Assembly (NCBI GenBank): GCA_002356215.1 | Contig: AP017959.1 | Location: 1,178,001-1,242,000, forward strand | Direction of reading: 5' to 3' | DNA length: 64,000 bases | Source: [Synechococcus] sp. NIES-970 | Lineage (GTDB): Bacteria; Cyanobacteriota; Cyanobacteriia; Cyanobacteriales; MRBY01 | In this document: positions 1-64,000 of the stretch, in pieces | Numbering within the stretch: the first letter of the stretch is position 1 | Layout of the letters: each line of letters starts with the position of its first letter | Translations under genes and position numbers: made by a program | Notes under the pieces: model-generated | Databases searched by the model: none | Seen by the model: only the letters and a program-made list of their open reading frames with translations | Told to the model about the DNA's origin: nothing

Positions 1-549
1 CTGGAGATATTTGGGGACATCAGCCGCAATTTGTGCAGCTTGGGTTTCGGCCCATTGGAAATCTGTGGCTTGATCGATCACAACTTTTAATTCACTGACA
101 TGGTCATAAACCTCTGGCAGTGGTGCTTTAAAGAGCTTAGGGGAAAGGGTAATCCAGTCAAAATCACCACTGAGGGGATGGGCGCCGGAGGTTTCTAAAT
201 GCAGGGGGAAACCCATCGCTTTTAAACCCGTGGTGAGGGGGCCAAGATCATGCATTAAAGGTTCACCACCAGTGATCACAATAATTTTGGGTTGCGCTGC
301 TACCACCTGTTCTTTTAACTGGGCGACGGTAATCTGGGGATGGCGTTTGGGGTTCCAGGAAATTTTTGTGTCGCACCAGGGACAACCCACATCACACCCG
401 GCAAGGCGAATGAAAAAAGCCGCTGTGCCAAACCAAAAGCCTTCCCCCTGGATCGAATGGAAGGTTTCCACGACGGGATAGGTGACGGCTGCCACATCTA
501 AAGGATCAACAGAATCAGACAAGGGTCGCGGTGCGGTATGAATGGCCAT
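1..549 (-). CDS. queE: 7-carboxy-7-deazaguanine synthase QueE (radical SAM), 3' end outside window
   Basis: QueE converts 6-carboxytetrahydropterin to 7-carboxy-7-deazaguanine in the queuosine/preQ1 pathway. The window holds the first 183 codons; the C-terminus lies beyond position 1. Visible in the translation are three cysteines in a CX3CX2C arrangement (C52, C56, C59, context AGCDVGCPWCD), the 4Fe-4S signature of the QueE branch of radical SAM enzymes, preceded by HSIQGEG and followed by the ITGGEP SAM-binding motif. I chose the ATG at 547-549 because the next residues run without a break into the QueE N-terminus. It is divergent from thiE. Other queuosine genes are not in the window. The family assignment is secure; only the missing end is unknown. 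Confidence 0.9.
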   Translation of the reverse strand, partial: MAIHTAPRPLSDSVDPLDVAAVTYPVVETFHSIQGEGFWFGTAAFFIRLAGCDVGCPWCDTKISWNPKRHPQITVAQLKEQVVAAQPKIIVITGGEPLMHDLGPLTTGLKAMGFPLHLETSGAHPLSGDFDWITLSPKLFKAPLPEVYDHVSELKVVIDQATDFQWAETQAAQIAADVPKYLQ

Positions 550-700
550 GGCCTTGGGCAACGGAAAATAACACAGGGTTAATACTTTATTCTAAAAGGC
601 GATCGCCTGTCGCTGGGGCAATGACAAAAAAAGCCCAGAGATCGCCCTAGGAATCAGCTAAAGTAAAGATTTGCCCCCACCCGTCACGTTTACTGCCTCC

Positions 701-1768
701 ATGGTTACACCCCACCGATCTGATACCACCGCAGTTTTTCGCATCCTCGATGCCAACCTCGACCGAGCCCGGGAAGGACTCCGGATCATCGAGGAATGGT
801 TCCGTTTTGGTCTCAATCACACCGAACTGGCCGCCCGTTGTAAAGAAATGCGCCAAACCCTGGCCCAGTGGCACCACGACGAACTCCGCGCCGCCCGGGA
901 TACCCCCAACGATGTGGGCACAGCTTTAAGCCATCCCCAGGAAGAAGTCCGCGCTGATGTCCAAGCCCTGCTCCGGGCAAATCTCTGCCGTGTCGAGGAA
1001 GCGCTGCGGGTGCTAGAGGAATACGCCAAACTCTATAAAACGGAGATGGCGATCGCCTGCAAACAAATGCGTTATCAGGTCTATGCCCTCGAAAGTCAAC
1101 TATTTAGCCCCCATCTGCAACAGCGTCTAGAAACGGCACGGCTCTATCTGGTGACCTCTCCCCATGACCGGCTCCTTGAAATCGTCGAAGCGGCCCTCCA
1201 GGGGGGCGTTGAAATCGTGCAATACCGCGATAAGGAAACCCCCGATGAACAGCGCTTCGCCCAGGCGATCGCCTTGAAAAAATTATGCGATCGCTACCAA
1301 GCCCTTTTTCTCGTCAATGACCGCGTGGACCTTGCCCTAGCCGTGGACGCCGATGGAGTACATCTGGGTCAAACAGATTTACCCATCGCCACCGCCCGGC
1401 AAATTTTAGGCCCCAGTAAAATTATTGGCTGCTCCACCACTAATCCTACGGAACTCGAAAAAGCCCTCAATGAAGGGGCCGATTATGTGGGCGTTGGCCC
1501 CGTCTATGAAACCCCCACCAAACCAGGGAAAGCCGCAGCGGGTCACAGTTATGTCAGCTATGCCAAAGACCATTGCCCCGTGCCCTGGTTTGCCATCGGA
1601 AGCATTGATACCGAAAACCTAGGAGATGTTCTGGCGGCCGGAGCTGAACGGGTGGCGGTGGTGCGTTCATTGATGCACAGCGAAAACCCGACCTTGACAG
1701 CACAATATTTTGCCGCACAACTAAAGCGTCAACAAACCCTACAGGATTGCGAGGAGGCCACCGCATAA
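701..1768 (+). CDS. thiE: Thiamine-phosphate synthase ThiE with N-terminal extra domain
   Basis: ThiE couples the thiazole phosphate and HMP-PP to give thiamine phosphate. The product (355 aa from this start) is about 140 residues longer than the bacterial single-domain enzyme. Residues ~10-130 form the N-terminal domain usual in cyanobacterial ThiE (ThiD2-type), and ~145-345 the TIM-barrel synthase with IVQYRDK, LVNDRVD, HLGQTDLP and VGPVYETPTKPG. A TTG at 671 in the same frame could extend it by 10 residues; the ATG at 701 is preferred although neither has a clear ribosome site. The stop abuts the thiS start directly (TAAATG), so the two are almost certainly co-transcribed. No TPP riboswitch is visible upstream, unlike thiC. 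Confidence 0.92.
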   Translation: MVTPHRSDTTAVFRILDANLDRAREGLRIIEEWFRFGLNHTELAARCKEMRQTLAQWHHDELRAARDTPNDVGTALSHPQEEVRADVQALLRANLCRVEEALRVLEEYAKLYKTEMAIACKQMRYQVYALESQLFSPHLQQRLETARLYLVTSPHDRLLEIVEAALQGGVEIVQYRDKETPDEQRFAQAIALKKLCDRYQALFLVNDRVDLALAVDADGVHLGQTDLPIATARQILGPSKIIGCSTTNPTELEKALNEGADYVGVGPVYETPTKPGKAAAGHSYVSYAKDHCPVPWFAIGSIDTENLGDVLAAGAERVAVVRSLMHSENPTLTAQYFAAQLKRQQTLQDCEEATA

Positions 1769-1972
1769 ATGATTGATGTTTGGGTCAATGGTGAACTAAA
1801 AACCGCGCCGAGCGAATTGTCCTTGCCTCGTTTTCTGGAGCAGTTGGGCTTGAATCCGCGCCTCGTGGCTGTGGAATATAACGGCGAAATTCTCCACCGT
1901 CAGCATTGGGAACATACTCTAATTCAGCCAGGCGATCGCCTGGAGATTGTCACCATTGTCGGTGGCGGCTGA
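1769..1972 (+). CDS. thiS: Sulfur carrier protein ThiS
   Basis: A 67-residue ubiquitin-fold sulfur carrier. It begins with a short beta-strand (IDVWVNGEL) and ends in VTIVGGG; the C-terminal glycines are adenylated and then thiocarboxylated to donate sulfur for the thiazole ring of thiamine. Length fits the family (65-75 aa). The start codon follows the thiE stop with no spacer, so translation is probably coupled. ThiG and ThiF are not in the window. Confidence 0.9.
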   Translation: MIDVWVNGELKTAPSELSLPRFLEQLGLNPRLVAVEYNGEILHRQHWEHTLIQPGDRLEIVTIVGGG

Positions 1973-2016
1973 GGGTTACACTACAGAACAACACATCTCC
2001 ATTCCTTGAGCGAAAA

Positions 2017-2217
2017 ATGAGTCAAACCGTAAACTGCGCCGTTGAATGTATCAACGGTTGCATCCTAGGGGAAGACTGCCCCAACAAAGAATACGCAGCC
2101 CAGGCCAGTGAGTTTTTGCAGACCGTCTCCATCGACAAAATGCACGAAATCGCCGAAGCTGCTCGCCTGAAAAAAATGATGGAACCGCCTAAATGGGTGA
2201 TTCCCGACGATATTTAG
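2017..2217 (+). CDS. Small Cys-rich conserved-type protein, unknown function
   Basis: A 66-residue soluble protein 44 bp after thiS and on the same strand. The N-terminus carries four cysteines in a CX3CX3CX5C arrangement (C7, C11, C15, C21), followed by a helical, charged segment and the C-terminal PPKWVIPDDI. The cysteine cluster could bind a metal or form disulfides, but no known family motif is recognised. The ATG at 2017 is chosen because the extension to 1906 runs through thiS in another frame. Position after thiS suggests, without proving, that it shares the transcript. Confidence 0.7.
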   Translation: MSQTVNCAVECINGCILGEDCPNKEYAAQASEFLQTVSIDKMHEIAEAARLKKMMEPPKWVIPDDI

Positions 2218-2248
2218 ACAGTGCTTACTGTGGTTTTTTGGCTCAATC

Positions 2249-3133
2249 ATGACCCAAAGTATCGACCATGATTTGTTGTTTAAGGAGTTGCTGACGACTT
2301 TTTTCTGGGATTTCTTGGCACTTTTTGCCCCTGAAGTCCTAGAAGCAGCCGAACGCGACTCTTTAACCTTTCTCACCCAAGAAGTTTTCAATGACCTGCC
2401 TGGTCAAGCACGGCGCAATGTGGACATTGTGGCGAAACTTCGTTTCCGGGGCCAAGAAACTTGCTTTTTAGTACACATCGAAAATCAAGCCACGCCCCAG
2501 GCAGATTTTGCGGCGAGAATGTTTCTCTATTTTGCACGGCTGTACGAAAAATATCGCCTACCCATTTATCCCATTGCGCTATTCTCCTACCGTTCTCCCC
2601 AGAGGCCAGAACCAGAGATTTTTTTGGTGGCATTTCCCACCAAGCAAATCCTCAGTAACCGAATCCGGTTGCTGCTGCGCTCATGGCGAAAATGAAGTTT
2701 AGTCCAGAGGAACGCCCAAAAGTCAAGTTAGAATGTCTACGGATGATTGTGACGCTGCGTTTGGATTCAGCCAGAATTCATCTGTTGTCGGGTTTTGTAG
2801 ATACTTATCTGAAGGTTAAATATGGCAGAACAGCAGATCTTTGAGCAGGAATTACACCAAATTCAGCCCCAAGAAGAAGCCCAAGTGCTACGAATTGTGA
2901 CTTCCTGGATGGAGGAAGGTCGTCAAGAAGGGCGCCAAGATGAAGCTCGTAAGTTAATTTTACGATTTATCCAACAGCGCTTCCCAGAACAGGTTTCAAA
3001 ATTTCAAGCACAGATTCAAGCCCTTGATCTAGACCAATTAGATGCTTTAAGCGATCGCCTATTTGGGTTCGAGTCGATCACGGAATTAGAAACCTGGCTA
3101 CGGGAAGACCCAGCGGCAGGCGATTTGACCTAA
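2249..3133 (+). pseudogene. Broken Rpn-family (PD-(D/E)XK nuclease/transposase-like) gene
   Basis: Three collinear fragments of one family are spread over two frames. Residues from 2249 give the N-terminal nuclease-like part (DHDLLFKELL, VDIVAKLRF, LVHIENQ). The frame is lost near 2650, just after FLVAFP. The next part, NPVAAALMAKMKFSPEERPK, reads in a second frame from 2662 and continues through LECLRMIVTLRLDSARIHLL. At about 2820 the reading returns to the first frame (AEQQIFEQEL) and runs to the stop at 3131-3133, ending in a Glu/Gln/Gly-rich helix and a DUF4351-like tail. Intact family members have roughly 20 more codons between the first two fragments, so a small deletion and at least two frame changes are inferred. 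The last part (2822-3133) could still be translated as a 103-residue protein. Its stop overlaps the convergent protease gene by 4 bp. Confidence 0.75.
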
Positions 3134-4641
3134 CTGCCAAGGATAAACAGACTCAGTAACGTACCACTGTTCCACAGGCTATGGAGAAGCATTGGTGCCA
3201 GAAGATTACGAGATTTAACGTAGACAAACCCGAGAATGATACCTAGGGTCATTAGCGGCAACACTTCCGACAGGCTCATATGGGCGATCGCAAACAAAAA
3301 GGCACTCAGGATAATACTCCCCCAAACGGGCATATAACGGGTGAGGGAGGGCAGGAGAAAACCCCGGAACATAATTTCTTCAAAGAGAGGGGCCATCACC
3401 GAAGCAGTGAGAAAGAAAATGGTCAGGGCCACTTGATCCTGGGCTTTGAGGGCAAGAAACAGGAGTGGATTACTTCCCCCCTGGCCTTGCCAGATGAGTT
3501 GATTGAGCAGGGAAACCAAAAGCACGAGGGGAAGGGCAACCATGTAGCCCCCAAAGCCCCAGACTGTCCAGTTATCTAACCATTTCACCTGAAACCAATC
3601 CCGAGGCAAGGGCCGAAACTCCCAGAGCGAAATGGCTAAAACCCCTAAGCCAGCGATCGCCATCAATGAATAGGTAACAAGGGTATAGACCGCTTTTTCC
3701 CGCACGGCCCAGGCCGCAGCATTTAGATTTAAACCCTGGAGCGCTAGGGGGAGAATAAGGGGCAGGACAATTTGACCAACCAGAAAAAAACCAATGATAA
3801 ACACCTGCCAAATAATTTCGCCATCCCAAGGGGTTTCCCAAGCTGCCTGGGTATCGATGTAGAGCAGCGATTCGTGCCGTTTGCGGAGCGCTTGAACCCC
3901 CAAAAAAATCAAAAAGCCGAAGCCAAATAACCCTACACTAAACGGCAAAATGGTAATGACCGTGAGTTTTAAAAAGGCCTGTTGTGCATTCTGTTGAATT
4001 TGCCGTTGGATCTGCCCCAGGGCGATCGCATTACCTTGGAGTTGATAGAGCTGCTGGTAATTTTGTTGCTCAAACCAAGCCTCGAACGATGCTGTGGCTA
4101 GGGGAGTGAGATCAGCGGGGATTTGCGCTTCGAGCCAGAGGGGTTTGAGGGTCTGAACCGTGTCCGTGAGGCGGGAATTATCTGTGGTTGTGATGCTCTC
4201 CCATTGTTGGCGGGCGGCGTCAAACTGTTGTTGGGTGGCGTAGAGGATGCCGAGCTTGAGGTGGAGCTCATCAATTAAGCTACGGGTTTCGGCGATCGCC
4301 TTTTGGTTGGCTGAGGGCCTACGGTTTGCCGAGCTCCCCTGGATGAGCCGCAAATTTGCTTCGCTACTGCTGAGGACGCTCTGGTACTGAGTAATGGCGT
4401 TCCCGTAGGGGTCTTGCCCCGTCAGTTGAGTGACGAGGGTGGCGATCGCCTCGGGGGAAGTGCTCGAAGCGGAATTGGGGTCGTATTCTGCCGCCTGGAG
4501 CACCAAGTTTGTTTGATACAGCTCTAGACGCCCCTGGATTTGGGGTTCTTGGAAACTGGCCCACAGGGAAGACAAGAGCGGCACCAGAGTGATCACCGTC
4601 AACAGAATTAGAATTACACGCTTCACGTTCGACATCCGCAC
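3130..4641 (-). CDS. CPBP-family intramembrane protease (CAAX-like), large extracytoplasmic insert
   Basis: A 503-residue membrane protein. A signal-anchor helix at ~8-28 is followed by about 190 polar residues, probably outside the membrane and helical (Gln-rich), then about seven or eight hydrophobic segments. The C-terminal third has the CPBP/Abi signature: FEEIMFRG (EExxxR, ~residue 422), the FAIAHMS histidine motif (~452) and a later HSLWN. In this family these residues form a glutamate/histidine site for intramembrane proteolysis. The substrate is unknown. A second in-frame ATG lies two codons downstream. Its stop overlaps the stop of the upstream Rpn pseudogene (sequence CTAA). Confidence 0.85.
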   Translation of the reverse strand: MRMSNVKRVILILLTVITLVPLLSSLWASFQEPQIQGRLELYQTNLVLQAAEYDPNSASSTSPEAIATLVTQLTGQDPYGNAITQYQSVLSSSEANLRLIQGSSANRRPSANQKAIAETRSLIDELHLKLGILYATQQQFDAARQQWESITTTDNSRLTDTVQTLKPLWLEAQIPADLTPLATASFEAWFEQQNYQQLYQLQGNAIALGQIQRQIQQNAQQAFLKLTVITILPFSVGLFGFGFLIFLGVQALRKRHESLLYIDTQAAWETPWDGEIIWQVFIIGFFLVGQIVLPLILPLALQGLNLNAAAWAVREKAVYTLVTYSLMAIAGLGVLAISLWEFRPLPRDWFQVKWLDNWTVWGFGGYMVALPLVLLVSLLNQLIWQGQGGSNPLLFLALKAQDQVALTIFFLTASVMAPLFEEIMFRGFLLPSLTRYMPVWGSIILSAFLFAIAHMSLSEVLPLMTLGIILGFVYVKSRNLLAPMLLHSLWNSGTLLSLFILGS

Positions 4642-4716
4642 AAAAACAGTGGATCTAGCCTAGCCTGTTGTTTCTCATCGGATCAACATGAACCTGGATC
4701 TATCTAAAAATTTCGG

Positions 4717-6246
4717 CTAAATTTGTCGCCAAAGCTTGATGCTACCATCGGATCCCCCGGCGGCGAGGGTGCGACCATCAGCACTCAGGGCCAGGGAAAG
4801 AAGGCGCTGGTGATCACTGTGGTCGGCTTCACTGAAATAGAGTGTAGTGAGGGGCTCCGGAATTCCCAATTGCCAAACTTTGATTGTGCTGTCGGCGCTG
4901 CCACTGAATAAAAAATTACCTTGGCCACTGAATAGGAGTTTGGTGATTGGTTTGTCGTGGGCTTTCAGGGTAAAACAAGGTACTGTTTCAGGGAGAGTTT
5001 CCAGGGTATTGAGATCTAACTGCCACAGGTGAATTAACCCCTGATCGCCGCCTGAGGCAAACAGTTTTCCATCAGCGCGAATGGCGATCGCCTGAATGGT
5101 TTCAGCGGGATCATTTTTAAGGCTACCAAGCAGGTGGTGGTCTGGGGTGCGCCAAAATTTCAGTACACCTTCTGTCCCCCCACTGATAAACAGATTTTCT
5201 TGAGGCGCCAGGGCGATCGCCTGAATTTGATCATTAAGATCAAGGGTTTCTTGGGTAAGGCGACCATCCTGGAGTTGCCATTGCCGGAGGGTCTGATCGT
5301 GGCTGCCACTGATGAGCCTTTTATTTACCGTCACCGCCAGAGCATAGACCGCCCCGAGGTGCCCCTCTAGGGTTTGCTGGAGTTCTAATTGGGGAATGCT
5401 TCTTTGGGGATCTAGCTGCCAGAGCTTGATTTCTGAGGAAAAACCACTGCTGGCGATCGCCAAACCCTGGGCGCTGTCTTCCAACGGGATAAACTTCAGA
5501 TTCAGAATCCCCTGGTCATGGGCTGTCACCTGGGAAATTTGTTTACCATCTTCCACCTGCCACAACTTGAGTTGATGGTCCCAACCACCGCTGGCAAGAA
5601 ACCGTTGATCATGGCTAAACGCTAAAGCACTCACACAATCTTTGTGGGCGGCCAAGGTTCTTAGAAGTTGCCACTGTTGTTTTGGGGGCGGTTCCGGGGA
5701 GGCCGTCGTGGGGAAAATTGTTTCCCAAGGGTCAGCGATCGCCTCTAGATCGGCCCCCACCGCAAGCCCTGGAGCCGATCGCTGAGTAGCCGGCTCCTGA
5801 TGCTGTGCTAAAAAAGCCTGTTCCAGATTGGTCAAGCGCTCATCTAAGGCCGCTTGGTTTAAATATTGCACCACCTGGGTTAAAGCAGTTTCAAAACTGT
5901 GGAGATAGGTTTGAAGCTCCTCCTCCGTCTCCACTTGCTTCGGATGACTCCTATGCTCAGTTGCTTGGCGAATTTTTGCCTCCAAGGGTTCGAGGGCGTC
6001 TTTGAACTGCGCCTGAATCCGTTGCTCTAGCCCCCTGAGCATCCCAAGGGTCTGCCGCCGTTGCTGTTTTTGTTGGGCGAGACGATTAAAAAAACTTAGC
6101 CCGACTGCCCCCCAGAGTAATAGGGTTGTGATGAGATACCCACCGCCTAGACGCCACTCCCAGAGCCACACCAACAATGCAAGGAGCAGTAAACCAAATT
6201 CTGCTATCTCAAATCGTTGTTGCTTTTTCCCCGTTGGCATGGGCAT
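4717..6246 (-). CDS. WD40-repeat protein with N-terminal membrane and coiled-coil segments
   Basis: 509 residues. Residues ~10-55 hold two hydrophobic helices, ~60-150 are rich in Gln/Glu/Leu and look like a coiled coil, ~150-190 are a Pro-rich linker, and ~195-509 contain about seven WD40 units (for example LASGGWDHQLKLW, LISGSHDQTLRQW, LFSGSADSTIKVW, LAAGGSDGSIKLW), enough for one beta-propeller. It is probably a membrane-anchored scaffold; no enzymatic domain is visible. It lies between mgtE and the CPBP protease on the same strand, with gaps of 24 and 75 bp, so a three-gene transcript is possible. Confidence 0.85.
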   Translation of the reverse strand: MPMPTGKKQQRFEIAEFGLLLLALLVWLWEWRLGGGYLITTLLLWGAVGLSFFNRLAQQKQQRRQTLGMLRGLEQRIQAQFKDALEPLEAKIRQATEHRSHPKQVETEEELQTYLHSFETALTQVVQYLNQAALDERLTNLEQAFLAQHQEPATQRSAPGLAVGADLEAIADPWETIFPTTASPEPPPKQQWQLLRTLAAHKDCVSALAFSHDQRFLASGGWDHQLKLWQVEDGKQISQVTAHDQGILNLKFIPLEDSAQGLAIASSGFSSEIKLWQLDPQRSIPQLELQQTLEGHLGAVYALAVTVNKRLISGSHDQTLRQWQLQDGRLTQETLDLNDQIQAIALAPQENLFISGGTEGVLKFWRTPDHHLLGSLKNDPAETIQAIAIRADGKLFASGGDQGLIHLWQLDLNTLETLPETVPCFTLKAHDKPITKLLFSGQGNFLFSGSADSTIKVWQLGIPEPLTTLYFSEADHSDHQRLLSLALSADGRTLAAGGSDGSIKLWRQI

Positions 6247-6270
6247 CTCCGTGTAACTTTATCCGCCCCA

Positions 6271-7641
6271 TCATAACCCCAACATCAGCCGAGCGATATT
6301 GAAGTAAATCAAAACGCCAATCACATCTACTGCGGTCGTGATAAAAGGAGCGGACATTAAGGCCGGGTCCAGGCCCAAGTAGCGGAATAGGAAAGGTAAC
6401 GAAGAGCCTGCCACAGAAGCCAATACCGCGATCGCCACCAAGCTGACACCCACCGAAATTGCCACCGCCAGATCTCCCTGGAGAAAATAGGCCCAAATAA
6501 TCACCACAGTGCCTAAGATGAGCCCCAACAATGCCCCGGCGATCGCCTCACGGATAACCACTTTTCCTGGCCCTAGATCATTGAGATCCTCGGTGTTCAG
6601 ACCCCGGATCACCACCGTTGAAGACTGGGCCCCCACATTTCCCCCCGTCCCTGTGAGGAGCGGAATAAACGCAGCAAGAATCACCACCTCTTGCAGTAAT
6701 GCTTCCTGAGATTTAATGATCCAGCCCGTAAACGTATTTGTAATCAACAGCACAAACAGCCACACTACCCGTTGCCGTGCCACTGTCCATAGGTTCATCT
6801 GGAAATAATTATCCCCATCCGTCTGCAGACCCCCCAGAGCATAAATATCTTCGGTCGTTTCTTGCTCAATAATGTCAATCACATCATCAACCGTCACCAC
6901 GCCGACCAGACGGTTTTCTCGGTCTACCACTGGCAAGGCCAATAGGTCATAGCGTTGGATGGTCCGGGCCACTTCCTCTTGGTCTGTATCCGTATGCACC
7001 GAAACCACATCCCGGGTCATAATTGCCGATAGCGGCAGATCTAAGTCTGCAATGACCAAATCTCGTAGGGAAACGATCCCAACGAGCTGGCGAGAAGCAT
7101 TGGTGACGTAGAGGTAGTAGATGATTTCTGATTTGTTGGCCTGTTGGCGAATTCGCTCAATGGTCTCGGCAACCGTAAAGGTTTCTTTGAGGGAGATGTA
7201 TTCTGGGGTCATCACCCGACCCGCAGTATCCTCTTCGTAGCCCAAAAGTAAGTTCGTGGCTTGTCTTTCTTCTGGGCTCAGTTGCTCTAGCAGTTGCCGG
7301 ACAATCTTAGCGGGTAGTTCATCAAAAAGACGCACCCGGTCATCGGGAGACATCTGGTCAACGACATCTTGCACCTCCTGACGTTTGAACTTCTGCACAA
7401 GGGCTTGCTGCACAGAAGAATCGAGATATTCATAGACTTCGATGGCCTCAGCTTTGGAGAGTAAACGAAAGGCGATCACCTGCATTGACTCTGGCAAATC
7501 TTCGATCGCCTCAGCAATATCAACGGGCTGAACAGGCACCAATAATGATTTAGCCCCCTGTAAATTATTCGATTCCAATAAAATCAGCAATTGGCTTCGG
7601 ACCAACTGGCGTAGCTCAGTATGTTTAGCAGATGTAGTCAT
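6271..7641 (-). CDS. mgtE: Magnesium transporter MgtE
   Basis: Mg2+-gated Mg2+ channel of the inner membrane. From the ATG at 7641 the protein has 456 residues, the usual length. Order: MgtE_N superhelical domain (~20-130, with MSPDDRVRLFDELP), two CBS domains (~135-255, with DLPLSAIMTRDVVSV and LVGVVTVDDVIDIIEQE), the connecting helix, then five transmembrane helices (~275-456) with the pore sequence LTGTGGNVGAQSS. An upstream in-frame TTG (7677) would add 12 residues; the ATG is preferred. It is divergent from the RNA-binding protein gene across a 375-bp gap. Confidence 0.92.
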   Translation of the reverse strand: MTTSAKHTELRQLVRSQLLILLESNNLQGAKSLLVPVQPVDIAEAIEDLPESMQVIAFRLLSKAEAIEVYEYLDSSVQQALVQKFKRQEVQDVVDQMSPDDRVRLFDELPAKIVRQLLEQLSPEERQATNLLLGYEEDTAGRVMTPEYISLKETFTVAETIERIRQQANKSEIIYYLYVTNASRQLVGIVSLRDLVIADLDLPLSAIMTRDVVSVHTDTDQEEVARTIQRYDLLALPVVDRENRLVGVVTVDDVIDIIEQETTEDIYALGGLQTDGDNYFQMNLWTVARQRVVWLFVLLITNTFTGWIIKSQEALLQEVVILAAFIPLLTGTGGNVGAQSSTVVIRGLNTEDLNDLGPGKVVIREAIAGALLGLILGTVVIIWAYFLQGDLAVAISVGVSLVAIAVLASVAGSSLPFLFRYLGLDPALMSAPFITTAVDVIGVLIYFNIARLMLGL

Positions 7642-8016
7642 CTTGGTGGATCGTTTCGCCTCGAAATTTGCTGCCAAAAAGCGCCTGGGAAATCAGAGTG
7701 ATGGCTGAAAAAAGGATAACCCTGGCCTTATTTAAGTACAAGTGCTCAGACTATCAGTAAAGTGAAAAGGGTGCTTCATAAAACTTTATTCATTGTACAA
7801 AACAACTGCTTCCGGAACTTGTGTTTACTTTTTTGACTGTGTTAGCCTAGTAACGTTGGGAATCAAAAGAATTCGAAAGTACTCGGTTACGGTTTTGTCT
7901 CGTTTGGTATTGTGTTCGGTTACGACAGTATTGACAGAAAATCTCCCCGCCCGATACGACTACGAACTCTCCTTCCCCGATGCACAGATTAAGTCATCTT
8001 TAAGGAGACAATTTTT
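7642..8016. other. Intergenic region between mgtE and rbp; probable long rbp leader
   Basis: A 375-bp divergent spacer. The right part is probably the promoter and 5' leader of the RRM gene. It contains two copies of TCGGTTACG (7883-7891 and 7916-7924), 33 bp apart start to start, and an AAGGAG ribosome site just before the rbp start. No convincing ORF: the open frame beginning at 7793 runs into the rbp start in another frame and lacks recognisable sequence. Confidence 0.5.
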
Positions 8017-8265
8017 ATGTCAATTTACGTTGGAAACCTCGACTACGCGGTAGAAGAAGACGATCTTCGTGAAGTGTTCAATGACTATGGCAAAGTAAAG
8101 CGTGTCTATTTACCCGTAGACCGTGAAACCCAGAGAAAGCGCGGTTTCGGCTTTGTAGAAATGTCTAGTGATGAAGAAGAAGATAAGGCGATCGAAGCCC
8201 TTGATGGAGCGAGCTGGATGGGCCGCGATATGAAAGTAAATAAGGCGCGTCCCCGCGACGAATAG
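8017..8265 (+). CDS. RRM-type RNA-binding protein (Rbp family), no glycine-rich tail
   Basis: An 82-residue single RNA-recognition-motif protein. RNP2 is IYVGNL (residues 3-8) and RNP1 is RGFGFVEM (~residues 42-49). Cyanobacterial Rbp proteins of this size bind mRNA; several are cold-inducible or help localise photosynthesis transcripts. This one ends at ARPRDE without the glycine-rich tail of the cold-induced type. AAGGAG is well placed before the ATG, and a strong intrinsic terminator follows, so it is a monocistronic unit. Which of the several rbp paralogs it is cannot be decided here. Confidence 0.92.
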   Translation: MSIYVGNLDYAVEEDDLREVFNDYGKVKRVYLPVDRETQRKRGFGFVEMSSDEEEDKAIEALDGASWMGRDMKVNKARPRDE

Positions 8266-8343
8266 ACATCAACAATTGGGGAGATGAGACTGTTTTCTTC
8301 GTCACAAGAGACCGCTACTCTTCCCTAAAATATCCTTTGTTTT

Positions 8344-8387
8344 CACTAGGTAAGAAAGTGGTTTAAATTTCTTACCTAGTGTTTTTT
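8344..8387 (+). terminator. Intrinsic terminator after rbp
   Basis: A perfect 14-bp stem (CACTAGGTAAGAAA pairing with TTTCTTACCTAGTG) with a 10-nt loop is followed directly by six T. It lies 79 bp after the rbp stop. Confidence 0.9.
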
Positions 8388-8533
8388 ATGGGCGATCGCC
8401 AATGTTTTTGTTGCCATTACACAGGAGGGCGAACCAAAGGACTTCCCAGGAAATAACCCCGGCGAGCCTGGCGGTCTTGAATCTCTCTGGAGCAAGGATT
8501 TAGGGAATATCTTCTTTGGTGCTGTGGGCTCAA

Positions 8534-10645
8534 CTAAGCAACGGTGATCGCTTCTTGGCTCAGACGATCAAGTTGTCTGGTTAAGAGGCTCAGGAACAGG
8601 CCCACGTCGGTCACCACCCCGACGGATTCTACGGAACCGCGATCGCTTAATTTAGTAACAACAGCAGGGTTAATATCAACGCAAACCATTTTCACTCCGG
8701 CGGGGGTCATATTCCCAACACCAATGGAATGGAGCATGGTCGATAACATCAAGATCATGTTGGTACCTTCCAGAAGACGGGCATATTCTTCCTGGGCGCG
8801 GATTAGATCCATTTCTGTATCAGGGAGGGGGCCATCATCGCGAATAGAACCCGCAAGGCAAAAGGGTACATTATTTTTAACGCACTCGTACATTACCCCT
8901 TTGGTGATGAGTCCCTGGGAGACAGCATTGGCGATGCTGCCACAGCGGCGGATGGTGTTAATGACTTTTAAATGATGGCGGTGGCCACCGCGCACGGGCA
9001 TACCTTTGTTCATATCGACGCCAAGGGAAGTACCCATCATAGATTGTTCAATATCATGGACGGCGATCGCATTGCCTCCTAATAGCGTGTGGACATAACC
9101 CCGACGAATTAAGCTAGCGAGATGTTGTGCCCCTCCCGTATGGATCACCACGGGGCCAGCGGTGACGACGACTTTCCCCCCTTGGGCCCGAATTTTTTGC
9201 AGTTCCCAGGCGATTTGTTCGACCACCAGTTCTACCCGACGCTCACTAGAAACCCCAGCCCCCATGAAGCTGAATTCTTGTTTTTCAGTGGTGTTGCGGT
9301 TTTTCACTTTGTGGTGGGTACGAATACCATCGACACCGACCACGACCTTTTCACCCACCTGGAGATCCCGCAGTAGGCGGCAACGGGCAGTAATTGTGCC
9401 ATTGTTTTCGGTGATGGCGATCGCCCCATCCATCCGTTGGTGCTGAACCTTGATCCATTGGCCTTTGACTCGCACTTCCGTCGGATAGATATTCGTCACA
9501 TAAAAATCATCGGGTGCCACTCCCATTTGACTGACCGTTTCAAGGTTGGCATCTTGGATTTCGTCCTCAGTGGTACTAATTGCCCCCATTTCAATCAGGG
9601 CTGACATAATATCTTCCATGGTGGTCGCGGAAGGAGCCGACACCCGCACGTTGGCTGAGGAAGTGTTTTTGCGCTCAATGCCGAGGTTGAAGTTGAGTAC
9701 CTTAGCGCTGCCTCCCTGTTCATTGATCAAATCCAAGGCTTGGTTCAAAATACCAGCATCGAGGAGATGTCCTTCCAGGTGAACAATCCGGCTGTCGACG
9801 GGAGCATTGGCTTGGGCTTTAGCTTGGATGGGTTCTGTGGTCTTGAGGGTCAGACATTTTGCGGCCCCCCCAGCTTTTAGGAATTCTGTGAGGGCAGTTT
9901 GTTTGACCTGGAATCCTTTTTCGGCGATCGCCTGTTCCAGTTCTGTGCTGATTTTATTCATGATGATCACATTGCCTACATTCACCGCATTGCAGGCGAA
10001 GTTCACCGCATCAGGTTCCGGCACAACAAGCCGCTTATTTTCGGGAATGCGCCGTTCAATCAAGGCATTGGAATAGGTATCAAAGGCAGGTGGATAGTAG
10101 AGGAGATAACCACCACTGAGGGGGCAAAAACAGGTATCGAGATGATAAAAACGGGGATCAATGAGGCGCAAGGACAACACTTCCACATCAAGCCACTGGG
10201 CAATGTAGGCATGGGAATCTAATTCGGACCGGAAACCATAGCCAGCCCACAGGGCGCCACTTTCTCGGTCAAAGAGAGCATCCCCCGCCCCCTCGAAGGG
10301 GAGATCCTGGGGCAATTCATAAACTTGAAAGCCATGGTCAGCGAACCATTGCTTAAAGAAAGGCTCTTCTCCCTGACGTTCGGGATGGTAGAAGCGACTG
10401 AGAATGGCTTTCTGTCCGAGCACAAGGCCAGCATTGGCGGTGAAAACCATATCGGGCCAGCCTTTGGCCGGGGGAATGAGATCAACGATCGCATATTCTT
10501 TGATGATTTTGTATAACCCCTGCCATTGGGCGATCGCCTGGGTTTGGGATGATTTGTGGACGTTCCCTTCCATCCAAGGGTTGATGACATAGTCCACCTC
10601 ATAATAGTCAGGGGAACACATCAAAATGCGGGTTTGGTTGGTCAT
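8534..10645 (-). CDS. agrE: Bifunctional arginine dihydrolase / ornithine-domain protein (AgrE/ArgZ)
   Basis: From the ATG at 10645 the protein has 703 residues, the length of cyanobacterial AgrE/ArgZ. The N-terminal part (~1-290) is an amidinotransferase-fold arginine dihydrolase, which turns arginine into ornithine, CO2 and ammonia; visible motifs are SPDYYEVDYVINPWMEGNV, FTANAGLV, EGAGDALFD and the catalytic-cysteine segment FACNAVNVGN. The C-terminal part (~360-700) is the LOR/SDH-type domain (GAGVSSERRVELVVEQ, GGNAIAVHDIEQSMMG), tied in Anabaena to ornithine-to-proline conversion. The reading frame stays open for 73 codons upstream, but those lack family similarity and contain the promoter, so the longer start is rejected. 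An NtcA-type promoter lies just upstream. Confidence 0.9.
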   Translation of the reverse strand: MTNQTRILMCSPDYYEVDYVINPWMEGNVHKSSQTQAIAQWQGLYKIIKEYAIVDLIPPAKGWPDMVFTANAGLVLGQKAILSRFYHPERQGEEPFFKQWFADHGFQVYELPQDLPFEGAGDALFDRESGALWAGYGFRSELDSHAYIAQWLDVEVLSLRLIDPRFYHLDTCFCPLSGGYLLYYPPAFDTYSNALIERRIPENKRLVVPEPDAVNFACNAVNVGNVIIMNKISTELEQAIAEKGFQVKQTALTEFLKAGGAAKCLTLKTTEPIQAKAQANAPVDSRIVHLEGHLLDAGILNQALDLINEQGGSAKVLNFNLGIERKNTSSANVRVSAPSATTMEDIMSALIEMGAISTTEDEIQDANLETVSQMGVAPDDFYVTNIYPTEVRVKGQWIKVQHQRMDGAIAITENNGTITARCRLLRDLQVGEKVVVGVDGIRTHHKVKNRNTTEKQEFSFMGAGVSSERRVELVVEQIAWELQKIRAQGGKVVVTAGPVVIHTGGAQHLASLIRRGYVHTLLGGNAIAVHDIEQSMMGTSLGVDMNKGMPVRGGHRHHLKVINTIRRCGSIANAVSQGLITKGVMYECVKNNVPFCLAGSIRDDGPLPDTEMDLIRAQEEYARLLEGTNMILMLSTMLHSIGVGNMTPAGVKMVCVDINPAVVTKLSDRGSVESVGVVTDVGLFLSLLTRQLDRLSQEAITVA

Positions 10646-11061
10646 GGTCAATCTCACAGTACCTGAATGGTTTAGGACTAATAATGCAACGGGAAAAGCA
10701 AGTGAATTGTATTGATCGGTACGGTACAAAAAACCATTTTTTGTGGCGTGGTCTTCATTGTATGGGGTCGCTGAAACCGTTGCAAATTCGCTTTTTCGAG
10801 TTTGTTCGCTTTGGGAACGATCGCCTGGTATTCGTGTGTATAAACGCTGACAAAATAATGGCAATTAGCCTATATTTTTTTGTTTTTGTAACCGTAAAAT
10901 CCGCCAGTTTTGTCATGAAAATTTGACATAAAACAGTAGTGGCGATCGCCTTTGTCTGACCGCCAAAATGTTACGTTATATATCAAAACCTTGAAAAGGA
11001 CTTTTATTCAGGGAAATTTAAGGTTAAGCACCCCCCTAATATTTTCAGGAGAGTCGCCATT
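10646..11061. other. Divergent agrE / sigma-factor intergenic region
   Basis: 416 bp holding the NtcA-type promoter of agrE on the left and the leader of the sigma-factor gene on the right. The right half is AT-rich. The sigma-factor start has CAGGAG nine nucleotides upstream. An open frame at 10684-10926 has no recognisable protein character. Confidence 0.5.
10681..10722 (-). promoter_or_regulatory. NtcA-activated type promoter for agrE
   Basis: On the minus strand a perfect GTA-N8-TAC (10709-10722) is followed after exactly 22 nt by CATTAT (10681-10686), four of six matches to a -10 box. This is the layout of class II NtcA-activated promoters in cyanobacteria. It points at agrE, whose start codon is 36 bp from the -10 box. 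Arginine breakdown is nitrogen metabolism, so control by NtcA is plausible. No experimental evidence here. Confidence 0.65.
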
Positions 11062-12258
11062 ATGACCATTGCCAAGCAGTCTAAGAGCCAAGGTTCCTTT
11101 GACTCCCTTACCGACCCCATTAGCAGTGATGAGTTGGCCCTATTTGATCCCGACGAAACCAGTCTTCGGAATGGCCAAACCACAGACTTGGTGAGGCTTT
11201 ATTTACAGGACATTGGGCGCGTACCGTTGCTCGAACGTGATGAGGAATTAACGGAAGCACGCAAGGTCCAAAATTATATCCAGCTTTTGGAAAAACGACA
11301 AGGGGGGGCAGACGCTGGCGATGCAGTACTGGCAGAATTTCTTAAGTGCATCAATATCCATGACCGACTGGCCATCGAATTGGGCTGTCGCCCCCCGATC
11401 AGTCGCTGGGCCCAGGAGATGGGTCTGGACCGGGACGTTCTCCGGGAAAACATTCGTCAGGGCAAACAGCGGTGGGCTGACTTAGTGGGACTGACGGTCA
11501 AGGAGCTTGATTCAGTTCTCAAAGCTGGAGCCAAGGCAAAGGAACATATGATTCAGGCAAACCTCCGCTTGGTGGTGTCTGTCGCTAAAAAATACCAAAA
11601 CCGTGGTTTAGAACTGTTAGATCTGATTCAAGAGGGCACTCTCGGCTTAGAACGGGCGGTGGATAAGTTTGACCCGACAAAGGGTTATCGCTTTTCAACC
11701 TATGCTTATTGGTGGATTCGTCAGGGCATTACCCGGGCGATCGCCACCCAAAGTCGTACCATTCGACTCCCTGTCCATGTCACCGAAAAACTCAATAAAA
11801 TCAAAAAAGCCCAACGACAAATTTCCCAGACCCAAGGCTGTACCCCCAGCATCGAAGACGTGGCCCAATCCCTCGATATGACTGCCGAACAGGTACGGGA
11901 GGTGCTCCAAAAAGTGCCCCGCTCGGTTTCCCTGGAAATCCGTGTGGGGAAAGATCGTGACACAGAGTTAGGTGATCTTTTAGAAACCCAAGATGCTTCC
12001 CCTGAAGAAAACCTTGTGCGGGAGTCTCTCCAGCGAGACTTAGAAAATCTCCTCACAGAACTCACCGATCGTGAGCGAGAGGTCATTCAATTGCGCTATG
12101 GCTTGGGTGACGGGAAAACCTATTCCCTAGCAGAAATTGGCCGGATGTTGGAGTTGTCCCGGGAGCGGGTGCGTCAAATTGAGGCGAAAGCGCTCCAAAA
12201 GCTCCGTCAACCAAAGCGCCGCAACATGATGCGCGATTATTTAGATACGCTGTCCTAG
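11062..12258 (+). CDS. sigC: Group-2 RNA polymerase sigma factor (SigC-like)
   Basis: A 398-residue sigma-70 family protein: region 1.2 (TDLVRLYLQDIGRVPLL, ~40-57), a non-conserved insert, the invariant region 2 (NLRLVVSVAKKYQNRG, DLIQEGTLGLERAVDKFDP, YWWIRQGITRAIATQSRTIR), region 3 and region 4 with the promoter-binding helix-turn-helix (SLAEIGRMLELSRERVRQIE). Region 2 is as well conserved as in the primary factor, but the short divergent N-terminus and the insert fit the non-essential group-2 set, most like SigC, used in stationary phase or stress. SigC rather than SigB/D/E is a judgement from memory of the N-terminal part; a tree would settle it. Confidence 0.8.
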   Translation: MTIAKQSKSQGSFDSLTDPISSDELALFDPDETSLRNGQTTDLVRLYLQDIGRVPLLERDEELTEARKVQNYIQLLEKRQGGADAGDAVLAEFLKCINIHDRLAIELGCRPPISRWAQEMGLDRDVLRENIRQGKQRWADLVGLTVKELDSVLKAGAKAKEHMIQANLRLVVSVAKKYQNRGLELLDLIQEGTLGLERAVDKFDPTKGYRFSTYAYWWIRQGITRAIATQSRTIRLPVHVTEKLNKIKKAQRQISQTQGCTPSIEDVAQSLDMTAEQVREVLQKVPRSVSLEIRVGKDRDTELGDLLETQDASPEENLVRESLQRDLENLLTELTDREREVIQLRYGLGDGKTYSLAEIGRMLELSRERVRQIEAKALQKLRQPKRRNMMRDYLDTLS

Positions 12259-12340
12259 ACCAGTTCTTGGTGGTGTTGTATTTTAGCTCTGGGGTCTAAA
12301 GGCTCCAGATTTTTAATGGGCATGGACAGTGCCATAAAAA

Positions 12341-12378
12341 GATTGGTTTCTGTGGGGCGATCGCCACCGAAACCAATC
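12341..12378 (-). terminator. Second hairpin in the sigC-psbO convergent spacer
   Basis: A 10-bp perfect stem (GATTGGTTTC with GAAACCAATC) is extended inward by GTGG/CCAC around a HIP1 octamer. On the minus strand it is followed by five T. It probably backs up the psbO terminator next to it; on the plus strand it may also protect the sigma-factor transcript end. Confidence 0.5.
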
Positions 12379-12399
12379 CCACAATTGCTTATGGCCCAC

Positions 12400-12423
12400 A
12401 AAAAAAGGGGCTATGCCGCCCCT
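12400..12423 (-). terminator. Intrinsic terminator of psbO
   Basis: On the minus strand AGGGGC pairs with GCCCCT around a 6-nt loop and is followed by a T tract, 29 bp past the psbO stop. Confidence 0.75.
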
Positions 12424-12452
12424 CGATTGAACAGTATTTGAGAAGTTTTAAA

Positions 12453-13286
12453 TTAAGCCGCTTTTAAGCGAGCGTAGAAAATACCGCGAATCCGGACTTC
12501 TTCGGGATCTTCTGCACCCATGTCAGTGGAGGAAGTTTGCTCACTTTCAAAAGTGCCAGCGATTTCCCCTGTTTTTTCGTCAATTTTAGCGATCTGGAGA
12601 GAAATTTCACCAGTGCGCGCATCGTACTGCTTGACGTTGGCACGGGTCAACTCACTATTGTCTGCTTGGGAAGGCAGGGCAACGGCGTTGTCATAACCAC
12701 TGGAAACACCCCGGGCTTTTGGATCGAGGAAGACGGCACCGCGGTAAGCGGGGACGCGGAATTTGCCCACAAAGTCGGTGGATGTATTGATCGAATCAGA
12801 CGGGGTAGAAGTGCTGGCCACCAGGTTTTTGATGGTGAAAAGGAAAGGCACTTGATCGCCACCGGGCAACTGGACAGTTACTGGCTGGAAGTCAATCCCA
12901 TCTTCTTCTACGAAGGTCAAAATCCCATCGTTATCAGCGCTAATCTTCCCGGTCATTTGTTCGAGAGAAGAGGTGTAACGGGTTAGGGGCTTCCCTTCGA
13001 TAAATTCGGCTTCCCGACGTTTGTTGAGGGGCTCTTCTTTAACGAAGTAGGTTTGGGGCTCTAAACAAAGGTCAGAAAACTCGATGGTTTGGCCGGGGGC
13101 GATCGCAATGGAACCCCGGGTAAAGTTGGCGATTTGGGGGCAGGAGTTCGCAAGACCTGTATTGAGAATTTCGTCGTATGTTAATTGCTTGACATCGACG
13201 GTTGCGGCATCGGGTGCTTCGCTACAGGCAGTGAGCACGCCGATGCACAGAGCCAAAACGGCTGCTAATAACGAACGTAACTTCAT
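12453..13286 (-). CDS. psbO: Photosystem II manganese-stabilizing protein PsbO
   Basis: 277-residue extrinsic lumenal subunit of photosystem II that stabilises the Mn4CaO5 cluster. Residues 1-~20 are a signal peptide ending in VLTAC, which also fits a lipobox, with Cys21 next. The mature part shows the conserved LTYDEILNTGLANSCPQI start, the CPQI...DLCLEPQTYFVKEE disulfide pair, and KARGVSSGYDNAVALP and GEISLQIAKIDEKTGEIAGTFE segments. Length and motifs match cyanobacterial PsbO. Monocistronic: terminators follow and menB upstream is 207 bp away on the same strand. Confidence 0.97.
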   Translation of the reverse strand: MKLRSLLAAVLALCIGVLTACSEAPDAATVDVKQLTYDEILNTGLANSCPQIANFTRGSIAIAPGQTIEFSDLCLEPQTYFVKEEPLNKRREAEFIEGKPLTRYTSSLEQMTGKISADNDGILTFVEEDGIDFQPVTVQLPGGDQVPFLFTIKNLVASTSTPSDSINTSTDFVGKFRVPAYRGAVFLDPKARGVSSGYDNAVALPSQADNSELTRANVKQYDARTGEISLQIAKIDEKTGEIAGTFESEQTSSTDMGAEDPEEVRIRGIFYARLKAA

Positions 13287-13493
13287 GATTAACCTCTTTT
13301 TGTCAATCTCAGGGCGGAACTAATCTTGTCCGTTCCACTTGGTTTTTTTAAAGTCTGGGATCTAATAGGGACAAGCTATCCGGTTTTATATCGGATCTAC
13401 TCTACCAAATTGGGATCCTTTAGTGGTAATGAATCGTGACCTTCCTTGGGCGATCGCCTGCCGTTTCCCAATGATGGGATCAACAGCGTGTTC

Positions 13494-14330
13494 CTAGGGC
13501 AACCAAGGATATTGCCGAAAATCAGGCGATCGCTTCTCCAGAAATGCTTGTTTTCCTTCTTGGCCTTCGGCGGTCATGTAGTAGAGCATCGTCGCATTAC
13601 CAGCCAGCTCTTGCAGACCAACTTGACCGTCACAATCAGCATTGAGAGCCGCCTTGAGGCAACGAATGGCGATCGGGCTTTTGTCCAACACTTCCCGTGC
13701 CCATTGCACGCCCTCTGCCTCCAATTGTTCAACAGGAACAACCCGGTTGACCAAGCCCATATCTAGAGCTTCATTGGCATCATACTGACGACAAAGAAAC
13801 CATATTTCCCGCGCTTTCTTTTGACCGACGATTCGTGCCATATAACTGGCCCCAAATCCACCATCAAAGCTCCCTACCTTTGGCCCTGTTTGCCCAAAAA
13901 TTGCATTGTCCGCTGCAATGGTTAAATCACACAGGAGATGCAGCACATGGCCCCCACCAATGGCATAACCAGCGACAAGGGCGATGACCACCTTAGGCAT
14001 CGAGCGGATTAATTTTTGGAGATCCAGAACATTTAGGCGAGGCACACCATCCTGGTCTACGTAACCTCCCACACCCCGCACTGATTGATCCCCGCCTGAG
14101 CAAAACGCATATTTGCCATCCGTATGGGGGCCAGCACCAGTCAGCAGAACGACACCAATAGCCGGGTCTTCGCGGGCATCACAAAAAGCCTCATACATTT
14201 CAAAAACCGTTTGGGGCCTAAAGGCATTGCGTTTGTGGGGACGGTTAATCGTAATCTTTGCAATGCCATCCAACTTTTGGTAGACAATATCTTCGTAGGG
14301 TTTGACAACTTGCCAAGCAAGAGATTCCAT
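13494..14330 (-). CDS. menB: 1,4-dihydroxy-2-naphthoyl-CoA synthase MenB
   Basis: Crotonase-fold enzyme that closes the second ring of the naphthoquinone in phylloquinone (vitamin K1) synthesis; phylloquinone is the A1 acceptor of photosystem I. From the ATG at 14330 it has 278 residues. Visible: [32 protein letters not shown] (oxyanion-hole region), [41 protein letters not shown] and the MenB-type C-terminus [14 protein letters not shown] start 30 bp upstream (14360) would add ten basic residues and is not favoured. Other men genes are not nearby. Confidence 0.95.
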
Positions 14331-14679
14331 AGTTTTTTTTCGACGATGACTGCCCGTCATCTTAGCCTATTCCCTCTCCTCCAACATTCCTGGCCCTGGG
14401 CTGATGAGGCGTAGAGATATGAATATGTTCTCAACATAAAGGGACAGAGGAACATTGCTTATTTGTTAACTTTTCTTTAAAGGAAAGGAAAATTTCAAAT
14501 TATTTTCTGGTTATTTTTCGGCAAAAAATTAAATTAGTCTTAAGTATGCTTAGGATCAAGAAAAAAGCGAAGAGAATATGAGTGGGATCAACTCAATTGC
14601 ATTTAAAAGCTTTTAAATGAAACTTCAAACAAGTATCAAGATTACAGACCTTAATTTTTTTAGAATTCAGGACAAAGCC
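14331..14679. other. Intergenic region upstream of menB and the zinc-ribbon micro-protein
   Basis: 349 bp, AT-rich in the right half (runs such as TTAAATTAG). An open frame at 14617 extends the micro-protein by 21 residues, but that part has no conserved features. No hairpin, repeat or known binding site stood out. Confidence 0.4.
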
Positions 14680-14856
14680 ATGGACTGTTCGTATTCGCTT
14701 CCTTGTCCCAATTGTGGTGCTTCGGCTCTTCGTCGTTATTTTCATAATTCTAGCTTGCGGGAAACCACCTGCGACGCCTGCGATTACTTGTTGGTTAGCT
14801 GCGAAGAAACAGGTAATGTCGTCGAATCTTATGCACCCGGCCTCTATGATTTTTAA
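14680..14856 (+). CDS. Zinc-ribbon micro-protein, unknown function
   Basis: 58 residues from the ATG at 14680. Two CX2C knuckles, CPNC (residues 9-12) and CDAC (~34-37), are separated by a short basic loop, the geometry of a small zinc ribbon. Short proteins like this occur across cyanobacteria and are sometimes wrongly labelled PriA fragments; no helicase part is present. Role unknown; nucleic-acid or protein binding is the usual use of the fold. The in-frame ATG at 14617 gives a 79-residue alternative. Confidence 0.75.
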   Translation: MDCSYSLPCPNCGASALRRYFHNSSLRETTCDACDYLLVSCEETGNVVESYAPGLYDF

Positions 14857-15088
14857 GCTGACTTAGCTACGGTTTTCTTGCGGCGATCGCCACAATTTTT
14901 TAAAACGTTTTTTGTCACCATCTAGACAAAATCTTTTACCCCAACCCTAATATCATGCAAGACTGGCACCCCAGATATTTTCACTGGGCCGCATCCTAGG
15001 CGGGATCTAAACCAGTAAGTCTCGGCTGCTATGCTCAGATCCCATGGTCTTGTTTTAGTGGTCTGGGAGTCTTCTTCCTGTGATAATT

Positions 15089-15125
15089 GCCAGGGTAAAA
15101 ATGATGATTACTTTTTTACTCTGGC
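15089..15125 (-). terminator. Hairpin downstream of the response-regulator gene
   Basis: A 13-bp stem (GCCAGGGTAAAAA with TTTTTACTCTGGC, one G-T pair) and 11-nt loop, 19 bp past the response-regulator stop. There is no T tract outside the stem, so it may be a weak terminator or a 3' stabilising hairpin. Confidence 0.4.
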
Positions 15126-15144
15126 CCATTCCACGCCACATTAT

Positions 15145-15900
15145 TTAGCCAAATCGATAACCAAAACCCCGCACTGTGATCAAATATTCTGGTTGACTGG
15201 GGTCTAGTTCTAGTTTTTCCCGTAGCCAACGGATATGTACATCGACAGTTTTTGTATCCCCAAGAAAATCAGCCCCCCAAACTTGTTCAATGAGCTGATC
15301 TCGGGACCAAACCCGTCGAGGATAGCTCATAAATAGTTCTAGAAGTCGATATTCTTTCGGTGATAGATTGACCTCTTCTCCCCGCACCATCACACGACAT
15401 TCTTCAGGGAATAAAGAAATATCTTTAAACTGACGTACAGAATTTTTGGGGGTACTCCGAATAAATTGCTGTCGTCGCAACAGGGCACGACACCGCGCCA
15501 CTAATTCTCGCAAGCTAAATGGTTTGGTGAGATAGTCATCGGCTCCCACCTCAAGACCCAGAACACGGTCTGTTTCACTGGCTTTGGCACTGAGCACAAG
15601 AATGGGAATAGTATTCCCTTGATATCTCAAGAAGCGGCACAAATCTAGACCATTCACCTCTGGCAGCATAATGTCTAGGATGACGAGGTCTAGAGGCATA
15701 TCCGGAGCATTAAATTCTGGGTTCTGCAGCATATTCAGACCTGTCCGACCATTGTCTGCGAAAAAGACTTCATAGCCTTCTTCTTCTAGGCCCATCACAA
15801 TCATGTCACGAATGACCGCTTCATCTTCCACGACGAGGATCCGTGCTTTCGTCGATAGTTCAGCGTCTAGGGTATGCGACATCAAATCAAGGGAAAGCAT
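15145..15900 (-). CDS. OmpR/PhoB-family response regulator (SphR-like)
   Basis: 251 residues. The receiver domain (~20-140) has the acidic pair VVEDE, the phospho-acceptor in LVILDIMLPEVNG, the conserved SAKAS switch residue and Lys in DYLTKPFS. The C-terminal winged helix (~155-251) has the OmpR signature (LSPKEYRLLELFMSYPRRVWSR, TVDVHIRWLREKLE, VRGFGYRFG). The N-terminal extension of ~18 residues before ARILVVEDE resembles cyanobacterial SphR/PhoB proteins, which control phosphate starvation, but no sphS kinase or pho box is seen here, so the symbol is withheld. An alternative ATG is six codons in. It lies 116 bp downstream of a GAF-only photoreceptor-like gene on the same strand. Confidence 0.85.
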   Translation of the reverse strand: MLSLDLMSHTLDAELSTKARILVVEDEAVIRDMIVMGLEEEGYEVFFADNGRTGLNMLQNPEFNAPDMPLDLVILDIMLPEVNGLDLCRFLRYQGNTIPILVLSAKASETDRVLGLEVGADDYLTKPFSLRELVARCRALLRRQQFIRSTPKNSVRQFKDISLFPEECRVMVRGEEVNLSPKEYRLLELFMSYPRRVWSRDQLIEQVWGADFLGDTKTVDVHIRWLREKLELDPSQPEYLITVRGFGYRFG

Positions 15901-16016
15901 AAAAATAAATTATTTACAGACTTACGCCAACATATACATCAAAAAGGAGAACCTTGGCTAGTGAATTGTGTTTTTTTATACATGGCTATGTTTGCCCCAG
16001 TCTATGGATAGTCTTT

Positions 16017-16505
16017 CTAGCCCATTTGTTGTAAATCCGAACTGAGGCTTTGGGCTTGATTTTTGATGAATTCTACGTCTGCGATTGACCAGGGACGCAT
16101 TTCATGGTGATGAGCTGCCAATAGCCCCCATAATCGCTGTTGGACAATAATCGGTGCAACCAAATCTGCCTGGACATTGATAGAGGCTAAAAACGTTAAA
16201 TGACAGGGATCCAAGCCACTCGCTCCCACATCTGCAATTTGTAAAATTTTTCCTTGAAGATACTGTTGGGCATAATCCTCCGTAAAGCAATCATCGGCCC
16301 CTGTAGATCCTAAAATCGAAAATCTATTTTGATTCAGGGATTCGATGATGACTTGTCCTTTCCATTCCCGATAGAAGTAGTAAATAACAACGCGACTGAC
16401 CTGGAGTTTAGAACGTGTTTGATCCGTGACTTGTTGTAACACCTGGTTACGGGTTAGGGTGCGATTGAGTCGCTCATTCACCTGATGGAGACTTCGATCA
16501 AACAT
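16017..16505 (-). CDS. Stand-alone GAF protein with DXCF-type cyanobacteriochrome motifs
   Basis: 162 residues forming a single GAF domain with short flanking helices and no output domain. It has Asp71-Asp72-Cys73-Phe74, matching the DXCF motif of two-cysteine cyanobacteriochromes, and Cys101-His102 at the place of the canonical bilin-attaching cysteine and its histidine. The two cysteines are 28 residues apart, the spacing I recall for TePixJ-type photoreceptors. The segment after the second cysteine (VQADLVAPIIVQQRLWGLLAAHHH) is the usual phytochrome/CBCR GAF strand. Known DXCF proteins sense blue versus green light; binding of phycoviolobilin/phycocyanobilin here is inference. The adjacent OmpR-type regulator on the same strand could be a partner. 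Confidence 0.8.
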   Translation of the reverse strand: MFDRSLHQVNERLNRTLTRNQVLQQVTDQTRSKLQVSRVVIYYFYREWKGQVIIESLNQNRFSILGSTGADDCFTEDYAQQYLQGKILQIADVGASGLDPCHLTFLASINVQADLVAPIIVQQRLWGLLAAHHHEMRPWSIADVEFIKNQAQSLSSDLQQMG

Positions 16506-16632
16506 ATCTTAGGGTGCTTGGCTGCAATCTATTACCTGTGATTGTATTGGGATCTTTTGGTTTTAGGAATGTAATGGATCATCCCTGAGCAAGGGTCGCT
16601 TACTGTCTCAACTGTAGCGTACTCTTTCTCAG

Positions 16633-16670
16633 AAAAAAGCCCCGCATGGCCAGGAATGGATGCAAGGGCT
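16633..16670 (-). terminator. Intrinsic terminator of petH
   Basis: On the minus strand AGCCC...TGCAT pairs with ATGC...GGGCT (imperfect, one offset base) around a 12-nt loop, followed by six T; 58 bp past the petH stop. Confidence 0.65.
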
Positions 16671-16727
16671 CAGGTGATATTGGCTAAAAATGCACGGATG
16701 GTGTGACTAGCAGTGGGCGATCGCCTT

Positions 16728-18617
<1,890 letters not shown>

Positions 18618-20618
18618 ATGGAACCGCTCTATCAATATGCATGGTTAATTCCGGTGTTTCCCCTACTTGGGGCGATGATCATCGGTATTGGCTTAATTTC
18701 TCTAAATAAATTCACCAACAAATTACGGCAACTGAATGCTGTATTTGTCTTGACGCTCATCGGCGCATCGATGGCGCTGTCCTTTGGGCTGCTCTGGAGT
18801 CAGCTCCAGGGACATGAAGCTTTTACCTACACCCTGGAATGGGCAGCGGCGGGAGATTTTCATCTCCGGATGGGCTACACCGTTGATCATTTGAGTGCAT
18901 TGATGTCGGTCATTGTGACGGTCGTGGCTTTTTTGGTGATGATCTACACCCATGGCTACATGGCCCACGATCCGGGTTATGTGCGCTTCTATGCCTATCT
19001 CAGTATTTTTAGTTCGTCGATGTTGGGGCTAGTGTTTAGTCCGAACCTTGTGCAGGTCTACATTTTCTGGGAATTGGTGGGGATGTGTTCCTATCTACTC
19101 ATTGGGTTTTGGTATGACCGTAAGGCAGCAGCAGAGGCTTGTCAAAAGGCGTTTGTCACGAACCGCGTGGGTGATTTTGGTTTACTGCTAGGGATGCTCG
19201 GCTTGTACTGGGCAACGGGGAGTTTTGAGTTTGATGTGATTGGGACAAGATTGGGTGATTTAGTCTCCACAGGTCAAATTAGTTCTCTACTTGCCGTCAT
19301 CTTTGCGGTCCTGGTCTTCCTTGGTCCCGTGGCGAAATCGGCGCAATTCCCGCTCCATGTGTGGCTTCCCGATGCGATGGAAGGTCCTACGCCCATTTCT
19401 GCATTGATTCACGCAGCAACGATGGTTGCGGCTGGGGTTTTCCTCGTGGCACGGATGTATCCTGTATTTGAACCGATCCCTGCGGCGATGAATGTGATCG
19501 CTTGGACGGGCGCAACCACAGCTTTCCTTGGGGCAACGATCGCCCTCACCCAGAACGACATCAAAAAAGGTTTGGCTTATTCCACCATGTCCCAGCTTGG
19601 CTATATGGTCATGGCGATGGGGATCGGTGCCTATTCGGCGGGTTTATTCCACCTGATGACCCATGCGTTCTTTAAGGCGATGCTCTTCCTCGGTTCCGGC
19701 TCTGTGATTCATGGCATGGAAGAGGTGGTCGGTCACGAACCTGTCCTCGCGCAGGATATGCGGTTGATGGGCGGTTTACGGAAATACATGCCCATTACCT
19801 CCGCCACCTTTTTAATCGGCACCTTGGCAATCTGTGGGATTCCGCCTTTTGCAGGGTTTTGGTCGAAGGATGAAATTCTCGGTCTAGCGTTCCAAGCGAA
19901 TCCGGTGCTGTGGCTCATTGGCTGGGCAACGGCTGGTTTAACGGCGTTCTATATGTTCCGCATGTACTTCATGACCTTTGAAGGGGAATTTCGCGGTAAG
20001 GATCACCAGATTCAAGCGCAACTGCTCGCAGCGGCAGGGATTGAAGCAAAGGATGATCACCATGGTTCCAAACCCCATGAATCTCCTTTATCGATGACCT
20101 TTCCGTTGATGGCTTTGGCGGTTCCCTCGGCTTTAATTGGTCTGTTGGGCATGCCTTGGGCGAATCGGTTTGAGGGTTTTATCTTCTCGCCGAATGAGGT
20201 GGCGGAAGTGGCTGAACATGCAGAACATTTCGACCTCACGGAATTTTTGATCATGGGTGGTAACTCGGTGGGGATTGCCTTGATCGGGATTACCATTGCG
20301 TCCTTCATGTATCTTCAGAAGAAAATCGATGCGGGGGCGATCGCCGAAAAATTCCCTGCGTTATACCGTCTGTCTTTAAACAAATGGTATTTCGATGAAA
20401 TTTATAACAGTGTTTTCGTCATGGGAACTCGCCGCATTGCGCGGCAAATTCTCGAAGTGGACTATCGCGTCGTCGATGGTGCGGTGAACCTGACGGGGAT
20501 CGCCACCCTACTCAGTGGCGAAGGGCTGAAATACATCGAAAATGGTCGAGTGCAATTCTACGCGCTGATTGTTTTTGGGGCTGTCCTTGGCTTCGTAATT
20601 TTCTTCAGCGTGGCCTAA
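18618..20618 (+). CDS. ndhF: NAD(P)H dehydrogenase-like complex subunit NdhF (NDH-1 subunit 5)
   Basis: 666-residue polytopic thylakoid subunit of NDH-1, the proton-pumping arm used in respiration and cyclic electron flow. The conserved antiporter-like core is visible: YTVDHLSALM, FWELVGMCSYLLIGFW, VGDFGLLLGM, FLGPVAKSAQFPLHVWLPDAMEGPTP, ALIHAATMVAAGV, THAFFKAMLFLGSGSVIH, GIPPFAGFWSKDEIL. About 15-16 hydrophobic helices including the long lateral helix region at the C-terminus. Sequence fits NdhF1 of the respiratory/cyclic complex rather than the CO2-uptake NdhF3/F4 forms, but no ndhD is adjacent to confirm it. Single-gene unit followed by a terminator. Confidence 0.93.
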   Translation: MEPLYQYAWLIPVFPLLGAMIIGIGLISLNKFTNKLRQLNAVFVLTLIGASMALSFGLLWSQLQGHEAFTYTLEWAAAGDFHLRMGYTVDHLSALMSVIVTVVAFLVMIYTHGYMAHDPGYVRFYAYLSIFSSSMLGLVFSPNLVQVYIFWELVGMCSYLLIGFWYDRKAAAEACQKAFVTNRVGDFGLLLGMLGLYWATGSFEFDVIGTRLGDLVSTGQISSLLAVIFAVLVFLGPVAKSAQFPLHVWLPDAMEGPTPISALIHAATMVAAGVFLVARMYPVFEPIPAAMNVIAWTGATTAFLGATIALTQNDIKKGLAYSTMSQLGYMVMAMGIGAYSAGLFHLMTHAFFKAMLFLGSGSVIHGMEEVVGHEPVLAQDMRLMGGLRKYMPITSATFLIGTLAICGIPPFAGFWSKDEILGLAFQANPVLWLIGWATAGLTAFYMFRMYFMTFEGEFRGKDHQIQAQLLAAAGIEAKDDHHGSKPHESPLSMTFPLMALAVPSALIGLLGMPWANRFEGFIFSPNEVAEVAEHAEHFDLTEFLIMGGNSVGIALIGITIASFMYLQKKIDAGAIAEKFPALYRLSLNKWYFDEIYNSVFVMGTRRIARQILEVDYRVVDGAVNLTGIATLLSGEGLKYIENGRVQFYALIVFGAVLGFVIFFSVA

Positions 20619-20745
20619 TCCCGACTCGATTGATAAAAATAGTGGATTTCGGATTTCGCCTAGTTCCTTCTGTGTAGAAATCAAGGGCGTGATGCATAAC
20701 AGCAATGGTCATGGCTTGAAATCGATAAAATGAAGGAGATTCTAA

Positions 20746-20777
20746 CCCCCGCCCTAGTGGTGGGGGTTTTGTTTTTT
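20746..20777 (+). terminator. Intrinsic terminator between ndhF and sipA
   Basis: CCCCCGCC pairs with GGTGGGGG (one G-T) around a 5-nt loop, followed by TTTTGTTTTTTT. It lies 127 bp after ndhF and 54 bp before sipA, so sipA is transcribed separately or by read-through. Confidence 0.8.
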
Positions 20778-20830
20778 TGCTGATAAGATTTGCACTGTGG
20801 AATATTTACAGGGGTTCACAGGAAAAACCT

Positions 20831-21061
20831 ATGGCAGAGTTCAAAACGGGCACGACGGTCAAGGTTACGCAATTGCCCCCTTATCTAAAAACAGCCGATC
20901 CGATGCCGATGCTGCGTCCAGCGGATTTACTGGCGGTGGGAGATGTGGGCGTTTTGGGCGATCGCCGTCCCGGGGGCTATTGGGCGGTGAAGTTTCCCCG
21001 GGGATCATTTCTCCTAGAAGATACCTACCTGACGGTGGCTCCAGAGATGAAAAATGATTAA
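20831..21061 (+). CDS. sipA: SipA, NblS-interacting regulatory protein
   Basis: 76 residues from the ATG at 20831. The SH3-like sequence with TVKVTQLPPYLKTADPMPML, RPADLLAVGDVG and RRPGGYWAVKFPRGSFLL is characteristic of SipA, which in Synechococcus elongatus binds the sensor kinase NblS (Hik33) and tunes high-light and nutrient-stress responses through RpaB. NblS is not in the window. Its stop codon overlaps that of the convergent downstream gene by 4 bp. Confidence 0.85.
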   Translation: MAEFKTGTTVKVTQLPPYLKTADPMPMLRPADLLAVGDVGVLGDRRPGGYWAVKFPRGSFLLEDTYLTVAPEMKND

Positions 21062-21414
21062 TGCCCGACTTGGGTAAGAACAGCGGGAGTTTCCCCTAAG
21101 GGCACAAAATCCCCATGGATCGTCAAGCCCAAAAGCATTTCATCGCCAGCTTGGATTCGCTTGCCACTGAGGACACAGGTTTCATCTTTTTGGGCGATCG
21201 CTTGGAGCGTGGCCCGAATATCAGCAGGGCTAAACTGGGGTCGATACTCACCGGAATTGTGGTTGACATAATTCCAGAGAATATCGCGGATCAACACCTG
21301 GTAGCCTTGGCAGCCAGCTAATTCCTTGAGTTTATCCTTGAGTTTTCGTTCGAGGCGAATACTCGTCACTTCCATGTCCGTTGTCCTGGTTCCCCGTGTC
21401 ATGCTTTGCGCCAC
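21058..21414 (-). CDS. Ribbon-helix-helix-like protein, unknown function
   Basis: 118 residues. The N-terminal ~15-55 (MEVTSIRLERKLKDKLKELAG...VLIRDILWNYV) has the strand-helix-helix pattern of CopG/Arc-type DNA-binding proteins. The C-terminal ~60 residues contain CVLSGKRIQAGDEMLLGLTIHGDFVPL, a short beta-rich part I do not recognise. No toxin partner is adjacent, so it is more likely a regulator than an antitoxin. Convergent with sipA, sharing 4 bp (TTAA). Confidence 0.7.
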   Translation of the reverse strand: MAQSMTRGTRTTDMEVTSIRLERKLKDKLKELAGCQGYQVLIRDILWNYVNHNSGEYRPQFSPADIRATLQAIAQKDETCVLSGKRIQAGDEMLLGLTIHGDFVPLGETPAVLTQVGH

Positions 21415-21512
21415 TGCACCTCAAAAAATTGCTACGGAACGATGCGACGATTTAATGTCGTCGCGCCATTATAAACAAGAGATAAACCGAAAAAAAGCGC
21501 GATTTTACTGAA

Positions 21513-23123
21513 TTATTCGCCTTGGAGAATATTTAGGGCGATCGCCTCCGCCACCTTGACCCCATCAATAGCCGCCGAGAGAATGCCTCCGGCATAGCCC
21601 GCCCCTTCCCCCGCCGGATAAAGGCCTTGGGTGTTGATGCTTTGGTAATCTTGGCCCCGTTTAATGCGAATCGGCGAGGAAGTGCGCGTTTCGACCCCCG
21701 TCAACATCGCATCGGCCATGGCAAACCCTTGGATTTGTTTGTCAAAGGCCGGCAACGCTTCCCGAATTGCTTCAATGGCATAGTCCGGTAGGGCCGTGCT
21801 GAGGTCAGTTAACTTCACTCCTGGCGCATAGGAAGGCTTGACTTGGCCCAACGACTCAGAAGAACGACCTGCGAGGAAATCCCCCACCAACTGCCCTGGC
21901 GCACTATAGTCCCGGCCACCCAATTCAAAGGCTCTGGCTTCTAGGCGACGTTGCAACTCGATTCCGGCGAGGGGATGGCCCGGAAAATCTTCCTCTGGGG
22001 TAATCCCAACGACGATCCCCGCATTGGCGTTGCGCTCGTTACGAGAATATTGGCTCATACCGTTAGTAACAACTTTTCCTTCCTCTGAAGTTGCACCAAT
22101 CACTAAGCCCCCCGGACACATACAGAAGCTATAGACCGATCGCCCATTTTGGCAGTGGTGAACGAGCTTATAATCGGCAGCCCCGAGAATTTTATTACCA
22201 GCAAATTCCCCGTAGCGGCATTCATCGATCAGGGGTTGGGGATGTTCGATGCGAAACCCGATAGAAAACGCCTTGGGTTCGATGTAAACCCCCTGGTCAT
22301 GGAGCATCTGGAAAGTGTCCCGGGCACTATGGCCCATGGCCAGCACCACATGGGAGCTGGGGATAAATTCACCGGTTTCAAGGGTCACCCCTTTAACCTG
22401 CTGATTTTCCAGTTCGAGGGTTTTGACCTTGCTCTGAAAGCGAATTTCACCGCCGAGGGACTCGATGGTTTTACGAATATTCTGAACGATGCCGACGAGC
22501 TTAAAGGTACCGATGTGGGGCTTGGCGATGTAGAGAATTTCCGGATTGGCCCCCGCTTCGACAAATTCTTCGAGGACTTTGCGCTTGTAATGTTGGCGAT
22601 CGCGCACCTGACTATAGAGCTTGCCATCGGAAAAAGTTCCTGCGCCCCCTTCCCCAAATTGGGCATTGGACTCGGGGTTAAACTCTCCCTTTTTTTTCCA
22701 GAAATTAAACGTGTCCTTGGTGCGCTCATTGACGGTTTTGCCCCGCTCCAGCACAATCGGCCGGAAACCCATCTTTGCCAGCATGAGCCCCGCAAACATC
22801 CCACAGGGTCCCATGCCAATCACCAGGGGCCGAGTTGCACAATTTTCTGGCGCTTGGGCCACCATCTGGTAAGCCATGGCCGGGGTGGGGAGCACGTGGG
22901 GATCTTTTTTGAAGCGTTTCAGGAGGGCTTGGTCTTTGGTGGTGCGCACATCAAAAATGTAGACCAGGTAAATGTTGCTCTTCTTACGGGCATCGTAGCT
23001 GCGCTTGAAAATTTGATATTCCAGCAATTCATCCGGCTGAATTTTAAGCTTCTGGCAGATGGCCTGGGCGATCGCCTCCGGGTCGTGGTCGAGGGGCAAT
23101 TTGATTTCCGTAAGACGAAGCAT
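21513..23123 (-). CDS. FAD-dependent dehydrogenase, COG2509-type
   Basis: 536 residues. An N-terminal ~90-residue ferredoxin-like fold (LTEIKLPLDHDPEAI, YQIFKRSYDARKK) precedes a Rossmann FAD-binding domain (VIGMGPCGMFAGLMLAKMGF, then ERGKTVNERTKDT) and ends with an FAD-contact segment (YPAGEGAGYAGGILSAAIDG). This layout is typical of the uncharacterised COG2509 dehydrogenases found in bacteria and plastids. Substrate unknown. It is followed upstream by an hli gene on the same strand with an intervening terminator, so they are separate units. A long plus-strand frame lies opposite it and is a shadow. Confidence 0.85.
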   Translation of the reverse strand: MLRLTEIKLPLDHDPEAIAQAICQKLKIQPDELLEYQIFKRSYDARKKSNIYLVYIFDVRTTKDQALLKRFKKDPHVLPTPAMAYQMVAQAPENCATRPLVIGMGPCGMFAGLMLAKMGFRPIVLERGKTVNERTKDTFNFWKKKGEFNPESNAQFGEGGAGTFSDGKLYSQVRDRQHYKRKVLEEFVEAGANPEILYIAKPHIGTFKLVGIVQNIRKTIESLGGEIRFQSKVKTLELENQQVKGVTLETGEFIPSSHVVLAMGHSARDTFQMLHDQGVYIEPKAFSIGFRIEHPQPLIDECRYGEFAGNKILGAADYKLVHHCQNGRSVYSFCMCPGGLVIGATSEEGKVVTNGMSQYSRNERNANAGIVVGITPEEDFPGHPLAGIELQRRLEARAFELGGRDYSAPGQLVGDFLAGRSSESLGQVKPSYAPGVKLTDLSTALPDYAIEAIREALPAFDKQIQGFAMADAMLTGVETRTSSPIRIKRGQDYQSINTQGLYPAGEGAGYAGGILSAAIDGVKVAEAIALNILQGE

Positions 23124-23203
23124 GGCGGTTCTGGGCGCGAGTAGAGTTTATCGGCGGGGAAAGGTAAGACGATTGATTTAACTGGGGACAAAATATTGAA
23201 AAC

Positions 23204-23237
23204 GAAAAAAATCTCCCCCACAATCATCGGGGAAGAT
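23204..23237 (-). terminator. Intrinsic terminator of the hli gene
   Basis: On the minus strand ATCTTCCCC pairs with GGGGGAGAT (one G-T) around a 9-nt loop and is followed by seven T; 37 bp past the hli stop. Confidence 0.8.
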
Positions 23238-23273
23238 CCAGAATAAATCATCTTGAAAAAATTTATGAAATGA

Positions 23274-23444
23274 CTAGATCAAACCTAACCAGCTGAGGAC
23301 CCCTTCCTTGGTGAGAAGTTCAATGGCGATCGCAATGATGATTCCGATCATCGCCGCCCGGCCATTAAGTTTTTCAGAATAGAGATTAAAGCCAAACTTA
23401 GGATCTTCGAGATTGGGTTTAACGGTGGGTTCGGGTGCTGCCAT
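23274..23444 (-). CDS. High light-inducible protein (single-helix CAB-like)
   Basis: 56 residues, start at the ATG 23442-23444, stop TAG at 23274. The single transmembrane helix carries the chlorophyll-binding signature EKLNGRAAMIG followed by AIAIELLTKEGVLSWLGLI, as in HliA-D/Scp proteins. These bind chlorophyll and carotenoid and protect photosystem II assembly and chlorophyll synthesis under strong light. Which Hli member it is cannot be told from 56 residues. A terminator follows, making it monocistronic. Confidence 0.93.
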   Translation of the reverse strand: MAAPEPTVKPNLEDPKFGFNLYSEKLNGRAAMIGIIIAIAIELLTKEGVLSWLGLI

Positions 23445-23505
23445 GGTGAAAACCTCTTTTTAAAACAGTAAATATCAAAAATCTGTAACAAAACTTAACT
23501 CCAGT

Positions 23506-24411
23506 TTAGCCTACCGCCGCCGTCGCTGTCCGACAAAAGGCCAAGATTTTTTCACTCACCAGGGCGGTCTGTTCCACATGGGGCAAGTGACCACAGTTCG
23601 GAATCCAGTGGAGGCTGCTGTTGGGTAAGCCCCGCTGGAAACGGTGGGCGGCTTTCGTGCCGAGGATCCGGTCTTGCTCGCCCCAGAGGATGAGAGTCCG
23701 TTGCTGGATCTGTTTCAACTTGGGATAAAAAGAGCCATAGCCGCCCCCCTTAGTGAAATTGATCAATGCCTCTTGCCAGCGATCGCATTGTAGATGCATC
23801 GCCCCACAGAGCACCGCATCTTCAGTAACCCGCGCTTTATCAAAATAGGCACTCTGGCAAATTTTTCGCCGGACATTCATGCTACCTAGAAATTGGGTGG
23901 CCCAACGGTCTAGGGGCGGCACCATCGCAAAGCGACTGAAGGGTTTTGGCGCCAAACCTGCACTATCTAAGAGCACAATTTGCTTAACCACATCAGGATA
24001 ACTCAGGGCAAAATCGAGGGCCACAGCCCCCCCCATGGATGCGCCCACCACCACCACCGGGCGATTGATTTGCTGTTGCCAAAAGTGGTAGAGGTGAGTT
24101 TTTAAAGTTTCTGGAGTAAACGCGAGATTTTCGGGCCGTTCCGTAAAGCCAAAACTAAGGAGATCTACAGCCCAAACAGCATGGTCCTTAGCCAGTTCAG
24201 GGATCAAATAGCGATATTCGAGAACGGAACTGTCGAAACCATGGATTAAGAGAATATCCGGCTTGCCGCCACCTTGATGAACAAAATTAGTCAAGATCGG
24301 ATCAGCTTGGAGCGGTGTGGCGATCGCCACCTGTTGCATACTTTGGGCGAGGTGTATTGCCTCAGATTCGGTAAGTTGCTGGACTAGCGGCGGCAAAAAG
24401 GATGGATACAT
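23506..24411 (-). CDS. Alpha/beta-hydrolase
   Basis: 301 residues. Catalytic triad candidates: nucleophile Ser in VVGASMGG, Asp in ILWGEQDRI, His in NCGHLPHVEQ; the oxyanion motif ILLIHGFDSS and the DLLSFGFTERP segment are typical of the haloperoxidase/epoxide-hydrolase-like group. The substrate cannot be predicted. It lies 61 bp upstream of hli on the same strand. Confidence 0.85.
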   Translation of the reverse strand: MYPSFLPPLVQQLTESEAIHLAQSMQQVAIATPLQADPILTNFVHQGGGKPDILLIHGFDSSVLEYRYLIPELAKDHAVWAVDLLSFGFTERPENLAFTPETLKTHLYHFWQQQINRPVVVVGASMGGAVALDFALSYPDVVKQIVLLDSAGLAPKPFSRFAMVPPLDRWATQFLGSMNVRRKICQSAYFDKARVTEDAVLCGAMHLQCDRWQEALINFTKGGGYGSFYPKLKQIQQRTLILWGEQDRILGTKAAHRFQRGLPNSSLHWIPNCGHLPHVEQTALVSEKILAFCRTATAAVG

Positions 24412-24673
24412 GGACGATTGAGGCAGGTATGAATGCTAAAACACTAGGTTCTATTGTCGCTGGTTTGTTTCGCGCTCACAACAGCAGCGGCGACGTGAAG
24501 GCAAACAGGATAAAAAATTTTCCAGGATAATTCTTTTTTTCGACAATAATAGAAAACAAGATTGAGGCAATAAAGCCACTTGTCTGCTGTTCTCTTTTGC
24601 TTTTACAGGCTTTTAAATGTGCCCTTAACCATGTCTTTTTTCTAGTGTTCGCCCTAGTCTCACCAGGAGCATC

Positions 24674-26968
24674 ATGTTTTATCTATCCAAATTCCCCCCC
24701 AAGCTCGCCCAAAGGTGGATCAGGATTCTGCTTCTGGCTTTGGTCTACTATGGCACCGCAGAAATTTCACGCTTGGTTGCTGCCACGCCTCAATCTGTCA
24801 CCCCGGTGTGGCCCCCCGATGGATTTGCCCTTGCTGCGACCTTAATTTATGGTTATCCAATTTTGCCTGGGGTTTTTCTGGGTTCATTCTTAGCCAATAT
24901 TTGGGCTTTTTTTCAGTCTGGGAGCTTTCCTCAAGCGGTTATCTCTGTACTCCAAGTTTTGGCGATCGCCTTAGGCACAACCGCTGGAATTGGCTGTGGC
25001 AGATATCTATTAGTACGGAATATTCAACACAAAAACCCCTTAAAAAAGTTTGATGATCTCTGTAGATTACTATTGCTTGCGGGGACCGTTGCCCCAGCGA
25101 TCAACGCCAGTAGCGGCATTCTCGCCCTGGCGATCGGTGGTAGCATCCCCTGGTCAGCAGTGGGTCAAGAATGGCTAACTTGGTGGATTTCCAATATTTC
25201 TGGTATTTATATCTTCACCCCGGTACTCATTAGCTGGTATGAGCTTTTTCAGGATAAACCCTACGCAACCTTTAAGCATTGGTTTGGCCTAGACCATCAA
25301 AAACATTCCCGTCGATCACCCCAGAAAATCTGGGTTTATTTTCTCCACACAAAATTCATTGAAGCCCTTTGTTTATTAACAATAATTGGCCTAATTAGCT
25401 ATCTTTCCTTTTATCAAGAATTTCATTTGGAATATATGCTAATGCCCTACCTTATCTGGATTGTGATTCGCTTTGGGCAGCTTGGAGTGACAAACGCCAT
25501 TGTCGTGATTACAACCTTAGCCGTATTTGGGACGGTACGAGAATTGGGGACATTTGCCAGTGAAAATATTAATCAATCCCTCCTGCATCTACAGTTATTT
25601 ATCGTGGTGGTGGTGGGTACTAGCTTAAGCCTAACTGCAACTATTACTGAAAAGAAAGAAGCCTTTGACAACTTACAAAAATCAAAAATTTATCTACAGG
25701 AAAAAACAGATCAGCTTGAGGCAAGTAAAGTAAATCTCAAAAAGACTGCTGTTCTATTAGAACAACAAAATCTTGAACTCTTTGAAGCAAAGCAAACCGC
25801 TGACAATGCAAACCGGTCTAAAACGAAATTTCTGTCTAGTATGAGTCATGAATTACGCACTCCCCTCAATGCCATTTTGGGTTTAGTGGAGCTACTTAAA
25901 GACTCTGAAAATTTAGATGAGTTTGAAAAGGAAGACCTCCAAATAGTTGGAGATTCTGGTCGACATTTACTCAGTCTTATTGAAGATATCTTAGATATTT
26001 CCCGTATTGAAGCTGGCAAAATTGAATTACAGCCCCAAAGGGTTGATCTTCCTCAATTTCTTCAGAAAATTAGAGGCATTATTCAATCACAGATCAAGCA
26101 GGAAAAGGTTCAATTAATTTGTGACTTTTCTGAATCTCTGCCCACAGTAATTTATGCAGATGAAAAAAGACTGAAGCAAGTGCTCTTAAATTTGCTGCAA
26201 AACGCTGTGAAATTTACAGAAAAAGGTCAAATCATTTTTCAAGTAAAACAATCTTTGTCCCCTGGAATTGCTGATTCTCATATCCTCCTATCTTTCGTAG
26301 TAGAAGATTCAGGCATTGGTATTGATGCGGATAAAAAGCACTTGATTTTTTTACCCTTCGAACAAACGGGTAAATCTAAATTTAAAGCTCAGGGCACAGG
26401 CTTGGGCCTCGCCATTAGCCAAGAGATTGTCCGCATGATGGGCGGCAATATTGTTGTAGATAGTCAGCTAGGTGTTGGTAGTAAATTTCAATTCATGATT
26501 TATGTTGATCCAGTGACTGATGGGGAACACGTACCACCAGATTCTCCTCAGCCACTGTTTGTTTTAGATAAAAATTTGGCGCAAAAACTTCCTCTGAAAA
26601 TCCTTTTGGCAGAAGACAACTTAACCAATCAAAAGGTTATTTTGAAAATCCTGAATAGCTTAGGTTATGAGGTAACAGTCGTCGCCAATGGCCTGGCTGT
26701 TTTGGCAGCGGTAGAAAGGGAAACCTATGATGTGATCTTGATGGATATGCAAATGCCAGAAATGGATGGCCTAGAGGCGACGCGACAACTGGTGAATTTG
26801 AATTTAGATCCACGTCCTTACATTATTGCTTTGACCGCAAATGCGATGCACCATGACCGTTTGGCCTGTTTGAATGCGGGAATGGATGACTATATTACTA
26901 AACCGATTTACATTGGGCATCTGGTGCAGGCTTTATGGCGATCGCAATCCCATCGTGTTTTAGCTTGA
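24674..26968 (+). CDS. MASE1-type hybrid sensor histidine kinase with C-terminal receiver
   Basis: 764 residues. Residues ~15-310 form the eight-helix MASE1 membrane sensor domain (VTPVWPPDGFALAATL, LAIGGSIPWS), then a coiled coil (~330-385), HisKA with the phospho-acceptor SSMSHELRTPLNAILG (~395), HATPase with N box LLQNAVKFTEKG, G1 VEDSGIGID and G2 GTGLGLAIS, and a receiver domain (~640-760; LLAEDNLTNQ, DVILMDMQMPEMDG, ITKPIYIG). All catalytic motifs are present. No HPt domain or partner gene is adjacent. A second MASE1 protein, a GGDEF cyclase, is encoded at 58.6-60.1 kb. The ligand is unknown. Confidence 0.92.
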   Translation: MFYLSKFPPKLAQRWIRILLLALVYYGTAEISRLVAATPQSVTPVWPPDGFALAATLIYGYPILPGVFLGSFLANIWAFFQSGSFPQAVISVLQVLAIALGTTAGIGCGRYLLVRNIQHKNPLKKFDDLCRLLLLAGTVAPAINASSGILALAIGGSIPWSAVGQEWLTWWISNISGIYIFTPVLISWYELFQDKPYATFKHWFGLDHQKHSRRSPQKIWVYFLHTKFIEALCLLTIIGLISYLSFYQEFHLEYMLMPYLIWIVIRFGQLGVTNAIVVITTLAVFGTVRELGTFASENINQSLLHLQLFIVVVVGTSLSLTATITEKKEAFDNLQKSKIYLQEKTDQLEASKVNLKKTAVLLEQQNLELFEAKQTADNANRSKTKFLSSMSHELRTPLNAILGLVELLKDSENLDEFEKEDLQIVGDSGRHLLSLIEDILDISRIEAGKIELQPQRVDLPQFLQKIRGIIQSQIKQEKVQLICDFSESLPTVIYADEKRLKQVLLNLLQNAVKFTEKGQIIFQVKQSLSPGIADSHILLSFVVEDSGIGIDADKKHLIFLPFEQTGKSKFKAQGTGLGLAISQEIVRMMGGNIVVDSQLGVGSKFQFMIYVDPVTDGEHVPPDSPQPLFVLDKNLAQKLPLKILLAEDNLTNQKVILKILNSLGYEVTVVANGLAVLAAVERETYDVILMDMQMPEMDGLEATRQLVNLNLDPRPYIIALTANAMHHDRLACLNAGMDDYITKPIYIGHLVQALWRSQSHRVLA

Positions 26969-27073
26969 GTTCAGATGCGATAAAGGTGTGATTTGGGCCA
27001 TTTATCTGATCTGCATCGGAGCATTTATTTCTAAAATAGTCAGGCGTGATTACAAAAACTGATCTAAGGATAG

Positions 27074-28189
<1,116 letters not shown>

Positions 28190-28217
28190 ACCGAAATTTA
28201 GCTCCGCAAAATTACCA

Positions 28218-28238
28218 GGGGTTTACACTGTAAGCCCC
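28218..28238. repeat. Inverted repeat between frmA and frmB
   Basis: GGGGTTTACA and TGTAAGCCCC form a nearly perfect 10-bp inverted repeat with one G-T pair and a 1-nt centre. No T tract follows. It could be an operator or an mRNA hairpin separating the two cistrons. Confidence 0.4.
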
Positions 28239-28258
28239 ACAGCATACTCAAATTCACC

Positions 28259-29104
28259 ATGGCAAACCTTGTTTTAACAAAAGAAATTCGCTGCTTCGGT
28301 GGCAAAGTCCAGTACTACCAGCATGATTCTGAGGTGTGTGGTCTGCCGATGAATTTCGCGGTTTTTATTCCTCCCCAGGCGACAGAAAAACCAGTGCCCG
28401 TTCTTTACTATTTATCAGGTCTGACTTGCACCGAAGAAAATTTCACTGCCAAGGCCGGGGCACAACAATACGCAGCGGAACTGGGTTTGATGCTTGTCGC
28501 CCCCGATACCAGTCCCCGGAACACTGGCATTCCCGATGAAGATAAGGATTGGGACCTCGGTAGTGGCGCTGGTTTTTATGTGGATGCGACCCAACAACCC
28601 TGGGCCAAACACTACCAAATGTACAGCTACATCACTGAGGAACTGCCCCAACTCATTGAAGCAAACTTTTCTGTCACGGATAAACGGGGAATTTTTGGCC
28701 ACTCTATGGGGGGGCATGGGGCCCTCGTCTGTGCCCTCCGTAAGCCTGATTTTTACCAGTCTGTATCAGCGTTCGCGCCAATTGTTGCCCCGAGCCAATG
28801 TCCCTGGGGAGAAAAAGCATTCACTGCCTATCTGGGAGCAGATCAAACCCTCTGGGAGGCCTATGATACAACGGCCTTAATCCAGCGCCATGGCCCTTTG
28901 TCATACCCGATTTTAGTTGATCAAGGCAGTGCCGATGGGTTTCTCGCGGAGCAATTGTTGACAGACAAAATGGCGATCGCCTGCGAAAAAGTCGGTCAAC
29001 CCCTCACCCTCCGTTACCAAGAAGGCTATGACCATAGCTATTTCTTCATCGCCACCTTTATGGAAGATCATATCCGGCACCATTCCCAATTTCTGTTAGC
29101 GTAA
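28259..29104 (+). CDS. frmB: S-formylglutathione hydrolase
   Basis: 281 residues, esterase D fold. It hydrolyses S-formylglutathione made by FrmA to formate and glutathione. Catalytic Ser in IFGHSMGGHGAL, Asp in LVDQGSADGF, His in EGYDHSYFF; LSGLTCTEENF is the family's oxyanion-hole region. Length is typical (275-285). The order frmA-frmB on one strand is the usual detoxification module. Confidence 0.95.
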   Translation: MANLVLTKEIRCFGGKVQYYQHDSEVCGLPMNFAVFIPPQATEKPVPVLYYLSGLTCTEENFTAKAGAQQYAAELGLMLVAPDTSPRNTGIPDEDKDWDLGSGAGFYVDATQQPWAKHYQMYSYITEELPQLIEANFSVTDKRGIFGHSMGGHGALVCALRKPDFYQSVSAFAPIVAPSQCPWGEKAFTAYLGADQTLWEAYDTTALIQRHGPLSYPILVDQGSADGFLAEQLLTDKMAIACEKVGQPLTLRYQEGYDHSYFFIATFMEDHIRHHSQFLLA

Positions 29105-29112
29105 CCCCAAGC

Positions 29113-29130
29113 TGTTCCATAATGGGAACA
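29113..29130. repeat. Short inverted repeat upstream of the Ser/Thr kinase gene
   Basis: TGTTCC and GGAACA flank a 6-nt centre, 35 bp before the kinase start. Possible operator or hairpin; no known regulator assigned. Confidence 0.3.
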
Positions 29131-29164
29131 TCAATCCAGGTGTGAGCCAACCGTTACAGACATT

Positions 29165-30574
29165 ATGATTGGGCAGTTACTTGATGGCCGCTACCGCATC
29201 GTCAATTCTTTGGCAGCGGGGGGCTTTGGGCAAACTTTCATCGCAGAAGACATTAAACAATTCAACAAACCCTGTGTCGTCAAGCAATTTAAACCCAGTT
29301 TTAGTGATCCAGAAGCCCTGAAAGTGGCCCGGCGGCTCTTTGAAGCCGAAGCGCAACTGCTTAATCGCCTGGGAGACCACGACCAGATTCCCCACCTGCT
29401 CGCCTATTTTGAAATCAATCAGGAATTTTTTCTGGTTCAAGATTTCATCGAAGGTCATAGCCTCGAGCGGGAAATTACCGTCGGTAAAAAACTGAGTGAA
29501 GCCTATGCGATCGCCCTTTTACAGAGCATCCTCGAACCCCTCAGTTTCATTCACAGCCAAAATGTGATCCATCGGGATATTAAACCCGCTAACCTGATCC
29601 GCCGCAAACAAGATGGCAAAGTAGTTTTGATCGATTTTGGCGCCGTCAAAGAATTAGCTGTGACCCAGGTCAACGCCCAAGGCCAGACCCGTGTGGGCAC
29701 AATTATCGGTACTCCCGGCTATATGGCCAATGAACAAGGGCGGGGTAAACCGAAACTCAGCAGTGATATCTATGCCACGGGGATCCTCGTGATTCAAGCT
29801 CTCACCGGAAAATTGCCGCCTATGGGCTATAACGGCAGCGATGAGCTCTATGAAGATCCTCAAACCGCCGAGATTATTTGGCGCCAAGACGCCAATGTCA
29901 GCCCTGAATTAGCCGCCATTCTCGATCGCATGATTTGCTTTGATTTCCGGAGCCGTTACCCATCAGCCCTCGAGGTCAAAGCTGCGCTCCAGGCTCTGAC
30001 TTCCCCCATTGCCACCACCGCTTCTCCGACGCTTAATTTACAAAAAACCGACCTACAGGGGTCGGCCATTGCCGCGACAGTGGTCAGTGGTAGCTTAAAC
30101 CAAGGAAATCGGCCGATGATCTCTCCGGCGATGCCTCCCAAGACTCACTGGGCCAAATGGCTATTTCGTGCTTGTCAACGTTTTATCGGAGTTTCTTTGT
30201 TGATTGTCGGGCTTCCTTTCGCTGTCTATGGTTTAGCAGAAGGGTTAAATGAGGATGCAGATCCAGGCGATCGCAGTGATGCCCTAATTGCCTTTGCCGT
30301 CGTGGGAATTCCTTTTACTGGGGGAGGTTCATATATGCTCTGGCGCTTAAATCGCAAGGTACGTAAAGAAAAATTTGACTCCGATTGGCTGCGACAAACT
30401 TTCTACCAGACCCTCAACGAAACTAACGGCGAAATCACGGTACTCCGCTTTGCTCAAACGACTCGACTCTCGGGCCAAGAAGCCCAAAAATATCTGGAGG
30501 CGCGGGTGAAGGAATTTAACGGGATTACCAGGCGATCGCCCAACGGGGAGACCCTCTATTCCTTTAAGCTTTAG
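29165..30574 (+). CDS. Ser/Thr protein kinase (Hanks-type), membrane-anchored
   Basis: 469 residues. The kinase domain (~9-275) has the glycine loop LAAGGFGQTF, the catalytic Lys in CVVKQFKP, the HRDIKPANLI loop and the DFGAVKEL metal-binding motif, followed by the activation segment TIIGTPGYMANEQ. A Ser/Thr-rich linker then leads to two hydrophobic helices (~340-395) and a C-terminal cytosolic tail. All catalytic residues are present. Substrates are unknown. It follows frmB by 60 bp on the same strand and ends overlapping the convergent ABC gene by 4 bp (TTAG). Confidence 0.9.
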   Translation: MIGQLLDGRYRIVNSLAAGGFGQTFIAEDIKQFNKPCVVKQFKPSFSDPEALKVARRLFEAEAQLLNRLGDHDQIPHLLAYFEINQEFFLVQDFIEGHSLEREITVGKKLSEAYAIALLQSILEPLSFIHSQNVIHRDIKPANLIRRKQDGKVVLIDFGAVKELAVTQVNAQGQTRVGTIIGTPGYMANEQGRGKPKLSSDIYATGILVIQALTGKLPPMGYNGSDELYEDPQTAEIIWRQDANVSPELAAILDRMICFDFRSRYPSALEVKAALQALTSPIATTASPTLNLQKTDLQGSAIAATVVSGSLNQGNRPMISPAMPPKTHWAKWLFRACQRFIGVSLLIVGLPFAVYGLAEGLNEDADPGDRSDALIAFAVVGIPFTGGGSYMLWRLNRKVRKEKFDSDWLRQTFYQTLNETNGEITVLRFAQTTRLSGQEAQKYLEARVKEFNGITRRSPNGETLYSFKL

Positions 30575-31635
30575 GACACCGCGAAAATTTGGGGGGTCGC
30601 CGACTGAATTTTGATCTGCACCCGAGAACCCACCGGGACCAACTGATTGACCCCCGTCCGGGCATGGAGATATTTCCCAGAATCTGTTTGGAGACAATAG
30701 CGATATTCCCGGCCCAAAAACTGCCGCTCCCGGACGATCGCCGGAGCTTCTGCCTGGGGAATGAGCTCTAATTCTTCTTCCCTGACCATCAGTTCCCCAT
30801 CGGTGGACTGTTCCTGGGGGGCGATCGCCCCCTGAAATTCTCCGATCTCCGTCTGCCAAACCCCACCGATCCACTGGGCAGGCAAGAAGTTCGCGTGGGT
30901 GACAAATTCCGCCACAAACCGAGAAGCTGGGGCCGTGTAGATTTCTTCTGGCGTACCCAACTGTTCCAAGTTACCTTGGCGCATCACTGCAATTCGGTCA
31001 GAAATCGCGAGGGCTTCTTCCTGATCATGGGTCACAAAAATAGCAGAGATCCCCGCTGCTTTAATAATTTGGCGAATTTCGTGGCGCAGATGATGCCGCA
31101 CTTGAACATCCAAATTACTCAGAGGTTCATCTAGCAAAATAAGGGAAGGTCGTGGCGCCAAAGCCCGGGCGAGGGCAATCCGCTGCTGCTGTCCCCCAGA
31201 CAGTTCATGGGGATAACGCTTTTCGAGACCCGATAGGCCGACTAAATGCAAAATTTCTTCGATTCGTTGGCGAATGTCCTGGCGGGAAAACTTTTGTTCT
31301 CGATGGCGCAACCCAAAGGCGATGTTATCCGCAATGGTGAGATGAGGAAAAAGAGCATAATCCTGAAAAACCATGCCCGTATTGCGTTGTTCCGGCGGAA
31401 AACAATGGTCTGGCGTACTAACAGAAACACCGTTGAGAATAATTTGTCCTGTGGTGGGTTGTTCAAAGCCGGCAATCAGCCGCAATAAAGTCGTTTTTCC
31501 ACATCCCGAAGGCCCCAATAGCCCCAAAATCTCTCCTTGTTCGAGTTGGAAATGAATATCTTTGACGGCGGGTAAATCCTTAGCACTGAAGCATTTGTAG
31601 AGATTTTCAACACGTAAGATGGGGGCGTTACTCAT
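30571..31635 (-). CDS. ABC transporter ATP-binding protein, FutC/FbpC-like
   Basis: 354 residues. Walker A GPSGCGKTTLL, Q-loop FQDYALFPH, signature LSGGQQQRIALARAL, Walker B LILLDEPLSNLD and switch His in FVTHDQEEA are all intact. The C-terminal ~100 residues are a TOBE/MOI-like regulatory domain. The sequence is closest in character to FutC/FbpC, the ATPase of Fe3+ import, but spermidine and sulfate/thiosulfate relatives are similar. No permease or binding-protein gene is adjacent, so it works with distant partners. A 30-bp palindrome lies 27 bp upstream of its start. Confidence 0.8.
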   Translation of the reverse strand: MSNAPILRVENLYKCFSAKDLPAVKDIHFQLEQGEILGLLGPSGCGKTTLLRLIAGFEQPTTGQIILNGVSVSTPDHCFPPEQRNTGMVFQDYALFPHLTIADNIAFGLRHREQKFSRQDIRQRIEEILHLVGLSGLEKRYPHELSGGQQQRIALARALAPRPSLILLDEPLSNLDVQVRHHLRHEIRQIIKAAGISAIFVTHDQEEALAISDRIAVMRQGNLEQLGTPEEIYTAPASRFVAEFVTHANFLPAQWIGGVWQTEIGEFQGAIAPQEQSTDGELMVREEELELIPQAEAPAIVRERQFLGREYRYCLQTDSGKYLHARTGVNQLVPVGSRVQIKIQSATPQIFAVS

Positions 31636-31661
31636 GGGGCTTTGTCGTCAAGCAGGGTGGC

Positions 31662-31691
31662 ATAATACTGAGGTTAAACCTACAGTATTAT
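31662..31691. promoter_or_regulatory. 30-bp palindrome upstream of the FutC-like gene
   Basis: ATAATACTG and CAGTATTAT are perfectly inverted, and inside them AGGTT and AACCT continue the pairing around a single A with one bulged base, giving 14 paired positions. Such length suggests a dimeric-regulator operator or a strong leader hairpin. It does not match a textbook Fur box. Confidence 0.5.
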
Positions 31692-31848
31692 CGTCGATTA
31701 TCAATTAGGAACTATTCTCAACTAATGCATCATAACATAGGCATATTGAGTTTGATCGACTCGGGCAGAAATCTTTGGTGCAGGCTAATGCTTACGGTTC
31801 ATCGGTGGGCCATCGGGATGCTGGAGCGTCGATTCCGGGGTAAGCTAG

Positions 31849-32286
31849 ATGGATAAGATTTTTTATCCATATTATTCGTTGACGCACAAGCTAGAACTGT
31901 TGATGACTCTACCGCAACCCCTTGAAATTCATGAAAGTGGCCGTTTAGTTTGGGATATTGCTGAGGCAGCCGATGATCGAAAGGCTGAAGATATTGCGAT
32001 TTTAAAAGTAGATCAAATTTCCTACTTAGCGGACTTTTTTGTGGTGGTGACGGGCTTTTCGCGGACTCAAGTGCGGGCGATCGCCGACTCTATTGAAGCG
32101 AGATTAGAAACAAAATACAACAAACTACCCCTACGGATGGAAGGCAAGAGCGAGGGCATGTGGATCCTCCAAGATTACGGGGAAGTGATTGTGCATATTT
32201 TTCTCCCCCAAGAACGGGAGTTTTACAATCTAGAAGCTTTTTGGGGACATGCCGAGCGCATCGAATTTGAGCCAGCGCTCCCCTAA
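31849..32286 (+). CDS. rsfS: Ribosomal silencing factor RsfS (Iojap family)
   Basis: 145 residues. RsfS binds ribosomal protein L14 and blocks joining of 30S and 50S subunits when nutrients are short. Conserved stretches: [70 protein letters not shown] start at 31903 would give 127 residues, nearer the family average; the upstream ATG is kept because GGGGT precedes it. The start is uncertain, the family is not. Confidence 0.88.
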
Positions 32287-32850
32287 CCAAACCTGGCGAT
32301 AAAGCGTGAAAGCCCCGTGTCCTATCGAATCTAGAGCACGGCTCCTTCAGACTGAAGTTTTGAACCGTTTTCCCGGGGGTTTGGGCTCAAAAAGGTTGCG
32401 AAATATTACGGCGATCGCTTTTTTTCTCAGATGGAAAGTGTTCCTCAAGAACCCTTGGGGGGTCTTAAGGAGGCTTTTGTTCGGGTAATCATGGCGCAAC
32501 TGCCTCGGAAAATGAACCCCAATAATTTTGGGGAATCTCTAGGCTGCGGGGCAGATTAAAGGCCGAAACAGCGATGAATTTAACCGGTAATTTTTAGAGT
32601 TTTTTTAATTGCTTATTGATATTTCTTTAAGAAGAAATGTAACCAGCTGACGTTCATTTTTGGCTCAACAAAAGCTGATTAAGTTTCCCAAAATATTCAT
32701 GAACTTTTTTGGCGATCGCCCTCTAATTTTCCTTTAATATTTTTTTAAGATATAGAATAAGCGTGACTTTATAAAAACAAACTGCTCCCACGACTAACCG
32801 TAGTTGTGGCCCAAACTGAACTTTGTTTTTTTGTTGGGTTGGTTAAATCC
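32287..32850. other. Intergenic region before the pentapeptide-repeat gene
   Basis: 564 bp with no supported gene. It contains a small hairpin CCCCAA/TTGGGG at 32517-32533, and near the right end an AT-rich stretch with TATAGAAT (about 32751) that could be a -10 element. The frame open at 32306 has no protein character. Confidence 0.4.
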
Positions 32851-33693
32851 ATGCACGTTCAACAATTGCTGCGAGCCTACGAACAGGGAGAGCGAAACTT
32901 TGCGGGCATCAATCTGCAGGGAGCCGATCTCAAGGATGAAGCCTTGATTGGAGTAAATCTCCAGGGGGCAAATCTCATTGGCGCAAATTTAAATCGAACA
33001 TTCCTATTGAAAGCCAATCTATCTGGGGCCGCCTTAAATTGGGCCAACCTCACCCACGCAAAGCTCAATGACACCGATTTCACCCGCGCAGATTTGACGA
33101 AAGCGAATTTAGACGGTGCTTTTATGGTTAATGCCCAGCTCTCCCAAGCTCGGTTGTGTGGCGCTAGTCTGAGCTATACCAATCTGCGGGGGGCAAACCT
33201 GACGGGAGCGAATTTGTGCGGAGCGAATTTGATTCAGGTGAACCTGCGCCAGGCCAATTTAAGTGGGGCCAATTTAGGGTGGGTCAATGCCCAAGAAGCG
33301 CGTCTTGGACATGCCAATTTACAGGGCGCAACCCTACAGCATGGCAATTTCAGCCGGGCTTTTTTGCGGGATGTCAATTTGATGGGGATGGATTTAGCTG
33401 GGCTCAATTTTTCCGGCGCCAAGCTCTATGGGGCTAACCTCCGGCACACAAATTTACAGGGTTGTAATTTTGTTGAAGCCAATCTAAAACTGGCTTGTCT
33501 TGTGGCAGCGGATTTGCGAGGGGCAAATCTAACGGGGGCTAAGTTAGAACGGGCAGAATTAAAAGATGTGCTGCTAGAAGCAGAAAATCTGGCCTATTTG
33601 CCTGGTATTGACCAGCCTGTTTTAGCAAACTTGGCCTATAAAACACCGGATGCCCACGGAGGTTGGCAGGGATTACCCCAAGCGGTGAGTTAG
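32851..33693 (+). CDS. Pentapeptide-repeat protein
   Basis: 280 residues, almost all of it made of A(D/N)LxX pentapeptides (about 40 units, for example GANLIGANLNRT, GANLTGANLCGANL), which fold into a right-handed square beta-helix. The N-terminal ~20 residues (HVQQLLRAYEQGERNF) are the helix that often precedes such repeats in cyanobacteria, and the C-terminal tail leaves the pattern after LEAENL. A GTG start at 32806 is possible but less likely. Function unknown; some relatives mimic DNA, others act in metal or lipid transport. Confidence 0.88.
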   Translation: MHVQQLLRAYEQGERNFAGINLQGADLKDEALIGVNLQGANLIGANLNRTFLLKANLSGAALNWANLTHAKLNDTDFTRADLTKANLDGAFMVNAQLSQARLCGASLSYTNLRGANLTGANLCGANLIQVNLRQANLSGANLGWVNAQEARLGHANLQGATLQHGNFSRAFLRDVNLMGMDLAGLNFSGAKLYGANLRHTNLQGCNFVEANLKLACLVAADLRGANLTGAKLERAELKDVLLEAENLAYLPGIDQPVLANLAYKTPDAHGGWQGLPQAVS

Positions 33694-33755
33694 GCAGTGG
33701 CCACAAGTTCTGCTATCTTTAGGGACTTAGACAGTCTGGGAGACAGCCGAAGGAA

Positions 33756-35081
33756 ATGGCGATTTTTGATGGTTTGCGGTTGGCGATCGCCTGTAGTTTA
33801 GGCAAAACAATTACAGGGGTGGTGCGGGGCCTCAAGCTGAGCGCGGGGAGTGTTCTGCCGGGGGCGATCGCCCGGCGAATTTTCCCAGACATTTTGCCAG
33901 ACCTATTTAAACAAGCCCGTAAAGGGGTCATTCTCGTGGCGGGGACCAACGGTAAAACCACCACTTCACTATTGATTAAGGCGATCCTCACGGCCCAGGG
34001 CTACAAACTTGCACACAATGCCAGCGGCGCGAACTTAATCAATGGTTTGACGACGGCCCTGTTAGAACATGCCAATCTGTTCGGGCAGCTCGATATTGAC
34101 TACGGCATTCTCGAAGTAGATGAAAATATTATCCCCATCCTCCTGAAAAACTGTGCTCCCACCCATATCCTTGCCCTAAATCTTTTCCGTGATCAGCTCG
34201 ACCGTTACGGGGAGGTCGATACCATCAGCCTACGTTGGCAAGAGGCGATCGCCCCCTTACCGCCAGAAACCACCATTATCGTCAATGGCGATGACCCGAC
34301 CCTCAATTATCTTGGTCAAAATCTCAGTCAAACCGTGAAATATTTTGGCCTCAATGAGCCCGAGCTTTACCTTGAGGCGATTCCCCATGCCGTCGATTCA
34401 ATTTACTGTCCCCGCTGCGGTGCGCCATTAAACTACCAAGGCGTTTATCTCTCGCACCTGGGCGATTACCACTGCGATAGTTGTGGCTTTAAGAAAAATG
34501 CCCTCGATATCAACAGCCAGGATTGGGGCCAAATTCTCATTGGTGTCTATAACAAATACAACACCTTAGCGGCGGCTCTCCTCGCGGAAACCCTAGGCAT
34601 CCACCGAGACGTCATTGACGAACAAATTCAATCTTTTAAAGCGGCCTTTGGTCGGGCCGAAGAACTGACGATTCAGGGAAAACATGTGCGGATTCTTCTG
34701 TCGAAAAACCCTGTGGGTATGAATGAGACGATCCGGGCTGTCACTGATTTACAGGGGCAGGGGAAAACGAGCACCGTCCTTGTGGTTCTCAATGACCGCA
34801 CCCCCGATGGCACCGATGTGTCTTGGATTTGGGATGTGGATCTAGAAAAGCTGACCCAAGCCCCCGGCAAAATTATTATCAGCGGCGATCGCACCCATGA
34901 TATGGCCCTGCGGCTACGGTATTGCGAAGGAAATGCCGAGTTGATTGTTGAGCCGGATCTCACAAAAGCTCTCGATCAGGCGATCGCCCTCAGCCCAGAA
35001 GATCAAACCCTCCATATTTTGCCCACCTATTCGGCGATGTTGGAAGTGCGCCAAATGCTGACGGGCCGCAAAATTTTGTAG
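33756..35081 (+). CDS. murT: Lipid II isoglutaminyl synthase subunit MurT
   Basis: 441 residues of the Mur-ligase family with DUF1727. The ATP-binding loop is [10 protein letters not shown] (~residue 64-73), and an inserted zinc ribbon has CPRCGAP...CDSCGF (~residues 212-240), which distinguishes MurT from MurC-F. The C-terminal domain includes ILLSKNPVGMNETIR and VVLNDRTPDGTDVSWIWD, the DUF1727 hallmarks. With the glutaminase GatD, MurT amidates the D-Glu of lipid II. GatD normally sits next door, but the following gene here is not GatD. Confidence 0.88.
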   Translation: MAIFDGLRLAIACSLGKTITGVVRGLKLSAGSVLPGAIARRIFPDILPDLFKQARKGVILVAGTNGKTTTSLLIKAILTAQGYKLAHNASGANLINGLTTALLEHANLFGQLDIDYGILEVDENIIPILLKNCAPTHILALNLFRDQLDRYGEVDTISLRWQEAIAPLPPETTIIVNGDDPTLNYLGQNLSQTVKYFGLNEPELYLEAIPHAVDSIYCPRCGAPLNYQGVYLSHLGDYHCDSCGFKKNALDINSQDWGQILIGVYNKYNTLAAALLAETLGIHRDVIDEQIQSFKAAFGRAEELTIQGKHVRILLSKNPVGMNETIRAVTDLQGQGKTSTVLVVLNDRTPDGTDVSWIWDVDLEKLTQAPGKIIISGDRTHDMALRLRYCEGNAELIVEPDLTKALDQAIALSPEDQTLHILPTYSAMLEVRQMLTGRKIL

Positions 35082-35121
35082 GCTATCAAAATACTTTTTT
35101 TGCACTGCCGCTGTTTTTTTG

Positions 35122-35622
35122 ATGGATACCAGCACCCAGATTTTGTTTGAACAAGGTAAAGACGCCTTCCTCCAGGGGGAATATCGCCAAAGCATTCGCT
35201 CCTTTCAGCAGGCTGTCGAAAATTTGCCTGCCTATTCTCGGGAGTCTGGGGAGGTGCAGCTCTGGTTAGTGACTGCCTACCAAGCGAACAATCAAGGGGA
35301 CCAGGCGATCGCCCTCTGCCGGGAACTACTCGGGCACCCTTTCGCCAGCACCAGACAGCAGGCCCAGCGACAACTGTACATCCTCGAAGCACCGAAACTA
35401 GAGCGGCCCAAGGAATGGCTCACAGAAATTCCCAGCTTAGATTATCTCGACCCAGCGAAATCTCTCTATGTGGAGGGCAAGAAAAAAGTCGAAGAAAAAA
35501 CATTGGCGATCGAAGATTTTGAAGACCTCTCCCAAATGGAAACTCAGGACAATCAATTTCTCTGGTGGGCTCTGGGTTTAGGTCTGGTGGGCCTCACCAG
35601 TTGGAGCATTTGGGGCAGCTAA
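35122..35622 (+). CDS. Small TPR-like membrane-anchored protein, unknown function
   Basis: 166 residues from the ATG at 35122 (a TTG at 35119 precedes it). Residues ~1-90 contain two helical-hairpin repeats of the TPR kind (LFEQGKDAFLQGEYRQSIRSF, LVTAYQANNQGDQAIALCREL). A charged linker follows, and a hydrophobic C-terminal helix (~145-160, FLWWALGLGLVGLTSW) suggests tail anchoring. It starts 41 bp after murT and may be co-transcribed. No enzymatic motif. Confidence 0.75.
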   Translation: MDTSTQILFEQGKDAFLQGEYRQSIRSFQQAVENLPAYSRESGEVQLWLVTAYQANNQGDQAIALCRELLGHPFASTRQQAQRQLYILEAPKLERPKEWLTEIPSLDYLDPAKSLYVEGKKKVEEKTLAIEDFEDLSQMETQDNQFLWWALGLGLVGLTSWSIWGS

Positions 35623-35647
35623 AATTCAGCAAAAATCGAACATTTGC

Positions 35648-36196
35648 TTAGGATTCTCCCCGAGACTCCAGCTCATTTGAGCTTGCAGGTTGGGGCAGCA
35701 GGTAAATCAGACCGGAAATCAGCGTCAAAGCAACGGCCAGCCAGAATAAAACCAACGCGAGGAACTCCCCTGAGGGATTAACTGGATAAATTAGCAGGGC
35801 GATCGCCCCAATTTGTGTCACCGTTTTCGCTTTACCCCAGAGATTAGCCCCTTGGATTTTCTTTTCTCCCGTTACTCGCCAACCAGCGATCGTGAGTTCT
35901 CGCGCCAAAATCAGAAAAACCCCCCAGGCTGGGATTTGTTGCAAATGGATCAGAGACAGCAGGGGCGCCGTGACGAGCAGTTTATCCACCAAAGGATCGA
36001 GAAATTTGCCTAAATCCGTCACCTGATCGAGTTTCCGAGCCAGGTAACCATCGAGCCAATCCGTTAATGCCACCACCAGAAAAATGACCAGGGCAATCAG
36101 GCGCGATCGCGGTGTCGGATTTTCGAGGAGAATCAGCAAAAACGGAACTCCTGCTAAGCGCGAAACCGTGATCCAAGTGGGTAAATTCATATACAC
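35648..36196 (-). CDS. pgsA: CDP-diacylglycerol-glycerol-3-phosphate 3-phosphatidyltransferase
   Basis: 182-residue membrane enzyme making phosphatidylglycerol phosphate, the committed step to phosphatidylglycerol, the only phospholipid of thylakoids. The CDP-alcohol phosphatidyltransferase motif DG-X2-AR-X8-G-X3-D-X3-D is visible in TDWLDGYLARKLDQ followed by TDLGKFLDPLVDK. Four to five hydrophobic helices. Met3 is an alternative start. Divergent from nadD with 36 bp between. Confidence 0.93.
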   Translation of the reverse strand: MYMNLPTWITVSRLAGVPFLLILLENPTPRSRLIALVIFLVVALTDWLDGYLARKLDQVTDLGKFLDPLVDKLLVTAPLLSLIHLQQIPAWGVFLILARELTIAGWRVTGEKKIQGANLWGKAKTVTQIGAIALLIYPVNPSGEFLALVLFWLAVALTLISGLIYLLPQPASSNELESRGES

Positions 36197-36232
36197 TGCT
36201 CACAACAACCTTGCCTCTCATCATGTCACAGG

Positions 36233-36820
36233 ATGTCTGCTTCTAAGCCACACATTGCCCTCTTTGGCACCAGCGCCGATCCCCCCACTATCGGACATCA
36301 AGGGATCCTCCGTTGGCTTGGGGAACATTATGACCAGGTGGCAGTGTGGGCCTCGGATAATCCTTTCAAAGAGCATGGTGCGACTCTCTCCCAGCGGTCG
36401 GCAATGTTACGGCTATTGACCGAGGATTTAGGCTGTGAAAATGTTGCTGTAGATGAACGGTTAAGCGATCGCCGTAGTTTAAATACCCTCAAAAAAGCCC
36501 AAGAAATCTGGGGCGAAAACATCACTTTTTCCCTTGTTATTGGCTCTGATCTAATTACACAAATTCCCCGTTGGTATCGGGTCAAGGATCTGTTGCCGCA
36601 AGTCACCCTACTTATCTTTCCCCGCAAAGGTTATCCTCTCCAGCCAGAAGCACTCCAGCAGATTGAGGCTCTTCAAGGAACTTGGCAAGCAGCGACCTAT
36701 GTTCCCCCGGCAGTTTCTTCGAGTGAATACCGTAGTGAAGGTAAGGCAACAATGCTGATTCCAAGCATTATTCACTATATTCAAAATCAAGGGCTCTACC
36801 AGGAGAATTGCGGAGAATAA
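36233..36820 (+). CDS. nadD: Nicotinate-nucleotide adenylyltransferase
   Basis: 195 residues, nucleotidyltransferase fold. It adenylates nicotinate mononucleotide to deamido-NAD+ in NAD synthesis. Motifs: IALFGTSADPPTIGHQGIL (the (H/T)xGH-type site with GTSADPPTIGH) and SSSEYRSEG near the C-terminus, the ISSTxxR equivalent. The length is normal. Divergent from pgsA; converges on the next minus-strand gene with a 4-bp gap. Confidence 0.87.
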   Translation: MSASKPHIALFGTSADPPTIGHQGILRWLGEHYDQVAVWASDNPFKEHGATLSQRSAMLRLLTEDLGCENVAVDERLSDRRSLNTLKKAQEIWGENITFSLVIGSDLITQIPRWYRVKDLLPQVTLLIFPRKGYPLQPEALQQIEALQGTWQAATYVPPAVSSSEYRSEGKATMLIPSIIHYIQNQGLYQENCGE

Positions 36821-36824
36821 CAAT

Positions 36825-37541
36825 TTAGTATTCTCGTGTGAGGCGCGTCGATCGCCTTTTCGGATAGGGACGGGGGGGTGGATTGTTAGGATTTTTGCCG
36901 TAGCGCACCCGGAGCTGTTCTCGCACATCCCAGAAGACATCCCGTCGGACATAAGGATACAAACCGACCCAAAGATTTAACCGGGGAACATAAGCATCGG
37001 TGACTTTGAGATTGCGCCCTAAGGTGCGCTGGTTTGATAGAACCAAAAGTTCAATTGCTTGACCTGGTTTGAGATTCCGGTGGATCGGTTCGACCGGTGC
37101 TTGGATGCGGGCCAGGTAGCCATCTTTATCACCCACTTCTAAATTGATTCGTCGCTCGCGATTTTCAACCTTCAGGAGTCGCCCCAGTTTATCGACTTCT
37201 TCCTGGGTGCGGACAATTTCTTCAGTGAGATAAACATCTAGGATTTTTCCCCGCCAAAAGAAACAATAGGGCTGGCGGCGATAGTCGGCATTTTTGATAC
37301 TAGCTGAGTAGATCGGAGACCAAAACCAGTACAGTCCGCCAATAATTTGTGTGAGGAGCCGCAAAGCCTCCGCTTCTCGTAGCAACAGAGCCAAAAGATA
37401 GAACAGCACCACCAGCACAAAGGAGATTAGAGCCCGTCTTAAAAAATCTTCGGTTTTCCCCCAGTAGTACTGATACTGCTCGCTGCTCGCAATCAGGGGG
37501 ATCAACTGTTCAAATTTCTCTTGGGTGATGGGGATCAGCAT
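36825..37541 (-). CDS. Two-helix membrane protein, cyanobacterial conserved type
   Basis: 238 residues. Two hydrophobic helices at ~37-55 and ~65-85 (LISFVLVVLFYLLALLL; LTQIIGGLYWFWSPIYS) are followed by a ~150-residue soluble beta-rich part and a basic, proline-rich tail (NNPPPRPYPKRRSTRL). I recall relatives labelled phosphate ABC permease, but no permease signature is visible, so no function is assigned. Its start lies 2 bp after the stop of the Rpn-like gene upstream, so they form one transcript. Confidence 0.75.
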   Translation of the reverse strand: MLIPITQEKFEQLIPLIASSEQYQYYWGKTEDFLRRALISFVLVVLFYLLALLLREAEALRLLTQIIGGLYWFWSPIYSASIKNADYRRQPYCFFWRGKILDVYLTEEIVRTQEEVDKLGRLLKVENRERRINLEVGDKDGYLARIQAPVEPIHRNLKPGQAIELLVLSNQRTLGRNLKVTDAYVPRLNLWVGLYPYVRRDVFWDVREQLRVRYGKNPNNPPPRPYPKRRSTRLTREY

Positions 37542-37543
37542 CG

Positions 37544-38443
37544 TTAATCCTGGTTGATATTCTCAGGCGATCGCCCTTGGTTTTCTTGAATCATTTGAAT
37601 AATTTGCGTAACCCCTTCAACGGAATCTCCAACGATCTCCGCAATCTCTTCAACAGTGAATTCCTTTGCTAACAAACGAGGAATAATACGCCGTTTTTCC
37701 AGTTCAATACCCTGTTGTAATCCTGTTTCAATGCCCTGCTGTAATCCCTGCTCGATACCTTCTTTTAAACCAAGGATTTGACCCCGTTTTAAGATTTCTT
37801 CATACCAAGGGGATTCTTGTAAAACAGCCATATCCCACCTCATGATTTGTTGGACTAAGGGAATTTCTAGTACAAAACTAGCAAAAAATGCTAGCAGTGG
37901 CTCTAACTGGTCGAGTTCATTCCTCTGGCGTAAGCGTCGAACGGCTTCGCGAATAGGCTGTTCCCCGTTGCCATTTTTCAGGATAGGAACAAAAGGCAAC
38001 AGGGATGGAAAATTTTGCTCAAACACAATGTCTGCATCCACTTCCCAAAGATTAATGACCTGGTAATCTTGCCTTGCCTTTAACCCTTTAAATTGCGCTT
38101 GATAGCAGTTGGCAATGGTCGGGTTTTGCGAGGGCTGGAGAATATTAATCAACACTGGATAGACGGGCAAATTAAATTTCTCACGGGCAAGGGCAGCATA
38201 GGCAGTCATGCGACGGGGCATCGAGCTGTCATACCGCAACTGTAATTCATTGAGTAATAAAAAATCGCCATCTTGGGGACAGGTAACGCGCAGCAGCACA
38301 TCGCTATCGCGGCTAACCCATTGAAATTGGGGATCGAGAAATTCCCCTGCATGGAGCTCTTGGTCGCCCATCACCCATCTCACCCAGGCATCAGGATCTA
38401 AGCTAATGAGGCGTTTACTACCAATGTCGGCGGATTTAGCCAT
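37544..38443 (-). CDS. Rpn-family PD-(D/E)XK nuclease-like protein
   Basis: 299 residues, a relative of the broken gene at 2.2-3.1 kb. It has the N-terminal nuclease-like part (DSDVLLRVTC...FLLLNELQLRYDSSMPRRMTAY, with Asp and Glu where the catalytic residues fall), a middle helical domain, and the Gly/Gln repeat GLQQGIETGLQQGI (~235-255), ending with ELEKRRIIPRLLAKEFTVEEIAEIVGDS. Such proteins are numerous and variable in cyanobacteria; the Escherichia coli Rpn proteins cut DNA and promote recombination. Intact frame. Confidence 0.75.
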   Translation of the reverse strand: MAKSADIGSKRLISLDPDAWVRWVMGDQELHAGEFLDPQFQWVSRDSDVLLRVTCPQDGDFLLLNELQLRYDSSMPRRMTAYAALAREKFNLPVYPVLINILQPSQNPTIANCYQAQFKGLKARQDYQVINLWEVDADIVFEQNFPSLLPFVPILKNGNGEQPIREAVRRLRQRNELDQLEPLLAFFASFVLEIPLVQQIMRWDMAVLQESPWYEEILKRGQILGLKEGIEQGLQQGIETGLQQGIELEKRRIIPRLLAKEFTVEEIAEIVGDSVEGVTQIIQMIQENQGRSPENINQD

Positions 38444-38455
38444 GGTTTACGCCAA

Positions 38456-39283
38456 CTAGAGGATATTTTCTAAACCATAAACAAGGGTTTGCAGCTCGGT
38501 GACTTTCCGAATCGAGAGCAGCACACCGGGCATATAGCAGGAGCGATCGCTTGTATCGTGACGGAGGGTATAAATTTGACCAGGGGCACCGAAAATCATT
38601 TCCTGGTGGGCGATCAAACCGGGCAGACGAACGCTGTGGATCCGAATATTATCGTCAGTAACAGCACCTTTGGCCCCGGGCATTTCTTCCTTTTCTTCCA
38701 CCTGGGCCGGGTTAAATTGTTTGCCTAATTCAGACAACATTTGCGCGGTTTTAATGGCGGTGCCGCTGGGGGCATCGGCTTTTTGGTTGTGGTGGAGCTC
38801 AATAATTTCTACATGGTCAAAATATTTGGCGGCTTGGAGGGAAGCTTGTTGGAGTAAAACCACACCGATGGAAAAATTGGGAATGACCAAGGCACCGGTG
38901 CTGGCTTTTTCGGCAAATTCTTTGAGATCGTTAATTTGTTCTTCGCTTAAGCCTGTCGTGCCGATGACCGGACGGACACCATAGGCGATCGCCGCCCGAG
39001 TATTTGCATAGACACCACTGGGATGGGTGAAATCTACCATCACCCCTTGGATTTTGTCTTGGGTTGCTAGCACAAGGGACGCTTCAAGGTCATTTAAAAT
39101 AGGTACTTCTAATGCCCCGCAGCCTGCCACTTCCCCCACATCTTGGCCAAGGAGCGCCGGATTTTTGTCCACCGCCGCCACGATGTACATGTCTTCAGCT
39201 GCGGCGATCGCCTTGACCACTTCCCGGCCCATTTTGCCGCCTGCACCGTTAATTACGACTGGGATTTTACCTGCGTTTTCCAT
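38456..39283 (-). CDS. dapB: 4-hydroxy-tetrahydrodipicolinate reductase
   Basis: 275 residues. DapB reduces hydroxytetrahydrodipicolinate with NAD(P)H in lysine and meso-diaminopimelate synthesis. Nucleotide-binding [14 protein letters not shown] near the N-terminus; catalytic segment [23 protein letters not shown] contains the proton-donor His-His and the conserved Lys. The C-terminal part has [13 protein letters not shown]. It lies 12 bp upstream of the Rpn-like gene on the same strand, an unrelated pairing. Confidence 0.95.
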
Positions 39284-39357
39284 AACTTTCCCGATAAAAC
39301 TTTTTTAAAAAGCTTGACACAAGATCGCCAAAGTCACAATAATTGTAGTTTGTGTGA

Positions 39358-40707
<1,350 letters not shown>

Positions 40708-40761
40708 CGTTGTTATTTTTAACTTCCTATTTTTTCGCACTATTTATTTAGGTTATTTCCC

Positions 40762-41055
40762 ATGTCTTTAACGATTGAATGCCAAGCACGTCCTGAAGGG
40801 ATTAATCCCCGCGCTCTCCGTCGCGATGGTCTCCTGCCCGTTAACCTCTATGGTCACAAAGGCGCTGATTCTGATGTATTCGTTGTGAACTATAAAGAAG
40901 CGTTGAACCTGCTCAAAAAAGCAACTCCCAACGAAACAGTTATTGAAGTCAAAACCCCCGGTTGGTCTGGATCTGCGGTAATTCGTGAAATCCAATCCCA
41001 CCCTTGGAAACGTAACCTCTTACACCTCAGCTTTTTTCACACTGAGGCTGCGTAA
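40762..41055 (+). CDS. rplY: Ribosomal protein L25 (short form)
   Basis: 97 residues with the L25 beta-barrel that binds 5S rRNA (LTIECQARPEGINPRALRRDG, LPVNLYGHKG). It lacks the TL5/CTC C-terminal domain of the longer form, as in Escherichia coli. It follows purA by 54 bp and is closed by an intrinsic terminator, so the two form one transcript. Confidence 0.88.
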   Translation: MSLTIECQARPEGINPRALRRDGLLPVNLYGHKGADSDVFVVNYKEALNLLKKATPNETVIEVKTPGWSGSAVIREIQSHPWKRNLLHLSFFHTEAA

Positions 41056-41089
41056 TTCAAGGTTAATTCATCAGATTCGATAAGATGAG

Positions 41090-41119
41090 GAGGGCGCGAT
41101 CGCAACGGCCCTCTTTTTT
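41090..41119 (+). terminator. Intrinsic terminator after rplY
   Basis: GAGGGC pairs with GCCCTC around a 12-nt loop that contains a HIP1 core, followed by six T. It closes the purA-rplY unit, just before pyrB. Confidence 0.85.
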
Positions 41120-41147
41120 GTGGCTGGCAATTGAGTAAAAGAAGGTT

Positions 41148-42161
41148 ATGGCAACGGTAACGGCGACTTGGACAAGGCGACATATTCTTTCGCTCATGGA
41201 TTTTTCGGTGGCGGAACTAGATGCGGTGCTGCAAACCACAACGAGTCTGCGGGATGTGCTATTTCGGCGAATGAAAAAAGTGCCGGCACTCCAGGGTCAG
41301 GTGGTGACAAATATGTTTTTTGAGCCTTCGACCCGTACCCGGAGCAGTTTTGAGCTGGCAGCTAAGCGGCTATCGGCAGATGTGATGAATTTTGCGCCTG
41401 GGTCTTCTTCCCTCAGCAAGGGGGAAACAATCCTGGATACGGCGAAAACATACCTGGCGATGGGCACAGACATTATGGTGATCCGCCACCAACAGTCAGG
41501 GGTTCCCCAGGCGATCGCCCAGGAAATGGATCGCCTTAATTCGGGAGTGAGCATCCTCAATGCCGGGGATGGCCTCCACGCCCACCCTTCTCAGGCTTTA
41601 CTAGATTTATTTACCATCTGTCGGGTTTTGGATGCGGAAAATCCCCGTTGTGAGCTATTGCAGGGGAAAAAGATTGCCATTGTGGGGGATATTCTCCATT
41701 CCCGGGTAGCCCGCTCGAATATCTGGAGTTTAACCACCGCCGGGGCCGAGGTACACCTCGCGGCACCACCAACGCTACTGCCTAGTGGTTTTCAAGAATT
41801 CGGAGCAGATTCTGGGGGGAAATTATTGCTCCATTGGGATTTGGCACCGGCCCTCAAGGACGCAGATTTTGTGATGACTCTGCGCCTACAACACGAACGG
41901 ATGACAGCCCATCTTCTGCCCAGTTTACGAGAATATCACCAGCACTTTGGGATTACGGGCGGTCGCCTGAAATTATGTCACCCAGATGTGAAAATTCTTC
42001 ACCCTGGGCCGGTGAATCGGGGCGTGGAGCTGGCCTCCGATGTGATGGATCATCCTGCCTTGAGTTTAGTCTCAGAGCAGGTGACCAATGGTGTCGCCGT
42101 CAGGATGGCCCTGCTGTACCTCATCGGCAGCAACAAAGGAAACAGCCTAGTCAAAGCCTAG
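41148..42161 (+). CDS. pyrB: Aspartate carbamoyltransferase catalytic subunit
   Basis: 337 residues. PyrB makes carbamoyl aspartate, the first committed step to pyrimidines. Carbamoyl-phosphate loop [40 protein letters not shown] and [14 protein letters not shown] are present. No pyrI regulatory subunit is seen nearby, as usual in cyanobacteria. Ends 4 bp from the convergent folD stop. Confidence 0.96.
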
Positions 42162-42165
42162 TCAA

Positions 42166-43035
42166 TTAACGATTAGCTTTATTTTGGTAGCTATTAAACG
42201 TATTTTGGAGGAGCATCGCCACGGTCATTGGGCCAATGCCACCAGGGACTGGGGTAATTTGAGCTGCAACTTGGGCCGCTTCAGTGTAGGCGACATCCCC
42301 CACCAAACGAGACTTGCCAGTTTCAGGATCGGTGACCCGGTTAATGCCCACATCGATGACTACCGCACCAGGTTTAATCATTTCTGCAGTAATAAACTCC
42401 GGCTTTCCAATCGCCGCCACAAGAATATCTGCTTCCCGGGTCACTGCCGCCAGATCTTGGGTGCGGGAATGGGCGACTGTCACGGTCGCATTGGCCTCGA
42501 GGAGCATCAGAGCAATGGGCTTGCCCACAAGGATACTCCGACCAACCACCACTGCTTTTTTCCCTTCTAGAGGAACGTCATATTCCTTCAGTAATTCCAT
42601 CACACCGTAGGGAGTACAGCTGCGCAAACCTGGCTCCGAGCGCACTAAATGGCCCAAATTTAGAGGGTGCAGACCATCTGCATCTTTTTCGGGGGCGATG
42701 GTGAGGAGTAAGCCGACTGAATCTAAGTGGGGGGGAAGGGGTAACTGCACCAAAATCCCATCTACCCGTTCATCTTGGTTCAGTTCTTGGATGACAGCTT
42801 CTAGTTCAGCCTGGGTAATATCGGCCGGAAAATGTTTGCCAAAGGAAGCCATGCCAATTCGTTCACAGGCTCGTTCTTTGTTGCGAACATAGGCGGCACT
42901 GGCCGGATTGTCACCGACCATCAGCACGGCCAATCCTGGCGGGCGGCCCATTTTAGGTGAAAGAGTGGCGATCGCCGTCTTGAGATTATCTTGAATTTTT
43001 TGGGCAAAGCTTTTGCCATCAAGGATTTGTGCCAT
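42166..43035 (-). CDS. folD: Methylenetetrahydrofolate dehydrogenase/cyclohydrolase FolD
   Basis: 289 residues, bifunctional enzyme interconverting 5,10-methylene- and 10-formyl-tetrahydrofolate. Signatures: [23 protein letters not shown] (catalytic Lys region), [10 protein letters not shown] and the NADP-binding [19 protein letters not shown]-terminal [19 protein letters not shown] is typical. A 67-bp gap separates it from the upstream SucD-like gene on the same strand. Confidence 0.96.
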
Positions 43036-43102
43036 GGTTGCGGGGCTCTTGAAATTGCGGTTCCAAGTTTAATCTTAATATCTGAGGCCCACGGATATGA
43101 CA

Positions 43103-44047
43103 TCAATCTCCTATGGGGGTTGCTTCAGGGGGACGTGTGCGACGTGTGCGAGTTTTAGGGGGCTGGAGGGCTTTTTTTAGCAGCAGCGGTAGTTCTTTCG
43201 GGGTACGGGCAAAGGCGAGCTTTTCTTGCTTAAAGGCGCTATGCATTTCAGTGGGGGTGTAGATATCGCTGATGCAATAAGAAAGCTGGCTGGCGATGAT
43301 GGTGCTGGCATCATGGCAACTCCGGTGAATGGGAGCATGGCTACCACATAGATAGGTGACAACGGGGGTTTTGATTTTGTCCCGGAGGAGGGGGATGAGG
43401 TCAATTTCTTCTTGGGAGCCGTGGCGACCGAGGAGGGCGATCGCCTTCGTTGCAGGATCTTGGTCAAGGTACTGGAGCCATTGGGCAAAATTGGAGCCCG
43501 GTAAATCAGAGTTTCCTACATCTACGACAAAGGACTGTCCTAAACCTACCTGATTGAGAAAAATTGCCACTTCCTGGGAGAGACTACTGAAACGACTGAG
43601 AATTGCCACATCACCAGGCTGAAAGTGGTTCACAAATCCTGTGCCAAGCCACAGTTGCCCTGGCACTACCAGCCCACTACTACCGGGCCCAAGAATTTGT
43701 ACTTGCTCTCGCTGGGCTTCGTAGAGTAGGCGCACCATGTCTAGGGGAGGAACCCCCGCAGAAACAATAATCAATTGTTTGATTCCGGCGGCGATCGCCT
43801 CTAGGGAAGCATCCAAGACTTCAAAGGGGTCAACAAAAATTAAACTCGTCGTAATTGGGCCGGCCTTCTCTGTGACTTCCATGACGAGATCAAAAATTGG
43901 CAGCTCTCCGATGGTCTGGCCACCGCCCCCCGCACTCACACCGCCAATAATTTTAGTGCCATAGGCGGCCATCCGAGGACAATAGTATTGGGCAAGGGAG
44001 GTGTGGATGCCCTGAATAAGAATATTTTGATTCGTTTGCCAAGCCAT
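43103..44047 (-). CDS. Succinyl-CoA synthetase alpha-like protein with altered active site
   Basis: 314 residues, homologous to SucD along its length (AAYGTKIIGGVSAGGGG, PGSNFAQWLQYL, KTPVVTYLCG). Key residues differ from the Escherichia coli enzyme as I recall it. The CoA-binding glycine loop GFTGSQG reads GIHTSLA; GPNCPG reads GPGSSG; GEIGG reads GRHGS, so the Glu contacting phosphohistidine is Arg208; and the phosphohistidine position reads Asp246, with a His one residue earlier. A basic, Pro/Thr-rich tail follows. It may not work as a normal phosphorylated succinyl-CoA synthetase. It lies 46 bp after the beta-like gene on the same strand. Confidence 0.75.
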   Translation of the reverse strand: MAWQTNQNILIQGIHTSLAQYYCPRMAAYGTKIIGGVSAGGGGQTIGELPIFDLVMEVTEKAGPITTSLIFVDPFEVLDASLEAIAAGIKQLIIVSAGVPPLDMVRLLYEAQREQVQILGPGSSGLVVPGQLWLGTGFVNHFQPGDVAILSRFSSLSQEVAIFLNQVGLGQSFVVDVGNSDLPGSNFAQWLQYLDQDPATKAIALLGRHGSQEEIDLIPLLRDKIKTPVVTYLCGSHAPIHRSCHDASTIIASQLSYCISDIYTPTEMHSAFKQEKLAFARTPKELPLLLKKALQPPKTRTRRTRPPEATPIGD

Positions 44048-44093
44048 GACGATTGTCTTCCCAATTGCGATACGAAAAAATCTGATTCAGTCT

Positions 44094-45233
44094 TTAGGCT
44101 TTACTGAGGGCGATCGCCTGATGGATAGCCGCCTCTAGATCGCTCTCCCAGTGGCAACCAGGGGCAATGGTCTGGTCAATATCTGGCAAGCAACGCACCA
44201 CGATTTGCATCGGCGAATGCCCTAGATCTTTTTCAGTTGCCAACCCAGGGAAAGAGGCGATGACTTTCGCTAAAATTTGCTGGTTGATTTCTTTGTCTGC
44301 CACTAAGTTTAAAAACAGCACTTCGATCTCTGGTAGAGAAGCCAACTGTTCAAGGATCAGGCCAATGTGACCCTCTAGATCATAGGGAGAAAATACCAGC
44401 CCTTGGGATTGGGGGCCAAGAATCCAACAATAAGCGGGCTGTCCCCCCAACTCCTGAAGCAAATCCCAACTCAAGGCCGCTGCCCCTACGCCATAGCAGA
44501 CAATCCCCACTTTGCCCCCAGGTACTTCTGACTGCCAAGCCAAAGGATCTCCCATTGGGTAATTGCCTTGGTTTTGATGGGCATAGAAAAGGTCGATTTC
44601 TGGGTGTTTACGCAAAGCCGTATCGTGGACAGTCACCTTTCCATCGAGGGCCATAAGTTCTCCGGCTTGGTTAATGCCCAGGGGATTGATTTCCACAAGT
44701 TCTAAGTCTTTTCCTAGCAGGAGGTCATACATCTTTTTGATAATGTCGCTGAGGGCGGGAACTAGGGGACCTCGAATACCCATTTTATTGAGCAGGTGGC
44801 GGGCTTGGAAGGGAGAAAAAAAGTCTTGAATCACCACCTGGTGAAGATTGGCGAGGAGTTGTTCGATTTCCATGCCACCGTGGGCTGAACCTAGGAGAAC
44901 GGGCCGCTGTAATTCGTAATCCAGCACCACTGCCAAAAAGATTTCTTGTTTTCGCTCGTAGTGGGCTTCTGCGAGCAATACGTCCGGATACTGCCCGGCG
45001 ATCGCCAAATTGAAAATATTCCGGGCGGCGGCAATCGCATCAATGGTATTTTGGACCCGTTTAATGCCTCCAGCTTTGCCCCGCCCCCCAGCCCGCACCT
45101 GGGACTTCAGGACGATCGGGTAAGGAATTTGTAGCTGTTTAAGTTCCCGGGGGTCAGCGATGATCTGAGACGGTAATGTGGGTATTCCGACCTGTTCAAA
45201 GAGTTGTTTTGCTTGGTATTCGAGCAATTCCAT
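44094..45233 (-). CDS. Succinyl-CoA synthetase beta-like protein, divergent C-terminal domain
   Basis: 379 residues. The N-terminal ATP-grasp domain is well conserved: LLEYQAKQLFEQVGIP, VLKSQVRAGGRGKAGG, LVEINPLGINQAG and ALDGKVTVHD supply ATP and Mg2+ ligands. The C-terminal ligase domain is degenerate: the power-helix motif (NIFGGIVRCD in Escherichia coli) reads LNLVADKEIN and the GGGA segment is missing. Gene order beta-alpha and 46-bp spacing match a sucCD operon. Both subunits have diverged at the shared active site while the nucleotide site is kept, which suggests a changed reaction or partner. Confidence 0.75.
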   Translation of the reverse strand: MELLEYQAKQLFEQVGIPTLPSQIIADPRELKQLQIPYPIVLKSQVRAGGRGKAGGIKRVQNTIDAIAAARNIFNLAIAGQYPDVLLAEAHYERKQEIFLAVVLDYELQRPVLLGSAHGGMEIEQLLANLHQVVIQDFFSPFQARHLLNKMGIRGPLVPALSDIIKKMYDLLLGKDLELVEINPLGINQAGELMALDGKVTVHDTALRKHPEIDLFYAHQNQGNYPMGDPLAWQSEVPGGKVGIVCYGVGAAALSWDLLQELGGQPAYCWILGPQSQGLVFSPYDLEGHIGLILEQLASLPEIEVLFLNLVADKEINQQILAKVIASFPGLATEKDLGHSPMQIVVRCLPDIDQTIAPGCHWESDLEAAIHQAIALSKA

Positions 45234-45498
45234 TAGCGCAGAGGCAATCTTGATATTAAAACTAAAGCGTAATGTAATATGTTAGCGCTTATGTGGGAGG
45301 GGTGTCAGTTAGCCTGAGCTTTAATCATAATCCCTAATGGTCTTGATCCTTTAGACTTTCGCCAGAAATTCAATTATTCAAATTTAAGAAGAGCCCAAGA
45401 AAATATCATCTTTAGTTTAAGTTCTAAGTAATTCATCTACTAGGAGAAAAGCATTAAATACCAATATTTTTTTTGAGACTGTTGATTTTTCAAGATAA
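45234..45498. other. AT-rich spacer upstream of the SucC-like gene
   Basis: 265 bp, lower in GC than the neighbouring genes and lacking HIP1 octamers, with many A/T runs. No gene is recognised; it is continuous with the transposase remnant to the right. Confidence 0.4.
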
Positions 45499-45633
45499 AA
45501 AGTGATTGTTGACGAACAAGATTACACTCAACATTGTGATTATATCCATCATAGTTTCGTCAAACACGGACTCTACAAGATTTGTAAGCATGGCTTGACA
45601 ATATTCATGATTGTAAAAATTTTGCCGTCTTGA
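45499..45633 (+). pseudogene. Remnant of an IS200-like/REP-associated tyrosine transposase (Y1, RAYT)
   Basis: The open stretch contains VDEQDYTQHCDYIHHSFVKH followed by GLYK, a close match to the conserved C-terminal block of RAYT/TnpA-REP proteins (D-E-x-D-Y...H-x-D-Y-I-H-x-N-P-V-K-H-G-L). The Asn-Pro of the usual motif is Ser-Phe here, and the W of the preceding R-F-W-E-H is lost with a stop (TAA at 45496). The catalytic HUH and Tyr parts are absent. It is a decayed fragment in an AT-rich patch beside a candidate toxin-antitoxin pair. The ends are approximate. Confidence 0.65.
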
Positions 45634-45748
45634 TTTAAATCAAAAAAAATTTTTCATTAATATCTTTTGTCCCTACAACCGGGATTTTAATTAAGCTCTA
45701 TGTAGAGAGTATTTGTATCTTGAAAATATTGATTTTTTATTACTTGAG

Positions 45749-45997
45749 TTAATTTTTTAGAGGGCGATCGCCTGCATGGAGAACCGTTAATCCAACAACC
45801 TCATCATTGTCTCCGTAACGGATAACAATATCGTCATCTGTTAACTCTGTGTCATCGCTTGATATCGGAGGATTATAAAAATCAATGTAGAGAACGTCAG
45901 CCTCTGCATCATAGAGAAGAGAAAAAGGACGCTTTGGTAAATCTCGCAATAATGGTACAAACTTTAAATAATTAAGGCTCTCTTCAACTATGGCCAT
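45749..45997 (-). CDS. DUF2283 protein, probable antitoxin
   Basis: 82 residues. The core FSLLYDAEADVLYIDFYNPP...DIVIRYGDNDEVVGLTVLHAG is the DUF2283 fold. Members are commonly paired with a small BECR-fold or DUF4258-like toxin. Here the gene overlaps the upstream gene by 10 bp, so translation is probably coupled. Antitoxin role is inference from the pairing. Confidence 0.75.
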   Translation of the reverse strand: MAIVEESLNYLKFVPLLRDLPKRPFSLLYDAEADVLYIDFYNPPISSDDTELTDDDIVIRYGDNDEVVGLTVLHAGDRPLKN

Positions 45998-46293
45998 ATT
46001 TGATGTCTCCGGTTTAGCGAGTTAAGACGACGAGTAGGAAACGCAGTAATCACAAAACCATCATCTGCTGTTTCTTCTTTATACACCACAACTAAAACCT
46101 TCCCGACTTCCATTTCTCGAATCGCCATTAATGCTCCATCATTACCCAGAATAATTCGATCAGGATTGGCGATCGCCTCAAGCAGTAGAGTTTGTTTATC
46201 CTCTAATCCCCCATGCCTCTCTATGATATGCTGCCAACGCTCATCCGGCAGACGAACCCTGACCCCATTTTTAGAAAATGCTATTTTATCCAA
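45988..46293 (-). CDS. BECR/RelE-like small protein, candidate toxin
   Basis: 101 residues. Features: an N-terminal LPDERWQHIIERHGGLED with two His, a middle IANPDRIILGNDGALMAIR, and the C-terminal VLVVVYKEETADDGFVITAF followed by PTRRLNSLNRR. This pattern (two histidines, a basic region and a Thr/Arg tail) resembles small ribonuclease-like toxins (PBECR/DUF4258 class). Overlap with the DUF2283 gene supports a toxin-antitoxin module, upstream gene toxin. Exact family is uncertain. Confidence 0.65.
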   Translation of the reverse strand: MDKIAFSKNGVRVRLPDERWQHIIERHGGLEDKQTLLLEAIANPDRIILGNDGALMAIREMEVGKVLVVVYKEETADDGFVITAFPTRRLNSLNRRHQIWP

Positions 46294-46371
46294 TCAATTT
46301 AACGACTTTTGCTTTAACGTCTATTCAAAAATAGGGTGAATCAATGCCTAAATTCACCCTATAAATTAGGA

Positions 46372-48205
<1,834 letters not shown>

Positions 48206-48688
48206 ATGAATAAAATTTCCGACTGCAGCCATATTTTATTTTCTGTGGACAAGTCCAGGGTAGATCTTGTGAAGTTGCAGGAATTGTTTAATGCCACAGC
48301 TTTTTGGGCCCGGGAGCGATCGCTTGCGGATCTCGAAACGGCGATCGCCTACAGTGATCCGGTGGTGACAGTCTGGGACGGCGATCGCCTGATTGGGTTT
48401 ACCCGGGGAACGTCCGATGGCGTGTTTCGGGCGACGGTGTGGGATGTGGTGATTCACCCTGATTACCAAGGCTTGGGCTTAGGACGAAAATTGGTCGAAA
48501 CCTTGATTAGTCATCCCCGCATGTGCCGGGTGGAGCGGGTCTACCTGATGACCACCCATCAGCAGCAGTTCTATGAGCGCATTGGCTTTAAAGAAAACGC
48601 CACGACGACCATGGTGCTCCACAATCACGAACATCCCATCAGTGTGATTACTTGCGTGGTTGAGGAAACTGCCCCATTACCTGCATAG
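48206..48688 (+). CDS. GNAT-family N-acetyltransferase
   Basis: 160 residues. The acetyl-CoA site is VIHPDYQGLGLGRKLVETLI (Q-x-x-G-x-G/A), followed by the motif-B segment VYLMTTHQQQFYERIGF. Substrate unknown. Its last 41 bp overlap the convergent histidine-kinase-like gene, which may matter for antisense effects. Confidence 0.87.
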   Translation: MNKISDCSHILFSVDKSRVDLVKLQELFNATAFWARERSLADLETAIAYSDPVVTVWDGDRLIGFTRGTSDGVFRATVWDVVIHPDYQGLGLGRKLVETLISHPRMCRVERVYLMTTHQQQFYERIGFKENATTTMVLHNHEHPISVITCVVEETAPLPA

Positions 48689-49406
48689 TTTGTTTGTCAT
48701 AGTGACGGGTCAAACTCCCCCCAAAGCTGGCGAGTAATTTTTGGCACAGCTGCCACTTGATCGCCGGGGAAAATTCGAAGGCATGGGCAACTTGCTGCAC
48801 TCGCTCCAGACTGGGGCGATCGCCTAGGGTCAGGTCAGGTAGAGTCGCCTCATTCCAAAAATCTTCACCCTGGGGCGAAGTGAGCTGAAAGATAATCTGA
48901 TCGCCTTGGCTCCCATAGCTGAGGTGAACGATGCCCTTTTCGGCCCGCTGGAGTGTGGTATCTAAAAGGGTTAGGAAAAGCTGAGAAAAGTGACGGCGAT
49001 CGCCAAAAATTTCTAGGGTTTCAATGGCAGGATGATCCACTGTTAACGTGAGATTCCGGTTGAGCGCTTTGACCCCCAAAAGATCTGTCAATTCAATCAA
49101 CAAGCCTTTCAAATCGAGAGCTTGAGCATCGCCTTTATCCTGAGAATAATTCAGCTTAGAAATCGTAATCGCCGAATCGAGCAACGTCAATAATCTTTTG
49201 CTGGCGGTGTAGCTTTCTGCAACAAAAGCACGCTCTTCTGCTGGGTTTTCACAGAGGTCTTCCAAAATCAACTGCTGCAAGCCCATGATCGTACTGAGGG
49301 GGGCACGCAACTCATGGGCAATTTGACCGAAAAAGCGAGCCTGGAACTGCCCCCACTGGAGGGCGATCGCCAAATCAGTATTCAAAGAAGGAAGATCATT
49401 AGACAT
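48648..49406 (-). CDS. Degenerate histidine kinase-like protein
   Basis: 252 residues. HisKA part has the phospho-acceptor His31 in AHELRAPLSTIMGLQQLI. The HATPase part is recognisable but decayed: the N box (LxxLLxNA) reads LFLTLLDTTLQRA, losing the invariant Asn, and the G1 box DxGxG is absent. It probably cannot bind ATP normally. No sensor domain is present. It may be a docking partner or a remnant. Upstream on the other strand is the HdrB-like gene, 85 bp away. Confidence 0.75.
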   Translation of the reverse strand: MSNDLPSLNTDLAIALQWGQFQARFFGQIAHELRAPLSTIMGLQQLILEDLCENPAEERAFVAESYTASKRLLTLLDSAITISKLNYSQDKGDAQALDLKGLLIELTDLLGVKALNRNLTLTVDHPAIETLEIFGDRRHFSQLFLTLLDTTLQRAEKGIVHLSYGSQGDQIIFQLTSPQGEDFWNEATLPDLTLGDRPSLERVQQVAHAFEFSPAIKWQLCQKLLASFGGSLTRHYDKQTMQVMGQFPQPRK

Positions 49407-49491
49407 AACAAAACATAACCATTTCTACAGAGAGCCGAATCGGCAGCGATAAAATGAGGCTACACCTTCCTCTATCTTAGGTTCAGCTAAA

Positions 49492-50385
49492 ATGTTGCGC
49501 TACGCTTATTTTCCTGGGTGTGTTGCCCAAGGCGCTTGTCGGGAACTGTACCTCTCTACAGCAGCCCTCACCAAAGCCCTCAACATTGACCTGATCGAAC
49601 TCAAACAAGCCGCCTGTTGTGGTTCTGGTACCTATAAAGAAGAATCCCAACTCCTCGAAGATAGCGTCAATGCCCGCAATATCGCCCTCGCTGAATCTTT
49701 AAAACTGCCTCTCCTCACCCATTGCAGTACCTGCCAAGGGGTGATCGGTCATGTGGACGATCGCCTCAAGGAAGCGAAGGTCAATAATCCCGAATATTTT
49801 TCCCAGGTCAATCAGTACCTCAGTAATACCCACTGCTCCCCTTATCAAGGCACAACGGATGTTAAGCATTTACTCTGGGCGCTAGTGGGAGACTATGGCC
49901 TCGACAAGTTGCAGAAAAAGGTCGTTAAACCCTTAAAAAATCTGAAGTGCGCCGCTTTTTATGGTTGCTATCTGCTGCGGGTGCAAAAAAGTATTCCCTT
50001 TGATGATCCGGTAAATCCTGGTTCCCTAGAGGCTGTCTTTTCTGCCGTGGGTGCAACCCCCATCATCTATGAGGGCCGCACCCAATGTTGTGGTTGGCCT
50101 ATTTCTAGCTACGCCACAGAACAGGCTTTCCAGTTAGCCGGGAACCATCTGCGCCAGGCGATCGCCGCTGGTGCTGATTGCATTGTCACCCCTTGCCCCC
50201 TCTGCCATCTCAATCTAGACTCCCGGCAGCCAGAAGTGGAAAAAGTAATTGGGGAAAAACTAGGCATTCCTGTTTTACATCTGCCCCAGTTGGTGGCTCT
50301 GGCCCTTGGCATTTCACCGAAAGAGCTCGGCCTCGGAAAACATATTGTTTCTACTAAGCCCCTTCTCAAAAAATTGGGTCTTTGA
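49492..50385 (+). CDS. HdrB/SdhE-like cysteine-rich (CCG-domain) protein
   Basis: 297 residues with two CCG domains: AACCGSGTY...HCSTCQG and [12 protein letters not shown]...TPCPLCHLN. Heterodisulfide-reductase subunit B and the non-classical membrane subunit of some succinate dehydrogenases (SdhC/SdhE type) share this layout, each CCG domain binding an iron-sulfur cluster. In cyanobacteria such genes are often annotated as either; no sdhA/sdhB is adjacent, so the role is left open. Confidence 0.8.
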
Positions 50386-50528
50386 TAGGAGGTCTTAGAA
50401 CCTATTTATAAAGCCCCCGGCCTCTAGTTTGGGGGAGGTTTTGAAGTAAATCAGTGAGTTGAGGTCTCCCAAACTGGGGAATTGGGGGGCGTTTCCAGAA
50501 ATTTACGAGTTTTATAAATGACCTCTTA
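50386..50528. repeat. Foldback element between HdrB-like and toxin genes
   Basis: A 143-bp stretch whose ends are inverted copies: AGGTC ... ATTTATAAA at 50390-50412 and its reverse complement TTTATAAATGACCT at 50511-50524, with a 9-nt difference. Inside, a second pair of inverted segments (CTCTAGTTTGGGGGAGG and CTCCCAAACTGGGG) is visible. It looks like a MITE or the relic of an insertion-sequence end, and it could also terminate both converging transcripts. Confidence 0.45.
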
Positions 50529-50530
50529 GT

Positions 50531-50791
50531 TTATTCATAATGACTCCACATACGTAAAATTTTGACTATTTTTTCTGTTGTGAGAACTTGATAAACTAAG
50601 CGGTGCTGGAGATTAATTCGACGTGAATAATAATCTTTAAGATCACCAACTAATTTTTCATAAGGCGGTTGGTAAGGGTCTTCCTGCAGAATAGCTAGCA
50701 ATTTTTGGACTTTTGTTTTTAAGTTGGCAGCGGTAATCTTTTTTGCATCTTTAGTCGCTTGCTTAGATAACACAATTTTCCAGCTCACCAA
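50531..50791 (-). CDS. Txe/YoeB-family toxin (endoribonuclease)
   Basis: 86 residues. RelE-fold mRNA interferase; the N-terminus SWKIVLSKQATKDAKKI and C-terminus KIVKILRMWSHYE match the Txe/YoeB type, in which the last His and Tyr are catalytic. It overlaps the antitoxin gene upstream by 7 bp. Stop at 50531 is beside the foldback element. Confidence 0.88.
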   Translation of the reverse strand: MVSWKIVLSKQATKDAKKITAANLKTKVQKLLAILQEDPYQPPYEKLVGDLKDYYSRRINLQHRLVYQVLTTEKIVKILRMWSHYE

Positions 50792-51033
50792 TCCAAATCC
50801 TCAAGGGAAGTACAGTTTTCTATTGGTTCGCCAGCAGCTTCTTGAATAGATTCCTTCATGCCAGGAATACTAACTAAGTAAAGTGTTTCTTGAATAGCAT
50901 TCCAATCTGCCTGGGAAACCATTACAGCTTGGTTATGGTCGCCGGCGATCAATACGGGTTGATGGCTATCGGCAATTTCATTAACGAGTTGCTGGAGTCT
51001 ACCCTGGGCTTCTTGAACAGTCAACAGATTCAT
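50785..51033 (-). CDS. YefM/Phd-family antitoxin
   Basis: 82 residues. N-terminal Phd fold (LLTVQEAQGRLQQLVNEIA, PVLIAGDHNQAVMVSQADW) binds DNA as a dimer; the C-terminal tail (~50-82) neutralises the toxin. The gene precedes the Txe-type toxin with a 7-bp overlap, the usual order of yefM-yoeB operons, and represses its own promoter in the family. Confidence 0.88.
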   Translation of the reverse strand: MNLLTVQEAQGRLQQLVNEIADSHQPVLIAGDHNQAVMVSQADWNAIQETLYLVSIPGMKESIQEAAGEPIENCTSLEDLDW

Positions 51034-51141
51034 CGCTTACTTCTGGAAAAAATAGTTTTTCCCAGTATATCTTTTTCACTAATAGCCCAAAACTGGGTCT
51101 AGAGTTAAATAAACCTTGGACCCAGTTGGTAACATCTAATC

Positions 51142-53421
<2,280 letters not shown>

Positions 53422-53584
53422 TCATACATGCCACTGACTCTTTTACTGACGGCCCTTTCGTCTGGAAATACTGATAGACATGCAAAAGGCGATCGCCTAA
53501 CTCTAGCCGGAGCCAAAGGGGGGCGATCGCCATGATTTTTAGGGATAAAAAATAAAAATGAGTCCGAGAAATTAGGGATGTAGT

Positions 53585-54067
53585 TTAGAACAGGCCCAAA
53601 GTCAGAGACTTATCGATGGGGAAACAAGAACCCGCACCGAGCCAGAGGGTAATGGCCGTTCCCAAGAGGAAAACAGTCATTGCCACAGGACGACGGAAGG
53701 GGTTTTGGAATTTGTTGACACTTTCAATAAAAGGCACCATCATCAAGCCAAGGGGGATAGCCCCTTGACAAGCAATCCCAAGGAGTTTGTTAGGGAGAAT
53801 CCGTAAAATCTGGAAGACAGGATACAGATACCACTCAGGCAAAATTTCCAAGGGAGTCGCAAAGGGGTTACCCGGTTCGCCGATCATTGCCGGGTCGAGA
53901 ATCGCCAGACCAGTGATCAAACCGATGGTTCCCGCAATACAGATGGGGAAGGTAAAAAGAATATCATTGGGCCAAGCCGGCTCACCATAGTAGTTGTGTC
54001 CCATGTTTTGAGCCAGTTTTGCCCGGAGTTTTGGATCGCTGAGATCCGGCTTTTTCATGATAGACAT
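53585..54067 (-). CDS. petD: Cytochrome b6-f complex subunit IV
   Basis: 160 residues with three transmembrane helices. It completes the quinol-oxidation site of the cytochrome b6f complex with cytochrome b6; the PEWYL motif ([13 protein letters not shown]) is visible. Start [20 protein letters not shown] matches the family. It lies 55 bp after petB in the conserved petBD operon. Confidence 0.98.
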
Positions 54068-54122
54068 GAGTAAAAGTTCTCCTCAACAGGAATGTTGTTT
54101 TGAGCAAACGAAAAAATGATCC

Positions 54123-54791
54123 TTACAAAGGACCAGAAATACCCTGCTTACGGATCATGAGGAAGTGGGCCAACATGAAGACCGCAATGAGCCAAGGTAA
54201 GACGAAAGTGTGGAGGCTATAGAAGCGAGTTAAGGTCGCTTGACCAACACTTGTGCCGCCCCGGAGCAACTCAACCATCGAATCTCCAACAACGGGAATT
54301 GCAGCAGGTACACCGGAAACGATTTTCACCGCCCAGTAACCAATCTGGTCCCAAGGGAGAGAATAGCCAGTCACACCGAAGGAAACGGTAATAACAGCCA
54401 TGACCACGCCAGTAATCCAAGTCAATTCACGGGGACGCTTGAAGCCACCGGTGAGATAGACGCGGAAAATATGGAGGATCATCATCAAGACCATCATGCT
54501 CGCCGACCACTTGTGGATCGAACGAATCAGCCAACCGAAGTTGACTTCATTCATGATGTACTGCACAGACGTGAATGCTTCTGCTACGGTAGGTTTGTAG
54601 TAGAAGGTCATTGCAAAGCCAGTGGCGAACTGGATAATAAAACAGGTAAGGGTAATGCCGCCCAGACAATAGAAGATATTGACGTGGGGGGGAACGTATT
54701 TACTAGAAATATCATCGGAGATTGCCTGGATTTCTAGTCGTTCGTTAAACCACTTATATAACTTGGAGTCGGTAACTTCTTTTGTAAACAT
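54123..54791 (-). CDS. petB: Cytochrome b6
   Basis: 222 residues, four transmembrane helices. Two pairs of heme-b ligand histidines are in [21 protein letters not shown] and [13 protein letters not shown]...LAHFLMI; the Cys in [13 protein letters not shown] anchors heme c-n. Function: quinol oxidation and proton transfer in the b6f complex. First gene of petBD, divergent from ctpA by 249 bp. Confidence 0.98.
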
Positions 54792-55040
54792 GAAGCCTGA
54801 TTAGAAACGAAAAATCTCTTTACAAGAATGTAACATAGCTTGTTCTGTCAGGTGGCGACGTTACGGGATTATCAAGCCTTTTAGCGGAAATTGTCACAAT
54901 CAATCTGGGGTGATTAAACAAGGGGGCGATCGCCTAACGAACGATCCACAAAGCCAGCAAAGTAGTGAAAATATCCCAAATATTACAGAAATTGTCTATT
55001 ATTTTAAGAATAGTCAAGTATTTTTCATAAAACCTTACGA
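54792..55040. other. Divergent petB / ctpA promoter region
   Basis: 249 bp between the two starts, AT-rich on the ctpA side. It must hold both promoters. No clear binding motif was identified; a HIP1 octamer lies near 54928. Confidence 0.4.
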
Positions 55041-56276
55041 ATGCTGAGAAAACAGTTCTGGGCGGGTATTTGCGGCATATTGCTTGTTTTTGGGATGGTC
55101 TTTGGGCCGATGGACGGGGCGATCGCCTTCACCGACGAACAAAATTTACTGTTGCAAGCCTGGCGCTATGTCAGCCAATCCTATGTGGATGAAACCTTTA
55201 ACGGCCAGAACTGGTGGGTAATTCGTCAGAAATTTCTCAAACGGCCCCTCAATACCCAAGAACAAGCCTACGAAGCAGTGACGGAAATGTTAGCGCTGCT
55301 GGACGACCCCTACACGCGCCTACTCCGCCCCGAACAGTATCGGAGTCTCAAAGTAAGTACCTCAGGGGAACTGTCTGGGGTGGGTTTACAGATCAATATC
55401 AATCCAGAGACTGATCTACTAGAAGTCATCGTGCCCCTGCCCGGTTCCCCCGCAGAGGCGGCAGGCATTGAAACGAAGGATCAAATTTTGGCGATCGATG
55501 GAGTGGACATTAGAAATATCGGTCTAGACGAGGCCGCCGCCAGAATGCGTGGCAAAAAAGGGACGACCGTTGCCCTAACGGTGAAATCGGCGAAAACTGA
55601 GGCTATCCGTACTGTCAAAGTCACCCGTGACACCATCGCCCTCAATCCTGTTTATGCCAAATTAGAAGAAAAAAATCGCGAGAAGATTGGCTATATTCGG
55701 CTGAACCAGTTCAGCGCCAACGCCACAGAAGAAATCAGTAAATCTCTCGATCAGCTCCAACGTCAGGGTGCCGACCGTTACATCCTTGATCTGCGAAATA
55801 ATCCGGGGGGTTTACTCCAGGCCGGGATTGAAATTGCGCGGCTTTGGCTCGATCAGGAAACCATCGTTTATACCGTTAATCGCCAGGGAATCTTTGAGAG
55901 TTACGGCGCGACGGGCCATCCTCTCACTGACGCTCCCCTAGTAGTTTTGGTCAACCAGGCCACTGCCAGCGCCAGTGAAATTTTAGCCGGGGCGCTCCAG
56001 GACAATGGGCGGGCTTTACTCATCGGCGAAAAGACTTTTGGTAAGGGCTTAATCCAATCGCTGTTTGAATTGCCGAATGGGGCTGGGATGGCGGTTACTG
56101 TTGCTAAGTATGAAACACCACTGCACCATGACATCAATAAATTAGGGATTTTGCCCGATGAAGTAGTTCCCCAAGACCCGATTCCCTACCGGATGATGGC
56201 GACGGAAGCGGACTTGCAATATCAAGCGGCCCTGGAACTCCTCACCCAAGGTCAGGCGATCGCCAAGACAGCTTAG
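55041..56276 (+). CDS. ctpA: Carboxyl-terminal processing protease CtpA
   Basis: 411 residues. Signal peptide ~1-30 (GAIAF cleavage region), then a PDZ domain (LSGVGLQININPETD...GVDIRNIGL) and the S41 protease domain with nucleophile Ser in TASASEILAG and general-base Lys in GEKTFGKGL. CtpA trims the C-terminus of D1 in the thylakoid lumen, needed for manganese-cluster assembly. Its divergence from petBD has been described for a Synechococcus strain. Overlaps the next minus-strand gene by 4 bp. Confidence 0.95.
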   Translation: MLRKQFWAGICGILLVFGMVFGPMDGAIAFTDEQNLLLQAWRYVSQSYVDETFNGQNWWVIRQKFLKRPLNTQEQAYEAVTEMLALLDDPYTRLLRPEQYRSLKVSTSGELSGVGLQININPETDLLEVIVPLPGSPAEAAGIETKDQILAIDGVDIRNIGLDEAAARMRGKKGTTVALTVKSAKTEAIRTVKVTRDTIALNPVYAKLEEKNREKIGYIRLNQFSANATEEISKSLDQLQRQGADRYILDLRNNPGGLLQAGIEIARLWLDQETIVYTVNRQGIFESYGATGHPLTDAPLVVLVNQATASASEILAGALQDNGRALLIGEKTFGKGLIQSLFELPNGAGMAVTVAKYETPLHHDINKLGILPDEVVPQDPIPYRMMATEADLQYQAALELLTQGQAIAKTA

Positions 56277-56440
56277 AAGATAAAACCGAAGAACCTGGAG
56301 AGACTGGGCAGCATTTCCAACAGGGGTGCCGGTAGCATTTCTCCCCGGAAATCCAGAATCTGGACGAGTAACAGATAGGCGATCGCCAAAAAAAGAGAAA
56401 TTGCCCCGGTGATAATGGCGGTGAGTTTTCCGCGTTCCAT
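56273..56440 (-). CDS. Small single-helix membrane protein, unknown function
   Basis: 55 residues. ATG at 56438-56440, stop TAA at 56273. One hydrophobic helix (~8-28, AIITGAISLFLAIAYLLLV) followed by a Leu/Pro-rich tail ending in FFGFIF. Resembles short thylakoid or membrane micro-proteins but carries no known signature. Its stop overlaps that of ctpA by 4 bp (TTAG); rpmB lies 79 bp away on the other strand. Confidence 0.7.
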   Translation of the reverse strand: MERGKLTAIITGAISLFLAIAYLLLVQILDFRGEMLPAPLLEMLPSLSRFFGFIF

Positions 56441-56519
56441 AGATTTGGCCTCGCTTCGTTAATGCACTATGATTGTAGATTGGATTACTTATTATAAAAA
56501 TTGCTAGGAGATCTTTTGT

Positions 56520-56756
56520 ATGTCCCGTAAGTGCCAGATTACCGGCAAAAAGGCGAATAACGCCATGGCGGTTTCCCACTCCCACCGCCGCACCAAAAAA
56601 TTACAAGAAGTTAACCTCCAGTGGAAAAAAGTTTGGTGGCCCGAAGGCAACCGTTTTGTGCGTCTGCGCCTTTCCACCAAAGCGATCAAATCCCTCGAAA
56701 AGAAGGGCATTGATGCAATGGCTAAAGAAGCTGGCCTTAACCTCAACAAGCTGTAA
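56520..56756 (+). CDS. rpmB: Ribosomal protein L28
   Basis: 78 residues: [33 protein letters not shown] is the L28 N-terminus with the zinc-ribbon Cys partly retained. GAGGAG-like AGGAG precedes the ATG. An intrinsic terminator follows. Confidence 0.95.
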
Positions 56757-56814
56757 ATTTTTGCTTAACCACAGTTTTGCAGCTGGTTACCATCACCAAC
56801 ATGCAAATCCCAAC

Positions 56815-56850
56815 AGACTTCTATGGTTCGCCCTGGGAGTCTTCTTTTTT
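56815..56850 (+). terminator. Intrinsic terminator after rpmB
   Basis: AGACTTC pairs with GGAGTCT (one G-T) around a 14-nt loop, followed by TTCTTTTTT. Confidence 0.6.
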
Positions 56851-56878
56851 GCTTTGGATTTTTTGGCTTTTGGTACAT

Positions 56879-56911
56879 AAAAAAGGGCTTACTGACGAGC
56901 GTAAACCCTTT
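56879..56911 (-). terminator. Intrinsic terminator of sqdB
   Basis: On the minus strand AAAGGG-TTAC pairs with GTAA-CCCTTT (one internal mismatch) and the T run continues into TTTTTT. It lies 29 bp past the sqdB stop and may also act in the other direction. Confidence 0.65.
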
Positions 56912-56939
56912 CTTCAATTATGACCGTGATGATTTTGAC

Positions 56940-58145
56940 CTACACTTGGGCGGGAACTTTGATATGGTCTTGGGTCGTAGCACCCTGATTCCACTTAGAG
57001 GTACAAAGAATTCTGCTGCGATCGCAACGGTCCACATATTTCTTCGCAATTTCGGTCACTTCCAACATCAAACCCTTATTAAGCATTGTCGGTTGGAGGC
57101 CCATATCTAAGAAGCAACGATTCTCCACATACAATTCATTTTCGGCAGCCTCGTTACGAGGATTCTCCAGATATTGAATTTTTGCCCCAGTAATATCTGC
57201 CACCATCTGGGCCAAGTCCCGAACCCGGTGGGTCTCTGTCATCTGGTTTAAGATTTTCACCCGTTCCCCCTTCGCCGGCGGGTTGGCGATCGCCAATTCC
57301 ACACAACGCACCGTATCTTGGATGTGGATGAATGCGCGGGTTTGGCCACCCGTACCATGGACAGTGAGCGGATAACCCACCGCTGCCTGCATCAAAAAAC
57401 GATTTAGAACTGTGCCATAGTCCCCGTCATAATCAAAGCGGTTGACTAGCCGTTCATCTAGCGCCGTTTCCGCTGTATTTGTTCCCCACACAATTCCCTG
57501 GTGCAGATCCGTGACCCGGACTTGGTCATTTTTGTTGTAGTAAGCAAAAAAGAGTTGATCCTGGGTTTTTGTCATGTGGTAGATGCTACCAGGATTAGCC
57601 GGGTGGAGAATTTGCTTCTCAATCACCTTTCCTTCCTCAGTAACCACCTGAATATCTAAGTAGCCTTCAGGAATTTTCATGCCCGCCGTACCATAGCCAT
57701 AGACGCCCATCGTACCCAAATGCACCACATGGATATCAAGACCAGATTCAACGATCGCACAGAGGACATTGTTCGTACCATTGAGATTATTATCAACGGT
57801 GTAACGCTTGTGTCTCCCAGATTTCATTGAGTAGGGGGCCGCCCGTTGTTCAGCGAAATGGACGACCACATCTGGCCCATAGTCCACAAATAGCTTCAGG
57901 AGCTGATCATACTCATGGGCGATATTGAAGTTAAAAAACTGAATTGTTTTGCCAGTAAGTTCTTTCCATGCTTTGAGCCTGACCGACATCGGGCTAATCG
58001 GCGTCAGTGATGCCACTTCCAGTTCCGTATCAATATTTCTTCTGGAAAGGTTATCAACAATCACAACATCATGACCTGCTTTCGATAGGTGCAACGCTGT
58101 GGGCCAACCGCAAAACCCATCTCCACCCAGAACAATAATTTTCAT
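56940..58145 (-). CDS. sqdB: UDP-sulfoquinovose synthase
   Basis: 401 residues, short-chain dehydrogenase fold. SqdB turns UDP-glucose and sulfite into UDP-sulfoquinovose for the thylakoid lipid SQDG. NAD loop VLGGDGFCGWPTALHL, the TMGVYG active-site Thr/Tyr region, catalytic YHMTK, and QAAVGYPLTVHGTGGQTRAFIHI are visible. sqdX, often next to sqdB in cyanobacteria, is not adjacent here. Confidence 0.96.
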   Translation of the reverse strand: MKIIVLGGDGFCGWPTALHLSKAGHDVVIVDNLSRRNIDTELEVASLTPISPMSVRLKAWKELTGKTIQFFNFNIAHEYDQLLKLFVDYGPDVVVHFAEQRAAPYSMKSGRHKRYTVDNNLNGTNNVLCAIVESGLDIHVVHLGTMGVYGYGTAGMKIPEGYLDIQVVTEEGKVIEKQILHPANPGSIYHMTKTQDQLFFAYYNKNDQVRVTDLHQGIVWGTNTAETALDERLVNRFDYDGDYGTVLNRFLMQAAVGYPLTVHGTGGQTRAFIHIQDTVRCVELAIANPPAKGERVKILNQMTETHRVRDLAQMVADITGAKIQYLENPRNEAAENELYVENRCFLDMGLQPTMLNKGLMLEVTEIAKKYVDRCDRSRILCTSKWNQGATTQDHIKVPAQV

Positions 58146-58563
58146 GGATTCAACTCCTTAGGTCTCTTGAATTTAATGCTTTAAAAAAATGTGTGCATGG
58201 TATGTACTCCCGAGAATATGCCCTTGGGGGTCATGGTACGCCGTACATCTTCCCGAGTTTGTAGAAAAGGATCACGTTAGAGGGGGTATCGGGTATCAAA
58301 TCAAACAAAATGCTTAAAATTCAAGCAAATTGTTAAAATCATCCCACATTATAGACGGTTGGGTCATTGTCAGAGATCGCCTGGCCACAGCTTAACAGAC
58401 TTTTAATCAACAGCAAGATGCTGATAAATGACCATTAATCTAGGCTTAAATTTTCAAAACTGGCTTTAGGTCAGCAAAAACAATCAAAAGCCTCAGATCC
58501 GCGCTGCGGCAGCGGAGGTCAATATTTTACATATTATTAAATGGGCGTCGGTAGCACTTCATT
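58146..58563. other. Intergenic region upstream of sqdB
   Basis: 418 bp without a gene I can support. It contains the sqdB promoter and leader. A GC-rich inverted segment (CCGC...GCGG) at about 58500-58516 stands out in otherwise AT-rich sequence, but is single-copy here. Confidence 0.35.
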
Positions 58564-60108
58564 TCACACAGAAGGCAGTCCTCCAGTAACGACAATGCGA
58601 TTGCGTCCCTGTTGTTTGGCTAGGTAAAGGGCTTGGTCTGCCTGTTCTAAAAATGAAGCTGCCTGGGTTTGCTCTTGGGGGATACCGCTAAATGCGCCAA
58701 TGCTAACAGTAATGATTCGATGGTCATTATCTGTATTTTCGTGGGCAATTTCAAGGTTGAGGACTGTGCGCCGGATTCGTTTGGCAACGACCGTTGCCCC
58801 CTGCTGATCTGTGTCAGGTAAAATCACCACAAATTCCTCGCCACCATAGCGGGCCACCAGGTCTGTTTGTCGTTGGAGGGTGTATTTAATTGCCTGGGAA
58901 ATTTTCCAGAGACATTCATCACCCTTCTGATGGCCATAGAAGTCGTTGTAGCGCTTAAAGTAATCCACATCAATCAGCAGCAACGCAAGGGATTTTTGTT
59001 CGCGTCGTAATCGCAGCCATTCTTCGGTCAGTCTTTGGTTAAAACAGCGCCGATTGGCGATTTGGGTAAGGCCGTCTAGGTGAACTAATTTTTGTAGTTC
59101 TCGGTTTGTGTGGCGCAGAAGGGCTTCACTATGTCTCAGCTCCTTTGTCCGTTCTAAAACAAGTTTTGTGGAATTATCTAGGGCTTTTTTGAGGGAAGCT
59201 TGGGCTTGGCTCCGCTCGTCAACAGCTGCGGACAGCAGCAGGGAATTTAAGGCAAAAACGGCCATGAAAGACTGTAAATAGAGCAATGATTGGTTTTGGG
59301 TATCTAAAACAAAAGCCCCTAAACCATGGGCTGTGGCGTAAATTGCCAAAAGGGAAACCATACTAACCAATACACTAGAGATAAAGGCGCCATAGCGGAA
59401 GACAGTCCAGTTCAAAATCAGTAGCAGTAAATAGGCGATCGGCTCACTCTGAATAAAAACGCCCCAACTGACTCCTCCAATAAGGGAAGGGATAACTATT
59501 AATTCCACCAGACCATATTTGATTTTTGGGGTAAAAAATTCTTTTCCTAAGAGAATGACTGGGGTGAAAATCAAGTGGGCAAGGGTACTTGCCAACCACC
59601 AGGTAAACCAGCTCAAGGGATAATCTGACCACTCCAGTCGTCCAGCTAAAATGATGCTGGTAATGCCAATAAAGGCAGAAGCCATAGGAGATAGAGCCGC
59701 CGCCGCAATATAAATGGAGACATTGCGCACGCGGCTAAAAAATTGCTGCTTGTGGATATATTTATCCAGAATGAACTGAGCTAGATAAGGTTGAACAAGA
59801 TTTGCGGCAATGCAACCAAAGTTGACCCAAAAAAAAGCAGCGGGGCTAATATTTGGGTCCCGTGCAAGTAAATCAACGGAGATAATCCCGAAGGAGCCGA
59901 GGGCGATGCTCGGCAAAATTTGATTGCCAAAGAGTAAAATTAGGCCCAGAGTCAGCCCTGATGGTAGCCAGACTGAGGCAACAGTTCCCGGCAAGGTGGT
60001 AAAAACAAGGCTGATCTTGGCAGCCCAAATATAGGCGATCGCCAAACCAATATTTAAAGCCAATAATTGCAGCCACCGACTGCGAGATAACCGGAAAAAA
60101 TAGATCAT
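58564..60108 (-). CDS. MASE1-GGDEF diguanylate cyclase
   Basis: 514 residues. MASE1 membrane domain (~10-300; VASVWLPSGLTLGLIL) and a coiled coil (~305-345) lead to a GGDEF domain (~350-505) with the active-site loop ARYGGEEFVVILP and an upstream RQTD (RxxD) inhibitory site five residues before it. Both motifs suggest active c-di-GMP synthesis with product inhibition. The MASE1 part is similar to that of the hybrid kinase at 24.7 kb. Ligand unknown. Confidence 0.92.
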   Translation of the reverse strand: MIYFFRLSRSRWLQLLALNIGLAIAYIWAAKISLVFTTLPGTVASVWLPSGLTLGLILLFGNQILPSIALGSFGIISVDLLARDPNISPAAFFWVNFGCIAANLVQPYLAQFILDKYIHKQQFFSRVRNVSIYIAAAALSPMASAFIGITSIILAGRLEWSDYPLSWFTWWLASTLAHLIFTPVILLGKEFFTPKIKYGLVELIVIPSLIGGVSWGVFIQSEPIAYLLLLILNWTVFRYGAFISSVLVSMVSLLAIYATAHGLGAFVLDTQNQSLLYLQSFMAVFALNSLLLSAAVDERSQAQASLKKALDNSTKLVLERTKELRHSEALLRHTNRELQKLVHLDGLTQIANRRCFNQRLTEEWLRLRREQKSLALLLIDVDYFKRYNDFYGHQKGDECLWKISQAIKYTLQRQTDLVARYGGEEFVVILPDTDQQGATVVAKRIRRTVLNLEIAHENTDNDHRIITVSIGAFSGIPQEQTQAASFLEQADQALYLAKQQGRNRIVVTGGLPSV

Positions 60109-60296
60109 GCTGCCCAGTCAAAAAACAATGAATGGTCAGACCTTTAAATCGCAATCAAAATGGTACTTTGATCTACCTAAGGTCCATGATAAAAGTCATT
60201 CTTAAGTATTTAAGCGTACTTCAGTTCAATGGTTGATAAATCCCAGAATAAGTATGATTTTTATGATTTTTTGAGAGGGCATTTGAGTATTTTTTC

Positions 60297-61646
60297 TTAC
60301 CCATTAAGGGTTTGGCAGAGGCGACGGAAATGCTCGCCCCGTTCCTCAAAACTCCGATATTGATCAAAGCTGGCACAGGCCGGAGAAAGGAGCACAACTT
60401 TGGGTTTGACCTGGGGAATCAGCGTCACACTGCGGGCGATCGCCTGGTCGAGGGTTTCCACAATTTCATACTGGGAATAGTAATGATCTTGGAGTAATTG
60501 GGCAAACTGGGGGGCAGCATCACCGATGAGTAAAACAGCGGCGGCTTTTTCCTTGATTTTTGCGATCCATTGGTTGGGGTCCCCTTCCTTGGGGTCGCCT
60601 CCAGCAATAAGGATCGCTGGGGCCGCAACGGCATTTAAGCCCACTTCGGCGGCGTCATAATTGGTCGCTTTGCTGTCATTGATGAAAGCAACGCCCTGGT
60701 GTTGACATATTAATTCCAAGCGGTGGGGTACGCCGGGGAATGTGGCGATCGCCTCGGTGATTGCCCCCTTGTCAACATTGGCTAAACGGGCAGCGGCGAT
60801 CGCCAACAATAAATTTTGGAGATTGTGTTCTCCCACCATCTTCAGGAGAGAGATCGGCATGATCAATTCCCCAAAAGCCTTGACCCAAGCATCCTGGATA
60901 AATACTCCCCGAGCCGGATCACAGGGGAGATGTTCCGCCCCCCGCACACTCGTCCAATAGGCATCGGGCCATTTTTCTGCCTGCGATCGCAGAAATGGAT
61001 CATCCCCGTTCAACACCTGACGGCGGCTACGCTTTAACAATGAAGCCTTAATCGCCTCATAATTTTCGAGGGTATAGTGGCGAGCCAGATGATCGGGGGT
61101 AAAGGTTGTCCAAATACCGATCTGGGGCCGCAGGGTCGGCGCAGACTCAATTTGATAGCTGCTAATTTCTGCCACAATCCAATCTGGGGTCGTTTCTGCC
61201 AAGGCTAATTCGCAGGCAGCCCGACCGATGTTGCCACAGGCGGGGCCACCACAGCCAGCTTTTTTGAAAATGGCTTCCACCAGGGCAGTCGTGGTGGTTT
61301 TCCCATTTGTGCCCGTCACGCTGACCCAGGGTTTTTGGGCTAAATTTCGCCAGGCCAGTTCCATTTCGCCGATGGTATCGATCCCTTGGGCGCGGGCCTG
61401 TTGTAAAAAAGGAAGATCCCAAGGAACTCCCGGACTGACCACAATGAGATCTGGCTGATCGCCGCTTAAGTTCGGGGTGTAACCAAGCTGAACGGAGATT
61501 CCCTGGGCCGCGAGCTTTGTTTGGACAGCAACGAGATCTGCGTTGGTTTGGCGATCGCCTAACACCACATCCCAACCTTGCTGTTTTAATAGCCGTGCCG
61601 CCGCAATTCCCGAACGACCAATCCCAATGACAAGCGCTTGAGCCAT
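60297..61646 (-). CDS. murD: UDP-N-acetylmuramoylalanine-D-glutamate ligase
   Basis: 449 residues from the ATG at 61646. MurD adds D-Glu to UDP-MurNAc-L-Ala. N-terminal [24 protein letters not shown] loop [28 protein letters not shown], and the C-terminal [17 protein letters not shown] and [11 protein letters not shown] motifs. The frame stays open to 61925, but the extra 93 residues are not MurD-like. Downstream on the other strand is the DUF2997 cluster. Confidence 0.95.
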
Positions 61647-61981
61647 ACCAAATAATTTCGAAATAATTTCGCCAGACGAAAATGATCGCTGATTGTATCC
61701 AATTTTGGGGAGAGATTTTCTTTGCCTAAGCCCTAAAAGACGGTGACTGCGCAAAATTTTCCAGGGCGGCGATCGCCCAGCAAGCACCCCAAAAGGCCAT
61801 CCTATCGCTGTCAAAAATGAAAAGAATCTTACAATTTCGGGGGGCAAGCTACCCTCCCATTGTCGAGATTTGTTAAACTGCTGTAAACATAAATGTGCTC
61901 GAAAGTTAAGGGAAAAAATCCGCAATTTTGTACCGCGCCTACCCGCAAACTTTCAGACCATGCCAATGAGGAAGCGCACCC
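61647..61981. other. Divergent murD / DUF2997 intergenic region
   Basis: 335 bp. It carries the murD and DUF2997 promoters. A HIP1 octamer lies near 61770. No clear operator or hairpin was identified. Confidence 0.4.
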
Positions 61982-62194
61982 ATGACCATGGAGACATTAG
62001 AATTTATCATCTACCCCGATGGCCGTGTCCAAGAGAAGGTCACGGGGATTGTTGGGTCTTCATGCCAAGAAGTGACCGCTGCAATTGAAAAGGAACTGGG
62101 GGTTGTTCTCTCCCAAGAGCCCACCTCTGACTATTTCACCCAAACCGTCAACCAATCTGCCGAGACGAGCAACCCCGTCCAGAGCAGTTGGTGA
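61982..62194 (+). CDS. DUF2997 protein
   Basis: 70 residues. LEFIIYPDGRVQEKVTGIVG...QEVTAAIEKELGVVL is the DUF2997 pattern, a small beta-alpha protein found with ycf35 genes in cyanobacteria. Function unknown. It starts a same-strand cluster with ycf35 and a ferredoxin-like gene (gaps 39 and 3 bp). Confidence 0.82.
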   Translation: MTMETLEFIIYPDGRVQEKVTGIVGSSCQEVTAAIEKELGVVLSQEPTSDYFTQTVNQSAETSNPVQSSW

Positions 62195-62233
62195 TTTTTT
62201 TGAAAACCTCTACCAAATGCCCCACCCAAGCTT

Positions 62234-62617
62234 ATGTCCCATTTCAGCAACATCAAAACAAAAATTCGTAATCTAACTTCCCTCAAGGCCGCCCTCAAGG
62301 ATATGAATATCGACTGGAAGGAAGGGCCCAGCGCTGTTCGTGGTTATCAAGGCGATCGCCGCACTGCCGAAGTTGTGATCGAACAAGAGAATAACTACGA
62401 CATTGGCTTTAGCTGGAACGGCCAGGAATACGAACTTGTTGCCGATCTGCAATATTGGCAGCAGCCCCTAACCGTAGACGGCTTTTTGCAACGCATTACC
62501 CAGGGGTATGCCTACCACACCATTCTCAGTGAGACCAGCCAGCAGGGTTTCCAAGTCAGCGAACAGCAGCAAAACGAAGATGGATCTATCCGTCTGGTTG
62601 TCCAACGCTGGAGCTAA
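62234..62617 (+). CDS. ycf35: Ycf35 (DUF1257) protein
   Basis: 127 residues of the DUF1257/Ycf35 family, conserved in cyanobacteria and algal plastids, function unknown. Visible: MSHFSNIKTKIRNLTSLKAA, GFSWNGQEYELVADLQYWQQP and QRITQGYAYHTI. Second gene of the DUF2997-ycf35-ferredoxin cluster; the next gene begins 3 bp after its stop. Confidence 0.88.
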   Translation: MSHFSNIKTKIRNLTSLKAALKDMNIDWKEGPSAVRGYQGDRRTAEVVIEQENNYDIGFSWNGQEYELVADLQYWQQPLTVDGFLQRITQGYAYHTILSETSQQGFQVSEQQQNEDGSIRLVVQRWS

Positions 62618-62620
62618 TCG

Positions 62621-63037
62621 ATGACCCCAGAAAACACCCCCCAACGGTCTGGTTTTGAACCGGAGTTGGGGGGCTTTTTAAGAAATGATGCGGGACGGTC
62701 TGGTTTTGAACCAGAGTTGGGCGGATTGTTACGCCAAAAGGGAGTGTATGTCGATGAAACTACCTGTATTGGTTGTCGCCACTGCGCCCACACTGCCCCA
62801 AATACTTTCTATGTGGAAGAAGAACATGGCCGGGCCCGGGCCTATCGTCAGGACGGGGATTCAGAAGAGGTGATCCAAGAGGCGATCGACACCTGCCCTG
62901 TGGACTGCATTCACTGGCTAGACTACACAATCTTGAAAGAAAAAGAGCAGGCCCGGAAATATCAGGTAATCCGTCCCCTCGGTTTGCCTCAGGATAGCGG
63001 GAGTCAGGCGATCGCCCGCAAACAGTCCCTAGGGTGA
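62621..63037 (+). CDS. Ferredoxin-like protein with N-terminal repeated motif
   Basis: 138 residues. Two near-identical stretches RSGFEPELGGFLR (~9-21) and RSGFEPELGGLLR (~26-38) precede a single-cluster ferredoxin fold: CIGCRHCAHTAPNTF (~47-61) and DTCPVDCIHW (~90). The Cys pattern CX2CX2C...CX3C fits one 4Fe-4S cluster. Start 3 bp after ycf35 indicates co-transcription. The nucleotide stretch CTGGTTTTGAACCAG in the second repeat can form a hairpin. Overlaps the convergent lipoprotein gene by 9 bp. Confidence 0.85.
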   Translation: MTPENTPQRSGFEPELGGFLRNDAGRSGFEPELGGLLRQKGVYVDETTCIGCRHCAHTAPNTFYVEEEHGRARAYRQDGDSEEVIQEAIDTCPVDCIHWLDYTILKEKEQARKYQVIRPLGLPQDSGSQAIARKQSLG

Positions 63038-63517
63038 GCCTGATCCGTGACGGGCTTGGTATTTACTTTGGCAATATTGATCAAGGGCCTGACCGGTGCT
63101 CTCCTCCTGAGAACCCGCCGCTTGACTGAGCGTCTGGGCAGCTTGGGCCGCCTCTAAGTCTTTGTCCTGGCGCGCTTTAACCATGGCATAGGTCGCTTCG
63201 GCCTGCTGTTGATAAATTTCGCTGATTTGGGCCTGGTAAGTTCTCAGTTCAGCATCTCGAAGACGTAGTTGGGCGATCGCCTCCGCCCCGATGGTGAGTG
63301 CATCTGCCGCTTGGAGCCAGCGTTCAGCGTAAAAAATTTGGGAAACACCGTCTACGGGTTCGTCTTGTACAAGGGTTTTGGCTTCGTTAACGGTACGCTG
63401 AATGGTCGTGAGGAGCGTCTGACAACCAGAAATCGCCGGGTCGACGTTTTGGCAAGCACTGAGGCCCAATAGGGCAGCGCTGCTAGAGATGCTGAGGAGA
63501 CGAGAAAACAGGGTCAA
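63029..63517 (-). CDS. Putative lipoprotein with coiled coil
   Basis: 162 residues. Signal peptide ending in LLGLSAC, a good lipobox with Cys22. The mature part is helical and Gln/Ala-rich (residues ~55-140), likely a coiled coil, with a second Cys at ~32. No enzyme domain. Unknown function; probably anchored to a membrane facing the periplasm. Confidence 0.78.
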   Translation of the reverse strand: MTLFSRLLSISSSAALLGLSACQNVDPAISGCQTLLTTIQRTVNEAKTLVQDEPVDGVSQIFYAERWLQAADALTIGAEAIAQLRLRDAELRTYQAQISEIYQQQAEATYAMVKARQDKDLEAAQAAQTLSQAAGSQEESTGQALDQYCQSKYQARHGSGSP

Positions 63518-63631
63518 GGTTAGAAGAATGGTGAAAGAAGAATTGCCATGGGCAGTGTAACGAATTTTGTTTGAGATTAGAAATTTGGCTTCGTTATTCT
63601 AAAAATATTTTTGGGAGTTTTGAGGAGAAAA

Positions 63632-64000
63632 ATGGCGCTTATCAGAATTTTAGAACCAGAGGTCATGGATGATCCCGCCGAGGCGATCGCCTACGATGCG
63701 ATGGATTTTCGGGCAGTCAATCAAGCTTTTGCCGATCTCGTGGCTGAGACCTATCCTCAGGAAGAAGCTCTAGTGCTTGACTTAGGTACAGGGACAGCGC
63801 AGATTCCGATCTTGTTGGGGCAACAGCGTCCCCAGTGGCGCATTAAAGGCACAGATTTAGCGCCATCGATGTTGGCCTTGGGTCAGCAAAATGTGGCAGC
63901 GGCAGGCTTAGGTGCACAAATTGAGCTGATCGTGGCCGATGCAAAACATCTGCCCTGGCCCAATCACAGTTTTGATGTGATCATGTCCAATAGCTTGATT
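63632..64000 (+). CDS. Class I SAM-dependent methyltransferase, 3' end outside window
   Basis: The first 123 codons are in the window. TGAGGAG precedes the ATG at 63632. Motif I is LVLDLGTGTAQIPILL, the acidic SAM-binding segment is IKGTDLAPSML, and HLPWPNHSFDVIMSNSLI is the motif IV region. The substrate depends on the missing C-terminal part. Confidence 0.85.
   Translation, partial: MALIRILEPEVMDDPAEAIAYDAMDFRAVNQAFADLVAETYPQEEALVLDLGTGTAQIPILLGQQRPQWRIKGTDLAPSMLALGQQNVAAAGLGAQIELIVADAKHLPWPNHSFDVIMSNSLI

Follow-up and report, generated by a model that had tools for sequence, protein, structure and literature searches.

A gene in the 3.12 Mb genome of [Synechococcus] sp. NIES-970 encodes a protein that sequence and modelling support as a stand-alone DXCF-type cyanobacteriochrome (CBCR) GAF domain. 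Judged by its relatives, the stand-alone state is a trait of a widespread orthologous family and not of this gene alone. We consider it rather probable that the protein is a free-standing ("short") DXCF cyanobacteriochrome, a blue/green-type photoswitch that would signal in trans by protein contact. The stretch of DNA that we analysed, 64,000 nucleotides long, is called the window throughout.

The GAF protein and its two cysteines

The original prediction described a protein of 162 residues with Asp71-Asp72-Cys73-Phe74 and Cys101-His102, 28 residues apart. Our translation agrees and adds the strand, which had not been given: read on the plus strand, positions 16017–16505 are broken by stops, and the open reading frame lies on the minus strand, with residue codons at 16020–16505 and the stop codon at 16017–16019 (Table 1). 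The protein is 77% identical to the copy in a close relative, Picosynechococcus sp. PCC 7117, and we take the window to belong to the genus Picosynechococcus, called the genus below. Pfam recognizes a GAF domain (PF01590, 4.7e-16, above its cut-off; two more GAF models score below theirs) and finds no output domain in the 162 residues. The lack of an output domain had also been predicted, and it holds both for this gene and for the whole orthologous family as found.

The minus-strand gene order is petH, a gap of 222 bp, the GAF gene, a gap of 116 bp and an OmpR/PhoB-type response regulator, so the same-strand OmpR-type neighbour of the original prediction is indeed there, downstream of the GAF gene. 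The start coordinate of petH is borrowed from its PCC 7117 homologue. A terminator-like site lies between petH and the GAF gene; the 2-kb region holds four such sites on both strands, against 1.8 expected by shuffling. Fusion or frameshift of the GAF gene into the regulator finds no support, given the 116-bp gap and the separate regulator of genomes that have no GAF gene beside it.

Table 1. Features on the minus strand of the window around the GAF gene
Feature	Position	Strand	Basis
OmpR/PhoB-type response regulator, probably SphR; direct neighbour in the genus only	15145..15900	minus	Pfam, NCBIfam, context
Stand-alone DXCF-type cyanobacteriochrome GAF protein, 162 aa	16017..16505	minus	translation, Pfam GAF, AlphaFold2 model, VIA-align to 4glq
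Canonical Cys101-His102, ring-A linkage site	16200..16205	minus	position derived from ORF coordinates
DXCF motif, residues 71-74 (Cys73 codon 16287-16289)	16284..16295	minus	motif search
Terminator-like hairpin and T-run between petH and the GAF gene	16640..16655	minus	consensus match only
petH, bifunctional CpcD-linker/ferredoxin-NADP reductase, upstream neighbour (context)	16728..17936	minus	NCBIfam NF058510 692.9 bits (cut-off 635); Pfam CpcD and NAD_binding_1

Cys73 and Cys101 are the only cysteines in the protein. When the letters of the protein were shuffled 200,000 times, the pattern D-x-C-F, 26 residues, C-H never arose. Translated in six frames, the window contains it once, in the GAF gene; D-x-C-F alone occurs ten times.

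Both cysteines align with those of a structurally characterized photoreceptor. TePixJ, the PixJ GAF domain of Thermosynechococcus (4glq, 3vv4, 6p58), is the type member of the DXCF group and is like the GAF protein in fold and in its aligned DXCF and CH cysteines, 28 residues apart. TePixJ is a domain within a transducer of the chemotaxis type (its PDB name is 'methyl-accepting chemotaxis protein'), whereas the GAF protein is a GAF domain and nothing more. Using a profile built from 34 family members, Cys73 falls on the DPCF cysteine of TePixJ (3vv4) and Cys101 on the ECH cysteine, ungapped between them, and MAFFT agrees. In the AlphaFold2 model (mean pLDDT 88.9, pTM 0.84), residues 15–162 superpose on residues 436–584 of 4glq (VIA-align, Z 23.0, rmsd 1.6, 148 aligned residues, ∼27% identity). 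The offset of 421 at the start of this alignment carries residues 73 and 101 to positions 494 and 522 of 4glq, which we take to be the published TePixJ cysteines. That the two cysteines occupy the two bilin-linkage positions, as first proposed, was to be decided by an alignment check set beforehand, and profile, MAFFT and structural superposition all bear it out.

The wider structural matches point the same way. The model fits CBCR GAF domains with Z scores of 18.7–23.2; the strongest PDB profile matches are CBCR GAFs or fluorescent proteins derived from one; and the best 50 Foldseek matches are cyanobacteriochrome or phytochrome GAF structures, or fluorescent proteins derived from them. The GAF fold is shared with the NpR3784-lineage GAF/miRFP670nano (Z 23.2), where a lone GAF is described as a small bilin-binding protein (PMC6336887), although that lineage is without the DXCF cysteine and miRFP670nano is engineered.

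Taken as a cyanobacteriochrome, the protein has a GAF domain of the bilin type, homologous to CBCR GAFs of solved structure, and the ring-A Cys-His pair. It departs from the usual architecture, in which the GAF domain shares a chain with a kinase, chemotaxis or cyclase output, an arrangement that is typical rather than strictly defining. Its place in the DXCF subfamily follows from a second cysteine in D-x-C-F at the TePixJ position and from its grouping in the tree with two-cysteine DXCF GAFs. The host genome has one match to the ferredoxin-dependent bilin reductase family (PF05996, 3.1e-76).

A family of stand-alone GAF proteins

Relatives with the same architecture are common. Our searches of the order, the class and a phylum sample scored the best 9–12 candidates per genome in most genomes, so the genome counts are lower bounds. 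In the class, the family profile matches at least 132 of 388 genomes (E <= 1e-55); the 133 matches, two of them in one genome, are all in open frames of 136–267 codons, the 136-codon frame being a partial match (43–163 of 164). In the order, at least 139 of 291 genomes match the GAF protein (E <= 1e-34), one of them only in a long frame; of the 144 matches, 137 have frames no longer than 260 codons, and the frames of the remaining seven span 341–1158 codons. The phylum sample gives at least 44 of 292 genomes, and every match carries the label of the window's class or nearer. The distribution is patchy in both the class and the phylum sample.

The stand-alone proteins separate from the GAF domains of larger proteins. 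Ten genomes chosen as family holders yield 127 matches (E <= 1e-30) that split cleanly: 10 are stand-alone (224.7–279.4 bits, frames of 163–191 codons), and the remaining 117, whose frames all have 459 codons or more, do not exceed 180.0 bits. Our maximum-likelihood tree comprises 104 rows: 67 stand-alone proteins, 34 domains of multi-domain proteins and three solved structures; one stand-alone fragment was dropped. A single branch of length 0.87 and support 100/100 parts the 67 stand-alone rows from the 34 multi-domain rows, and TePixJ lies across it. With midpoint rooting, the stand-alone rows group at 95/90 with MD_L096_5_403, which has both motifs, and the long-branch MD_L008, and fall within a 78-row group with support 96/95. 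Some multi-domain DXCF GAFs of related genomes are the nearest tree relatives of the family. Both cysteines are present in 25 of the 34 multi-domain rows, a ratio that depends on the rows fetched.

The predicted bilin site is conserved among the family members sampled. All 67 stand-alone rows have Cys73, Phe74, Cys101 and His102, although the profile was built on members similar to the GAF protein, so that far-diverged members or members that had lost a cysteine could have been missed. Asp71 of the DXCF motif is present in 62 rows and replaced by Ser in five. Eight residues (Leu13, Tyr43, Tyr45, Leu57, Ser67, Thr68, Gly69 and Leu154) are family-specific, occurring in 91–100% of stand-alone rows and in at most 20% of two-cysteine multi-domain rows; Leu13, Tyr43, Tyr45 and Gly69, with the 0.87 branch, set the family apart from the multi-domain DXCF GAFs. 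In the AlphaFold2 model, residues 43, 45, 57 and 67–69 sit in the first two strands or in the loop toward the DXCF motif. A C-terminal tail resembling I-x-[DENQ]-[STNV] was found by script in 31 of 66 members. It is absent from all six genus members, the window protein included, so a conserved docking tail is a hint only.

Could the gene be a pseudogene-like relic, with a decaying or non-bilin GAF domain? It is short, it has no output domain, and in one genome pair its dN (0.158) is above that of its neighbours (0.012 and 0.036). However, dN/dS is well below 1 (0.04–0.11 by Nei–Gojobori in the 5 of 15 genus pairs with finite dS, the other ten being saturated). Since dS is 1.6–3.0 in four of these five, only one pair is far from saturation (dN/dS 0.040, dS 0.41). 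Together with the two invariant cysteines and an architecture that is the same throughout the family, this makes a relic extremely improbable.

Most work on cyanobacteriochromes has treated them as input modules of kinases, chemotaxis transducers and cyclases. 'Single-GAF' cyanobacteriochromes are on record, in a passage that sets them against CBCRs with as many as seven GAF domains and is silent on whether they have an output domain (PMC6696110). Within the open-access literature on stand-alone or output-less cyanobacteriochromes, a scope outside which most subscription journals fall, we found no account of this family. The GAF module is known, but an output-less family across the class appears to be new. 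Its conservation in about a third of the sampled class genomes suggests that selection can maintain a bilin photoswitch as an entire protein in its own right.

The neighbouring regulator and the search for a partner

The original prediction implied a tie between the GAF protein and the adjacent response regulator. The comparison of genomes does not support it: direct adjacency was seen in the genus only, and the regulator is near-universal and probably SphR, with an SphS-like kinase of its own.

Throughout the genus (six of six genomes) the regulator adjoins the GAF gene and is co-directional with it, and the order petH–GAF–regulator is kept. We compared these neighbourhoods with 20 loci from the order and 20 loci (19 genomes) from the rest of the class, covering ∼4–8.5 kb each and selected independently of the regulator; over these lengths, none of the 40 wider loci outside the genus contains it. 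One further locus, that of G023 (another family of the same order), was added after linkage had appeared there. In G023 the regulator lies ∼1.1 kb from the GAF gene, with an opposite-strand creatininase-like gene between the two.

The identity of the regulator comes from its own relatives. Its best NCBIfam match is PhoB, at 233.8 bits, below the equivalog cut-off of 296.2, so the name SphR or PhoB is drawn from context. In the four best-scoring loci outside the genus (L077–L080, one of them the source of the query) the regulator adjoins a PhoR/PnpS-like kinase, whose best NCBIfam matches are PnpS and PhoR, both below cut-off. In G023 (L131) PhoU then follows, above its NCBIfam cut-off. The regulator is therefore like known SphR/PhoB regulators in its best match and in its kinase and PhoU context, and unlike them in its PhoB score. 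A near-universal regulator that stands beside a phosphate-type kinase elsewhere and matches PhoB best is read as probably SphR, the phosphate regulator.

The best relative of that kinase in the window's genome is encoded at G000:C1:1626611-1627858, ∼430 kb from the regulator. The genes sphS and sphR are predicted to share an operon in some cyanobacteria and to be split in others, according to the relevant part of PMC1906773.

We weighed a light/phosphate switch in which the GAF protein signals specifically to the adjacent SphR. The co-directional adjacency throughout the genus, with only 116 bp between the genes in the window, would fit such a switch, as would the loose linkage in G023 and the location of the SphS-like kinase elsewhere in the window's genome (C1:1626611). 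Yet the regulator occurs in 112 of 120 order genomes (E <= 1e-90), against a GAF match in at least 139 of 291; it is missing from the 40 wider loci; it adjoins a kinase of its own in the four loci outside the genus; and it is nearly frozen, at 99% identity, between genomes whose GAF proteins are only 75–77% identical. Adjacency limited to the genus, next to a regulator that is near-universal and probably SphR, is weak evidence for a functional pair, and we regard the switch as highly unlikely. For the same reasons (near-universal presence, genus-only adjacency and a kinase neighbour elsewhere) we rejected the regulator as the partner in our main reading.

Some details of the surrounding DNA can be noted here. 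Neither the GAF gene nor the regulator has a Pho-box-like pattern (consensus with up to two mismatches) nearby; across the whole window it occurs 12 times, against a mean of 5.1 in shuffles (sd 2.35, largest 11). In four genomes of the genus (G001, G003, G004 and G005) the regulator is followed by murD, the family being assigned from the copy in PCC 7117. The nearest large ORF past the regulator of the window is instead menB (interval with the regulator, 13494-15900), and a murD-like ORF lies ∼44 kb away (60297-61925); this displacement places a rearrangement breakpoint probably downstream of the regulator.

No other neighbour emerges as a partner. By inspection of the 40 loci outside the genus, no gene family flanks the GAF gene directly in more than two. 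We listed 36 co-directional neighbours from 41 loci less L129 and scanned 20 of them with Pfam; L060 has kinase- or regulator-like neighbours on the opposite strand. The 20 are mixed (TatC, SNF2 helicase, permease, acetyl-CoA synthetase, argininosuccinate lyase and others), with one PAS/GAF histidine kinase (L052) and two proteins without a match. With no recurring neighbour, assignment of a partner from gene neighbourhood was rejected.

A partner of another kind is conceivable: the GAF protein might join the helical bundles of multi-domain GAF or histidine-kinase photoreceptors in trans, as one of their subunits or as an inhibitor. GAF proteins often dimerize through long N- and C-terminal helices, and the model keeps both (residues 2–34 and 141–161). 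The 117 long-frame matches in the ten genomes chosen as family holders would fit this role, but only two more matches (E <= 1e-30) come from the genome of the window. Moreover, the sequences point to no given kinase, and no kinase is a constant neighbour. We consider this role quite unlikely.

Proposed switching and signalling in trans

In DXCF domains the bilin is held by the canonical cysteine, and that of the DXCF motif forms a reversible bond with C10; typical members convert phycocyanobilin to phycoviolobilin and switch between blue and green (as described in parts of PMC5578081 and PMC11284453). We infer bilin binding, colour and contact signalling for the GAF protein by analogy. The single GAF domain would bind a phycocyanobilin-derived bilin at Cys101, and with each light-driven flip of the bilin Cys73 would make or break a further thioether, at C10; the result would be a switch of the blue/green or blue/teal type. 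Light would thereby alter the surface of the GAF domain or its terminal helices, changing how it associates with a partner protein whose gene lies elsewhere in the genome. Because the protein has no enzymatic or DNA-binding part, the signal would have to be passed in trans; in the model, the two long helices may be the natural contact surfaces. Several observations weigh against this reading: no gene neighbour is conserved, the family is patchily distributed, five of 67 rows have Ser in place of the DXCF Asp, and the C-terminal tail is far from universal and absent from the genus.

PixD is a short free-standing protein. As a cyanobacterial sensor that makes light-dependent contact with PixE, PixD offers a trans-acting precedent to which the GAF protein can be likened (described in part of PMC5899715). 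The two differ in that PixD is a flavin BLUF protein with a known partner, and we claim no homology between them.

Alternatively, the protein could bind bilin without signalling, as a free-standing carrier, a quencher or a phycocyanobilin-to-phycoviolobilin isomerase. It has neither an output domain nor a conserved partner gene, as such a role would allow. However, the chromophore of known DXCF domains stays covalently attached, which argues against a carrier or a released product, and a DXCF cysteine kept in all 67 stand-alone rows suits a photoswitch better than mere binding. That DXCF GAFs typically isomerize phycocyanobilin to phycoviolobilin unaided (part of PMC11284453) lends the isomerase some plausibility. 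Overall, we think a non-signalling role unlikely, and prefer the free-standing photoswitch acting by contact.

We also propose a wider generalization, for and against which we see the chances as even: across the class there may exist 'short cyanobacteriochromes', mostly single-copy stand-alone DXCF photoswitches that would diffuse as light signals and, according to colour, bind or let go of a shared partner, much as PixD or short LOV proteins do but with a bilin. If this is true, the lack of conserved neighbours and the chain end just past the signalling helix would mean a trans-acting output so far unrecognized in cyanobacterial light signalling. The family poses a testable question: what is bound, and under what light. 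It is also a natural source of small GAF proteins with two cysteines that could serve optogenetics or fluorescence work.

Other GAF and signalling proteins are encoded in the same genome. A single frame of 1470 codons carries six tandem GAF stretches (G000:C1:2793991-2797026), all weaker relatives of the GAF protein. Within the window, translations at 24674-26968 (plus strand) and 58564-60108 (minus strand) read as a pair of signalling proteins whose multi-pass membrane N-termini are alike; the C-terminal end resembles a hybrid histidine kinase in one and a GGDEF protein in the other.
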